Source of the DNA: a virus
Strand: one strand, 5' to 3'
Virus record (IMG/VR): IMGVR_UViG_3300036770_001055
Location: 1 to 45,852 of that record
DNA: 45,852 nt
Shown one piece after another: positions 1 through 45,852 of the stretch; within the stretch, counting starts at the first letter, position 1, and each line of letters begins with the position of its first letter. A program made the translations under genes and the position numbers. The notes below the pieces were generated by a model. It was not told the origin of the DNA. It was given only the letters and a program-made list of their open reading frames with translations, and searched no databases.

Positions 1-193
1 GGACACGTACAACTTATTCGCGCTTCTTTATGCGAGTTACGACAACACTGAATGCCCCGTTTCTGGTGGCCGTGGTATTAGTGCGCTTGCGGACTTCAAC
101 GCGAATAAAACGCTCACGGTGCCGAATATGAGCGGAAATACTATTACCGGCCCGTCTGACTCATACGCCATCCAGTACATCATTAAACTCTAG
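1..193 (+). CDS. Tail fibre / tail collar protein, C-terminal end (partial)
   Basis: Only the last 63 codons are present; the start lies outside the window. The readable end contains PVSGGRGISALADF, NANKTLTVPNMSG and a hydrophobic terminus SYAIQYIIKL. This GGRG...A.ADF..NKTLTVP pattern is typical of the C-terminal region of phage tail fibres and collar-domain proteins, which bind the host surface. It is followed 11 bp later by the membrane protein and holin genes, a common late-gene order. The exact fibre class cannot be told from this fragment. Confidence 0.7.
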   Translation, partial: DTYNLFALLYASYDNTECPVSGGRGISALADFNANKTLTVPNMSGNTITGPSDSYAIQYIIKL

Positions 194-204
194 GGACTAC
201 TGCT

Positions 205-507
205 ATGCCGGAACCCAAAGTTAGATGGGACTTTTCGATTGGTAACTTGGTGAACTTAGCCGTTCTTATCGTGGGTATCGGCGTAGCTTGGGGTGTCATG
301 TCGTCGCGAAGCGAGTCTTCGCAGAGTGCTCTTCTCAAGCTTAACGGGAATATGGTATCTATTGAAGAGCGCGTCCGCACTCTTGAGCTTAACCAGACAC
401 GTTCTGACGAACGTCTATCGAATATCCTTCAATCATTGGCGCGTATCGAGTCGCGCCTAGAGAGGTTTGAGTCCAGTGCGGATCTCAAACATAAGCCTAC
501 GAAGTAG
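205..507 (+). CDS. Small membrane-anchored coiled-coil protein (unknown function)
   Basis: A 100-residue protein starting at ATG 205. Residues about 14-33 (NLVNLAVLIVGIGVAWGVM) form one strong transmembrane segment. The rest is hydrophilic and helical with heptad-like spacing (EERVRTLELNQTRSDERLSNI), suggesting a coiled coil. The gene lies directly before the holin and spanin-like genes, so a role in lysis or as an accessory membrane protein is plausible, but that is inferred from position only. I do not recognise a named family with certainty. Confidence 0.7.
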   Translation: MPEPKVRWDFSIGNLVNLAVLIVGIGVAWGVMSSRSESSQSALLKLNGNMVSIEERVRTLELNQTRSDERLSNILQSLARIESRLERFESSADLKHKPTK

Positions 508-516
508 GAGACTTGT

Positions 517-684
517 ATGACTGCTGAACAGGTAGCTGGTATTATCCGAGCCGCAGTGGCCGCCGTTGGTGGCTACTTTGTTGGTAAGGGTATGGTCGAT
601 GCTGATACGGTCGCAACTATCGGTGGTGCTCTTGCTACCCTTGGTACGGCTGTGTGGTCGGTGTGGGCCAAGCAGGAGAAGTAA
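517..684 (+). CDS. Probable small holin
   Basis: A 55-residue protein starting at ATG 517, with an AGGAG-type site in gaagtaggagacttgt just upstream. It has a hydrophobic helix around residues 6-24 (VAGIIRAAVAAVGGYFVGKG), a short turn (MVDADT) and a second hydrophobic stretch around residues 31-50, ending in the charged tail KQEK. Two short helices with GGYFVGKG and DADT resemble the small phage holins of the Pam3-gp28 type, which make the inner-membrane lesion at lysis. The spanin-like genes follow immediately, while the endolysin is about 14 kb away on the opposite strand (14644-15255). Confidence 0.65.
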   Translation: MTAEQVAGIIRAAVAAVGGYFVGKGMVDADTVATIGGALATLGTAVWSVWAKQEK

Positions 685-686
685 TC

Positions 687-923
687 GTGGCTTACGAAGC
701 CATCTTCATCCTGATCTCTATGGCGATAAGTGGCGGTATTCTTGCTGCCCTTATCGCTGTAGCCCGCGAAGCGGGTAAGAGCGAGGCGCTTAGGAAGGTG
801 GCCGACGACAATGCGGAGAAGATACGTGAAGCTGCTAGGGCTGCTGCTCGTGCCGATGACTCTGTTCGCAGGGACGTTGCCTCTGGTAAGCTGCACGAAG
901 ACGACGGCTTCCGTAGAGACTGA
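687..923 (+). CDS. Inner-membrane spanin-like protein (Rz-like)
   Basis: A 78-residue protein starting at GTG 687, three bases after the holin stop. It has one N-terminal transmembrane helix (residues about 4-25, ILISMAISGGILAALIAVA) and then a charged helical domain (REAGKSEALRKVADDNAEKI). A membrane anchor plus periplasmic helix, with a lipoprotein gene nested in its 3' half in another frame, is the classic Rz/Rz1 arrangement; such pairs fuse the inner and outer membranes at the end of lysis. The call rests on architecture and overlap rather than on a recognised sequence family. Confidence 0.55.
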   Translation: MAYEAIFILISMAISGGILAALIAVAREAGKSEALRKVADDNAEKIREAARAAARADDSVRRDVASGKLHEDDGFRRD

Positions 924-1047
924 GTGCCTCATCGCACGACCTATTACTTGGTCTACGAAAGATACGCCTGAGACGATTGCCGAAGTGAAGGCCCATAACG
1001 CTCGCGTACTGAGTGTGTGCACCGCTAGATCCGGAGAGAAGCAGTGA
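811..1047 (+). CDS. Outer-membrane lipoprotein, spanin-like (Rz1-like)
   Basis: A 78-residue protein that begins inside the preceding gene in a different frame. It has a basic N-terminus (MRRRYVK), a hydrophobic core and a lipobox-like LVSC at residues 25-28, giving a predicted lipoprotein of about 51 mature residues. The mature part contains CLIARPITWS and AHNARVLSVC, a pattern I recognise from small phage lipoproteins near lysis genes. Nested, overlapping coding supports an o-spanin role. Its TGA at 1045-1047 overlaps the GTG start of the next gene (1044). Confidence 0.6.
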   Translation: MRRRYVKLLGLLLVPMTLFAGTLPLVSCTKTTASVETECLIARPITWSTKDTPETIAEVKAHNARVLSVCTARSGEKQ

Positions 1048-1136
1048 AGAAGACGTTCAAACCGTGCCCTGGATGCCCTACTCCAGCTAAGTGTAAGGCC
1101 GCTGGTAAGTGCTTGAAGAAGGCGTCGAAGAAGTGA
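1044..1136 (+). CDS. Tiny Cys/Lys-rich protein (30 aa)
   Basis: GTG 1044 opens a 30-codon frame whose product carries CPGCPTPAKCKAAGKC, four cysteines in a CxxC-x6-C-x5-C pattern, in a lysine-rich context. Its start overlaps the spanin-like stop (GTGA) and its TGA (1134-1136) overlaps the GTG start of the next gene (1133). The tight coupling and cysteine spacing argue that it is real. The cysteines could bind zinc. I have an impression that similar micro-proteins occur beside phage tail genes, but the function is unknown. Confidence 0.6.
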   Translation: MKKTFKPCPGCPTPAKCKAAGKCLKKASKK

Positions 1137-3586
1137 CAGCAACTAAGATCACCAGATTTCTGGGTACAGCCCCGAAGAACTCTCCCGAGCTTCTGCCCGA
1201 CACAGCGGCGCAGATTGCGCGGAACTGTAAGCTTTACTCTGGTGATCTTATTCCCTACCCGGCTCCGGTTCTTTCGGCAAGCACTGGCCGCTCTGGTGTT
1301 ACGCGGACGATCCATGCCCTACGTAATCCTGATACAGGTGCGCTACAATGGCTTTCGTGGCTGACAGATGTAAACATCGTCACACCTGCAACGGATGAGC
1401 TTAACGAACAGCGGTTTTACTATACGGGCGACGGCGCCCCAAAAGTAAGTACGTATGACAAAGCTATTAGCGGAGCCGGTCCATATCCCGCAGCCGGTGG
1501 ATATTACGATCTTGGGTTGCCTCTTCCGACTGTTACGCCAGTCGGTACAGAAACAGCATTTACTGCTGTGCCCACTGCGACTGTAACCCGCGACAATGCC
1601 GGTAACGTAACCCTCACGACGGGTTCCGCACATAACCTTACTAATGGTGCATACGCAACTGTTAGCGGATTCACAAGCCTGACCGGGACGTATTCGCGCA
1701 CTGGCACGACGATCACTGTCACGATAACTGCGCACGGTTTGTCTACCGGAGGCACAGTGTTTCTTAGGTTCACGTCCGGCACAGCTACGTCTAATCAATA
1801 TACTATAACTGTTACTGGCACGGACACGTTCACATGCGCGGATTCTGTATCTGGCGCTACGAGTGGAGATGTAGAGCTTGATCTTTCGTCATTTAATATC
1901 ACAACGGAAGTAACAGTTGTAAACTCAACCACCATCTCATACCTTTCCCCAGGCTTCGCCCTCGCGTCTCGCGCGTATACTGCCGGTAAGGTAGACCTCG
2001 GCGGGCAGATCCAGGCTCGGTCTTACCTTTACACATGGTTTACTCCTTGGCTTGAGGAATCTGTTGGCTCATCCCCGTCTGACGCGGTGTTCATCAAAGA
2101 AGGGCAGATCGTAACAGTATCAAGCCTACCGACCGCGCCGCCCAGCGGGAGCAATTTTGTCCGCGCTATCCGACTTTACCGCACTGTGTCGGGCACGACC
2201 GATACAGCCTTCTATCGCCTCAAGACCTTATGGTTCCCTAACAGAATTACAACTATGTCGCGTTCATCTAATGTTACGACCGCGACTACGCTCTACCCAC
2301 ATGCTCTTATTGCTGGGGACCGCGTAAAAGTAGACATTACTACTGGCGACCTTGCCGGGGCCGATTCGTTCGACATAACGGATGGTATTGTAACAACTAC
2401 GCCAACGGCTTATACTTTCACGTATGCCCAGACTGCGGCCAATGCCGGGAACACTTCGGTATTTGGTTATCTCTACTATGATGTGTCTGAAACGCCTGCG
2501 GATACAGCGCGGTACTGGGGCTACGCTAGCAACTATGATTTTACTGATGACTTCAACTACCGTAGCTTGTTGGACGTTTTGAGTACGACTGACTACACAC
2601 CCCCGCCGAGCGATCTAAAGGGCCTTACGGTTATTCGTAATAGTATTCTGGCTGGGTTCTCTGGTAACGACGTTTACTTTTCCGAACCCGGTCAGTTCCA
2701 TGCGTGGCCGTTGTCTTATAAGCGTTCGTTTGAGAGCACTATTGTTGGGCTCGCTCCTTTCGGAGGTTCCCTCCTCGTCCTAACGGACTCCTACCCGTAT
2801 GTTGTAGAAGGTAACGATCCTGCGACGATGACCACGACAAGGTTGTCCTCGCGGTACCCCTGCTTGAACGCACGCAGCATCGTAGAGACTAGCACTGGTG
2901 TTATTTACTCTACGCATGATGGACTGGCTATTTACTCATCTGGTATTGGTGCGCAGTTATTAACTCGTGTGCTGCACAGCAGCGACACGTGGACTGAGGC
3001 TCTGAACCCTTCGACCATTGTCGCTACCCAATACAAAGATGCGTATTTCGCGTCGCATTCGTCCGCCGCGTTAGTCTTCGACTTTGCTGCGACAGGACCG
3101 GGTGGGCAGGCAACACCGTCGTTTGTGGATATAGACTTCGCGTTTACTGCTGCATGGTATGACACAACAACGAACTATTTGTATCTGGCGGCAGGGACCA
3201 ACGGCAGTATCTATAGATGGGACAATCCGTCGCAGCCTGCTATGACGATGCGCTGGAAGTCAAAAGTATTCAAGACAACTACGTACGATAACCTTGGGGC
3301 GGCGCGTATTATTGCGGATTATTCAGGTGAACCACCATCGTCAGTGTGGGCAGAAGACGAGACTACGTGGGGGGCTGCCGAAGAACTTTGGGATGCCGCC
3401 GATCCTGTTACGTTTAAGCTATACGTTAACAAATCGCTGTTGTTTACAACTACCGAATCAGAGGATCATGTGTTCCGTCTTCCCGCTGGGTATAAATCCG
3501 ACACGTTTGAGGTAGAAGTCAGCAGCACTGTTCGTGTCCGCGCGATTCATTTGGCTAACTCTGCCTCTGACTTGAGGAACGTCTAA
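1133..3586 (+). CDS. Large virion protein, probable tail nozzle / tail tubular protein
   Basis: An 817-residue product from GTG 1133, which overlaps the preceding stop; an upstream in-frame GTG at 1109 would add eight residues that lie inside the preceding gene. The N-terminus (ITRFLGTAPKNSPELLPD) and later segments (WFPNRITTMSR, GLTVIRNSILAGFSGNDVY, SEPGQFHAWP) resemble podovirus nozzle or tail tubular B-type proteins, which form the lower tail and often have a beta-propeller fold. A Thr/Val/Ser-rich stretch near residues 150-280, with repeated NAGNVTLTTGSAHNL and TITVTITAHGLSTGG type motifs, looks like Ig-like or beta-sandwich insertions. There is no signal peptide. The assignment is by pattern and late-gene position. 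Confidence 0.6.
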   Translation: MTATKITRFLGTAPKNSPELLPDTAAQIARNCKLYSGDLIPYPAPVLSASTGRSGVTRTIHALRNPDTGALQWLSWLTDVNIVTPATDELNEQRFYYTGDGAPKVSTYDKAISGAGPYPAAGGYYDLGLPLPTVTPVGTETAFTAVPTATVTRDNAGNVTLTTGSAHNLTNGAYATVSGFTSLTGTYSRTGTTITVTITAHGLSTGGTVFLRFTSGTATSNQYTITVTGTDTFTCADSVSGATSGDVELDLSSFNITTEVTVVNSTTISYLSPGFALASRAYTAGKVDLGGQIQARSYLYTWFTPWLEESVGSSPSDAVFIKEGQIVTVSSLPTAPPSGSNFVRAIRLYRTVSGTTDTAFYRLKTLWFPNRITTMSRSSNVTTATTLYPHALIAGDRVKVDITTGDLAGADSFDITDGIVTTTPTAYTFTYAQTAANAGNTSVFGYLYYDVSETPADTARYWGYASNYDFTDDFNYRSLLDVLSTTDYTPPPSDLKGLTVIRNSILAGFSGNDVYFSEPGQFHAWPLSYKRSFESTIVGLAPFGGSLLVLTDSYPYVVEGNDPATMTTTRLSSRYPCLNARSIVETSTGVIYSTHDGLAIYSSGIGAQLLTRVLHSSDTWTEALNPSTIVATQYKDAYFASHSSAALVFDFAATGPGGQATPSFVDIDFAFTAAWYDTTTNYLYLAAGTNGSIYRWDNPSQPAMTMRWKSKVFKTTTYDNLGAARIIADYSGEPPSSVWAEDETTWGAAEELWDAADPVTFKLYVNKSLLFTTTESEDHVFRLPAGYKSDTFEVEVSSTVRVRAIHLANSASDLRNV

Positions 3587-3933
3587 TGGCCCGCTTCTCT
3601 GGTATCCCTGCTCTACCGCAGTCTAACATTGACCCGGCTGTTTATGCGGTCATTAGCGCATTAAAAGAAAACGTCGAGCTTTTGACTGGTACACGCGGCG
3701 AAGCCGATGGGGCTAGTGTTGCTCTTACGAAGTCTTCGCTAACTGTAGCGGCCCCGTCCGATGCGCTGATTTCTGCCCTTACTGCGAAGGGTTATGGCGT
3801 GACGATTAGCGGTGTTTCTGTACCTACACAAGCCGATTACCTCGACTTGCTTCGAGATGTGTCGCTTCTGTTGAACGATGTTATTAGACTCAGAGCTACG
3901 TTGCAGACGCTCGTCAGCCAGTTGAGGACTTGA
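3586..3933 (+). CDS. Conserved small virion-region protein (unknown)
   Basis: A 115-residue protein whose ATG (3586) overlaps the stop of the previous gene (TAATG). The N-terminus FSGIPALPQSNIDP is followed by a segment with ENVELLTGTRG, a pattern seen in short proteins located between tail genes of podovirus-like phages. The last third (YLDLLRDVSLLLNDVIRLRATLQTL) is amphipathic helical. Likely a structural accessory protein by position. No enzyme motif is visible. Confidence 0.65.
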   Translation: MARFSGIPALPQSNIDPAVYAVISALKENVELLTGTRGEADGASVALTKSSLTVAAPSDALISALTAKGYGVTISGVSVPTQADYLDLLRDVSLLLNDVIRLRATLQTLVSQLRT

Positions 3934-3935
3934 CC

Positions 3936-4778
3936 ATGGCTATGAATAACCCAATGATTCCAGAGCGTCCGGCTCCGGCTGCTTCGCCTGATACGACACG
4001 CCTTGATCTACCACAGGCTCTCGCGGATCTTCTTGTTATGCCCTCTGTACCCGCGATGCAGCAGCCCGAGATAGGTATTGCCAGTGGGCAGACCGGGCTC
4101 TCTAGCTTTGTCGGTGCGCAGCCGCAGGCTGGGCTTCCTGCTTTCCAGCAGGGTGGCCTCGTTGGTCCGGGGGGTATGCCAGTGCCGCCTCCTAGTCCTG
4201 CTCCAATGGCCCCGCCTAGCGGTGCCCCTGGTCTAGCACCTCAAGGGGCTGGGCAGCAAGTATCTCCGCAGATGATCCAGACGGAAGCGCAGCGGTTCGC
4301 ACAGCAGAATCCGCAGCAGATGCAGCAGATCCAGATGGGTATCCAGCAGGCGATGCAGCAGGGCGACCTGACGCCTCAAGAGCTTAACATGATGGTGCAG
4401 ATGGCTACGGCTGCACTTCAGAACCCGGCGCTTTACCCACAGCTTCGTCGTGCGGCGATCCAGCAGGGGCTGGCTACTGAGGCTGACATCAGCCCGCAGT
4501 ATGACCCCGGCCTTCTCTTCACGTTGCTGCTTGTCGGACGGGCCCTTCAGGGCGGTGTCGCCCCAGGTCTGCCGGGTGGGCAGCCGATGGGTGGGCAGCC
4601 GATGCCTTCGATGAAGATGGGTGGGGCACTCCCGACCAAGAGCCCGAACCCGGACGGTGGCATCCCGATCAAGGCGCACGAGGGCGAGTATGTTATCCCC
4701 GCCGAAGTCGTGCGGGCGAAGGGCACGGAGTTTTTCGATAGCCTCGTGAAGAAGTATCGTGAAGGGCAAGGCGAGTGA
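3936..4778 (+). CDS. Pro/Gln-rich virion-associated protein
   Basis: About 280 residues from ATG 3936, which has GAGG eight bases upstream; a TTG at 3930 is too close to that site. The first half is rich in Pro, Gln and Met (for example QNPQQMQQIQMGIQQAMQQ) and probably disordered. The last 50 residues hold a conserved-looking element, GGIPIKAHEGEYVIPAEVV and GTEFFDSLVKKY, which recurs at the C-termini of phage structural and tape-measure-like proteins. It sits between the nozzle-like gene and the GNAT-like gene, so a minor virion or assembly protein is likely. Confidence 0.6.
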   Translation: MAMNNPMIPERPAPAASPDTTRLDLPQALADLLVMPSVPAMQQPEIGIASGQTGLSSFVGAQPQAGLPAFQQGGLVGPGGMPVPPPSPAPMAPPSGAPGLAPQGAGQQVSPQMIQTEAQRFAQQNPQQMQQIQMGIQQAMQQGDLTPQELNMMVQMATAALQNPALYPQLRRAAIQQGLATEADISPQYDPGLLFTLLLVGRALQGGVAPGLPGGQPMGGQPMPSMKMGGALPTKSPNPDGGIPIKAHEGEYVIPAEVVRAKGTEFFDSLVKKYREGQGE

Positions 4779-5221
4779 AGACGCTCTCGATTGAAATGCT
4801 AACCCCTCCCCGCGTGGAGATCTTGTGGTCCAAGGTCGAACCGCTTCTGAAACTTTCTTGCGAAAGCAATGAAGTAGGGGCTTTCGATATTGCCCCGTAT
4901 GATATATACAGGTTAGCTAAATCTGAGCAAGCGGTTGTATTTGCAGCGTTTGAGAACAAAACTCTTGTCGCTGTCCTTGCGTTTCAGTTCCACATGACGA
5001 ACGGGAAGAAGGGTGCCGACGTTATAGCGATGGCTGGTAAAAACTTACTCACGCTGAAGGCTGCATTCTGGCAGCCGATCCTCGATTGGCTCAAGGCCAA
5101 CGGGGTTGAGTTCGTTGACGCTTACGCCCGCCCCGACCTTGCCCATGTATATGCGAAGAAGTTTGGCTTTAACAAGTCCTGCACGATGGTGCGAATGACG
5201 TTTGATGGAGACGCGCGATGA
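4775..5221 (+). CDS. GNAT-like acetyltransferase-fold phage protein
   Basis: A 148-residue protein with a GTG start overlapping the previous stop. The layout resembles phage GNAT-fold proteins: a central strand region (AVVFAAFENKTLVAVLAFQF), a helix, then WLKANGVEFVDAYARPDLAHVYAKKFGF, where a C-terminal VYAKKFGF-type element matches the usual end of GNAT domains. Related proteins occur among podovirus internal virion genes (gp13-type). The classical acetyl-CoA loop (Q/RxxGxG/A) is not obvious, so catalysis is uncertain. It is coupled by a 4-bp overlap to the next gene. Confidence 0.5.
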   Translation: MKTLSIEMLTPPRVEILWSKVEPLLKLSCESNEVGAFDIAPYDIYRLAKSEQAVVFAAFENKTLVAVLAFQFHMTNGKKGADVIAMAGKNLLTLKAAFWQPILDWLKANGVEFVDAYARPDLAHVYAKKFGFNKSCTMVRMTFDGDAR

Positions 5222-6276
5222 GCAAAGGCGCCAAAATAGCAATCGGCATCGCGGCTGCCGTTGTGATCCCCTTCGCCGCTCCTGTTATTGCTGGTGCTAT
5301 CGGGTTATCTGGAGCTATTGGATCGGCACTTGTAGGTGCTGGCCTTGGCGCTGGCACTGGATATGCTACGGGTGGGACTAGAGGTGCTCTTATCGGTGCG
5401 CTAGGCGGCGGTGTAGGCGGTTTCGTTGGTGCTGGCGGCGCATCCGGCTTATTTGGTGGCGCTGGTAGCGCTGCCGCTCCTACTGCTGGCGCGGGGTTAA
5501 CCTCTCCTACAGCTTGGGCCGCTGGTACTACGGTAATCCCCGCTGGTGGTGTTGCCGCTCCTCTCGTTGCTCCTGCCGCTACGACTGGAATTGGCGCTAC
5601 TCTTGGCGGTATGGTTCAGAAGCTAGCAACTAGCCCACAGGCACTTACCGGCATCGCCTCTTACCTGTTCAACACGGATAAGATTGAGTCGCTTAAGCCA
5701 GAGCAGAAAGCGCTTCTTGAAAAGATCAAGCAAGACTCCGCTTCTAACGCTGCGCTTACCGCAGAACGGTTGGCCGCTGCTCGCGAGTTGATGAATACGG
5801 GTGTTGACCCAACAGTTGCATATGCTAACTCTATGGAAGCCCTTAATGTCCGCAAGGCTGAAGCGCAGCGGACGGCTGCCCTTGGCGGACGGACTTCACA
5901 GCAGCCATTTATCCAGCGGGCTTATGATATTGCCGCTGTTGAAAAGGGCGCCGAGGCTGCCCGTGGTGCTGCCGAGGAACGTCGTCGTGCACTTGCCGCA
6001 GGCTCTAGCGCACTTGCTGGTGTTAAGTACGAGACATCACAGCCGGAACAGGCGGCCCTTGCGATCAAGTCGCAAACTGCCGGGTTAGAGAGCCAGAACC
6101 TTAGCCAGTTGTTCGGCGGACTTGGTGCTGCGTTTGGTGGTGCTTCCAAACCTAATACGGGGATGGGCGCTGCACGGCCTACGCAAACGGCACAGGCTCA
6201 GCCGAGTGCCGGACTGAATATGTCGGGGTACAAGCCGGTCTCTGAAGATATGTTCGGCAACTACGCTGGAGCGTAA
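5218..6276 (+). CDS. Gly/Ala-rich internal virion or DNA-ejection protein
   Basis: A 352-residue protein starting at ATG 5218 (ATGA overlap). Residues about 5-110 are extremely rich in Gly and Ala with hydrophobic runs (IGIAAAVVIPFAAPVIAGAI; GALIGALGGGVGGFVGAGG), suited to membrane insertion. The rest is a long helical region with many Ala, Arg and Glu (AAEERRRALAAGSSALAGV). Podovirus ejection proteins typically combine membrane-active and helical segments, and this gene sits with two other long proteins in the usual three-gene block. The function is therefore inferred from composition and order. Confidence 0.55.
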   Translation: MSKGAKIAIGIAAAVVIPFAAPVIAGAIGLSGAIGSALVGAGLGAGTGYATGGTRGALIGALGGGVGGFVGAGGASGLFGGAGSAAAPTAGAGLTSPTAWAAGTTVIPAGGVAAPLVAPAATTGIGATLGGMVQKLATSPQALTGIASYLFNTDKIESLKPEQKALLEKIKQDSASNAALTAERLAAARELMNTGVDPTVAYANSMEALNVRKAEAQRTAALGGRTSQQPFIQRAYDIAAVEKGAEAARGAAEERRRALAAGSSALAGVKYETSQPEQAALAIKSQTAGLESQNLSQLFGGLGAAFGGASKPNTGMGAARPTQTAQAQPSAGLNMSGYKPVSEDMFGNYAGA

Positions 6277-6287
6277 AGGAATTAGCT

Positions 6288-8207
6288 ATGGCCTACGCAA
6301 CGATCACTCCCGGCACGATCACGATTCCTGACGTTACGCTCGCGGACTTGCCGAGCGCCTATATGAAAGGCGCTAAGGCCAGGACTGACATCACCAAAGC
6401 CGAAGAGGACATGCGGATCGCACAGATCCAGCGTGAACAGGACCAGCAGCGCATTGGCCTCCTTGGGCGCCAAGTCGGTGTGCAGGAACGCGGGGCGGCT
6501 CTTGCTGAACGTCAGTTCAAAGCGTCACAAGCGGAGGCGGCTCGCCAGAGAGCGGCTGCACAGGAAGAAGGTCGCGATGCCATTCGGGCTATGGAAGGAC
6601 TTACTCAGGGGTTAACGGCCCCCGTACCTACTGCTCCTGTCGCGGCTCCTGTCACGGCTCCTAGTGCCGGGGTTACGCTCCCAACAGATTATACTGTTAG
6701 AACAGAGGGAGTTGTTCCGTCAATCCCGCTCCCTGCCGTAGGTGCGTCTCCTAATTATTTAGGTGGCTCTGTGCCTAGCACAGCGGTCCCTCCTGTTACT
6801 CCTTCTCCAGGTATTACTTTTGGTGTGCCACCTCCGGGTGCTGCGCAAGCAGCGGCTGCCGAAGAGGCCGCTGGGGGTATGCCCCCTGGTATGATGCGAG
6901 CCGGGTTAGCCGGTGTCGCACCTCCTACTGCTCCTACTGCTCCTGCTGCTCCTGTTGCGCTTGCGGCCCCTGCGGCGGAGTTGCAGAGATTACGTGATAT
7001 TGCTGCTAGTACAACGGTTCCCGTCGCGCAAACACGGCAGGCGGCTGCACAAGCCGAACGTTTAACGGCTAAGAGTGTAGTTGAGGCAATTAACGCTATA
7101 GATACAACGGATCATTTCTATAAGCGCCAAGGGGATGTTGCGTCAGCGACTGGAATTGGTATGGCTACTCGACCTTATACAGAGTCAGCTATGCGAACTG
7201 CCGACGAACAGCGTTTTCCACAAGCCGAAGTAAACGCACGCGCCGCATGGCGCCAGCAGTACCGCGACATGCGTGCCTGGGCGCAAGATCCGAAGACGGT
7301 TAAGTATCTCTCGGAGAACCCGGAGGCGTTCAACCAGTTTCTCACCAGCCCAGCCGCTAGCTACCCAGCCCTTAAAACTCTACCCGCTACCGCTGGGCAG
7401 TCGGTTGCTCAAGGTGCAAAGACACTTGCTAAGAGATTAGCCGGTGGTGACACTGGTGTAAAGACCCCTGAAAATGGAGACTATTACGAAGAACTCCTCA
7501 AAAGGTTTAAGCCTACTGGCGAAGCCGTTCCTTCGGCTGCACTGCCGTCCAACTCGCCGTTGCCGCCGAGCCGTGCTATTGTAGAGGCGGAAGCGTACCG
7601 TGCGTTCTTCATGGATCGAGCAAAGGCAATGTATCAGCGCATGGCGCGTAGCGGCGTAGCAACTGCTGCGGACCATAAGGCGGCTCTTGATCTTGTCACT
7701 GCTGCGGCTAATGCCAACGCTGTCCGCACGAACGCCATGCTGGCGCACGGCCTCGATATGTCCCAGCAAGGGAACACGTCTTACCTGTCGCAAGTTGTCT
7801 CGCAGCTTACAGGCACGCCAACTAAGATCGAACGAGATGCGTTTAATATGTACACCGTGCAAGCGACAGGGCTTCCCTTGAAGAGGTATCCCAGCTACGA
7901 AGCATTCCGTGAAGACATGCGGCTGCGGTTTGACGCAACCTATCAGGCCCAGAAAGCAGAAGCCGACAAGGAAGCCAGAAAGGCACAGGTTAAGTTTAAC
8001 CAAGACGTAGCTCTTGAGGAAGCGAAGGCTGGGTTCAAGAACCCAGACGTTAAAGTTACGCCAGAGGGTAATATAGTCGTTACCGAACCGTGGACTGGCC
8101 GCGTTCGACTGATTCGACCGAAGCCTGTTAAAAAAGAAGGTGAGATTCCGCAGTTTGAAGTTATCGAGGAGCCTATTCGCCCTCGCCTCAGCCCAACCCA
8201 GCGGTAG
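6288..8207 (+). CDS. Internal virion / ejection protein
   Basis: A 639-residue protein from ATG 6288 with AAGGA upstream (taaaggaattagct). It starts with PGTITIPDVTLADLPSAYMK, continues as a charged helical region (EEDMRIAQIQREQDQQRIGL), then Pro/Ala-rich linkers (residues about 105-230) and a helical C-terminal half. There is no signal peptide or catalytic motif. The second long protein of the late block, between the Gly-rich gene and the 2137-residue gene, it most likely belongs to the ejected core. The Ala/Pro linkers have the same flavour as those of the next gene. Confidence 0.55.
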   Translation: MAYATITPGTITIPDVTLADLPSAYMKGAKARTDITKAEEDMRIAQIQREQDQQRIGLLGRQVGVQERGAALAERQFKASQAEAARQRAAAQEEGRDAIRAMEGLTQGLTAPVPTAPVAAPVTAPSAGVTLPTDYTVRTEGVVPSIPLPAVGASPNYLGGSVPSTAVPPVTPSPGITFGVPPPGAAQAAAAEEAAGGMPPGMMRAGLAGVAPPTAPTAPAAPVALAAPAAELQRLRDIAASTTVPVAQTRQAAAQAERLTAKSVVEAINAIDTTDHFYKRQGDVASATGIGMATRPYTESAMRTADEQRFPQAEVNARAAWRQQYRDMRAWAQDPKTVKYLSENPEAFNQFLTSPAASYPALKTLPATAGQSVAQGAKTLAKRLAGGDTGVKTPENGDYYEELLKRFKPTGEAVPSAALPSNSPLPPSRAIVEAEAYRAFFMDRAKAMYQRMARSGVATAADHKAALDLVTAAANANAVRTNAMLAHGLDMSQQGNTSYLSQVVSQLTGTPTKIERDAFNMYTVQATGLPLKRYPSYEAFREDMRLRFDATYQAQKAEADKEARKAQVKFNQDVALEEAKAGFKNPDVKVTPEGNIVVTEPWTGRVRLIRPKPVKKEGEIPQFEVIEEPIRPRLSPTQR

Positions 8208-8229
8208 CTCTTAAGTTTACAGGTCCAAG

Positions 8230-11200
8230 ATGGCTGACAATTCCTCTCTCCCTGGTGTTTACGTTACTCCGCCCCAAGGTGTGGAGGAATACAGTGACCC
8301 GCTAAAGCGGACGGTGCGTGACACGCTACTCTCTCCTGTAGCCACGACTGGTATGGGGGGCCTTGCGCCCTCCACTGCTGACACGGCTGTTACCGGCCAA
8401 GCACCGACTCCGTTCACGACGGGAGCGACACTTGAGCGCCCGGCTGCTGGGCTTGCTCCGCCGCCGCAGGCACCGTTCTCTGCGTATAGCGCGACTCCTC
8501 TCCCTACGTTTGCGGCGCCGACGCCTCGTGAGGCTCCTGCGGAGACTGGTCCGCAGGTCGCTTATAACGCTGCGACTAAGCAGTTTTACGTAGGCGGTAA
8601 CCTCATCAACGCCGCTAATGCTCTTGAGGTTGAGGAAGGGTCGAAGCTTCTCGGGCAGCCCGGTCGCCCTCTGCCCAAAACGGCCAGTGGCTGGCAGCCG
8701 ATTGATCCGTCGTCGTATATGACGTACCTCGAAGCCCTCAAAAAGCCGCGTGCGCTTAGTGAGACTGCCGTCCTTGGGGCGAAGTCGTTAGCCGCTGGGT
8801 TCGTCGGTGGCGCTGGAAGAACAGCGCAAATGCTCGGGGCTACCGAAGCTGGCCCTGCTATTGCTAAATACGCTGAAGAAAATATCGGGCCGTCGAAGGA
8901 AGAGCAGGCTCGGACTGCGCTTATTAACCAGAGCAATTCGTTCCTACAGAATGTACTCGATGCTGCGGCACAGGGTTCGTCGTCGGTTGCCGCTTCCCTC
9001 ATCGGCGGCGTCGGTGGGTTCTTGGTAGGTGGTCCTCTTGGCGCTGCTGTAGGTGCTGGTCTTACGTCGTTTCTGCCTAACGTCTCTGCTTTGTGGGACT
9101 CTGCCCAGAAGAATGGTTACCCCATAAATGATAGCAATATACAACTCCAGATCGTTGGTGGTGCGCTTGGCCTCTCCGCTCTGGATGCGATCCCCGTTGC
9201 CCGTGGTGCTAAGGTCTTCTCGCCTGCACTGAAGGAAGCAGCCGAGGCTGCTGGGCAGACGGTTGTCCGCCGTATGTTGACCGGTGCACGTCGTAGCTCG
9301 CTTGAGGAAGCGGCGACTGAGGCCACCCAGGAACTTCTTCAGAATACATGGTTCGATCCGAAGGCTAGGGCTTTGCTGTCGCAAGGCGATCTTGCGGCCC
9401 TTGCTCCTTACGTCGCGCAGACGTATGGTCGCGAGGCTCTTATCGCTGGCGGTGCGGGTGCGATCCTTGGTGGTGTCTTCGGTGGTGGTGCCGCTGCTCT
9501 TGGCGGTCGTGCTGGTGTCGATACCAACGAACCTAAGAACCTGCTCGCTGATGCTGGTGCTAAGGAAGAAGCTCCTACGGCTGGGCTGCCCGCCCCAGCG
9601 CCCGTTCTAGCGTTGCCAGCCCCGGTCTACGGGCCTCCTACCCCTGAACCTTCTGCTATCCCTATGGGGGCGCCGCCTCCTGCCGAGGCTGCTGGTCCGG
9701 CTATTGAAATGCCGTATGTGCCTACTGCTGAGGAGGAAGCCGCAACCCGCGCTGCGGAGAAGCAGCAGGAAGAAGCAACCAAACGTGCACAGACTGTCGA
9801 ACGTGAAGCTGCTGTTACCGCCGCTGCCGCTGTTGCAACAGCCGAACGCGAAGCACGGGAAGCCGATCCTACTTTGCCGGATGTGGTTACGCCGCAGGTT
9901 AAAGTACCGCGTCCGCAGAAATACCGGCAGTTTATCCTAAACAATTACTACAATGTGCTGACCGAGGAAGGCCGCGCAGCCGTTCTGTCGCGTTTAGGTC
10001 TCACGCCAGAGGAGTTTTCTAAGACGGTCAAGGGGGAAACTTACAACATCCCCGCGCTGGAGAAACTGTTAAAACAAGCATATACCGCTGTTGGTTATAG
10101 GTATGATACGCGCGAGACAGGTATCTTCACTTCCACTCCAGAGGCCACCCTTGGTACGCCACCTCCTCCGGTTCCTTCCGTTCAGACTCCAGTTGCGCCT
10201 GTCGCTCCTGCCTCTCAAACTGGTCAGCCGATTCCGGCTGAACCTGTCGCTCCTGCTGCTGAAGCTGGACCTGCTGCGGTTTCGCCTGCGGCTGCGGTTC
10301 CTGTTGTGGAAACTCCGGCTGCGGCACCGGCTGCGGCACCGGCTGCGGCACCGGCTGCGGCCCCTGGTCTTACGCCTGACGAGCGTGCTCGACGGGCTGA
10401 TGCTATTACGGGACCGGAAGGCGCCTTCGGAAAACTGAAGAACAAAGCCGAGCGAGATGCGTTCCTAGAGGCTGTTGGCCTTGGTGGTATGGATCTGGCT
10501 ACCTTTATAGACACACTACGGGTTAAGCCCGGTACTCTTGAAGGCGTTGAGTCGAAGCTAGCTGACGCAATCGCTGCCGCTGCGGCAGTGCCGAAGGCCG
10601 CTCCCCTGAAAAAGGGAAAGAAAGGTGCTGAGAAACCCGCAACGACGGAAACAACCGCGCAGCCTACCGCACCTGAAACGAAAGCCACTGCGGAGACGAA
10701 AACTCCTCCAGCTAAGAAGAAAGCAATCCGCGTCATTAAGATGACGCCTAAGATCCAAGAAGCGCGCGCCCCTAAAGCGCCAGCACCTGCCACACAGCCT
10801 ACCGAGACCATTATCGAAACGCAGACTGCTGGTATCGTTAACAAGCCGGGGCTCACTTCGGCTGGCACGCTCGTGCGTGCAGTTGGGCAGATGGAGAACA
10901 AGTTCGTAGACTTCACCCGTGCTCTTGTGGATATGACGGGGCTTCGCGCCCGTGACGTAGCTATCCTTTACCGTAGCAAGATCGGCCTTGTGCGCGATAC
11001 CATCCTCCCAGAAACTGCGGACGATGCGTACGTAGTTACAACTAATGTAAACGGGCGGCCAACGCACTTCGTCGTTCTCAACGACTCCAAGAAGTTTAGT
11101 CTGCGTAAGACCCTTGAGCTTATCGCTCATGAAATTGGTCACATCGTAGAGAAGGACGGCTTCGCCACGGCTTCTGCCCGTGTCCGCAACGCCATTACGT

Positions 11201-14200
11201 CTGACTGGAACAAGCATGTAGCACGGTATGGTAACAAGACCGTGCGCGAGTTCGTAAGATCCACGTTCCCTACTGAGAGAGCGATTGGCTGGATCAGCGA
11301 CTCCGACCCAGCGGTGCTTAATCAGACGCTCAACGAACTGAGTACAACCGACCCCGACTTGTATAGCTACCTTGCTGGTGCGGAAGGGTTCAGCGAATGG
11401 TTCGCTAACCAAACGGCGCGTTGGGCGACGACTTCCAAGAAGCCGCTTACTATCGTAGAGAAGTTTTTCGCAGAGCTTGGCCGTATGCTCCGCAAGGTGT
11501 ACGACGGGCTTGTGTCGCAGTCTGCTGACGATGGTCTCCCCGTGGAGTCCATGCGTAAGTTCTTGGATAGCCTCTCGCCGCCGCTTCTTGAGCCGACGAC
11601 ACCGCCTCCACTCCCGAAGGGTGCTACTCAGGTACAGGCCGCGCGAGCCGCAGCGCAAGCTGCAACAACCGAACCAGCGCCAAACACGCCGGACAAGATC
11701 ATTGGGTTCGCTGACCAGTACCTGCCCAGGCAGGTCGCGGGGGCGTCTGCGGATATTGCCATTAACCTCTTGGAGGCTGGCAAGCGTGGCGTCTATGGCA
11801 TGTCGTTCGGCACGGATCTCATCAAGCAGGTAAAGTCTATCCTGCCATCTGCGGAGAGCTTCTTCGACGTATTGACTCGTGGCGCGTCCGTTACCCGTGA
11901 GATGGGCGAAGCCCGTAACGCGATCTTTAACGACATCGCGGCGTTACCGAAAGCGCAGCGCCTTGAGATTTTCTCCGTGGGGCTCAAGCAGACGACCCGT
12001 GGCAAGTGGGGGTACGAACCTGCTTGGCTGAAGGGCAAGCTCGACCGCAAGGGCGCCCCGCTGAAGATCGAAGTCGATCCTACCGCCAAGGCTGAGTGGG
12101 ACAAGTTCAAGGCGGCCAACCCCAAGGGGGCGGCGATCCTCGACCGCATGTTTGAGCATATGTATATGCTCGATCAGAACCTGCGCACGACTGTGCGTAA
12201 CATCGTGGAAGCAGATCTTGGCACCGAGGAGTTCAACGCCCTCTCCCCAGAGGACAAGGCCAAGCGCCGTGCTGAAGTGCAGAACCGCCTGAAGGTGCTC
12301 GATGTTTACGGGCGGATCAACGGGCCGTATTTGCCTCTCACCCGCTTCGGTTCGTTCATCGTGGTGGCACGCAGCAAGGCGCTTCAGGCTCTTGAAGCGA
12401 TCCCGGTTGCCGACCGGTCGAAAGAGGAAGCCGACCAGATTGCAGAGATGCGGCGTGATCCCAAGCACCTCACCGTGGAGTTCTACGATAGCAAGGCGGC
12501 AGCGACTCGTGCGCGGCGGGACATCGCTAAAACATATCCAGAGATGGATGTGGCTGACTTCAACAAGATCAGCGACATAAAGGACTTCAAGGACGATGTT
12601 TCTCGCACGCTGCTGACACTGCGGGCTACAATCAAGGACGGTATCGGTGATTCCGCCGAGGCCAAGAAGGCTGAAGCAATCCTCGATGATGCCCTGATGA
12701 CGCTCTACGTACGTGGTCTCGCTGAGTCGAGCGCACGGCGGCGCAAGCTGCCTCGCGAAGGCGTGAGCGGTGTCAAGCCGGAGGAGATGCACAAGGGCTT
12801 CGACATTTCGTCGCAGTCCATGTCGATGTTTATCGACAACCTCACGAAGTCCACGGCGCTCGCCCCGATCATGGAGCAGTTGCGTAGTGAAGCGGCTGTC
12901 GATGGTGCTACTCTCGACGCGCTGAACGCAGAGCGTCCTGACAACATGAAGGTTACGGCCCCACGCGAAGAGCGCACGCGGGCAATGCGCGAGCTTATGC
13001 TTCGTTACGTCGAAGGCGTCGGCCAACAGCCTACGTCGTCCATCGCGGATAGCCTGTCGAGCTTTGTGTCCTATTACTTGCTGCTGACACTGCCGCGTTA
13101 CCACATTATGAACGCGACTCAGACGGCCATGATGACCCAGCCCAGGCTGGCGGCTCAGTTTGGTTTTGCAAAGTCGTGGGGTGCGATTGGTAACGCCTAC
13201 CAAGGGTTGATCCAGAGCATCAAGTCCGATGACAGTGGGTTCTTCTCGGGCAAGTTCGACATCACCAAGCTCAAGGCTTACGATGAGAACACGAAAAAGT
13301 ACGTGCCTCTCTCCGGTGGTGCTCTCCGTGCTATGGAAGCGTTGCGTGACCGCAGCCTTCTTGACGTTGGTCTTGGTCTTGAGCTTGCACACTTCCGTGC
13401 GTACGGCTTAGGCGAGACCGCGACCGGGTTCAACAAGGTCATGCGCGGGCTTACGAACATCTCCCGCCGCGTGGAGTACACGAACCGCGTGGTTGCGGGC
13501 TTGTCAGCGTACAACCTTAAGTTAGAGCAGCTTAAGCGTGATAACCCAGGCATTACTGCGGAGTCTGCCGAGCGGCAGGCGATTGAATACGCTGTAGATA
13601 TTGTCCGCACGACCCAAGGTGATCCAACTTCGGAGAACGCACCGCGTTACTTCAACAAGCTTGGTGGTGCAGGTAAGGTGATCTTGCAGTTCCGCAAGTT
13701 CCAGCTTCTCCAGGCGTCCGAGATTATCCGCCACGCTCACACGATGTTTAAGGGTGCGAGCCCTGAAGAGCGGCAGATCGCCCGCGCTGCCCTTGGGTTC
13801 TTGTTGCTGAACACGTCGGTTATGGCTGGCGCTGTGGGTATTCCGGGTGTGGCACTTGCGTCTTACATCTTGGCCGCAGCGTTCGGTGACGACGAAGAAC
13901 TTAAGTACTCCGTGGGGTCTTACACCACTCGTGGTGAACGGGCGCTTCGCTCCGTCTTGGGCGACAATGCTATCGCTAACATCCTGATCAAGGGTGTCCC
14001 GGCAGGGTTCGGTATCGACATTGGCGCACAGCTTGGTATGGGCACCACGTTCTCGATCTTGCCTTACACCGACTTGGATCTTACGTCCAAGGAAGGGTAC
14101 AACAAGGCCGTCGTCGGTCTGCTCGGGCCTATCGGGGCTATCGGATCTAGCTTCGCTGACGGTGCTGGCATGATGGCTCGTGGCGATTACTGGAAGGGAA

Positions 14201-14643
14201 CGGAGATGATGCTCCCGACCGGCTTCCGGGCGGCCATGCGGGCGTACCGCGAGACGTTTGCCGATGGTATCACCACGAGGGGCGGCGACCAGCTTGTGTC
14301 GCCGGAGGAGTTCAACCTCCTCAAGACCATCGTCAACGGCCTTGGCATCACCACGACCGATATGCAGAAGATCCGCGACACCCGTCGCGACATCTACGAC
14401 TACGATGTTTACTTCAAGAACCGCACGTCTACACTGCGGCGGCAGTTTGTCGAGGCCCGCAAGGACCGCGACTACGAAGCGCAAGAGGCAATCAAGGCTG
14501 AGTGGCGCGAGTTACAGGCTGCGAAGCAGCGGGTTGGGTTCAAGTCCACATCGCTCTCTAGTCTCCTGCTGGCGCCAACCGAGCAGGTCAAACGCGAGAA
14601 GCGTGGGCAAGAGCAGTTCCGCAGGGTGCAAGAAGCGCAGTAA
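8230..14643 (+). CDS. Giant ejection protein with HEIGH metallopeptidase motif (large polyvalent protein)
   Basis: A 2137-residue protein, the largest in the window. Regions in order: a Pro-rich N-terminus; Gly-rich hydrophobic segments around residues 185-200, 245-285 and 400-425; long Pro/Ala/Glu linkers (about 430-870) including a short PAAAPAAAPAAA repeat; a zincin-like segment with H967-E-I-G-H971 (LIAHEIGHIVEKDGF) and a downstream GFSEWFANQ with Glu at about 1056, consistent with a gluzincin-type third ligand; then long helical regions ending in LMLRYVEGVGQ, SFVSYYLLLTLPRYHIMN and a basic C-terminus. The C-terminal part resembles the large polyvalent protein-associated domains (LPD38-like) of giant phage proteins. 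Likely ejected with the DNA; a peptidase acting in the host envelope or on host proteins is inferred. The stop (14641-14643) directly abuts the convergent endolysin gene. Confidence 0.6.
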   Translation: MADNSSLPGVYVTPPQGVEEYSDPLKRTVRDTLLSPVATTGMGGLAPSTADTAVTGQAPTPFTTGATLERPAAGLAPPPQAPFSAYSATPLPTFAAPTPREAPAETGPQVAYNAATKQFYVGGNLINAANALEVEEGSKLLGQPGRPLPKTASGWQPIDPSSYMTYLEALKKPRALSETAVLGAKSLAAGFVGGAGRTAQMLGATEAGPAIAKYAEENIGPSKEEQARTALINQSNSFLQNVLDAAAQGSSSVAASLIGGVGGFLVGGPLGAAVGAGLTSFLPNVSALWDSAQKNGYPINDSNIQLQIVGGALGLSALDAIPVARGAKVFSPALKEAAEAAGQTVVRRMLTGARRSSLEEAATEATQELLQNTWFDPKARALLSQGDLAALAPYVAQTYGREALIAGGAGAILGGVFGGGAAALGGRAGVDTNEPKNLLADAGAKEEAPTAGLPAPAPVLALPAPVYGPPTPEPSAIPMGAPPPAEAAGPAIEMPYVPTAEEEAATRAAEKQQEEATKRAQTVEREAAVTAAAAVATAEREAREADPTLPDVVTPQVKVPRPQKYRQFILNNYYNVLTEEGRAAVLSRLGLTPEEFSKTVKGETYNIPALEKLLKQAYTAVGYRYDTRETGIFTSTPEATLGTPPPPVPSVQTPVAPVAPASQTGQPIPAEPVAPAAEAGPAAVSPAAAVPVVETPAAAPAAAPAAAPAAAPGLTPDERARRADAITGPEGAFGKLKNKAERDAFLEAVGLGGMDLATFIDTLRVKPGTLEGVESKLADAIAAAAAVPKAAPLKKGKKGAEKPATTETTAQPTAPETKATAETKTPPAKKKAIRVIKMTPKIQEARAPKAPAPATQPTETIIETQTAGIVNKPGLTSAGTLVRAVGQMENKFVDFTRALVDMTGLRARDVAILYRSKIGLVRDTILPETADDAYVVTTNVNGRPTHFVVLNDSKKFSLRKTLELIAHEIGHIVEKDGFATASARVRNAITSDWNKHVARYGNKTVREFVRSTFPTERAIGWISDSDPAVLNQTLNELSTTDPDLYSYLAGAEGFSEWFANQTARWATTSKKPLTIVEKFFAELGRMLRKVYDGLVSQSADDGLPVESMRKFLDSLSPPLLEPTTPPPLPKGATQVQAARAAAQAATTEPAPNTPDKIIGFADQYLPRQVAGASADIAINLLEAGKRGVYGMSFGTDLIKQVKSILPSAESFFDVLTRGASVTREMGEARNAIFNDIAALPKAQRLEIFSVGLKQTTRGKWGYEPAWLKGKLDRKGAPLKIEVDPTAKAEWDKFKAANPKGAAILDRMFEHMYMLDQNLRTTVRNIVEADLGTEEFNALSPEDKAKRRAEVQNRLKVLDVYGRINGPYLPLTRFGSFIVVARSKALQALEAIPVADRSKEEADQIAEMRRDPKHLTVEFYDSKAAATRARRDIAKTYPEMDVADFNKISDIKDFKDDVSRTLLTLRATIKDGIGDSAEAKKAEAILDDALMTLYVRGLAESSARRRKLPREGVSGVKPEEMHKGFDISSQSMSMFIDNLTKSTALAPIMEQLRSEAAVDGATLDALNAERPDNMKVTAPREERTRAMRELMLRYVEGVGQQPTSSIADSLSSFVSYYLLLTLPRYHIMNATQTAMMTQPRLAAQFGFAKSWGAIGNAYQGLIQSIKSDDSGFFSGKFDITKLKAYDENTKKYVPLSGGALRAMEALRDRSLLDVGLGLELAHFRAYGLGETATGFNKVMRGLTNISRRVEYTNRVVAGLSAYNLKLEQLKRDNPGITAESAERQAIEYAVDIVRTTQGDPTSENAPRYFNKLGGAGKVILQFRKFQLLQASEIIRHAHTMFKGASPEERQIARAALGFLLLNTSVMAGAVGIPGVALASYILAAAFGDDEELKYSVGSYTTRGERALRSVLGDNAIANILIKGVPAGFGIDIGAQLGMGTTFSILPYTDLDLTSKEGYNKAVVGLLGPIGAIGSSFADGAGMMARGDYWKGTEMMLPTGFRAAMRAYRETFADGITTRGGDQLVSPEEFNLLKTIVNGLGITTTDMQKIRDTRRDIYDYDVYFKNRTSTLRRQFVEARKDRDYEAQEAIKAEWRELQAAKQRVGFKSTSLSSLLLAPTEQVKREKRGQEQFRRVQEAQ

Positions 14644-15255
14644 CTACACCATCGGGGTATCGTCAGGCCGGGGCTCACGATCCGGCCTTACATCGTCGCA
14701 GAACGCCATGAGGATGCGCAGTAGCGCCATGCCTCCGCACTGCTTGGATACAGCATCAGGATTGTAGACACCGTCCTTTACGAACTTGCCCTTGGTATAG
14801 TTGTTGGTGTATGACCACAGATACGGTGAGTAGATGGGCTTCGGTACATATCCAAAACCGTTATATCTTTCAAGCTCATAGGCAATTCGCTCGATAGTCC
14901 AGCTACTCACCGCCGATAGCTTCTTCAGTGCGAGCGCATCGCACGCGCTTTCTTCCCAAGTAAACGGCCCGTCCTTATATGGAGGCCGCCCCGCTGGCAC
15001 TCTCACCGTCTGCGCTGTAAGTGGATCTCCGTTGTGGAGATGGAGGGCGAACGACAAGTCCGCCTCCAATGAGTGAATGATACCAACGACATACCACGGC
15101 ACCGACGTGATCATACTCACAAGCTCGTAGTGCGGGTTGTTCGCGATGATTCGCTGTGCCCGCTCCTCAATAAGCGGGAGCTTGTCCCTATGGATTGCCA
15201 TGCGATCCCAGAGGGCGCTGTAAACGGCTTCGCGGCTGCGGTATGTCGTTGCCAT
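14644..15255 (-). CDS. Endolysin, phage lysozyme / peptidoglycan hydrolase family
   Basis: A 203-residue protein; ATG at 15255 is chosen because a strong AAGGAGAT site lies eight bases upstream, whereas the longer in-frame start would run into the tRNA. The segment VPWYVVGIIHSLEADLSF followed by HLHNGDPLTAQTVRVPAGRP is a signature I recognise from phage and bacterial lysozyme-like proteins, in which the Glu of HSLEA is the likely catalytic acid. There is no signal peptide, so export needs the holin. It is transcribed leftward, away from the holin and spanin block, and its stop codon touches the stop codon of the convergent giant gene with no gap. Confidence 0.75.
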   Translation of the reverse strand: MATTYRSREAVYSALWDRMAIHRDKLPLIEERAQRIIANNPHYELVSMITSVPWYVVGIIHSLEADLSFALHLHNGDPLTAQTVRVPAGRPPYKDGPFTWEESACDALALKKLSAVSSWTIERIAYELERYNGFGYVPKPIYSPYLWSYTNNYTKGKFVKDGVYNPDAVSKQCGGMALLRILMAFCDDVRPDREPRPDDTPMV

Positions 15256-15266
15256 AAATATCTCCT

Positions 15267-15343
15267 TGGTAGTCGCGGTGGGGGTCGAACCCACACTTGG
15301 CGGATTTTAAGTCCGCTGCCTCTACCTATTGGGCTACGCGACC
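15267..15343 (-). tRNA. tRNA-Leu(UAA)-type, short variable loop, CCA encoded
   Basis: Folding the minus strand by eye gives a complete 77-nt cloverleaf: acceptor GGTCGCG with CGCGACT (first pair G-U), a D arm with GG in the loop, anticodon stem GCGGA/TCCGC around loop CTTAAAA (anticodon UAA, reading UUA), a five-base variable region, T stem GTGGG/CCCAC with loop TTCGACC, discriminator A, and an encoded CCA at 15269-15267. Bacterial leucine tRNAs normally have a long variable arm; this one does not, so its charging identity is uncertain. It lies eight bases after the primase gene stop and its CCA abuts the endolysin ribosome-binding site. Confidence 0.85.
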
Positions 15344-15350
15344 GTTAGTG

Positions 15351-18233
15351 TCAGTGAGCCAAACCAATGTTACCAAGCGTGCGGTCAATCGACTCCGACT
15401 CTTGATCTGCGATCATACCCCGTAGACGGCGATGCGATAGGTTGAACCCGATAACATACGTCTGGCCAAGCTTAATTGACGTATCCCTACCCATGTAGAA
15501 CTTCTTAGTCGCAGGGGTAGCGTCCACTTTGTACTTACCAAACTCATTCATAAGCGTACGGAAGTCGAGACCCTTCACAGCCAGCCAACGGCGGAAGTGC
15601 GCCCGGTCGATCATAAGCGTACCCTTATCATACTCACCGCTTGATCCGGCACGGTAAATATCGAAGCGAGCATAAACGCTGCCCCGTGGCATCCGGCTAA
15701 GATCCGGCATGCCCCTCTGCTTGCCACTGTGGAAGATCGTAAGCGTCTCGCTAGCCACCTCGTTGGTGTACTCGGCAAGAATATCGAACGCATCAAGCGA
15801 GTTCTCGCGAGCCGCCTCGCGCACCGCACCGATCTGCTGCATGAACCGCGTCAAGACAGGCGCCCGGTCGAACCGGACCAACCCCAACTGCTGGGCGTGC
15901 ATCAGGGCGAAGTCAGTCAACAGCACGTATGTTTCCCAGTAGCGCTCTTGCCCCGAGAAGTCAGCCTTGTAAGTCTTGCGGAACTTCTCCTTGTGCTCGT
16001 CGATCATCCCCGTGATGGTCTCAGCATCGAACTGCAAGAAGTGCCTCAAGAGAGCGGGTCCAATATGCCCGTAGTTCGTGGTGACGAAGCGGTAGATCTG
16101 CTCGCCAAGCCGCGTGTTCTTCGCTAGGAGCGGGTGTACTTCGACGGGTATATCAAGCAAGCGAGCCTGCTGCGCATCGTTCTCGTAGCCAGCGGCGGAG
16201 AGCATAGAGCTAAATGACTTGTTAGACGACGTGGTGACTGTCGTTGCCCATGACCGTGGAGACCGCTCGTCTACCGTCCGCGTCAGTCGCGCCTTGTCTT
16301 TGCCCTGCGAGACCCAATAGATGAAGTCACCGACTTCCTTCGGGTTGATAATCGTCGTTTCGTCAATGGTCATAGGCAGGTGGCAGTGGTAGCCGAGCCT
16401 GTGGAACAGGGCGTTCTGGGTGAACTTCGCGTTGTAGTGGAGGTTCCGTGGGTTGCCCCATACGGACTGGATGAAGTACTGCGCTAGCGTCTTGCCCGAT
16501 CCGGTCGGTCCGTAGAAGTTAACGACGATACCGTTAAGCCCCACGAAGTCGTAGAAGATCGAGGACAGTGACGAACCAATAGCCATCAGAACATGGTCGA
16601 AGCCACCACGTTCGAGGACGTTGGTGAACTGGGCATACTTCTCCAAGCTGCCCGCAGAGGTGTACATATCCTCTTTGTTCTTGTTCACGAGGCTCGCGCC
16701 GGGTGTGCGCTCCTCCATGATGGTGCCGTTCGCTTCGCGCTTGAACAGCGTGTTACCCATCAGGAATTGCTTGTGGTCCTCCTTCCATCCATTTCCGGCA
16801 TACTTGTTCGTCATAGACTTCATCTGCCGGAGTTCTTCCATGTATGCGCGGAGCATTGTCTGGAAACCCCATGTCTGTGCGTTTGACGGGAGCACGATCC
16901 CCTGATCTGCGACGATAGTCGGGAAGTCCTTGTTCTTCTCGACCAGTGCGGCTTGCCGCATCTTTAGATCTTGCCAGCCCGTGTGCGGGCGCTTCCAGCG
17001 GAAGTGGCAAACCTCATAACCAAGGTTCTCGTCTCGCCCGTAACTTACTGGATATATGTCGAAATTGCAAATATCAATGTCGGTGTCATCAATCGTAAAC
17101 TTAATACCAGTAGCCGTGCGCTTGTAGGGTTTGGGCAGGGGCACTGCGGTAGCGATCTCGTCGGGGGCGTCTTGTGCGACCGCGACTTCCGCCTGTTGGA
17201 GACCAAGCACCGCTGGCGACTTGACCTTACCGAGGAACGGGCAGTTCTTACAACCGTCCTTATTCTCCAGGGCTAGGCGCTGGCACGTCGGCGGGCCGCT
17301 CGCGTGCTGCTTCCAGTAGGCCATCTTGGAGACGGTCTTATTCTCGTCAAAGTCTGGGTAGTCCTTGCTCCAAGCAATGGCCGTGTCTTCTGGATTCTCA
17401 CAGTACGCAGCTACGCCAAGCACGGCGTACCACATAGGCTCGGAGACTTCGGCTTGGTTCTCTACGGCCCAACGGATCTGCTGGCACTTACGTACAATTA
17501 CGTCTGCCTTGGCAGGAGGGTACTGCGAGTACGCCGCAGCGATCCTATCTAGGAGCGACACACGCGGGCGCTGGATGACCGCAACGGGTTCGGGGCTACC
17601 TTGGTAGCCAATGGCTGTCGTAAACGCCTCCAGCGTCACGTCTGGCGCGTTCATAAGGACTCTAGCGGTGACACCACCCTTGGTGTTTACCGTGCCCGGC
17701 ACACGCAGTACGCGAGCGGCGTCGGCGGGAACCGCCGCGTCGATGTAGCTAACAGCACGACCGCCTTCGGGCGGGGAATAATACCCCAACGCCTCGATAG
17801 CCCGTGCCTTAAAGTGCTCTGCGATTGGCTTCCATGTTGCAGTCGGGATGGCCTCATCGAGTATCCAGTAAAGATGGATACCATTACCGGAAAGAACCGC
17901 TACAGGCTTTGGGAGCCCGAGAGTCTGCACCAGCTTCAGACCGCCGCGAAGCGCGTCCTTCCAGTCCGCGAACGGCACGCCGTTTTTCGCATCGAGATCT
18001 ATGAAAAAGATCTTGTGGAGTTTCGCATTCGCTTGCGTGCGACCCGAGTTATCATTATATGCTGCAGTGCCGAAGTAAGCGTCAACCCCTTTGGAACTAA
18101 GTTGTAACGAGCGTTCCGCCAGGGTCTCCGCTGATTCGGTCCAGCCTGTCCGTGGCTTCCCACCGATGAAAGTGAGGTAGCAATAGACGCCTTCCGAAGG
18201 GAGAACCCGCTGAAGAAACTCCAGCGTGTCCAT
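15351..18233 (-). CDS. Primase-helicase (archaeo-eukaryotic-type primase plus SF3/DUF927-like ATPase)
   Basis: A 960-residue protein. The N-terminal third carries IFFIDLDAK (75-83), the two metal-binding Asp of a PrimPol-type primase, and SGNGIHLYW (115-123), the conserved His strand of that fold. A Cys cluster (C317, C328, C331) suggests a zinc element between the domains. The C-terminal half has a Walker A GPTGSGKT (575-582) and a downstream MTIDETTI stretch as probable Walker B, similar to DUF927-type helicases fused to primases in phages and plasmids. It would prime and unwind DNA at the phage fork. ATG 18233 lies one base after the GcrA-like gene stop, with GAGGA in that gene's end as the ribosome-binding site. 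Confidence 0.8.
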   Translation of the reverse strand: MDTLEFLQRVLPSEGVYCYLTFIGGKPRTGWTESAETLAERSLQLSSKGVDAYFGTAAYNDNSGRTQANAKLHKIFFIDLDAKNGVPFADWKDALRGGLKLVQTLGLPKPVAVLSGNGIHLYWILDEAIPTATWKPIAEHFKARAIEALGYYSPPEGGRAVSYIDAAVPADAARVLRVPGTVNTKGGVTARVLMNAPDVTLEAFTTAIGYQGSPEPVAVIQRPRVSLLDRIAAAYSQYPPAKADVIVRKCQQIRWAVENQAEVSEPMWYAVLGVAAYCENPEDTAIAWSKDYPDFDENKTVSKMAYWKQHASGPPTCQRLALENKDGCKNCPFLGKVKSPAVLGLQQAEVAVAQDAPDEIATAVPLPKPYKRTATGIKFTIDDTDIDICNFDIYPVSYGRDENLGYEVCHFRWKRPHTGWQDLKMRQAALVEKNKDFPTIVADQGIVLPSNAQTWGFQTMLRAYMEELRQMKSMTNKYAGNGWKEDHKQFLMGNTLFKREANGTIMEERTPGASLVNKNKEDMYTSAGSLEKYAQFTNVLERGGFDHVLMAIGSSLSSIFYDFVGLNGIVVNFYGPTGSGKTLAQYFIQSVWGNPRNLHYNAKFTQNALFHRLGYHCHLPMTIDETTIINPKEVGDFIYWVSQGKDKARLTRTVDERSPRSWATTVTTSSNKSFSSMLSAAGYENDAQQARLLDIPVEVHPLLAKNTRLGEQIYRFVTTNYGHIGPALLRHFLQFDAETITGMIDEHKEKFRKTYKADFSGQERYWETYVLLTDFALMHAQQLGLVRFDRAPVLTRFMQQIGAVREAARENSLDAFDILAEYTNEVASETLTIFHSGKQRGMPDLSRMPRGSVYARFDIYRAGSSGEYDKGTLMIDRAHFRRWLAVKGLDFRTLMNEFGKYKVDATPATKKFYMGRDTSIKLGQTYVIGFNLSHRRLRGMIADQESESIDRTLGNIGLAH

Positions 18234-18234
18234 G

Positions 18235-18783
18235 TTATCTTCCTCTGATGATCGGGGTCCAGCAAACGCTGTGGCACTCAGGACAGTAACTCGAACCGTG
18301 CTTCACAGGTTGTCCACAAAAGACGTACCCTATAGCAGGCAACGGCCCCTTTGGATAGCGGCATTCTCCAAGTTCCAGGTCTAAAATAGATACCCCCTTG
18401 AATTTACTATTAACTTTTCCCGGCGAAAGCGGTTGCGCACTGGCCGCTTCAAGTTCTTCACGACGCAATTGCGCCGTTAATAAGCTGCCTTTATATGCAG
18501 TCTTGCGGTACACAGGTTCGGAAGCTGGCAATGAAACCACGGGTAGCAGCTTAGCCTTCGGTCTCGTAAGTTTCCCGTGATTCGTTACGTCCCTGCCACC
18601 GCGAATAACTCGGAACTTCTGCCCCCTCTCCGTGGCTTCCGCTTGCGCCTTGGTTCGCCTACGGTTCATCTTGCCGATAATCTGGTTTCGTGTGAGCCCA
18701 AGTTCTTCGGCAATAACGCGGGCTGTTACGCCCGCGTCCCACATCTCACACACCTGCTCATACAGTTCGTCGGTCCACGCCAT
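18235..18783 (-). CDS. GcrA-family transcription regulator
   Basis: A 182-residue protein. The N-terminus MAWTDELYEQVCEMWDAGVT followed by ARVIAEELGLTRNQIIGK is the GcrA helix-turn-helix signature (W-T-x(n)-L-W-x-x-G-x-S...IA..LG.TRNAVIGK). The C-terminus (LELGECRYPKG, YVFCGQPV, GSSYCPECH) keeps the second conserved GcrA block. In alphaproteobacteria GcrA binds the sigma70 holoenzyme and activates promoters at GANTC sites methylated by CcrM. A phage copy could redirect or mimic this cell-cycle control. It is flanked without gaps by the primase and HTH genes, so it is co-transcribed with replication genes. Confidence 0.85.
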   Translation of the reverse strand: MAWTDELYEQVCEMWDAGVTARVIAEELGLTRNQIIGKMNRRRTKAQAEATERGQKFRVIRGGRDVTNHGKLTRPKAKLLPVVSLPASEPVYRKTAYKGSLLTAQLRREELEAASAQPLSPGKVNSKFKGVSILDLELGECRYPKGPLPAIGYVFCGQPVKHGSSYCPECHSVCWTPIIRGR

Positions 18784-18786
18784 CTG

Positions 18787-19071
18787 TTACTCGTAGGTTG
18801 CTAGTAGGGACTTAAGTTTCGCGAAGCGGGCGGGCTGATCCATGCCGATCACGTCGGGCGTCGGCCAGTTATGGTCCACCATAATTGCCAACAAGTTCCG
18901 CACAACGGTCACGGCCTTCGTGTGGTTGCCCTTCCGCATCTGCGAGTCTTTGTGCCAGTTGTAGTAAGTTGCTCGGGAAACCCCGAGCAACTCCGCGAAG
19001 TTACCTACGGTCAGCATCATCTGCTTGCGTAGGACTTCGAGCTTGTGTGGATCTAGCGGCTTATGCGTCAT
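18787..19071 (-). CDS. Small helix-turn-helix DNA-binding protein
   Basis: A 94-residue protein with a helix-turn-helix at about residues 21-45 (TVGNFAELLGVSRATYYNWH), in which ELLGVSRATYYNW is a typical XRE/Cro-like recognition element. The rest is helical and could dimerise. The start overlaps the end of the SSB-like gene by 11 bp and the stop is three bases from the GcrA-like gene. It may be a Cro-like or early regulator; no lysogeny genes are nearby to support a CI-type role. Confidence 0.7.
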   Translation of the reverse strand: MTHKPLDPHKLEVLRKQMMLTVGNFAELLGVSRATYYNWHKDSQMRKGNHTKAVTVVRNLLAIMVDHNWPTPDVIGMDQPARFAKLKSLLATYE

Positions 19072-20077
19072 CCACGTCGTCTCCCATCATGTCGCCCAAG
19101 AGGGCTGCCACTTCATCCTCCATGCTGTTAGCAGCAGGAGCCGCAGCCGGGACAACCTTGGGTTTGGGCTTCGCGGCAGGAGCCGCAGCCTTCGGCGCCG
19201 GTGCCGGTGCCGGTGCAACCGGGGCAGCAGCCTTGGCAAACCCGCGCTTCGGCGGCTGTGCAGTCCCCTCATACTCCGGCTCAGCCACAGGCTCAGGGGC
19301 CGGAGCGGGCTTCGGCTTGGCTGGTGCGACAAGCATCGGCTTAGGGGCCGGTGCCGGGGGCGGCGGTGCAGCCGTCTCGTCAGTCTGCCCAGTTACAGCA
19401 TACACAGTGGGCGTGTCGTGAAGCGCCGAGACAATCTCCTGATCCTGCTCAGAGATGAAGCCGCCGAAGCTGAACACCAACCGGGGGAACGAAGCGTTGG
19501 GGTCAAACGACACCCGCGTCCGCACAATCTCCACAGGGTAGCCATGTCGCGAAAGCGCCTGCTCGTACGCCTTGAGTGCCGACAACGCCGCAGGCGTCAC
19601 CGTCAGCAGGTAGACCGGACCGCTGGGATCATCAGCCGACACAACCGCCAAACGCCGCGAGTCGGCGCAAGCCTTGATGTCCTTGCCGTTCTCGCTACGG
19701 GCCGAGCCCCAGGCGTTCTTCGGGCACGTCGCGCACATCTCGCTCTGCGGCAGAGGCGCATCGGGCAGAGGCCGCACGCCATCAAGCGACGAACAATCGG
19801 GCGCAGTGGGCTCAGAGTCAGCCGACCACTTCTTGGCGTACCACGTCTTGGATACGCGAGGGTTCACGCCGACCACGATCACGTCGAGATGAAGCGAGTT
19901 CAGCGGCGTCTCAGTGCCGCCCTCCACGATGCGGAAGCGTGCGCCCTTGATCGAGATGCGAGGGATAGACTCACCGCCTACGCCAGCACCGAGGGCCGCC
20001 GTCAGCTTGGAGGGACTGCCGACCCTGTGCATGAGGTGTGCTGGGACTGCGGTGTTCAGAGGGATAAGGTCTGCCAT
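19061..20077 (-). CDS. Probable single-stranded DNA-binding protein
   Basis: A 338-residue protein. Residues 1-210 look like a compact domain with GGESIPRISIKGARFRI and a Cys-containing segment CATCPKNAWGSA; this combination is familiar from phage ssDNA-binding or replication accessory proteins. Then comes a roughly 90-residue Pro/Ala/Lys linker (KPKPAPAPEPVAEPEYEG) and a strongly acidic C-terminus (EDEVAALLGDMMGDDVDDA). An acidic tail after a flexible linker is the hallmark of SSBs that recruit partner enzymes (E. coli SSB, T7 gp2.5, T4 gp32). Co-location with primase, helicase and polymerase supports the role. The exact family is not certain. Confidence 0.55.
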   Translation of the reverse strand: MADLIPLNTAVPAHLMHRVGSPSKLTAALGAGVGGESIPRISIKGARFRIVEGGTETPLNSLHLDVIVVGVNPRVSKTWYAKKWSADSEPTAPDCSSLDGVRPLPDAPLPQSEMCATCPKNAWGSARSENGKDIKACADSRRLAVVSADDPSGPVYLLTVTPAALSALKAYEQALSRHGYPVEIVRTRVSFDPNASFPRLVFSFGGFISEQDQEIVSALHDTPTVYAVTGQTDETAAPPPPAPAPKPMLVAPAKPKPAPAPEPVAEPEYEGTAQPPKRGFAKAAAPVAPAPAPAPKAAAPAAKPKPKVVPAAAPAANSMEDEVAALLGDMMGDDVDDA

Positions 20078-20145
20078 GTTGGCTCCTATAAAGTTATCGG
20101 GGATAGATGAACCGATGCCGCCCCGACGTTACGGCACCAGCAAAC

Positions 20146-20541
20146 TTACTCGACCTTAGTGGACGGGCGGCGCACGTTAACACCGATCTTAGTGCCGTAG
20201 TTAACACCCGGAGGGATCTCGCCGGTCTCGGTCATCCGAGCCCGTACGGCGCTCTTGCTAACCCGTCGTTCAAGCATGTCATAGGCGTCGTTGCTCTTGA
20301 CGTAGGAGATGATCGCATCCCAGTCCGCCACGTTCGCGAAGTCCGTTGTCGTGACGAACGCCGTGCCGCTCGCCGTCTTGAAGGAAGTCACCCCTTGGGT
20401 ATCAGCTTGCTCGCGAAGCCACGCTTCGAGCTTGTTCATCTTCTCATCCACAGCAGCGGCTTCTTCCTTGGCCTTCTGCATAATGGCTTCCTTCTTATCC
20501 CGCAGCTTGAGATAGCCACGGATCACGTCATCGACTGTCAT
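20146..20541 (-). CDS. Conserved phage protein with N-terminal coiled coil
   Basis: A 131-residue protein. Residues 8-48 (YLKLRDKKEAIMQKAKEEAA and following) form a coiled coil. The C-terminal part, with FKTASGTAFVTTT, ADWDAIISYV, LERRVSKSAVRA and PPGVNY, matches a pattern I recall from small conserved phage proteins encoded next to replication helicases; the biochemical function is unknown to me. It lies two bases after the helicase gene and has a GGAGG site upstream. A role in replication or host takeover is inferred from position. Confidence 0.6.
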   Translation of the reverse strand: MTVDDVIRGYLKLRDKKEAIMQKAKEEAAAVDEKMNKLEAWLREQADTQGVTSFKTASGTAFVTTTDFANVADWDAIISYVKSNDAYDMLERRVSKSAVRARMTETGEIPPGVNYGTKIGVNVRRPSTKVE

Positions 20542-20543
20542 AG

Positions 20544-22874
20544 TTAGCCTCCGTCTTGGTCCTTGAGGACTTCAAGTAGCAGGCCTTGAAGCGACTGCTT
20601 CGCGGCCAGCCGTTTGTAAACCTTACGCTCTACATCAGTCGCCTCGATATGAACAACCGTGGACGTACCACGCTTGCCAGGACGCTCGACGCGACCGTTC
20701 GCCTGAACATACTGTTCGTTACTCGTAATCGGACCGTACCAAACAATCGCTGTCGCAGCCGTCAGCGTCAGCCCGTGAGCCATCGTTGCGGGATGTGCGA
20801 TCAAGACCCGTGGATTCGTGGAGTTTTGGAAATCATGGAAGATCTGGTTCCGCGCCGATGACGACACGGCGCCGTTCACCACGGCTACCTTCCAGTGCTT
20901 CGACAACTCTCGCTCAAGCATGTGTAGCGTACCAGTCAGAGGCACGAAGACGATGACCTTGCCTTCGGTCTGCTCGATAACCTCCCGCACCGCTGCCACA
21001 CGCGGCGCACAGTCCACTTCGATATGCTCACCGTCATCCCCGTAGGCCACGCCACAGTTGTGAACGATAGTAAGTTCTCCGCCCACCCCGCGGATAACAA
21101 ACCGGTTGCGTGGTCCGCAATCTATCAGGTCATAGACCTCTTGCGCCGGTTCTGCGCCTGTTGCTTTGGCGTCTCCCACCTGCAATTCTCCGGTGCATAC
21201 GGCCCGTTGTTGTCTATCCGACCCAGCGAAAGTGCATCCGAATAGCCTGCCTGCATATCCCTCCAGAATACCTCGAAGCTGGTTAACCATTGCGGGCACA
21301 CTGTAATCCCGCGCCCACCCCAATTGGGGTAGTCCTTGAACCCCGTGTCTAAACACCTGCGCTTCATATGCGTCCAGATACGGTACGGGCGTGAGTTCGT
21401 CATCGCGTGTTTCTGATTGCCGTGTACGCAACCACAACTCCGAGGGTTCGTGCGGTGACGCGTTCGTAAGTATTGGCTGGTACGTACTACAACCGAGCCA
21501 CAAACGCAGACGCATTCCCAGAGTGCGCATTTGCTCTTTGAAGTCCCTGCGCGTCGGGTAGCTGTCAGGAAGCCGAACTTCCTGCCGTGCAAATCTACTG
21601 CATGGTTTGGCATCCAATATATCTCCGGCCTGTACCCACCCGCTGGTGGTGAGTACTTTATGATCGCGTGTCAGATATACCCCTGCCAGCGCAACAGTGG
21701 GCTTAACACCCCTATAAATTGCCCCGCCTTGAGAAACCCATTCGCACCCGTCCCAGACTATATCGTTGGCTCTTACATGCTCGATTGGTACCCACCCACG
21801 GGCGCATAATACAGCCGTACCTTTAGCAATGCAAGCGATCTGTATAAGTTTCTGCAACTTGATGGCTTGGTTAAGCGCCGTGATCGTCTCACCAGACGCC
21901 ATCTCTACCAGCAAGTCCTTCTTCATAGCCTCGAAGTGTTTCTTCTGGTCTGGCGTGAGGTCCACATGACGCGACTGGATCAGCGTCGGGGGCAAGTCCA
22001 AGCAGTCATCACGGGCGAATCTAATCGAGGGTTGCAGTACATGGCGGACGATCTCCACAGAGTTGGGGCGGGGAATCCACTTGTGCATACCTTCCTTAAA
22101 CATAACCTGATCACGGAAGTGCGTGTAAAACGGCGGGATGTACGGGCTATCGACAAGCCTTGCCAGTGCCCAGGCATCCGTGGGTTCATTCGGTGTTGGC
22201 GTCCCCGTCATCAGCCATAGGCGCGTGTCGGGGTTCTTATCCATCCAGGCGCGAAACGTGCGGAACCGCCGCGTCGAAGCACCACGAAGCACAGCCGCCT
22301 CGTCAACGATAACAAGATCAAACTTGCCATGCGCTTCGGGGGCGATCACGTTGAACCCGTCATGGTTCACGATGTAGAAATCTACATCTGCCTTGAGCCG
22401 TTTCGATCTGCGCTTAGCGTCACCGTGAAGGACCACATACCGCCGCTCGATGAAGTCCGTGAAGATAGCGTCACCCCACACCCGCTCCAAGGTAGAGAGC
22501 GGGGATACGATCAGCACCTTCTTCACAAGCCCTTGTTTCATAAGGTAATCTGCTGCCCACAAGGAACTCATGGTCTTCCCAGTGCCAAGGTCGTTAAGTA
22601 CTAGGCACTTCTTGTGGACAGTAAGGAACGCCGCCGTCTCCTTCTGGTGATCGAACGGTTTGAACCGACCGGGCCAGCTATAGTGATGGAGGATAGGCGA
22701 CGGCGCCTCGATCCCAAGGGACCGCAGTGTGGAGACGTTCTCCACTTCATGCGGCACGACAACGAACCTGTTGCCCTTAACGACAAGTTCTTTCGCCGAA
22801 GGGATAGCCGCGAAGACGCGACTGGGGTTGGCAAGTCGCAGGGCGATTGCCTTGGATCGTTCAGAGATGATCAT
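20544..22874 (-). CDS. SF2 (SNF2-like) helicase interrupted by an intein
   Basis: A 776-residue precursor. Extein residues 1-347 and 607-776 would ligate into a 517-residue SNF2/ERCC-type helicase: Walker A NDLGTGKT (94-101), DEAA box VIVDEAA (188-194), motif [13 protein letters not shown] (221-230), and motif [15 protein letters not shown] (724-736). These enzymes translocate on double-stranded DNA; phage versions act in replication or recombination. The intein lies at residues 348-606, inside the conserved KLIQIA/CGVAY segment leading into the second RecA-like domain. The helicase cannot be active unless splicing occurs. The gene is in tight series with the 50-residue membrane protein upstream. 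Confidence 0.85.
21057..21833 (-). mobile_element. Intein in the helicase (259 aa)
   Basis: Begins with Cys348 ([20 protein letters not shown], block A) and has a block B-like [12 protein letters not shown] with the TxxH His. It ends with block F ([18 protein letters not shown]) and block G (ELTIVHN) followed by Cys607 as the +1 nucleophile. All splicing residues are therefore present: Cys1, block B Thr/His, penultimate His605, Asn606, Cys+1. Between blocks B and F the in-frame sequence (about residues 420-580) looks like no endonuclease domain; instead an HNH gene occupies that DNA in another frame (21125-21613). The insertion interrupts a conserved helicase segment. Confidence 0.85.
21125..21613 (-). 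CDS. HNH endonuclease nested out of frame within the intein
   Basis: A 162-residue frame, shifted by one base relative to the intein on the same strand. The product has a cysteine-rich N-terminal half ([17 protein letters not shown]) and an HNH-type core: [62 protein letters not shown]. This matches the phage GGRGI/NCRW HNH homing endonuclease pattern. ATG 21613 is preceded by GGAG nine bases upstream, so it could be translated independently. It starts just after intein block B and its TGA falls inside block F (VYDLID), so it fills exactly the slot of an intein endonuclease domain. Its likely role is to spread the intein by cutting intein-less helicase alleles. Confidence 0.8.
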
Positions 22875-22876
22875 TG

Positions 22877-23029
22877 TCAGTCCAGGGCTGCGATAGTTAG
22901 GACAAAGGTTACAACACCAGTAACCGCCATGAATACTTGCCAGCTAAGCCCAACGAGTGGGGCTGCTACTAGCATAGCGGCTAAACCGCACGCTATCGCT
23001 ACTGCAAGAGACGCACATACTAGAAACAT
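22877..23029 (-). CDS. Small two-helix membrane protein (50 aa)
   Basis: ATG 23029 has GGAG seven bases upstream and overlaps the end of the VRR-NUC gene. The 50-residue product is almost entirely hydrophobic, with two predicted transmembrane helices (residues about 2-24 and 28-48: MFLVCASLAVAIACGLAAML; VFMAVTGVVTFVLTIAAL). The longer in-frame reading upstream would be mostly shadow of the nuclease gene, so the short form is preferred. The stop is three bases from the helicase start. The function is unknown; such tiny early membrane proteins could act on the host envelope or in exclusion. Confidence 0.6.
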   Translation of the reverse strand: MFLVCASLAVAIACGLAAMLVAAPLVGLSWQVFMAVTGVVTFVLTIAALD

Positions 23030-23030
23030 A

Positions 23031-23345
23031 TCAAGGCTCCGTGGGTCCATCGGGGTTGTCTCGGATGAAGGTTCGCACATCTTCAATAGTTTGCTCATCG
23101 TACACCACGAAACACTTACCACCAGCGGCCTCGATCTTAGCCATGCAGTCAACTTGCAGTCGCGTCGGCTTTTTGGTTATGTCCGCCTTGCACTCGATAC
23201 CGACGAACCTACCGCGCACTATAGCCACTCGATCAGGGATACCAGCACGCCCGAACGCACCAGCTTGCGGACTGTAGAACCACACCTTCTCTTGGCGTAG
23301 CATCCGGTCCAACTTCGACTTGATCCGTGACTCAGGCGTGCTCAT
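23031..23345 (-). CDS. VRR-NUC domain nuclease
   Basis: A 104-residue protein that is essentially a single VRR-NUC domain: ESRIKSKLDRMLRQE, then FGRAGIPDRVAIVRGRFVGI and ECKAD. The Asp of GIPDR with the E-x-K of ECK form the PD-(D/E)xK active site. Stand-alone VRR-NUC proteins in phages act as structure-specific nucleases, with some cleaving Holliday junctions, so a role in recombination or debranching before packaging is likely. The ATG overlaps the stop of the DnaA-like gene (TAATG) and the stop overlaps the next small gene. Confidence 0.85.
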   Translation of the reverse strand: MSTPESRIKSKLDRMLRQEKVWFYSPQAGAFGRAGIPDRVAIVRGRFVGIECKADITKKPTRLQVDCMAKIEAAGGKCFVVYDEQTIEDVRTFIRDNPDGPTEP

Positions 23346-23959
23346 TACATAGCCTCGCTAGACACTAGCGTCAAGTAGACAGGCTCACTTTTCTTTACAG
23401 GCATGTCGTTTTTGTCGAGCGTAACTACGGGATACTCCACGTAGGCGCCGTGCTCCTTGTAGAGCCTGCGAGCGTAAGCGAGCGTAGCCTTGTGGACTGG
23501 CCGCCGTAGCGCATCTTCTCTATCCCAGGCTTGCAATGCTTGCTCATTGACCAATACTTTTGGTACATCCGTGTGGGTTCTCGGAGTGATGACCGGACTA
23601 CGGGTCTCGAACCATGCCGTGATATACTCGCACATCAGACGAAACTCGTTCGCCCTATGTGGGTCTGCCTCAACCGCCTTCATGAATCGCACAGCGTTCG
23701 CCATCACGGTCGTGTGATCTCGCTGGATCGCCTTACCTACAGCTTGCGTCCCCACGTTGGTGAAGATAAGACACGCCATCGAGACCTTACTGCGATGATC
23801 CACATGCGCGAGATCTTGTGCTGTGTTAAAGATGTACGCTGTACCAACACCTAGGTAGTTACAAGCGACGTTGCGGATGACAGTTGGGTGCGAGAAGTGT
23901 CCTTCTGGATTGTAGCGCTCGGTCATTTCCTTACGAAGACCCTTTACCGCGAACCCCAT
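23345..23959 (-). CDS. DnaA domain IV-like DNA-binding protein
   Basis: A 204-residue protein. Residues about 68-93 (TNVGTQAVGKAIQRDHTTVM and following ANAVRF) carry the DnaA C-terminal signature, GRDHTTVxHA-like, the helix-turn-helix that reads DnaA boxes; here HA is replaced by AN. The AAA+ ATPase domain of DnaA is missing. A C-terminal extension with charged residues follows. It may bind origin sites as an initiator or competitor, or regulate transcription. Neighbours are nuclease and replication genes, and a repeat-rich candidate origin lies at 35.6-38.2 kb. A helicase loader activity is not supported. Confidence 0.65.
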   Translation of the reverse strand: MGFAVKGLRKEMTERYNPEGHFSHPTVIRNVACNYLGVGTAYIFNTAQDLAHVDHRSKVSMACLIFTNVGTQAVGKAIQRDHTTVMANAVRFMKAVEADPHRANEFRLMCEYITAWFETRSPVITPRTHTDVPKVLVNEQALQAWDREDALRRPVHKATLAYARRLYKEHGAYVEYPVVTLDKNDMPVKKSEPVYLTLVSSEAM

Positions 23960-23969
23960 TTGCCTCTCC

Positions 23970-24200
23970 TCATCTGTTCAGCGCTTCGCGTGCAAGATCA
24001 TGCAGTAGGTCAATATCCGGATCCAACTGCGTCTCGATGATTGACGTGATGCGGAGTAGAGCGGCGCGAAGCTCTGTGTACTTTAGGCTGATGCATTCAC
24101 AATCCCGCTGCGCTCGATCTCGCTCTGCACGAACAGTAGTAAGCTCTTGGAAAAGCTCTCGGCGCACTCGTTCCACGGCGTCTGGCCCATTTACTTGCAT
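23970..24200 (-). CDS. Small coiled-coil protein (unknown)
   Basis: A 76-residue protein, highly charged and helical: ERVRRELFQELTTVRAERDR and QRDCECISLKY, followed by an amphipathic segment. It starts two bases after the stop of the Acb2-like gene, in the same operon, and ends ten bases before the DnaA-like gene. No known domain recognised. Oligomerisation through the coiled coil is likely; everything else is unknown. Confidence 0.55.
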   Translation of the reverse strand: MQVNGPDAVERVRRELFQELTTVRAERDRAQRDCECISLKYTELRAALLRITSIIETQLDPDIDLLHDLAREALNR

Positions 24201-24202
24201 TA

Positions 24203-24463
24203 CTACTCACCTTGGTAATCGGAATCTTCAGGCAGCGCCACCCGTTTCGGCTGAGAGACTGCGCGGTTTGCCCACATGAAAGCCTCTTCGCTCTTGGTCC
24301 GCGCAATGGAGAGCATACGCAGATCATGGTTGCTGTCAGTAACAAGAGCGTCTAAATGGCGTAATACACGCTCTTCGAGTTGTTTCGTACGGTTTACTAG
24401 CTCTACGTTAGTATCAGTTTGTGGTGTATATCCAGCCACAGGCAGTCCGGTGTGTACGGTCAT
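24203..24463 (-). CDS. Acb2-like protein (candidate anti-CBASS nucleotide sponge)
   Basis: An 86-residue protein, ATG 24463 with GAGG eight bases upstream. After a variable N-terminus come two helices, the second holding LRMLSIARTKSEEAFMWANR followed by AVSQPKR. The pattern R.L.IA.T...EAFM...RAV.QP is the conserved helix of a family of small phage proteins that includes the cyclic-oligonucleotide sponge Acb2, which forms hexamers and sequesters CBASS and Thoeris signal molecules. Length and helix content fit. The match is from memory of the family pattern and the binding residues cannot be verified here. The gene sits among early genes, suitable for early counter-defence. Confidence 0.55.
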   Translation of the reverse strand: MTVHTGLPVAGYTPQTDTNVELVNRTKQLEERVLRHLDALVTDSNHDLRMLSIARTKSEEAFMWANRAVSQPKRVALPEDSDYQGE

Positions 24464-24504
24464 TGGTGTTCCTCTGTTTCTATATACTTCAAGGTGCTAC
24501 ACTA

Positions 24505-25161
24505 CTAACTAGCAAATTCACAGATGCTTCGCGCCGGGCAGAACCGGCACAGCCCACTCGGTCGCGCGGGCCAGTTCTCAGTCTCCAGGGACTGCTCGAT
24601 CCGGTTGATCTTCGTCAACAACTTATTCCACATAGGACCGGACTCGTTGCGCTTATATACTGCGCTGTCGGTTGATCCGTCCTTTACCCAGAAGTAAACC
24701 GTCTTAACGGCCTTGATATCCGGGTAGTGCGCGAACGCTTGCAGCGCAAATAACTCTAGCTGCATGGGGTCTGGGCGGCGCTTTCCAGTCTTCCAGTCCC
24801 CGATAAATACCTTATCACCCTTACGGATAAATACGTCGAGCTTGCTGCGCATCCAGGCGTCGTCATCCCACCAACCGGTAGGGCGCAAGTTGGAGTTGAG
24901 CGTAAGCTCTAGCTCAGCAACCAGTTCACCGCCCTTAGCTGCTGCTTCGATAGCCACAACAGCGCTTTCACAATGAGCCACTTCGGCGGGGAGAGGTGTT
25001 CCATGCTTGATCCTGTCTTCAAACGACTTGTGGATTCGTTCGCCGTAAAGGCTGGCCTCGCCGCCAGGGTCACTCACAGCCTTGGTAATGCGCTGAAGAT
25101 AGTATCGTTTAGGGCAGTTCTCGTACATCTTCATAGATGAAAACGAATGCGATAGGTGCAT
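24505..25161 (-). CDS. PD-(D/E)xK exonuclease, Cas4/RecB-like with Fe-S cysteines
   Basis: A 218-residue protein from ATG 25161, which has GGAGG four bases upstream; a longer in-frame reading runs into a hairpin and is unlikely. Motifs: LSHSFSSMKMYENCPKRYYL (first Cys), RSKLDVF and IGDWKTGKRRP, giving the D...D-x-K of the PD-(D/E)xK nuclease core, and a C-terminal CRFCPARSICEF triple. Together C16 and the last three Cys would bind an iron-sulfur cluster as in Cas4 and AddB. No Cas1 is present, so the likely role is DNA end processing in phage recombination or replication. Confidence 0.8.
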   Translation of the reverse strand: MHLSHSFSSMKMYENCPKRYYLQRITKAVSDPGGEASLYGERIHKSFEDRIKHGTPLPAEVAHCESAVVAIEAAAKGGELVAELELTLNSNLRPTGWWDDDAWMRSKLDVFIRKGDKVFIGDWKTGKRRPDPMQLELFALQAFAHYPDIKAVKTVYFWVKDGSTDSAVYKRNESGPMWNKLLTKINRIEQSLETENWPARPSGLCRFCPARSICEFAS

Positions 25162-25171
25162 GATCCCTCCA

Positions 25172-25229
25172 AAAGAAAACGCCCCGCGACTCAAGACCAG
25201 CCGCCATCTACTGATCGAATCACGGGGCG
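25172..25229 (-). terminator. Terminator-like hairpin before the Cas4-like gene
   Basis: On the minus strand a stem CGCCCCG (25229-25223) pairs with CGGGGCG (25186-25180), extended by two more pairs past one mismatch, with a loop of about 30 nt, followed by the T-rich run TTTTCTTTT (25179-25172) and then directly by the GGAGG of the nuclease gene. This could end transcripts coming from the polymerase side or act as an attenuator for the downstream block. Confidence 0.6.
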
Positions 25230-25267
25230 CTTGGGCCGACAACCCCCGCTGCTCAGGCCCGACTCAA

Positions 25268-25296
25268 GTTATACAGGCTTGCCTTGTTAGGAGCAA
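25268..25296 (-). promoter_or_regulatory. Possible sigma70-type promoter
   Basis: Reading the minus strand, TTGCTC (25296-25291), a 17-bp gap and TATAAC (25273-25268). The -10 differs at one position from TATAAT, but the -35 matches only in TTG. It would start a leader RNA near 25261 that meets the terminator-like hairpin at 25229-25172 before the nuclease gene. Confidence 0.35.
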
Positions 25297-25304
25297 GTAC
25301 AAAG

Positions 25305-25583
25305 TTACCAGTGAACAGATCCTCCGCCCAACTGATCGCCCTCGCCGTAACCGTATCCATTGCCGTTGTAACTTCCTCGATTAACCCGTCCGCACCCCAG
25401 CCCGTTACCAGACCCCACGTTAGTCAAGTCTTCACAGGCATAGTTGCCTTCCCCCCAGCCGTCCCCGGTAGGACAAAGAACTTCTTCGTAATCCGCACCC
25501 CAGCCGTTAGCGGCGCCATCAAGCGTGCAGAGAAGACCAGGGCTAAACAACGGCCAGAGCACGACCTTATTTGGAGTCGCCAT
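25305..25583 (-). CDS. Gly/Tyr/Asp-rich LWPLF protein, paralogue A
   Basis: About 92 residues from ATG 25583, nested 17 bp into the end of the polymerase gene; a start 21 bases earlier is possible. The N-terminus NKVVLWPLFSPGLLCTLDGA is the family motif shared with six other genes up to 32863, and the remainder is Gly-rich (GDGWGEGN, NGNGYGYGEGDQLGGG). This copy differs by containing four Cys and more Trp/Asn and by being separated from the MoxR/VWA cluster. The function is unknown. It is translationally coupled to DNA polymerase and is followed by a possible promoter and a terminator-like hairpin. Confidence 0.6.
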   Translation of the reverse strand: MATPNKVVLWPLFSPGLLCTLDGAANGWGADYEEVLCPTGDGWGEGNYACEDLTNVGSGNGLGCGRVNRGSYNGNGYGYGEGDQLGGGSVHW

Positions 25584-27408
25584 AGGAATACCCCCACCCT
25601 GCATCGCACGCCACAGGCAGGTCAGGTGCCCATGCTGGCGGTGTAGACATAATCTTGGTGATGTCGGCTATCGCTTGGTCCTTCTGTGTTTCACGTGTAA
25701 CAACAACGACTTCGTCGTGTACCTGAAGGACGATCCTATAGCGCCTTGCTATCCGTAGCATCTGCTCAGTAATAACGACACGGGCGAGTGCCTGTACTAC
25801 ATTTTCGACACATTTTCCTCCGTACACGTTGTTCCATATAACCTTGTCCTCAATACCTGATAGATAGTTCTTATAACTTCGCGGATCGTTGATGTATGAG
25901 AAGCCGCTTTCGGTCATGCGCAAGGCTGGATACCGTAGAGTGAACCCGTTCGGAAGCTGGATACCTTCGGGAGTGAAGGGCAGGATCGAGATGTTGCCGC
26001 CCTCACCAGCGGCCATCGCCCGCAGTGCGTAACCGCACACGTTCCACAGTTCTGGAATCTTATGGTAGGTCTGGCGGTATAGGTTAACGACACGCTTCGC
26101 TTCGTTAGGTTCTAGGTTGATCGCCATGCCGCCCTGCCCAAGTGCAAGGGTCTTACGGAACTTCTCAGCCCCAATACCGTACCCCATTCCGAGTACTGAT
26201 GTTTTGCCTACGAATCTTTCGCTCTTGTCAGCCTTAGTGATCTCTCGATCATAGATCGTACTCGCAAACTCACAGTAAACGTCTCGCCCCTCACGGAACG
26301 ACTCAACTAGATCCTCCTGCCCTGCCAGCCACGCCAGCATCCTAGCTTCAATCTGCGAAAGGTCGCTTGCCACGAGCACGCATCCCCGTGGTGCCCTCAG
26401 CGAACGCCTGATAGCGCCGCCCCGTGGTAGATTCTGAAGGTTGAGTTTGTCCCCGCCACTGAAGCGATTTGTATGTGCGCCACAGTAGTTCAGCATAATG
26501 GGCAGCCGCCCGCGCTCAGCCACGCCGAGCATCGCCTCGGTCCGTGTCTCCTCGATGGTTGACTTAGCGCCTAGCCGCGTCGTGACTGCGACTGCTACCC
26601 GTTCATCCGGGTGTTCTTGCAAAGCGAGGAAGTCTTGGTCTGTCTTACTGAAAGCGTACGTCTCCTTGCCAGTCCGCAGGGATGTTTTCATCGGCGGCTC
26701 GACACCAAGGGACCGCAAGTGTTCCGCAAACTTCGGGTTGCTCATGATCGTTTCCAGGGCGTTGTCCCCCCCGAAGTCTTCGAGCAGCTTCTGCTTGCGC
26801 TCGCGCACTGCTTGCAAGTGCGACGTGAGTAGGTCCGTGTCGATCTCGATAAGCGGATCGGTGTACATCCGCATGGTCAAGTCGATCAACCTAAGCTCAT
26901 CCTTGGGGAACCCACGAGCCATGTGGAGGAACAGCTTATAAGTAAGGTCCACGTCGTTGACGCAATATGCCCCGTATTGCGCAAGCTCTTGCGGCGTGAA
27001 GTCCAAGCGCCGCTTGCCGATGGCACGCAGCACCTCGTCGCCCTTGGCGCCGAGCCCGTAGTGCTCAGCCAGTGCCTTGAGAGAGTTAGATACGACGTGG
27101 CCATGCAGAGGCCGCGCCATTGAGAGCGTGTCGAGCCAGAGTTTGGGACGGATGCCGAACTTCCAAGCTAAAATTGCTCCGTCGAAGGCGCAGTTATGCG
27201 CTAGGATCGCACGCTTGGAATAGTCTAGCGATTTCAAAAACTTACCGGGGTTCTCCCCACTGTACCAGTCGGTGGGATGGCCGTTGACTTTGACGGCCAC
27301 CCCGATAATCTCGAAACGCGGATCTCGGATGTAGGCTTCCGTCGTCATCTTCGACAAGGAGTAGTCCTTGTCATAGTATGTTTCAAAATCTGTCGTCACT
27401 ACATCCAT
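25567..27408 (-). CDS. DNA polymerase I family (family A) with 3'-5' exonuclease
   Basis: A 613-residue protein; ATG 27408 with GAGG upstream is preferred over a longer form that overlaps the preceding gene. Exonuclease residues: VVTTDFETYY (exo I), AHNCAFDGAIL (exo II) and CVNDVDLTYKLF (exo III). Polymerase motifs: A ASDLSQIEARMLAWL (348-361), B RFVGKTSVLGMGYG (398-411), C LQVHDEVVV (561-569). No 5' nuclease domain is present. This is the phage replicative polymerase. The C-terminus ends in GWGYSYGDSK, curiously similar in composition to the adjacent Gly/Tyr-rich proteins. Confidence 0.9.
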   Translation of the reverse strand: MDVVTTDFETYYDKDYSLSKMTTEAYIRDPRFEIIGVAVKVNGHPTDWYSGENPGKFLKSLDYSKRAILAHNCAFDGAILAWKFGIRPKLWLDTLSMARPLHGHVVSNSLKALAEHYGLGAKGDEVLRAIGKRRLDFTPQELAQYGAYCVNDVDLTYKLFLHMARGFPKDELRLIDLTMRMYTDPLIEIDTDLLTSHLQAVRERKQKLLEDFGGDNALETIMSNPKFAEHLRSLGVEPPMKTSLRTGKETYAFSKTDQDFLALQEHPDERVAVAVTTRLGAKSTIEETRTEAMLGVAERGRLPIMLNYCGAHTNRFSGGDKLNLQNLPRGGAIRRSLRAPRGCVLVASDLSQIEARMLAWLAGQEDLVESFREGRDVYCEFASTIYDREITKADKSERFVGKTSVLGMGYGIGAEKFRKTLALGQGGMAINLEPNEAKRVVNLYRQTYHKIPELWNVCGYALRAMAAGEGGNISILPFTPEGIQLPNGFTLRYPALRMTESGFSYINDPRSYKNYLSGIEDKVIWNNVYGGKCVENVVQALARVVITEQMLRIARRYRIVLQVHDEVVVVTRETQKDQAIADITKIMSTPPAWAPDLPVACDAGWGYSYGDSK

Positions 27409-27418
27409 AGTCCGTCCC

Positions 27419-27628
27419 TCACAGTGCTCGCAGTTGGCGGCGTAGTTCGCTTTTCTTGTTAGCAAGCCAGCGCTTGTCGCTTGGCGTGCCGGGGAAGGTG
27501 CTCTTAAACGTCTTCCCGTTATACTCCAGCGTCACGTATAGATGCGTGCCGACTTCCATATCGACGACGCGAACCCCCTCGTTAAGTGACTGGACTATCT
27601 GCTCGATGTGTTTCTTCTTTAGTCGCAT
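27419..27628 (-). CDS. Small basic protein (unknown, 69 aa)
   Basis: Starts inside the end of the DUF5664-like gene (47-bp overlap) and ends ten bases before the polymerase start. The product is basic with KKKHIEQIVQSLNEG, THLYVTLEYNGKTFKSTFPG and RRQLRAL. The beta-rich middle with YNGKTFKSTFPGTPSDKRW could be a small nucleic-acid-binding fold of HicA-like size, but this is speculative. Position suggests a polymerase accessory or regulator. Confidence 0.5.
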   Translation of the reverse strand: MRLKKKHIEQIVQSLNEGVRVVDMEVGTHLYVTLEYNGKTFKSTFPGTPSDKRWLANKKSELRRQLRAL

Positions 27629-27950
27629 AGGTCGCTGCCTTCGGTACGTTAAGCCGCGTATCTGTACCAGTACGGCGGTTCTGGTAAGCTATTAGGAACA
27701 AAATACAGCACCCAGCATGGGCCAAGTGGGAGAGGTTTGTCTCGGGGTCTTTGTCTTCGCCCCGCCACCATGCCCACATATGTCTCATGAGTGCGTTGAA
27801 TGGTCGGTCCCAGTCCATCCCCTTCGCCCAGTTATGGGCCTCGTATTTCTGCGCTCCAAACATCAAGACTTTGAGGATCTCTTCGAGCGCATCAGCCGGT
27901 AGCAAGCTCCACTGGAGCTTGCCGCTGTCGTCCTTACGTCCGTCCGCCAT
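27582..27950 (-). CDS. DUF5664 / MazZ-like dNTP pyrophosphohydrolase
   Basis: A 122-residue protein. DSGKLQWSLLPADALEEILK, GAQKYEAHNW and HMWAWWRGEDKDPETNLSHL are the conserved elements of the DUF5664 family of all-alpha NTP pyrophosphohydrolase-like proteins; the E-D...D-E-T and following His-rich helix are the presumed metal site. Characterised relatives (MazZ) hydrolyse dATP/dGTP in phages with 2-aminoadenine DNA. No PurZ or DatZ gene is visible here, so the role may be nucleotide-pool control rather than base substitution. It sits between the VWA protein and the polymerase. Confidence 0.75.
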   Translation of the reverse strand: MADGRKDDSGKLQWSLLPADALEEILKVLMFGAQKYEAHNWAKGMDWDRPFNALMRHMWAWWRGEDKDPETNLSHLAHAGCCILFLIAYQNRRTGTDTRLNVPKAATYATKEETHRADSPVT

Positions 27951-27956
27951 GTCGCC

Positions 27957-29090
27957 TCACTTCATGGTTGTCACTTCGCCAAACGGAGCCTGATCAAGCG
28001 CCGTTGATACCCATAACACAGGATAATCAGGAGGTGATCCGAAATCACCGGAACACAAGTCAGTCAGCACCACACACGCAACTGGATTTAGTTGCTGCGC
28101 GTCAACGTAGCGAAAGATCGGGCTGAACGCCGTGCCGCCACCGCCATGACGGGCGAAGTGGGGCGTATCCTCCGGGGCAAACGAGTCGCAGTGCAGCACT
28201 TCTGCGTCGAAGTAAACGACATGCACCGCCGTAGGCCGCAGGTCAGTGTGGATCGCCGTGATCTCACCAGCAAACTGCGCCACCTCTTGGTTGCTAACCG
28301 AGCCAGAACAGTCAACCGCGATAACGAGCGGACCAAGCGCCTCACCAGTACGCGACGGCATGTAAAGCGACTGGGGTAAGAACCGTCTGTTAGGCCGCGA
28401 CCATGTGCGGCTGTCGTCCCGACACTTCACAACGAAGCGTTGCAGGACATCACGCCAGTTGACCTTGGGTTGCAGTATCTCGGACACGAGTTGCTGCATT
28501 CGCACCGACAACTTACCAGCCATACGAGCAGCTTGCGCCGCTTGTGCAACCTTGACGCGCATCTCAGAAGCGGCTTGCTCGACTTCCGCAGGGCTACCAC
28601 TTGCGTCTATAATATCGCGACCAATGCCAGGAACGCCAGAGCCATCAGCCCCACGCCCCTTGCCAGACTTCTTACCAGACGGGTTCTCGGGGAGGATGTT
28701 GTAGATCCCCTCGGACGTACCGCCACCCTTGTCGTAGATTGCCTTATCAAGACACCCACCCTTGATGAATATGCCGATACCTTCATCGCTAAGTAGTTGA
28801 TTTATAACGAAATCTGCGGCTATATTCCAGCGTTCTGCATCGCGCTGTCCTCTGCGGTAGTTGTGCTCCAACATGGGGTGCAGACACTCATGCGCTACCA
28901 GAAACATAACCTCGGCATCGCTCAGCCCGCCGACAAACTCCGGGTTGTAGTAGATCACCTTGCCATCAGTTCCCGCTGTGGGAACTGCGTTGGTTATTAC
29001 TGTCTTCAAATTGAGCGCAACCGTGCCGATGAACGGATGTGCCAGCACAAGGGCTGTCTTCGCCTTGCTTAGTTTGTGTTCGATGTTCAT
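27957..29090 (-). CDS. VWA / putative metallopeptidase protein (DUF2201-like)
   Basis: A 377-residue protein with two parts. The N-terminal domain has VAHECLHPMLEH (HExxH at 67-71) and RWNIAADFVIN (about 88-98), typical of the putative metallopeptidase domain of DUF2201 proteins. After a Gly/Lys-rich linker comes a von Willebrand A-like domain with MIDAS-type DCSGS (260-264) and a later VVLTDLCSG. Such proteins are usually encoded next to a MoxR-type AAA+ ATPase, and one is present at 31338-32339. They probably work together as a chaperone-like machine on an unknown client. A recurrent AGGAGATAACTA leader precedes the start. Confidence 0.8.
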   Translation of the reverse strand: MNIEHKLSKAKTALVLAHPFIGTVALNLKTVITNAVPTAGTDGKVIYYNPEFVGGLSDAEVMFLVAHECLHPMLEHNYRRGQRDAERWNIAADFVINQLLSDEGIGIFIKGGCLDKAIYDKGGGTSEGIYNILPENPSGKKSGKGRGADGSGVPGIGRDIIDASGSPAEVEQAASEMRVKVAQAAQAARMAGKLSVRMQQLVSEILQPKVNWRDVLQRFVVKCRDDSRTWSRPNRRFLPQSLYMPSRTGEALGPLVIAVDCSGSVSNQEVAQFAGEITAIHTDLRPTAVHVVYFDAEVLHCDSFAPEDTPHFARHGGGGTAFSPIFRYVDAQQLNPVACVVLTDLCSGDFGSPPDYPVLWVSTALDQAPFGEVTTMK

Positions 29091-29107
29091 GCGTAGTTAT
29101 CTCCTGT

Positions 29108-29341
29108 TTATTCGTAGCGTTTGCCGTTGCCTAGGTGGTCGCCATCGCCGTAACCGTGCCCAGAATCAAACCCATAACCGTACCCATACTCATCGCCGCC
29201 ACCGTAACCGTGGCTATAGCCGGGGGAGTACCCCGGCTTGTCACCATAATAATCTGAATCTCCGCTACTGTACCCATGTCCAGTGCCATCCAACGTAGCT
29301 AGGTAACCGCTGCTAAAGAGCGGCCAGAGCACTGTCCGCAT
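29108..29341 (-). CDS. Gly/Tyr/Asp-rich LWPLF protein, paralogue B
   Basis: 77 residues. ATG 29341 (MRTVLWPLFSSGYLATLDG) is chosen because all paralogues begin at this point and GGAGG lies at a good distance; an ATG at 29347 overlapping the upstream stop is the alternative. The rest is built of Gly, Tyr, Asp and Ser (GYSPGYSHGYGGGDEYGYGY). It is the gene immediately before the VWA protein in the transcription direction and is coupled to the 283-residue gene before it. Low-complexity aromatic-glycine composition could favour phase separation or fibre formation; this is inferred. Confidence 0.65.
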   Translation of the reverse strand: MRTVLWPLFSSGYLATLDGTGHGYSSGDSDYYGDKPGYSPGYSHGYGGGDEYGYGYGFDSGHGYGDGDHLGNGKRYE

Positions 29342-29343
29342 CG

Positions 29344-30195
29344 TCATCCGCCTCCCATGAAGGCTCGCATCCGAGCCATAATGTCGTTCGCGGTGTCGAT
29401 TGTATCGGTCCGAAGCATCTCGTTGCTACGTAAATCATCCGCATCGTAAGAGATAAGCCGTGCCTCCACTTCACGGCGCATATCCTCAAGGTTGGGGTCA
29501 TCAGCGAAGTTAAGCCGGGGCAACAGCGCACACATATCACGGGCGTTCTCGATGAGGCTATCATGGATGCGTCCGTCTGGGTTACTCAGCCGCTGCGAGA
29601 TCCGTTCGACGTGTTCATAAAGCCGCTGCCAAGCCTCTAGCATGGCGCCAGACTGCGCCTGCTTAACGCGGGCCTCAACGTCCGCTTGGATCGCTGACAA
29701 CTCACCATCGGCGAGGCTCACTCGGAAGTCGCTCGATGGCACAGGGAACACGGCCAAGTCTATCTTAAACTTGCGGCCGATAGCATCAGCACTCGGGTAA
29801 TCGTCCTCGTTGTAGAGCGAACCGAGCAACACCCTGGCGGCATCCCGAAGCGTGTCGTATTCAGCGATGAACGTCGCAACAAGTGCCTCCCACTTGGCCT
29901 TGTGAGTGCGGAACTCAGACATAAACTCCAAGTAGTTAGCTGTCGGTAGCATCTGCATACCGTCGAGCCCCCAAGGGAGCGTGTTGGTGTAGAACCGCTG
30001 GCGCACTGCCGAAGTCATCTTGTGGATGGCGTCGAGGCTTTGGTTCATCGGCAAGAGCGCCTTGTGGTATCGCCCTGCCGCTGTCGTCGTATTGTGGGTT
30101 GCTGCCACCTCGGAAGACACTCGCTTGTCGTGCTTGCGAGCCGTCCACTGCGAGATAGATAGTTGCACCAGAAGTGCGCGGTCGTTGATGTGCAT
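29344..30195 (-). CDS. Helical protein of the MoxR/VWA cluster (DUF3150-like?)
   Basis: A 283-residue protein, mainly helical. SISQWTARKHDKRVSSEVA near the N-terminus and a middle part with NTLPWGLDGMQMLPTANYL followed by EFMSEF resemble DUF3150-type proteins found beside MoxR ATPases in phages and bacteria, but this family match is from memory. No enzymatic motif is visible. The gene has the recurrent AGGAGATAACT leader, and paralogue B follows immediately. It is probably a third component of the ATPase/VWA module. Confidence 0.6.
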   Translation of the reverse strand: MHINDRALLVQLSISQWTARKHDKRVSSEVAATHNTTTAAGRYHKALLPMNQSLDAIHKMTSAVRQRFYTNTLPWGLDGMQMLPTANYLEFMSEFRTHKAKWEALVATFIAEYDTLRDAARVLLGSLYNEDDYPSADAIGRKFKIDLAVFPVPSSDFRVSLADGELSAIQADVEARVKQAQSGAMLEAWQRLYEHVERISQRLSNPDGRIHDSLIENARDMCALLPRLNFADDPNLEDMRREVEARLISYDADDLRSNEMLRTDTIDTANDIMARMRAFMGGG

Positions 30196-30226
30196 AGTTA
30201 TCTCCTAGTTGTTTATAGTTAGCGTT

Positions 30227-30445
30227 CTACTTGTACTCACGTCCGTCGCCGTAACCGAAACCGGGGTTGAACCCCCCGCCATATTTATAGTTATCCCCCA
30301 TGCCTACCTTGTATGCGTAACCACCGCCATAACCGCCGCCGGTACTGTCACCGTAACCGGTGCCGTAAGAGCCACCGCCCCAGTCGTTACCGTCTATCGT
30401 AGCCAAGTAGCCGCTGCTAAAGAGCGGCCAGAGGATGAGTTTCAC
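30227..30445 (-). CDS. Gly/Tyr/Asp-rich LWPLF protein, paralogue C
   Basis: 72 residues from GTG 30445, which overlaps the TGA of paralogue D (GTGA), with GGAGGAGG upstream inside D. The N-terminal motif is KLILWPLFSSGYLATIDG; the tail (GGGYGGGYAYKVGMG, GFGYGDG) is Gly/Tyr-rich with some Lys. Together with D it forms a two-gene unit between the 99-residue protein and the DUF3150-like protein. Confidence 0.65.
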   Translation of the reverse strand: MKLILWPLFSSGYLATIDGNDWGGGSYGTGYGDSTGGGYGGGYAYKVGMGDNYKYGGGFNPGFGYGDGREYK

Positions 30446-30702
30446 AAGCCGCCTCCTCCGTAACCGTTACCGGCACTGTAAACGGGATTGTAACCATAGC
30501 CGTGACCGTAACCATAACCGGGTCCAAAACCGTCGCCATGACCGCCACCGTATCCGTCACCGTAGTCCCCTCCAAATCCGTCTCCGCAACCATCTCCGTC
30601 GCCATCACTGTAACCGTAATCATCACTGTTACCCTGCCCGTCGAACGTAACTAACCAGCCGCTGCTAAAGAGCGGCCAGAGGACAGTCTTCATAACCCAC
30701 AT
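30442..30702 (-). CDS. Gly/Tyr/Asp-rich LWPLF protein, paralogue D
   Basis: 86 residues from ATG 30702, which has GGAGG five bases upstream; ATG 30693 would align better with paralogues (MKTVLWPLFSSGWLVTFDG) but lies 14 bases from that site. The tail is a Gly/Tyr/Asp repeat with GYG, GDG and GHG steps (GDGFGGDYGDGYGGGHGDG). The C-terminal GYGGGGL element recurs in F and G. Function unknown. Confidence 0.65.
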   Translation of the reverse strand: MWVMKTVLWPLFSSGWLVTFDGQGNSDDYGYSDGDGDGCGDGFGGDYGDGYGGGHGDGFGPGYGYGHGYGYNPVYSAGNGYGGGGL

Positions 30703-30731
30703 GGTAACCTCCGACCGCTCTCGGTTCGCTG

Positions 30732-31031
30732 TTACTTGAACGTCTTCGCCCAGCCAGCCGCTTGGCAAGGCACGATGTAGAGCACCGCTCGCATGGTTAC
30801 GTTCACGATAGGCGCTGTAGCATCAAGAACTGTTTGATTACGAGGGCCAGTCACCAAGGAGTTGAGCCCTTGTTCAGTACCCCAAACACGAACGATCTTA
30901 GCGTTCGTCATCGTCAGCCAGTGGAAGTCATCGCTAACTTCCGCCTTCTCACAGACCCATACATGGCCTCGGTCAGCAGCCACGAGACACACGCCGTACT
31001 CGTTCAGGGAGTCATTGGTGTTCGCAGTCAT
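30732..31031 (-). CDS. Conserved small phage protein (99 aa, unknown)
   Basis: Contains AKIVRVWGTEQGLNSLVTGP and NQTVLDATAPIVNV, then a terminal IVPCQAAGW. The pattern RxWGT..GL..L..GP...T.LD is familiar from small conserved phage proteins, but no function is established that I know of. The gene has the AGGAGATAACT leader and lies between paralogues E and D, so it belongs to the alternating cluster. Confidence 0.6.
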   Translation of the reverse strand: MTANTNDSLNEYGVCLVAADRGHVWVCEKAEVSDDFHWLTMTNAKIVRVWGTEQGLNSLVTGPRNQTVLDATAPIVNVTMRAVLYIVPCQAAGWAKTFK

Positions 31032-31048
31032 AGTTATCTCCTGTATGT

Positions 31049-31330
31049 TTAGCAGATTGGCCTGAAGCCGTTACCGTTCTTGTCACCGTCACCAAAGCCA
31101 GCGCCGTCACGCGCAGTGTCGAGCACTGTGCCACACGCAAACAACCGCCTTAAAGGTTTGCCATTCATACCTCCACCACCGTCACCGAAACCATTACCAA
31201 GGCCGTCACCGTAACCGAAGTCGCCGCCATCTCCGTAGTTATCCTCATTCGAGATGCCGTACCCGTGCCCGCCACCATCGAGGGTGGCGAGCGTACCATC
31301 ACTAAACAACGGCCAGAGAACCGGTCGCAT
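31049..31330 (-). CDS. Gly/Tyr/Asp-rich LWPLF protein, paralogue E (with C-terminal extension)
   Basis: 93 residues from ATG 31330 (GAGG five bases upstream), seven bases after the MoxR gene. The N-terminus is MRPVLWPLFSDGTLATLDGG. A Gly/Asp-rich part is followed by a non-repetitive segment (NGKPLRRLFACGTVLDTARD) and a second short Gly/Asp part ending in FRPIC. This is the only cluster copy with an inserted non-repetitive segment and two Cys, possibly from recombination or a specialised role. Confidence 0.6.
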   Translation of the reverse strand: MRPVLWPLFSDGTLATLDGGGHGYGISNEDNYGDGGDFGYGDGLGNGFGDGGGGMNGKPLRRLFACGTVLDTARDGAGFGDGDKNGNGFRPIC

Positions 31331-31337
31331 ACGAACC

Positions 31338-32339
31338 TCAAAACAGAACGGCGCTGTTCTTCGTCGCCCACTGCACAAACGCTTGCGTACTGGTAAGCCC
31401 AGGGTTGCGCCGCACTGCCAACTGTACCGTGAGCACACCAAACTCAGGCGGTACCCGCTCAAGGTAAGTCGTGAGGTTCGCAAACGTCTTGTCAGTTACG
31501 ATCTCTGCAAGGGCACCAGAGAGCGCATACAACGTAGCTGGATCAGTCGGCACCGTCGCCGTCTTCGGCGCCTTCAGGATGCCAGCCGGGTCAGGTAGCT
31601 GTCGGAAGATCCGCAGGAACCCTACAAACTCAGCCGCAGCACACTCACCCACGGCGCCCTTGAAGCACTCATACTCAGCCTCCGCAGGGACAACCCCGAG
31701 GAAGTTACTCACACCGTCAACCCAGGCTCTAGGCGTTGGGTTAACATCCCGTTGCGGGTCGAAGTCGTGGAGCAAGCCAGGGCGGAAGTTGATGAAGCCT
31801 ATAACTTCACCACGAACGCCGTTCTTACCAGCCCAGCGTGTCCAATCCTCAAGGTGCGTTTCCAGTTCGACAACCGTTTCGCGGTTACGGAGGTGGCTCA
31901 GCACTCGGTTAGCGCCAGCCCTGTCGGCTTGTCTGTTGCCAGTAGAGACCACCATCCAGCCGTCTGGCAAAGCGATGCCGTGCAGGTTCCTTGCCTGTAT
32001 GATGTTGGCGAGAACCTTCTGCAAGTCAGCAGGCGCTTGGTTCCTGTCGTCGAAGCAGAGAATACCTTCCTTTGGTGCGTTGGGGTCATCCTTGCGAGGG
32101 AACCAGTCAGGCAGCTTATAAGTGAGTGAGCTACCATCAGCCGACGGGTACGGCACGCCGAAGTCTTCGACCAACATGGTCGGCATGTGCCGCTCTATGT
32201 AAGCGACACCAAGGTCATCAGCTAGTTGTCTGACAATGCTCGTCTTGCCGCCACCAGGGGGGCCTTCGATACACACCGACCGCTTAGAAGGCGACCGGTA
32301 AACGGCCTTGATCGTGTCCGAAAGAAGTGTTGCACGCAT
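31338..32339 (-). CDS. MoxR-like AAA+ ATPase
   Basis: A 333-residue protein with Walker A GPPGGGKT (26-33), a Walker B-like strand ILCFDDRNQAP (93-103), sensor 1 VVSTGNRQ and an arginine-containing RVLSHLRNR. The domain order is that of MoxR ATPases, which remodel or mature clients together with VWA partners. The usual DE of Walker B is DD here, which may slow hydrolysis. The VWA partner is encoded 2.2 kb downstream (27957-29090) with paralogues E, D, C and B between them. Leader AGGAGATAACTA precedes the ATG. Confidence 0.85.
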   Translation of the reverse strand: MRATLLSDTIKAVYRSPSKRSVCIEGPPGGGKTSIVRQLADDLGVAYIERHMPTMLVEDFGVPYPSADGSSLTYKLPDWFPRKDDPNAPKEGILCFDDRNQAPADLQKVLANIIQARNLHGIALPDGWMVVSTGNRQADRAGANRVLSHLRNRETVVELETHLEDWTRWAGKNGVRGEVIGFINFRPGLLHDFDPQRDVNPTPRAWVDGVSNFLGVVPAEAEYECFKGAVGECAAAEFVGFLRIFRQLPDPAGILKAPKTATVPTDPATLYALSGALAEIVTDKTFANLTTYLERVPPEFGVLTVQLAVRRNPGLTSTQAFVQWATKNSAVLF

Positions 32340-32393
32340 CGTAGTTATCTCCTGTTCGTTTGTTCTAGGTAGTTCGTTCTTGGTAGTCTGCTG

Positions 32394-32621
32394 TTATGTA
32401 AGCCCGCCTCCTCCGCAACCGTCGCCGTAGCTGTAGCCGAAGCCGTAACCGTCGCCGCCGTCGCCGTAGCCGTAACCGTCGCCGTCGCCGTCGCCGTAGC
32501 CGTAGCCGTAGCCGAAGCCGTCGCCGTAGCCGTAACCGAAGCCGTAGCCGTAGCCGTCGCCGTAACTGTCAAGCGTAGCCAAGTAGCCGCTGCTAAAGAG
32601 CGGCCAGAGGATGAGTTTCAT
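32394..32621 (-). CDS. Gly/Tyr/Asp-rich LWPLF protein, paralogue F
   Basis: 75 residues; ATG 32621 overlaps the TGA of paralogue G (ATGA). N-terminus MKLILWPLFSSGYLATLDS, then almost pure alternation of GYG, GFG and GDG steps, ending CGGGGLT. It is nearly identical to paralogue G. The DNA is a GC-rich repeat of CCGTCGCCGTAGCC-type units, prone to slippage, so copy length may vary between relatives. Confidence 0.7.
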   Translation of the reverse strand: MKLILWPLFSSGYLATLDSYGDGYGYGFGYGYGDGFGYGYGYGDGDGDGYGYGDGGDGYGFGYSYGDGCGGGGLT

Positions 32622-32863
32622 AAGCCGCCTCCTCCATGTTTGTCGCCGTCGCCGTAGCTGTAGCCGAAGCCGTAACCGTCGCCGCCGTCGCCGTAGCCGT
32701 AACCGTCGCCGTCGCCGTCGCCGTCGCCGTAGCCGTAGCCGTAGCCGAAGCCGTCGCCGTAGCCGTAACCGAAGCCGAAGCCGTCGCCGAAGCCGTAACT
32801 GTCAAGCGTAGCCAAGTAGCCGCTGCTAAAGAGCGGCCAGAGGATGAGTTTTAGGGAGCGCAT
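32618..32863 (-). CDS. Gly/Tyr/Asp-rich LWPLF protein, paralogue G
   Basis: 81 residues from ATG 32863, with GGGAGG five bases upstream. N-terminus MRSLKLILWPLFSSGYLATL, followed by Gly/Phe/Tyr/Asp steps and ending KHGGGGL. It is the first paralogue transcribed in the cluster, following the SNase-like gene by 28 bp, and its last codons provide the ribosome-binding site of paralogue F. Confidence 0.7.
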   Translation of the reverse strand: MRSLKLILWPLFSSGYLATLDSYGFGDGFGFGYGYGDGFGYGYGYGDGDGDGDGYGYGDGGDGYGFGYSYGDGDKHGGGGL

Positions 32864-32891
32864 AGTTACCTCCCGCTTGCTCCACGCTGAC

Positions 32892-33314
32892 CTACCTATC
32901 ACAGTAGGGCTTAGCCAGCAGCTTCTGACGGCTGTCGTCTGGTTCAAGTACGCGGTACATGCCCTTACTGTAGCGAGCGCAGTCTAGGGCGAAGCCGTCC
33001 TTAACCATTAGCGAGTTAAGCTCGTATTTCATCTCGCCAACTAGGATGTAGCAGCGGCTGATCTGCCGCTGGTAACTCATCTTACCGATAGGGTGACATA
33101 CAACGCTGTCACCACGGTTCACCAGGGACTGTAAATGCGCCTTGGCCGCAGGTCCGTTCGGCTCGTTACGTTCTTCCGTGTCGATTCCAAAGAGCCGCAC
33201 ATAAGCGCGGTGCTCGGCGGTTAACTGAACGCGAAGCGTATCGCCGTCGATAGCCGTAACTTGACTAGGAAGTGCAGTCAACACGAAACACAACCCTGTT
33301 GTCAAACAACTCAT
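32892..33314 (-). CDS. Secreted thermonuclease (SNase)-like nuclease
   Basis: A 140-residue protein with an N-terminal hydrophobic segment (CLTTGLCFVLTALPS) resembling a signal peptide, directly followed by the SNase core: VTAIDGDTLRV (Ca-binding Asp and active-site region), YVRLFGIDTEERNEP (catalytic Arg, Asp and Glu) and GPAAKAHLQSLV. Staphylococcal nuclease relatives cut DNA and RNA with calcium. Export would place it in the periplasm, where it might degrade competing DNA. The start overlaps the stop of the upstream gene (ATGA). Confidence 0.8.
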   Translation of the reverse strand: MSCLTTGLCFVLTALPSQVTAIDGDTLRVQLTAEHRAYVRLFGIDTEERNEPNGPAAKAHLQSLVNRGDSVVCHPIGKMSYQRQISRCYILVGEMKYELNSLMVKDGFALDCARYSKGMYRVLEPDDSRQKLLAKPYCDR

Positions 33315-33892
33315 GCAAGTTCTCCGTTGCTGATAGTGAACTCAAAGATGAATACGCGACAATCTTGTATCGTTGGCTCATCACCAAGGATACCAGCGGC
33401 TGCGTGCCACCTTGTAGGACGGATCTCTCTACTAGCACCTATAACAGAGAACGGTCCCCGCCGTGACCGCAGGTCGGTCACGAACGCGAGCATGGCACGC
33501 GCCTCCGGCAGGGTCAACCCCGAAAAATCCTTCTCTATCAAGGCGTTACGCCACGTCGCTGGTAGTTCGTAACATTGGCGGTAAGTTTGTGGGGGAGTTG
33601 ATGGAGTTGATGGAGTTGCGAAAGTGTCGTTTGTTGCTGGTGGGAGTCTGTCCATGTCGTGTCTATCGCCCTCTTGCAAGGTTGTTACCAGCAAGCGAAT
33701 GAAGCTCGGTAGCTGTGGGCCGTGCGGCTCCACGGCTTTGCGTCTTACAGGCTTGCCGGGTATCCGTGTCTCGACAATGGGCGGCAGCGCCCATATACGA
33801 GGAAGCTCATAAGAGATCATGTTGGTGGTGTTGAGGATGACTTCTTTAGCTGCTGATGCAACTTTATCCACGAGTTGTCTCCAGGGATGCAT
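33311..33892 (-). CDS. Unknown early protein (193 aa)
   Basis: ATG 33892 (HPWRQLVDKVASAAKEVI) is preferred because AAGGAG lies upstream and a terminator-like hairpin precedes it. The middle is Thr/Pro-rich (ATPSTPSTPPQTYRQC) and probably flexible. The C-terminal part (LTLPEARAMLAFVTDL, PTRWHAAAGI, DCRVFIFEFTI) looks like a compact domain I do not recognise. It is coupled by four bases to the SNase-like gene. Confidence 0.55.
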   Translation of the reverse strand: MHPWRQLVDKVASAAKEVILNTTNMISYELPRIWALPPIVETRIPGKPVRRKAVEPHGPQLPSFIRLLVTTLQEGDRHDMDRLPPATNDTFATPSTPSTPPQTYRQCYELPATWRNALIEKDFSGLTLPEARAMLAFVTDLRSRRGPFSVIGASREIRPTRWHAAAGILGDEPTIQDCRVFIFEFTISNGELA

Positions 33893-33949
33893 GGTTACTG
33901 TACTCCTTTGAAAAGGGACTAATGAAATGAAGCAATGAAATGGACAAAC

Positions 33950-33969
33950 GCAGCCCCCGAAGGGGCTGC
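33950..33969 (-). terminator. Hairpin terminator-like
   Basis: Perfect 8-bp stem GCAGCCCC / GGGGCTGC with loop CGAA (TTCG on the minus strand), followed in the leftward direction by GTTTGTCC. It lies just after the gene ending at 33981 and before the one starting at 33892. The T run is short, so termination may be partial. Confidence 0.55.
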
Positions 33970-33980
33970 AAGGTGGCAGT

Positions 33981-34400
33981 CTAAGCTGCAACTCCTAGTT
34001 TGTGCTTCACAATGGCTGTGTAACCACTGTTGATAAGGCGGACCATCTCGTCTCTTGTGAGGTGGCCTATGTGTTCTGGCTTGACGCCATAGCAAGCGGG
34101 GTGAACTGTCGAGGCATGGCGGGTTGTCGTGACGCTATACTTATCCTTGTTGACGAAGTAGTAAGGCGCCTTCAGGGAGACGCTGGGGGCAGTGCCAACA
34201 CCAGTGCCGTCCCCAACTCCAAGGACAACCGCAGTAAGCGGCCACGATGTTCTGTAAGAGTACGTCACGAAGAGCCTCGTGCCGTCCACTGCGGTGCAGT
34301 AGTCGCCCCACAGCGTCTTGTTGCCGTTTCTAAACGGCTGCATGTTAGCAGCCGCTGCCCGACACTGACGGTTCGTGAGCCCATTTTTACGCTTCGTCAT
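33981..34400 (-). CDS. Unknown early protein (139 aa)
   Basis: Begins MTKRKNGLTNRQCRAAAANM; the middle contains GTRLFVTYSYRTSWPL and the end KPEHIGHLTRDEMVRLINSG. No known family recognised; a mixed alpha/beta domain is likely. The start overlaps the previous gene by 14 bp, with GAGG upstream. It belongs to the small early genes. Confidence 0.55.
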   Translation of the reverse strand: MTKRKNGLTNRQCRAAAANMQPFRNGNKTLWGDYCTAVDGTRLFVTYSYRTSWPLTAVVLGVGDGTGVGTAPSVSLKAPYYFVNKDKYSVTTTRHASTVHPACYGVKPEHIGHLTRDEMVRLINSGYTAIVKHKLGVAA

Positions 34401-34632
34401 GGTTCGTCCTCAAGTTAGCGTCATTCTTGTGGATAGCTTCGACAATTTTATCGCTGCTATAGCGGTACCGCTTGCTTGTCATGGCGTAACGAGCATGGGC
34501 CGCCGACCAGTTATGGTCGGAGTACATCAGTGCAAGGCGGACTTTCTTTGGCAGCCTGTCGTAGGCTGCCATGTCCTGTTTGAGGCTATACTTAGCCGCT
34601 GGTATGGAGCGATCACTGTTAACCTTGCCCAT
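34387..34632 (-). CDS. Small early protein (81 aa, possibly DUF6525-like)
   Basis: ATG 34632 overlaps the preceding stop (TGATG). The core AAYDRLPKKVRLALMYSDHN followed by WSAAHAR resembles the YDRLP-x-x-R-x-x-L pattern I associate with DUF6525-type proteins, found in phages of alphaproteobacteria; this is a weak memory match. The protein is basic and helical. Confidence 0.5.
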   Translation of the reverse strand: MGKVNSDRSIPAAKYSLKQDMAAYDRLPKKVRLALMYSDHNWSAAHARYAMTSKRYRYSSDKIVEAIHKNDANLRTNHDEA

Positions 34633-34982
34633 CACTCGCCCTCCTCGTTAGCCTCATCCACGAAGCAGCCACTGTCATCGATGGTAACACCAACAGGCAC
34701 TGCCCAGCAGTCACCGTCTTGATAGAAGTAGTAAACGTGGCCGTTGTGAACCAACTCAGCCGATGTCAGGATGCTGTCCCATGCTTCCCAATACCACTCG
34801 TTGTCCTCGGTAGGGCCACGTTCGAGGATCGCTAGATCCTCTGGATTGACACCACGGAGGCAGTCTCGTCGCATCTCTTGAGCGAACCGTTGCGGTATGT
34901 AGACGCCGCTGGAGCCGTCGAAGAGGGGGATAACGTCGTCACTTGTAAGGCGCTTGGTTGGTTTGGTGGTGTTCGTCGTCAT
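34632..34982 (-). CDS. Unknown acidic early protein (116 aa)
   Basis: Contains SGVYIPQRFAQEMRRDCLRG, DNEWYWEAWDSIL and VYYFYQDGDCWAVPVG and has an acidic tail. The WYWEAWDSIL...G..Y...QDGD pattern suggests a small conserved phage protein, function unknown. The leader contains AACCAACCAAGGAGACTACC, repeated before the next two upstream genes (35207 and 35470 in part), which indicates shared translation control or duplicated leaders. Confidence 0.55.
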   Translation of the reverse strand: MTTNTTKPTKRLTSDDVIPLFDGSSGVYIPQRFAQEMRRDCLRGVNPEDLAILERGPTEDNEWYWEAWDSILTSAELVHNGHVYYFYQDGDCWAVPVGVTIDDSGCFVDEANEEGE

Positions 34983-35027
34983 TGGTAGTCTCCTTGGTTG
35001 GTTGGTTTTCTTACGAGATGCCTTCTC

Positions 35028-35207
35028 TTACGAGTGTGTATAGCCGTCGCGTTCGATGCAGAGCCACATACCACACCAGGGGAGCACAATAGCGCCGTCA
35101 CAGCCGATAGTTGGCAGTGCCTTTGCACGTAGTTGTCGGTAAGTAAGATCTGACTGGATAGCTTTGCGGAAGATAGCTTTGCGCTGTTCTTTCGTTGTCT
35201 TGACCAT
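35028..35207 (-). CDS. Small conserved early protein (59 aa)
   Basis: ATG 35207 with GGAG eight bases upstream. Product: VKTTKEQRKAIFRKAIQ then LTYRQLRAKALPTIGCDGAI and VLPWCGMWLCIERDGYTHS. The IGCDGAIVLPWCGMWLxIERDGYTH end matches a short protein I recall from several phages, usually near early genes, without known function. It has the shared AAGGAGACTACCA leader. A longer frame-shifted reading over the same DNA is a shadow. Confidence 0.65.
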   Translation of the reverse strand: MVKTTKEQRKAIFRKAIQSDLTYRQLRAKALPTIGCDGAIVLPWCGMWLCIERDGYTHS

Positions 35208-35233
35208 TGGTAGTCTCCTTGGTTGGTTTTTTC

Positions 35234-35470
35234 TTACGAGAAAGCTCTTGCGAGCAGCGGTTTATTAAAGGAGGGAGCCAAAAGGCGCTTCTTGTATCCA
35301 CGGCCTACATTAATGCATCTGTAGTACATAACGGCCTGATGGATATTGCCCTTGAAGGTATAGTGAGTCTTGTAGCTACCTTTCTTATAACCAACTTGCA
35401 CCAAGAACTCAGTATCGTCGGTGTAAGCAACCATCTTGCCGTTTAGTTCTACTGTCCTGAACACCGTCAT
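35234..35470 (-). CDS. Small early protein (78 aa, unknown)
   Basis: The first gene of the leftward early block. Sequence MTVFRTVELNGKMVAYTDDT then FLVQVGYKKGSYKTHYTFKG suggests a small beta-rich domain; the rest is basic. The ribosome-binding site AAGGAG can pair in a short hairpin (CCTTACTGTAAGG, 35480-35492), which might modulate translation. Upstream lies the repeat-rich region. Confidence 0.55.
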   Translation of the reverse strand: MTVFRTVELNGKMVAYTDDTEFLVQVGYKKGSYKTHYTFKGNIHQAVMYYRCINVGRGYKKRLLAPSFNKPLLARAFS

Positions 35471-36161
35471 TGGTAGTCTCCTTACTGTAAGGATGTTATT
35501 GATAGCGAAGCGCTACGAATCCAGGGGTAAAAGCAAGAGCACCGCCCGGTCGATCCGCAGCAACACCACGATGCCACGGGGCAAAATCCGTGTCAAGTTC
35601 CTGGGACTAGAGGGTATAGTTCTATCTAAGGGGTGTAAAGTTAACCGCCAACTTGACACTCGTTTTGGGCTCGTTGTGGGCTCGCTTTTACCTTAACTTG
35701 ACACTGATCTTACCTTAACTTGACAGGCTTCATGGTGGCTAGTTAGCGGCTAACTTTACATTCTTATGCTAACTTGACATTTTTAAGAGCACCAAGCCAG
35801 TGGCAAGCGGCTGACAACAATCTAAATTCTATCTCACGAGGTAAGCGGTAGCTTGTCTAGTTAGAGCTAACTTGACACTCGTTTAGGGATATTCTTGCCT
35901 TAACTTGACACTCGTTAGGTACCAGGGGAGCACCACGGGGGAGAAGGAGCGGAGCGCAACTAGACGTCAAGTTACAAGCTAACTTTACATGGGACGTGCA
36001 CGGTTTAAGGTATTTTTGGTGTCAAGTTAGGCGATTTGAGGTATCAATAATCTAAGTTGTCTAGTTTGTGAATTCTTCAATGCTTTCAATGGTTTGCGGG
36101 GCTACAAGATAAAAAAGGTAAGTTTTTTTCGTAGAGGTCAAGGTATGATTTTGGCGGAGGC

Positions 36162-36179
36162 TAACTTGACGTCAAGTTA
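36162..36179. promoter_or_regulatory. 18-bp perfect palindrome, likely protein-binding site
   Basis: TAACTTGACGTCAAGTTA is two head-to-head repeat cores. Degenerate versions, CAACTAGACGTCAAGTTA (35957-35974), TAATTAGACGTCAAGTTA (36195-36212) and AAACTAGACGTCAAGTTT (36227-36244), share the central GACGTC, as expected for a dimeric regulator. Confidence 0.65.
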
Positions 36180-36387
36180 CGAGTGTTCAGTGGCTAATTA
36201 GACGTCAAGTTACGAGTGTTCAAAGCAAACTAGACGTCAAGTTTCATGCTAACTATACAATCAGTACACGGAAATCTCGCGCGTGAAAGGGTATATACCA
36301 AAAAATGGTCTATTATTTAGCTTCTTTACCTTAACTTATATATATTATGTATCCTGACAATCCTTGATTTCCTTGGGTTTTCTGGGG

Positions 36388-36412
36388 AACTTGACACGAA
36401 AAGTGTCAAGTT
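36388..36412. repeat. Inverted repeat AACTTGACAC-GAAAA-GTGTCAAGTT
   Basis: Two 10-bp arms of the repeat core separated by five bases. It could be a spaced dimer site or a hairpin; no T run follows, so it is unlikely to be a terminator. Confidence 0.6.
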
Positions 36413-36646
36413 AGAGCCTACTCGTTTTTGCGTGTCTAGTTTGGATTGTTTGGATTGTATATCTTGTTCGTGGTTTGTACTCATAACGGGCGCTATCGCG
36501 CTCGCTACCTCGGCTACGCCGGGCTGCACCGTTGTTAGGTGGCATTAAAGGGCCAAGCGAGCGGCAAGCTGGTGCTTGTAGGAAACTTGTTTGTGGTATG
36601 TTACCGCTGTTTATTGTTCAACGTTTATTAAACTAGGTTCAGTTTA

Positions 36647-36732
36647 CGGCAGGGAGGCAGCGGCAGGGAGGCAGCGGCAGGGAGGCAGCGGCAGGGAGGC
36701 AGCGGCAGGGAGGCAGCGGCAGGGAGGCAGCG
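36647..36732. repeat. 14-bp tandem repeat, six perfect copies
   Basis: The unit CGGCAGGGAGGCAG starts at 36647, 36661, 36675, 36689, 36703 and 36717 with no mismatch, then breaks. It differs from the TAACTTGACA family. No open frame of interest crosses it. Confidence 0.85.
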
Positions 36733-36868
36733 TAGGATCCACGACGTTGGCGCGTGACTAGGCTTGCAGGAATGGACTGCTACCATGGTAGCTTGAAACA
36801 CTAGTGGGCGTCCTGAGCCATCCTCGAAGGTTTTTCGTATGACATACAACCAAAGGGATAAAAGAAAA

Positions 36869-36886
36869 GGCCCGCCGGAGCGGGCC
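36869..36886 (-). terminator. Rho-independent terminator
   Basis: Perfect 7-bp stem GGCCCGC / GCGGGCC with a four-base loop, followed on the minus strand by TTTTCTTTTA (36868-36859). It lies four bases after the stop of the 59-residue gene and ends the short leftward operon 37640-36891 before the repeat region. Confidence 0.85.
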
Positions 36887-36890
36887 TGAG

Positions 36891-37070
36891 TTAGCGTGCT
36901 GGATCAATTGTGTAGGACAAACATATAGCCTGAAACGTAGGGAGCGCATCTAGCATTGTCTCAGCGTGCGCCCATGCCTCAGTCCACGTTTCAAACCTCT
37001 CGGCGCTTGGCCGTGTGAGTGTTTCAGCATAGGCGCGGTAGGTCCAAAAGATTACGTATGTTGTAGGCAT
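36891..37070 (-). CDS. Small protein (59 aa, unknown)
   Basis: ATG 37068-37070 with GGAG seven bases upstream. Product begins MPTTYVIFWTYRAYAETLTR and has RFETWTEAWAHAETML, so an amphipathic, aromatic-rich helix-strand protein. A terminator follows directly, supporting a real transcription unit with the 173-residue gene upstream. Function unknown. Confidence 0.55.
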   Translation of the reverse strand: MPTTYVIFWTYRAYAETLTRPSAERFETWTEAWAHAETMLDALPTFQAICLSYTIDPAR

Positions 37071-37118
37071 TGCTTGCTCCGTGGAGTTGGGCGCGACCTA
37101 AGCCGCGCTCCTTGCTGA

Positions 37119-37640
37119 TCACTTGCGCTTGATACCGAACGGCTTTGCGGGAGCCGCTGGTGTTGCTGGCGCCTTGGCCTTAGCCTCTGGCTTGTAAGCA
37201 CAGATCACAATTTGCGGGGGACGGCCGCGCAGTCGGGATGCAACTAAATGGACACTGCTAGCACGCTTGATGTAGGCCAACAATTCCGCAGGCTTCCACG
37301 TATTGCCTGTCGGCCGCGCATATTTGTCGCTACCTGATCCGGGAGCTAGTTTAACCCCTATCGCATATACGCTGATAGCCGGAGCAGGGATAGCCTTGCC
37401 TTGCTCGTCTACTGCCTCACCAGCCAATGCGGCCGCAATTTCATCAAGGCAATCATCAACCGTCTGCGGGGTAACGCACGCGGCGCTTGTGTAGCCTTGC
37501 CTAGTCTTGCGCAATATCCATGAACCATCACGGGATATTCTCCACTCTGCGGGGCCATACGTTGCAACGTCATACGCTGCGAGCCTATCCTCACCAGTAG
37601 CAACGGCAGATGCGTAAACTGCGTTGATAAAAGACGACAT
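37119..37640 (-). CDS. Unknown protein in the control region (173 aa)
   Basis: ATG 37640 with GAGG upstream. N-terminus SSFINAVYASAVATGEDRL; middle WRISRDGSWILRKTRQGYTS; C-terminal part GRPPQIVICAYKPEAKAKAP with a basic Ala/Pro/Lys tail ending FGIKRK. The basic tail may bind nucleic acid. It sits inside the repeat-rich region, flanked on both sides by TAACTTGACA-type sites, so it is a candidate for the protein acting there, though no HTH is evident. Confidence 0.55.
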   Translation of the reverse strand: MSSFINAVYASAVATGEDRLAAYDVATYGPAEWRISRDGSWILRKTRQGYTSAACVTPQTVDDCLDEIAAALAGEAVDEQGKAIPAPAISVYAIGVKLAPGSGSDKYARPTGNTWKPAELLAYIKRASSVHLVASRLRGRPPQIVICAYKPEAKAKAPATPAAPAKPFGIKRK

Positions 37641-37933
37641 TGTCGATCCTCATTGCGTTTGCCGCTGGCACCATGCCAAGCGGCCGCCATCCATCCTAAG
37701 GGGCTGGTCGGGTATGTCAACGATAAAATTGACATTGCTGTAAAGTATTTCACAAGCCATTGTTTTTACTAGGTTTTTCGTGCCGCCTAGGTGCGATCCT
37801 CGCCGCGCTACTTATAAGGGTTGCTTATTAGGTTGCTAACAGAACATGGGGGTACATGGACTAACGAGCGGCAAGCCCGATGGGGGTGTAGTATTCCGCT
37901 TTCACCAAAGGCCGTTTTTTGAGTAGTGTCAAG

Positions 37934-38111
37934 TTACACGTGTTCAATTGTTGTCGGCGGTTAAAGTTACACGTGTTCAGTTATTGTCGGCGGTTAAAGT
38001 TACACGTGTTCAGTTATTGTCGGCGGTTAAAGTTACACGTGTTCAGTTATTGTCAGCGGTTCAAGTTACACGTGTTCAGTTATTGTCAGCGGTTCAAGTT
38101 ACACGTGTTCA
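37934..38111. repeat. 33-bp tandem array carrying TTACACGTGTTCA
   Basis: TTACACGTGTTCA begins at 37934, 37967, 38000, 38033, 38066 and 38099, an exact 33-bp period. The intervening bases (gttattgtcggcggttaaag with small changes) are also conserved, and each unit holds the palindrome ACACGTGT next to an AAGTTA half-core. Degenerate copies flank it at 38147 and 38231. Confidence 0.85.
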
Positions 38112-38242
38112 AAATTATCGCAGGCCGTTTTTTAACAAGTGTAAAGTTACATGCGTTCAAAAATTACCCCCTCCCCCCGCCTTCGCTGCCCCCCAAAAAA
38201 TTTGCCCCCTGGTTTTTACCACGTGTCAAGTTACGGTACCCC

Positions 38243-38272
38243 TTGACAAACCTAGCGAATCATGCCTATGAC
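38243..38272 (+). promoter_or_regulatory. Candidate sigma70-like promoter for the packaging operon
   Basis: TTGACA (38243-38248), 18-bp spacer, TATGAC (38267-38272). The -35 is perfect, the -10 matches at four of six positions. The predicted start near 38279 coincides with the ATG of the small terminase, which would make the mRNA leaderless. A TGTCAAGTTA core (38224-38233) lies ten bases upstream of the -35, fitting control by the same regulator. Confidence 0.45.
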
Positions 38273-38278
38273 ACGCGG

Positions 38279-38770
38279 ATGGATGGAGAGATCTCGACAT
38301 CGGTCAGATGGACCGAACGGCTCGCTTTCGACATTGCCTTGCGGCTGGAAAACAGCGGCGAGTCAGTGGAGGACATCCTTTCTCGGCATGGAATGACGGG
38401 CAATGACCTTCTAAAGATCAGCAAAGATCCGATCTTCGCTAAAAAAGTAGAGAGCTACCGAACAGAGATCCGCGACAAAGGACTGACGTTTAGACTCAAA
38501 GCCCGTGCCCAAGCCGAAGAATTACTGAAGACCTCGTGGGTTCTTATCCACAGCCCAGAGGTAAGCGCTGCTGTGAAGGCCGACCTGATCAAGTCCACGG
38601 TAAAGTGGGCTGGCCTCGAACCTAAACAGGAGATGGTCACCCCCGAGGGTGGCGCTAACGGCGTGCGTATCACGATCAATCTTGGCGGAAGCGAGCTAGA
38701 AACAAAGCTCGTGGATACGACTCCGGTGGATACGGACACCGTGGAGTACGACGATGACTACGCAGATTGA
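38279..38770 (+). CDS. Terminase small subunit
   Basis: A 163-residue protein from ATG 38279; an upstream extension would translate the 33-bp repeats and is rejected. N-terminal helical DNA-binding region (FDIALRLENSGESVEDILSR then HGMTGNDLLKI) resembles small-terminase HTH domains. The core GLTFRLKARAQAEELLKTSW and AVKADLIKSTVKWAGLEPK is a pattern I recognise from small terminases of podovirus-like phages. The C-terminus is acidic. It recognises the packaging site and recruits TerL. No ribosome-binding site is visible before the ATG. It overlaps the next gene by 17 bp. Confidence 0.75.
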   Translation: MDGEISTSVRWTERLAFDIALRLENSGESVEDILSRHGMTGNDLLKISKDPIFAKKVESYRTEIRDKGLTFRLKARAQAEELLKTSWVLIHSPEVSAAVKADLIKSTVKWAGLEPKQEMVTPEGGANGVRITINLGGSELETKLVDTTPVDTDTVEYDDDYAD

Positions 38771-38966
38771 CACTGCGCTACCAGAATCGGTGGCTAATCT
38801 ATTTGTTGACAACAAAGCAAAGTTTATTAGTTCTGTACAAGCTCGTAAAGTTGAGCAGGTACTCGCCGAGCACGGCGTTTCTTTCGTTACCAAGATTGTC
38901 AAGTCACGTAGATCTGGCTTATCCTTCGAGGTGAAACTCCTCCCAACCGGTGGTGCTCATGGATGA
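38754..38966 (+). CDS. Small protein between terminase genes (70 aa)
   Basis: ATG 38754 has GGAG seven bases upstream inside the small terminase gene and overlaps its end. Product: LPESVANLFVDNKAKFISSV and SGLSFEVKLLPTGG; helical then beta. The stop overlaps the next start (ATGGATGA). Function unknown; the tight packing suggests that it is expressed with the packaging genes. Confidence 0.55.
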   Translation: MTTQIDTALPESVANLFVDNKAKFISSVQARKVEQVLAEHGVSFVTKIVKSRRSGLSFEVKLLPTGGAHG

Positions 38967-39186
38967 CCTAATGTGGCATATACAATTCCCTATCTACGCA
39001 GACTTCAAGGTTGATCCGCGCTACGCCACGGCCCTTCACGTACTTCCCATTATGGATTGCCGCGAGCATTTGACAACGTGCGCTTGTTGGTGCAACGCAG
39101 AGCACGACGACATTGCAAACCTCATCACGCACAATAGCGCTGATGGCCGTGAGGCGTATGAGCTAGGGATTCGGGAGCCGCATTAG
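38959..39186 (+). CDS. Small Cys/His-containing protein (75 aa)
   Basis: ATG 38959 is chosen; GTG starts at 38950 and 38953 are alternatives. The end DCREHLTTCACWCNAEHDDI followed by HNSADGREAYELG has a CxCWC cluster with nearby His, familiar from small phage proteins with an H..T..CWC...D....HN..DGRE pattern. A structural zinc site is possible. It ends four bases before the large terminase. Confidence 0.55.
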   Translation: MDDLMWHIQFPIYADFKVDPRYATALHVLPIMDCREHLTTCACWCNAEHDDIANLITHNSADGREAYELGIREPH

Positions 39187-39190
39187 TGTT

Positions 39191-40579
39191 ATGTCGCTAG
39201 ACATCAGTTATACCCCGGAGCCTGTTCAAAAGAAGTTTATGGAAAGTAACGCGCGTATGCGCGTACTCTGCGGTCCTGTGGGTTCCGGCAAGTCAATAAC
39301 TAGTGTGTTTGAGATAGTGCGGCGGGCGTCAATGCAAGCTACCAACCAACAAGGTATCCGTAAGACGCGGTGCTTGGTGATCCGCGAAACGGCCCGTCAG
39401 CTTCAGGATACCACCATTAAATCTTTTTTAGACTGGCTCCCCGATGGAGTCTGCGGGCGGTTTATGCGCACGACGAAGACGTTTTTCTTCAAAGTCGGGG
39501 ACGTTGAGTGCGAGGTAATGTTCCGTGCGTTGGACGACGCCGACGACGTGGCTAACCTAAACTCGTTGGAAGTAACCTTTGCATGGATGAACGAGTGTCG
39601 TGACATTCATCCAGATATTGTGGACGCCTTGTCGAAACGTATCGGTCGGTATCCGTCTGCAAAAGACGGCGGACCTACGTGGTTTGGCATGTGGGGCGAC
39701 ACGAACCCGCCAGTTATCGATAGCTGGTGGTACTACCAGATGGAGCATCTGGACCCTAGCGACGGCATCAGTACTAACGATAACGGTTGGGAAGTCTTTA
39801 AGCAGCCTTCGGGTCGCAGCCCGTACGCAGAGAACATTGCAAATCTGCCAGAGGGATACTATAGCACTCAGGGCCGCAGCGAAGACTACATCCGTGTTTA
39901 CATTGACGGCGAGTATGGGCTGAGCGCAGCGGGCCAGCCGGTCTTCAAGTACTTCAAGCCTGACTACCACATGGCGAAGCAGAGCCTGCGGCCTATCCTG
40001 AACGGTGTCCGCCCTCTGGTGGTCGGGATGGACCTCGGGTTGACGCCTGCGGCTGTGATCGGCCAGTTGGACGCACGTGGAAGGGCATTGGTCTATGCCG
40101 AGTGTGTTAGCTACGACATGGGTGTACAGCGGTTTATCCGCACTATGCTCAAACCTTTACTTTTTGAAAGGTTCCCCGGAGCCCCTGTTCTTGTGGTTGT
40201 TGATCCAGCAGGTACGCAGCGAGCGCAGACAGACGAGCGCAGCGCAGTTGACATCATCAAAGCCGAAGGGCTCAAAGTCATCCCAGCGAAAACAAACGCC
40301 GTCCAAGCGCGAATCAACGCCGTAGACGACTTCCTCATGCGGCAGGTCGAGGGTGACGCGGCGTTTCTTGTAGATCCAACTTGTACGGCGCTGAAGGCTG
40401 CCCTCATGGGTGGGTATCGCTACAAGCCCAAGGGTGACATGGTGATCGAGAAGGGGAAGTCGTCGCACATCGCTGATGCGCTTCAGTATTTCTGCTTACA
40501 CGTTGCAGCGGCGGAGCAGGGGTCCGTTCTTGCGAGGCGGCGGGATATTACACCAATTAGCGCGACGGGATGGACTTGA
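39191..40579 (+). CDS. Terminase large subunit (packaging ATPase-nuclease)
   Basis: A 462-residue protein. ATPase: Walker A CGPVGSGKS (27-35), conserved R-x-T stretch VIRETARQLQ, and a Walker B-like strand VTFAWMNECRD with the catalytic Glu. Nuclease: VVGMDLGLTPAAVIGQ (first Asp), VLVVVDPAGTQRAQ (second Asp) and SSHIADALQYFCLH (third Asp). This is the RNase H-like nuclease layout of TerL, which pumps and cuts DNA at the portal. Its TGA lies inside the -35 of the promoter at 40576-40604. Confidence 0.9.
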   Translation: MSLDISYTPEPVQKKFMESNARMRVLCGPVGSGKSITSVFEIVRRASMQATNQQGIRKTRCLVIRETARQLQDTTIKSFLDWLPDGVCGRFMRTTKTFFFKVGDVECEVMFRALDDADDVANLNSLEVTFAWMNECRDIHPDIVDALSKRIGRYPSAKDGGPTWFGMWGDTNPPVIDSWWYYQMEHLDPSDGISTNDNGWEVFKQPSGRSPYAENIANLPEGYYSTQGRSEDYIRVYIDGEYGLSAAGQPVFKYFKPDYHMAKQSLRPILNGVRPLVVGMDLGLTPAAVIGQLDARGRALVYAECVSYDMGVQRFIRTMLKPLLFERFPGAPVLVVVDPAGTQRAQTDERSAVDIIKAEGLKVIPAKTNAVQARINAVDDFLMRQVEGDAAFLVDPTCTALKAALMGGYRYKPKGDMVIEKGKSSHIADALQYFCLHVAAAEQGSVLARRRDITPISATGWT

Positions 40580-40604
40580 CGATGGGCGCGCGATTCGCTA
40601 TAAA
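40576..40604 (+). promoter_or_regulatory. Strong sigma70-type promoter overlapping the TerL stop
   Basis: TTGACG (40576-40581), exactly 17 bp, TATAAA (40599-40604); each hexamer differs from consensus at one position. Transcription would begin near 40611. A terminator at 40632-40674 lies right downstream, before the portal gene. Confidence 0.7.
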
Positions 40605-40631
40605 GGGTAGGCGTAGTTACCTCCCTAGACT

Positions 40632-40674
40632 TCCGAGTGGCGCTTGTCGAAAGGCTTGCGCTGCTCGGATTTTT
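40632..40674 (+). terminator. Rho-independent terminator between TerL and portal
   Basis: TCCGAG (40632-40637) pairs with CTCGGA (40664-40669) and GCGC (40640-40643) with GCGC (40658-40661) across an internal TG/TG mismatch, loop about 14 nt, then TTTTT (40670-40674). It may end transcripts from the terminase operon and from the promoter just upstream. Confidence 0.75.
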
Positions 40675-40712
40675 GTGTTACGTGTTGTAAATGCTAGGGA
40701 GAGCATTGCATC

Positions 40713-42752
40713 ATGCCTGGGTTGACCATACTCCGAGTCGTTAATAACGAAGAGCTTGATCGCGCTGAGCGCGAGCAAATGGACCGTGACGTTGCGGCAC
40801 GGCAGCAAGACCCCCTCATTCTCGGGCTTGCCTCACATATCCGAACCTGTTGGGAAGCAGCGCGAATCGCGCGGGAGCCCATTAGCAACATCATGCTTAA
40901 AGCCATGCGGCAGCGCAATGGCGAGTATGAAGCTGACAAACTGACGGCCATTCGTCATCAGGGCGGCTCTGAAGTTTATATGATGTTGACGGAGGTCAAG
41001 TGTCGTGCCGCAGAGAGTTGGCTACGGGATATTCTCCTTGAGACGGGCACACCTCCTTGGGATATTCAACCGACACCGATCCCCGACTTGGCACCCAATG
41101 ATGCGACGGCGCTTCAAGAGGCGTTCGCTGATAAGGTAGTCGAACTTATCCAGGCGAGCGGGCAGGCTCCGACCAAGGAGCAGATGCTGGAGATTAAGGA
41201 AGTCGTCTCGCAGGAATTCCGGTTCAAGATCCTTCAGGCTGCGCAGACGCGCGTGGACAAGATGAAGGTTAAGATCGAGGACCAGTTCGCGCAAGGTGGT
41301 TGGCCGGAAGCGTTCAATGAGTTTATCACTGACTTGGTGACGTTCCCGTGTGCGTTCGTTAAGGGGCCGATTGTACGGCGGCAGAGGTACCTTGAGTGGA
41401 CGACTGGTCCTGACGGGGCGACTCTTGCGACCCCTGGTGAGCGCATCGCGCCGGAGTATGAGCGGGTTGATCCGTTTAATATCTACCCGGAGCCGGGGAT
41501 TACGCGGCTTAACGATGGGTATCTCTTCGAGCATCACAGGCTGAGTCGATCGGCACTGGCGGATCTTATCGGTGTCCCTGGCTACGACGATAACTCCATT
41601 CGTAAGTGCCTTGCTGACGGCCCCGGTGCTTCGTGGGTAACGCATACATACGAGATGCAGCGCGAACAGGAAGAGCGCAAGTTCTACACGGAGATGCGCC
41701 CGACCGATCTCTACGACGCACTGGAGTTCTGGGGCAAGGTCAACGGCAAGATGCTCCGTGAGTGGGGCCTGGACGTAAGTGAAGTCCCCGACGAAGATCG
41801 CGAGTACGACGCGAACGTCTGGCTTGTTGGAAACTACGTCATCAAAGCCGTTCTTAACTACGATCCGCTGGGTGAGAAGCCGTACGCCAAGACGAGCTTC
41901 ATCAAGGCGCCGGGGGCGTTCTGGGGCCGAGGCATCCCTGAGATCATCGAAGACGTTCAGAACATCTGCAACGCAGCCGCTCGGGCACTTGTCAACAACA
42001 TGGCGATTGCCTCCGGCCCGCAGGTCGAAGTTAATCTTGAGCGTATTCCGCCTAACGAAGACATTACGCAGCTTCATCCGTGGAAGATCTGGCAGGTACT
42101 CAACGATCCCCTTGGGTCGTCTGCCCCGGCTGTGCGGTTCAACCAACCGTCAGATAATGCCCAGACCCTTATGGCGGTCTACGAGCGGTTCAGCAGGCTC
42201 GCTGACGATCACTCTGGTATCCCGGCGTACATCTACGGCGACACGGACGTTAAGGGCGCTGGGCGCACAGCCTCTGGCCTCTCGATGCTGATGGGTTCTG
42301 CGGGCAAGGGTATCCGTCAGGTCGTTATGCACATCGACAACGACGTGATCAAGCCGATTGTCGAGCGGCAGTTCGTCTATAACATGCGCTACGATCCCGA
42401 TGAGTCGATCAAGGGTGATGCGCAGATCGTACCCCGTGGTGCTGTCAACCTCGCTGTTCGCGAGACGACGAACGTCCGCAGGGTTGAGTTCCTTAACGCC
42501 ACGGCCAACGACTTCGATATGCAGATCCTTGGACCGGATGGTCGCGCAGCGATCCTCCGTGAGATCGCTAAGGGCCTTCAGATGCCGGTTGACGAGATCG
42601 TACCGTCTCGTGACAAGGCGGCGTTTGTCAATCGTATCAAGATGCAGCAGCAAGCGCAGGCAGCGCCTGCTGTGTTGGATCAAGCCGGGAACCCTGCCGG
42701 TGGGCAGGAAGCGGCGGTCGTGCGTAGCCGGTCGCCGGGGGCAACCCCGTGA
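40713..42752 (+). CDS. Portal protein (head-to-tail connector)
   Basis: A 679-residue protein. Features typical of podovirus-like portals: an N-terminal helical region, YNMRYDPDESIKGDAQIVPR, NVRRVEFLNATANDFDMQIL and a C-terminal helical and Ala/Gln-rich tail. The middle includes KGPIVRRQRYLEWTTGPDG, RVDPFNIYPEPG and TSFIKAPGAFWGRGIPEII, common in 12-mer portals. The portal forms the DNA gate at one capsid vertex and binds TerL. ATG 40713 has GGGAG 11 bases upstream, in a leader that can form alternative hairpins. The stop overlaps the next GTG. Confidence 0.85.
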   Translation: MPGLTILRVVNNEELDRAEREQMDRDVAARQQDPLILGLASHIRTCWEAARIAREPISNIMLKAMRQRNGEYEADKLTAIRHQGGSEVYMMLTEVKCRAAESWLRDILLETGTPPWDIQPTPIPDLAPNDATALQEAFADKVVELIQASGQAPTKEQMLEIKEVVSQEFRFKILQAAQTRVDKMKVKIEDQFAQGGWPEAFNEFITDLVTFPCAFVKGPIVRRQRYLEWTTGPDGATLATPGERIAPEYERVDPFNIYPEPGITRLNDGYLFEHHRLSRSALADLIGVPGYDDNSIRKCLADGPGASWVTHTYEMQREQEERKFYTEMRPTDLYDALEFWGKVNGKMLREWGLDVSEVPDEDREYDANVWLVGNYVIKAVLNYDPLGEKPYAKTSFIKAPGAFWGRGIPEIIEDVQNICNAAARALVNNMAIASGPQVEVNLERIPPNEDITQLHPWKIWQVLNDPLGSSAPAVRFNQPSDNAQTLMAVYERFSRLADDHSGIPAYIYGDTDVKGAGRTASGLSMLMGSAGKGIRQVVMHIDNDVIKPIVERQFVYNMRYDPDESIKGDAQIVPRGAVNLAVRETTNVRRVEFLNATANDFDMQILGPDGRAAILREIAKGLQMPVDEIVPSRDKAAFVNRIKMQQQAQAAPAVLDQAGNPAGGQEAAVVRSRSPGATP

Positions 42753-42979
42753 TCAAACCGTCGTCGGACGACTTGAGGATTATAGCGTCGGTAGCTCGCC
42801 AACACCCGCACTTCTTGGAGTGGCTGGGAGAGTGGCGCAAGCGGGAGCTTGAGCAGTTACCGTACGTGGCGAATCAAGCACTTACAGTCGCCCAAGGGCG
42901 CTGTCAGGTCTTGACAGAGTTAGTAAAGTTACTTAATGATTCACCTAACTTGGCGGCACAACTCCGTGGGAGTAGCTGA
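42749..42979 (+). CDS. Small protein after portal (76 aa)
   Basis: GTG 42749 overlaps the portal TGA. Product: DLRIIASVARQHPHFLEWLG then ELEQLPYVANQALTVAQGRC and QVLTELVKLL, all helical. The pattern of a W-L-x-x-W-R..EL..LP...NQAL..AQGR.QVL..L helix pair is known to me from small proteins directly downstream of portals, likely an assembly or connector accessory. No catalytic motif. Confidence 0.6.
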   Translation: MIKPSSDDLRIIASVARQHPHFLEWLGEWRKRELEQLPYVANQALTVAQGRCQVLTELVKLLNDSPNLAAQLRGSS

Positions 42980-43014
42980 CCAGATACGACGCACACCGAG
43001 GAGGAGCGTTTCTT

Positions 43015-44001
43015 ATGGCCGTACCTGAGCAGATCCGTAAGCAGTCTGAGGCAATTGCTAAACTGTACGAAGACATGCAAGCCGACCCGTCGAAAGAGGG
43101 AGGCAATGTTGACGAGACAGTACAGTCAAGCGCCGACAGCGCGACGAGTGAAGCACCCATTGCAGCGCCTATTGAGCAAGGGCGACCTGCACCTAAGTCT
43201 GACGACACTGCCGAACAGCGTTACCGTACGTTGCAGGGCATGTACAACGCAGATACCGCACGTCTTCGTGCGGAGAATCAGCAGCTTAATGCCCGTCTGT
43301 CCCAGTTGGAGAACTTGCTTTCGTCTATGCAGACTCAGCCCGTGGAGTCCACGCCGGTTGAGAAGCTTATCACGGATAAGGATGTTGAGGAGTACGGCGA
43401 CTCTATTGAGGTTATGCGACGGGTATCCCGTGAGGAGTCCATCGCAGCGCAGCGTAAGATCGCTGAACTTGAGAATCTGGTTCGCCAGATGCAGACGAAT
43501 GTCCTTCCCCGCGTTGAGCAGGTAGCACAGAAGCAGGCTTATTCCGCTGAGCAACTGTTTTGGACTGAGTTGGCGACACTTGTGCCGGATTGGCGCGATG
43601 TGAACAGCAACGCAGATTTCCACAGTTGGCTTCTTGAGGTTGATCCTCTGTCCGGGCTTACCCGACAGTCGCATCTTGAGAGCGCACAGCAAGCAATGGA
43701 CGCACGCCGCGTTGCAGCGTTCTTCTCGACTTGGAAGGGCAACAACGGTCAAGCGATTGCTCAATCTACTCGGAACGTGTCAGCGTCCCAACTCGAAAAG
43801 CAGGTTGCCCCCGGACGGAGCCGAGCAGGAAGTGCTCCTACGGAACAAGCAGCAGCGAAGACTTATTCGCCTGCGGACATCGCAAAGTTCTTTGACGACG
43901 TTCGTAAGGGAGTCTATCGGGGCAAGGAAGCCGAACGTGACCGCATCGAGCGCGACATCTTTACCGCACAACGGGAGGGTCGCATTGTCACTAATGGCTA
44001 A
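43015..44001 (+). CDS. Capsid scaffolding protein
   Basis: A 328-residue protein with GAGGAG upstream (aggaggagcgtttct). It is highly charged and helical: acidic and Ser/Pro-rich N-terminal region, a coiled coil around residues 70-105 (RYRTLQGMYNADTARLRAEN and following), a second helical region ending in RKIAELENLVRQMQ, and a short basic C-terminal helical domain (FFDDVRKGVYRGKEAERDRI) of the sort that binds capsid protein. Position directly before the major capsid gene is diagnostic. No protease motif is visible. Confidence 0.8.
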   Translation: MAVPEQIRKQSEAIAKLYEDMQADPSKEGGNVDETVQSSADSATSEAPIAAPIEQGRPAPKSDDTAEQRYRTLQGMYNADTARLRAENQQLNARLSQLENLLSSMQTQPVESTPVEKLITDKDVEEYGDSIEVMRRVSREESIAAQRKIAELENLVRQMQTNVLPRVEQVAQKQAYSAEQLFWTELATLVPDWRDVNSNADFHSWLLEVDPLSGLTRQSHLESAQQAMDARRVAAFFSTWKGNNGQAIAQSTRNVSASQLEKQVAPGRSRAGSAPTEQAAAKTYSPADIAKFFDDVRKGVYRGKEAERDRIERDIFTAQREGRIVTNG

Positions 44002-44012
44002 GGAGACTGCAA

Positions 44013-44089
44013 ATGTCGTATCCCGTCGCTTCTGGACGGCCTAACTATTCCGGTAATTTTATTCCGGAGATCTGGTCTGGCAAGCTGAT
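44013..44089 (+). CDS. Major capsid protein, exon 1
   Basis: ATG 44013, with AGGAGA eight bases upstream. Encodes MSYPVASGRPNYSGNFIPEI and WSGKL plus the first two bases of an Ile codon. FIPEIWSGKL is the conserved start of a podovirus-like capsid family. Unspliced translation would continue ...LIK and stop at the TAA in the intron (44094-44096). Joining 44089 to 45092 makes CTG AT|C GAA AAC TTC, reading SGKLIENFYDATV, which restores the family sequence. Confidence 0.85.
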
Positions 44090-45091
44090 TAAGTAACATC
44101 GGTCAGCGAAATATCGGATCTGAATAACGGGGACCGCAAGGGACCCGATGCAAGCGCAAAAATCTCAGAGCACAGGCCCAGGAGGGATAATTGCTCAGCG
44201 AGAAATATCTAGCAGGGTTCATCGATGCCGATGGACACTTTTCCGTTAGGGCACGGTTGGGTGCTCGACCTGATCTTGAGTTCTCGGTAGCTCAAGCAGT
44301 CGAGTTTCAGGAACCATTGCTCGAACTCCAACAAGAGTTTGGCGGAACTATACGAGTTAGGCATGATGGGAAACACGCAGAGTTACAAATGCGTGGAGCA
44401 CCTGCTAGGAAAGTGTTTGAGCGCCTGAAGAAGTATCTTGTTTTGAAACAAGACCAAGCGGAACGATTCCTTGACCTTGTAGACCGTGGTGTTGTGCTCA
44501 AGACAGAAGCCGATGTTAAAGCGATTCGTAAGCGTGTTAAGGAGATACGGGCTTATGGGGCGACCCACCAGCCTAACTATCCTTCGCGCAAATGGATGGC
44601 TGGGTATGTAGACGGAGACGGTTGCTTTACCGTTAAAGTCTGTAAGAAAACAGGTTATGCGTATCCTAACCTTACTATTCTTGCAGCCCCGAACTATCTT
44701 GTCGGCATTACGTTGCTTCAGAAGGCATTCGGAGGGCGGATCACAGCTATAGGGCAAAACGCCGTGTGGACTGTGGCACTTAGCCAACCGAGCAAAATCG
44801 AGCAGGTATTAGGGCATTGCGCCCAGCACTTGCGGAGGAAGCAAGCTCAAGCTTACTTTTTGTTGGGGTGTGCAAAGGGTGGGAACCTCCGAGACGGAGA
44901 CACCATTCACCGCACGATAAAAGCCCTAAACGCGCAGCAGCACAGACTGAGTGATCCGACCGCAGAGGCACATAAGCTCTTACAAAGCGTAAACTTCGAC
45001 ATTGAACGTCGGTGTTTAGGCCGTCCAGTAGGAGTTAGTGAAAATAAACCTCGGCGGAAGCGACAGTCGGAACTCTAAATTATAGAGTATG
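44090..45091 (+). mobile_element. Group I intron in the capsid gene
   Basis: A 1002-nt intron. The 5' exon end GCTGAT (44084-44089) pairs fully with GTCAGC (44102-44107), giving P1 with the obligatory U-G at the splice site. TCG (44099-44101), just 5' of that guide, pairs with the first exon-2 bases CGA (45092-45094) as P10. The intron ends in G at 45091 and a 6-bp hairpin ACTCTA-AATTA-TAGAGT (45072-45088) suits P9. The core around 44110-44190 is short, so parts of P7/P8 probably overlap the endonuclease gene; I did not solve them. It lets capsid expression depend on RNA splicing. Confidence 0.85.
44191..45078 (+). CDS. LAGLIDADG homing endonuclease (two-motif, intron-encoded)
   Basis: About 295 residues from TTG 44191, with AGGAGG seven bases upstream. 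Two LAGLIDADG helices are present: YLAGFIDADGHF (6-17) and WMAGYVDGDGCF (about 134-145), each with the metal-binding acid, so it is a monomeric enzyme with two pseudo-symmetric halves. The C-terminus is basic (NKPRRKRQSEL). It should cleave intron-less capsid alleles at the splice junction and spread the intron. It may also act as a maturase. Its TAA (45076-45078) lies within the P9 hairpin. Confidence 0.9.
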   Translation: MLSEKYLAGFIDADGHFSVRARLGARPDLEFSVAQAVEFQEPLLELQQEFGGTIRVRHDGKHAELQMRGAPARKVFERLKKYLVLKQDQAERFLDLVDRGVVLKTEADVKAIRKRVKEIRAYGATHQPNYPSRKWMAGYVDGDGCFTVKVCKKTGYAYPNLTILAAPNYLVGITLLQKAFGGRITAIGQNAVWTVALSQPSKIEQVLGHCAQHLRRKQAQAYFLLGCAKGGNLRDGDTIHRTIKALNAQQHRLSDPTAEAHKLLQSVNFDIERRCLGRPVGVSENKPRRKRQSEL

Positions 45092-45852
45092 CGAAAACTT
45101 CTATGACGCAACGGTCCTCGCTTCGATCAGCAATACTGACTACGAAGGCGAGATCAAGCGTCAGGGCGATACGGTCAATATCCGTACTCAGCCCAACATC
45201 ACGATCCGCGACTATGTCAAGGGTCAGAACCTTATCGTGGAGAACCCCGATAAGCCGAAGATTCAGCTTGTCATCGACAAGGGCGAGTACTTCGCTTGCG
45301 TTGAGGACGACGTTGATCGCGTTCAGTCCGACATCAAGTTGATGGATATGTGGTCGAAGGATGCGTCTGAGCAGATGAAGATCAAGATCGACCAGCGCGT
45401 GCTGACAGATCTGCTGCCGGACATCTCCGCCGACAACAAGGGCGCGACTGCTGGCCGTATCTCTGGTGCGTTCAACCTTGGCACGACGGCATCTCCGCTC
45501 ACTGTGACGAAGGACGGCGCGTCTGCTACCACGTCGGTCGTTGACCTGATCGTGGACATGGGTACGGTCCTTGACGAGGCGAACTGCCCCGAGGCTGGCC
45601 GCTTCCTGGTTATCCCGGCTCGTATGGCTGGTCTGATCAAGAAGTCGGAGTTGAAGGACGCTTCGCTGACGGGTGACAGCGTGTCCGTGGCCCGTAATGG
45701 CCGTCTGGGCATGATCGACCGGTTTACGCTGTATGTCAGCCACAACCTCAAGGTTACGTCTGGCACGAAGTTCCACGTGATCGCCGGTCATAAGATGGGC
45801 TTCACGTTCGCTTCGCAGATGACCGAGATGGAATCGCTCCGCTCGGAAGTTA
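45092..45852 (+). CDS. Major capsid protein, exon 2 (partial, cut by window end)
   Basis: Continues in frame as (I)ENFYDATVLASISNTDYEGE, then NIRTQPNITIRDYVKGQNLI and DKGEYFACVEDDVDRVQSDI. NTDYEGEI...GDTV.IR and the D.V..VQ region are typical of HK97-fold major capsid proteins of podovirus-like phages. Later blocks FLVIPARMAGLIKKSEL and FHVIAGHKMGFTFASQM also fit. The first three bases CGA take part in the predicted P10 pairing. The C-terminal part lies beyond the window. Expression needs correct intron removal. Confidence 0.9.

Follow-up and report, generated by a model that had tools for sequence, protein, structure and literature searches.

How can an intein carry an endonuclease that its own reading frame does not encode? 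This question is raised by a helicase gene in an IMG/VR virus record of 45,852 bases (the window). The genes of the window are of the tailed-phage type and include a terminase, a head-tail adaptor, an internal virion protein, a DNA polymerase and a primase/helicase. The helicase matches the Pfam profiles SNF2-rel_dom (3.5e-16) and Helicase_C (8.5e-14) and the PHROG 62 DNA helicase (3.7e-96). Its residues 348-606 form the intein and the other 517 amino acids an SNF2-type helicase (Table 1). Elsewhere, positions 27957-29090 encode a large HNH-family protein (PHROG 1314, 2e-99), not related to the HNH gene nested in the intein, and an ORF of 2137 aa at 8230-14643 resembles DarB-like antirestriction proteins in its C-terminal part (PHROG 10089, 3.7e-39).

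Table 1. Features of the helicase locus (positions in the window).
Feature	Position	Strand	Details
SNF2-type helicase gene	20544..22874	-	776 aa with intein; 517 aa after predicted splicing
C-terminal splicing domain, blocks F and G (...IVHN then C)	21057..21146	-	HMM E 6.2e-20
Intein, 259 aa	21057..21833	-	between KLIQIA and CGVAY; empty site in relatives, family alignment, Hint core, Foldseek
HNH endonuclease gene, 162 aa	21125..21613	-	+1 frame relative to the intein; PHROG 374, AF2, codon positions, shuffle test
HNH frame upstream of ATG, open from block B, 19 codons	21614..21670	-	
N-terminal splicing domain, blocks A and B (Cys1, TRDH)	21618..21833	-	HMM E 2.8e-37
GGAG, Shine-Dalgarno-like	21623..21626	-	9 nt before the HNH ATG

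The preliminary description of this DNA had placed at 21057-21833 an intein with complete splicing blocks and without an in-frame endonuclease, and had proposed an alignment with intein-less homologues as a check. All 80 of the retrieved IMG/VR relatives of the helicase turned out to be intein-less with the junction filled (mostly KL.QI[AS]/CG.VY, the slash marking the insertion point), and the insertion between KLIQIA and CGVAY is thus certain. Since Cys+1 is already there in nearly all of these empty sites, the intein needed no change of its target. The coordinates of the insert hold, and it has the expected ends, Cys1 and His-Asn followed by Cys+1, with TRDH as the TxxH motif of block B. 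C1, T55, H58, H258 and N259 do not vary in the alignment of 41 family inteins. In the AlphaFold (AF2) model residues 1-90, which are mostly ordered, and 230-259 make up an ordered Hint core with pLDDT mostly 95-98 (~95-97 in residues 230-259), and the middle of the intein, between the two parts of the core, is predicted to be disordered. The top Foldseek matches are all inteins, with a probability of ~1 and a best E-value of only 0.002. By its site, its residues and its modelled Hint fold the element is an intein, protein splicing itself being predicted. Canonical large inteins carry an in-frame endonuclease of the LAGLIDADG or HNH type; here, as had been described, the HNH lies in the +1 frame, and the in-frame middle is the disordered segment.

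The HNH ORF begins 220 nt into the intein and stops within block F, so that it occupies the interval from block B to block F. The earlier placement at 21613-21125 on the minus strand, one base out of frame, is correct in all its coordinates. The product matches PHROG 374 'HNH endonuclease' over residues 1-159 (5e-53), and its AF2 model (pLDDT 86) has a beta-beta-alpha element near residues 129-154. The search for PDB relatives returned one weak sequence alignment, to I-HmuI (E 0.15), and no significant fold match in Foldseek; the nuclease assignment therefore rests on the PHROGs and the motif. A search of NCBIfam gave no matches. The GGAG that had been pointed out nine bases before the ATG is in that position, but its strength is ordinary, as 18% of random start codons at the locus equal its energy of -6.6. 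Across the family the Shine-Dalgarno signals are only modestly above those of random starts (median empirical p 0.10; 0.18 in the window), which makes this analysis of the HNH starts suggestive, not decisive. An ATG, GTG or TTG start is present in all 87 nested HNHs examined.

Both same-strand frames are open over the overlap, as previously observed, and this is beyond chance. Synonymous shuffling of the HNH codons of the window put 5.0 stops on average into the intein frame, which stayed open in 0.2% of trials, and the reverse shuffle likewise gave 0.2%; the third frame contains 9 stops. Over 82 distinct loci the intein frame is open in 82/82 against 0.34 expected from the synonymous shuffle, a count biased upward by the preference of searches for unbroken inteins, and the third frame has a mean of 11.8 stops. 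The homologous HNH genes found outside such inteins serve as a control; of these 138, just 2 are covered by another frame that is open on the same strand. A chance overlap of the two frames is ruled out by the shuffle and by this control. A sequencing frameshift is ruled out as well, since the nesting was met again in independent sequences from contigs, isolates and bacterial genomes. This and an HNH frame broken beside a conserved intein frame were the two observations named in advance as speaking against the arrangement, and neither was seen.

The codon-position comparison in both frames, also proposed earlier, was run on the same-site relatives. Their differences from the window are distributed over the HNH codon positions of the overlap as ~0.3/0.3/0.6, which indicates selection on the HNH protein. 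The N-terminal splicing block, upstream of the overlap, has the same signature in the intein frame. The HNHs of these relatives are 53-64% identical to that of the window and the intein-frame by-products 24-37%. Judged by these substitution patterns, the synonymous shuffles and the control outside inteins, the HNH is the selected protein in the overlap, and the intein frame is kept stop-free. Codon positions and identities, together with the ordered Hint core, the disordered middle and the folded HNH of the models, indicate that the shared DNA encodes a real protein when read in the HNH frame, whereas its intein-frame product is a linker that is tolerated.

Is this arrangement specific to the helicase of the window? 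The preliminary description had treated intein and HNH as one unit. The unit stands, but it is not specific to this gene; it belongs to a large, old family found above all in phage DNA polymerases and also in helicases and terminases. A blind IMG/VR query with the splicing blocks only gave 75 distinct inteins in the best 80 loci; 66 of them have an out-of-frame HNH (57 at +1 and 9 at +2), 9 are mini-inteins and none has an in-frame HNH. Two more loci of this query look like split inteins around an HNH gene. Among the first 90 unique intein matches the HNH is nested at +1 in 82 and at +2 in 6, never in frame, and two are spurious partial matches. Locus L330, whose frame is interrupted by an N of the assembly, was left out. 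DNA polymerases are the most frequent hosts of nested inteins, followed by helicases and two terminase genes, and some polymerase genes have two nested inteins. Full-length homologues with +1 nesting occur in Hamiltonella phage APSE, Caulobacter phage GB2A, Shewanella phage SFCi1 and the IMG/VR contig L081, and +2 nesting is seen in the DNA polymerases of Dhillonvirus and Jerseyvirus. The named phages with the nested design also include Salmonella EnJE6 and Sodalis SO-1. For gp39 of the latter (L096, 2575-3336) the record says type I self-splicing intron, whereas by its sequence the region is indicated to be an intein with the HNH nested at +2. The DNA polymerases of ten contigs from bacterial genomes, which are probably prophages, have the same nesting. 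At the helicase site of the window at least 10 other contigs carry related inteins, and a mini-intein of the same family (L259) sits there too. The two-frame design recurs in dozens of other phages, and inteins seem to use it widely, though this has gained little recognition, as a means of carrying their mobility enzyme.

The two components share their history. Intein and HNH divergence are correlated over 77 loci (Mantel r 0.66, p 0.001). The tree of the Hint part only has few columns, with most forks lacking resolution; in the HNH tree the HNHs of helicase inteins cluster (15 rows, support 99). The helicase of the window is 66% identical to one intein-less helicase, whereas those of the same-site intein carriers are only 27-51% identical to it, with HNHs at 52-62%. 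This contrast, the sporadic distribution and the correlation fit horizontal spread of the intein-HNH pair. It had been proposed that an HNH gene invaded a mini-intein and that the pair now moves as one unit. The correlation, the mini-inteins and the control outside inteins support the unit, but not a single capture: three HNHs (L248, L252, L253) are placed among non-intein HNHs in the tree, which suggests that capture was repeated. In L318 (956-3685) a DNA polymerase is apparently split inside the family intein, with stops in the intein frame and, between the halves, an intact HNH with its own ATG; the HNH stop shares the bases ATGA with a new ATG, from which the C-terminal half of the intein is read. 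L291 (695-1690) is likely a second split intein with an HNH gene, its C-terminal half lying in a different frame and having a separate ATG (position 1582). These two loci suggest that nested inteins can become split inteins.

We suggest that the insert in the helicase gene is a composite mobile element, in which a self-splicing intein has its endonuclease as a gene apart, an HNH gene overprinted at +1 between the two halves of the splicing domain, and we regard the following mechanism as likely for the family (probability of about 0.8). With translation in the helicase frame the ribosome would produce a precursor with the ordered Hint core on both sides of a disordered spacer, the latter being a by-product of the HNH gene. 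The Hint core would then splice out the whole insert, yielding the normal 517-aa helicase. Independent internal initiation would give the separate HNH protein, and the use of two frames (+1 and +2) together with the start codon in all 87 members fits such internal starts. In active members the HNH would cut the intein-less allele, and repair would copy the intein and the HNH gene jointly.

In the window itself the last step is in question. Residue 130 of its HNH is Gly, and Asp or Glu occupies this position in 159 of the 164 alignable family members; in the weak alignment (E 0.15) it corresponds to D74 of I-HmuI, which we take to be a metal ligand. The HNH also lacks the C-terminal DNA-binding domain of ~50 aa, present in 10/10 same-site relatives, which makes it the sole loss among the eleven same-site HNHs compared, and its end branch is long (0.43). 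These features would fit a decaying element, in which the intein still splices, the HNH is no longer a working nuclease, and the frame is open only since the decay is recent. However, Gly130 is common to L184 and L185, which group with the window (support 88) and are both intact at ~60% identity, R131, Y138 and N142 of the active-site-like set D/E130, R131, Y138, N142 are retained, and shorter HNHs without the C-terminal domain exist elsewhere (L189, L191, L199, L212). We consider recent decay a serious possibility, though the less probable one. The HNH of the window may be weakened or inactive, its activity is doubtful on these residue comparisons, and given the missing domain and Gly130 active homing by this copy is not to be assumed.

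The composite reading also assumes that the HNH is a separate protein. Programmed +1 frameshifting from the helicase frame would instead give an N-extein/N-intein/HNH fusion with no internal initiation, and a shift could occur in the stretch of 19 codons between block B and the ATG, where the HNH frame is already open. We find this improbable, as the interval holds the HNH at +1 in one group and at +2 in another, a usable start codon is present in 87/87, and the HNH of the split locus L318 begins at an ATG of its own like any ordinary gene.

Out-of-frame HNHs inside phage methylase insertions, those of the ShiLan domain and of Pacc40 gp60, raise another alternative, as the ShiLan insertion is proposed to be tolerated unspliced (PMC11855218) and these methylase inserts have no splicing domains (PMC11855218; PMC12613952). 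The Pacc40 HNH is homologous to that of the window (41% identity), and the ShiLan and Pacc40 loci resemble the window in the HNH in another frame, the insert open in the host frame and the sporadic distribution. They differ in lacking intein splicing domains, whereas the HNH of the window is surrounded by a complete intein; with its conserved splicing blocks and intein fold, a tolerated unspliced insert is very improbable here. In a Rhodocyclaceae contig (L404, 1789-5247) an HNH homologue lies under a long open frame at offset 1; intein blocks are absent, and it is possibly a ShiLan-like insertion. A group I intron carrying the HNH gene, an idea favoured by the intron label on the analogous Sodalis phage SO-1 region, can practically be dismissed, as no intron family is found among the Rfam matches up to E 1 in 20500-22900 and the host frame runs through the region without a stop, as an intein.

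How does the composite element relate to known inteins? Like canonical large inteins, it has splicing blocks and a putative homing nuclease between blocks B and F; in canonical inteins the polypeptide that is spliced out includes the nuclease, whereas here the nuclease is a separate protein. 'Fractured genes' (Dassa et al. 2009, a study cited in PMC10448857) reportedly contain split inteins whose halves are separated by a nuclease gene. They share with our family the separate nuclease gene between intein halves, a state seen in L318 and probably L291, but the intein of the window is one continuous reading frame. The polymerase inteins of APSE, GB2A, SFCi1, Jerseyvirus and Dhillonvirus are homologous and have the nested out-of-frame HNH; they differ in host gene and sites, and in Jerseyvirus and Dhillonvirus in the +2 frame of the HNH. 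The public records of these polymerases do not state the combined intein/HNH architecture. The dCTP deaminase intein of cyanophage CL131 has an in-frame HNH (PMC6293099). Our literature search found no intein with an out-of-frame HNH, and a 2025 preprint may overlap (bioRxiv 10.1101/2025.01.02.630785). This work, by Gosselin et al., is cited in PMC11855218 for overlapping frames in actinobacteriophages; the 'non-canonical architecture' of actinobacteriophage inteins is possibly the same arrangement as in the window. With this reservation, the closest precedent for a complete intein around an out-of-frame HNH is the out-of-frame HNH insertion that lacks splicing domains (ShiLan).

Inteins are usually classed by whether they have an endonuclease domain in their own frame. 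By this rule nested elements pass for endonuclease-less inteins, yet they carry an endonuclease. We see about even odds for a wider generalization, namely that phage inteins with an endonuclease overprinted out of frame are widespread and arose by assembly more than once. Such an architecture would involve several endonuclease and several intein families, would have been taken in error for introns or for inteins that lack an endonuclease, and would be a step from the mini-intein to the split intein with a nuclease gene in its gap. Since a single family comprises mini-inteins as well as nested and split forms, these offer a testable route to split inteins and 'fractured genes', in which a nuclease gene is captured out of frame and stops later arise in the spacer. 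The elements are also natural examples of long same-strand overlapping genes, with one frame selected for its protein and the other mainly avoiding stops.

Nesting was also observed in two unrelated inteins. In the DNA-polymerase intein of L189 (935-1708) an ORF at 1110-1694 for an HNH_3 endonuclease (PF13392, 4.9e-11) is nested at +1, and the same polymerase gene has a second nested intein. In L100 (952-1833) a helicase intein at the Walker B site (VWDE/C) contains a DUF559 ORF at 1202-1822 (1.6e-5), again nested at +1, whose product is Vsr-like by our reading.
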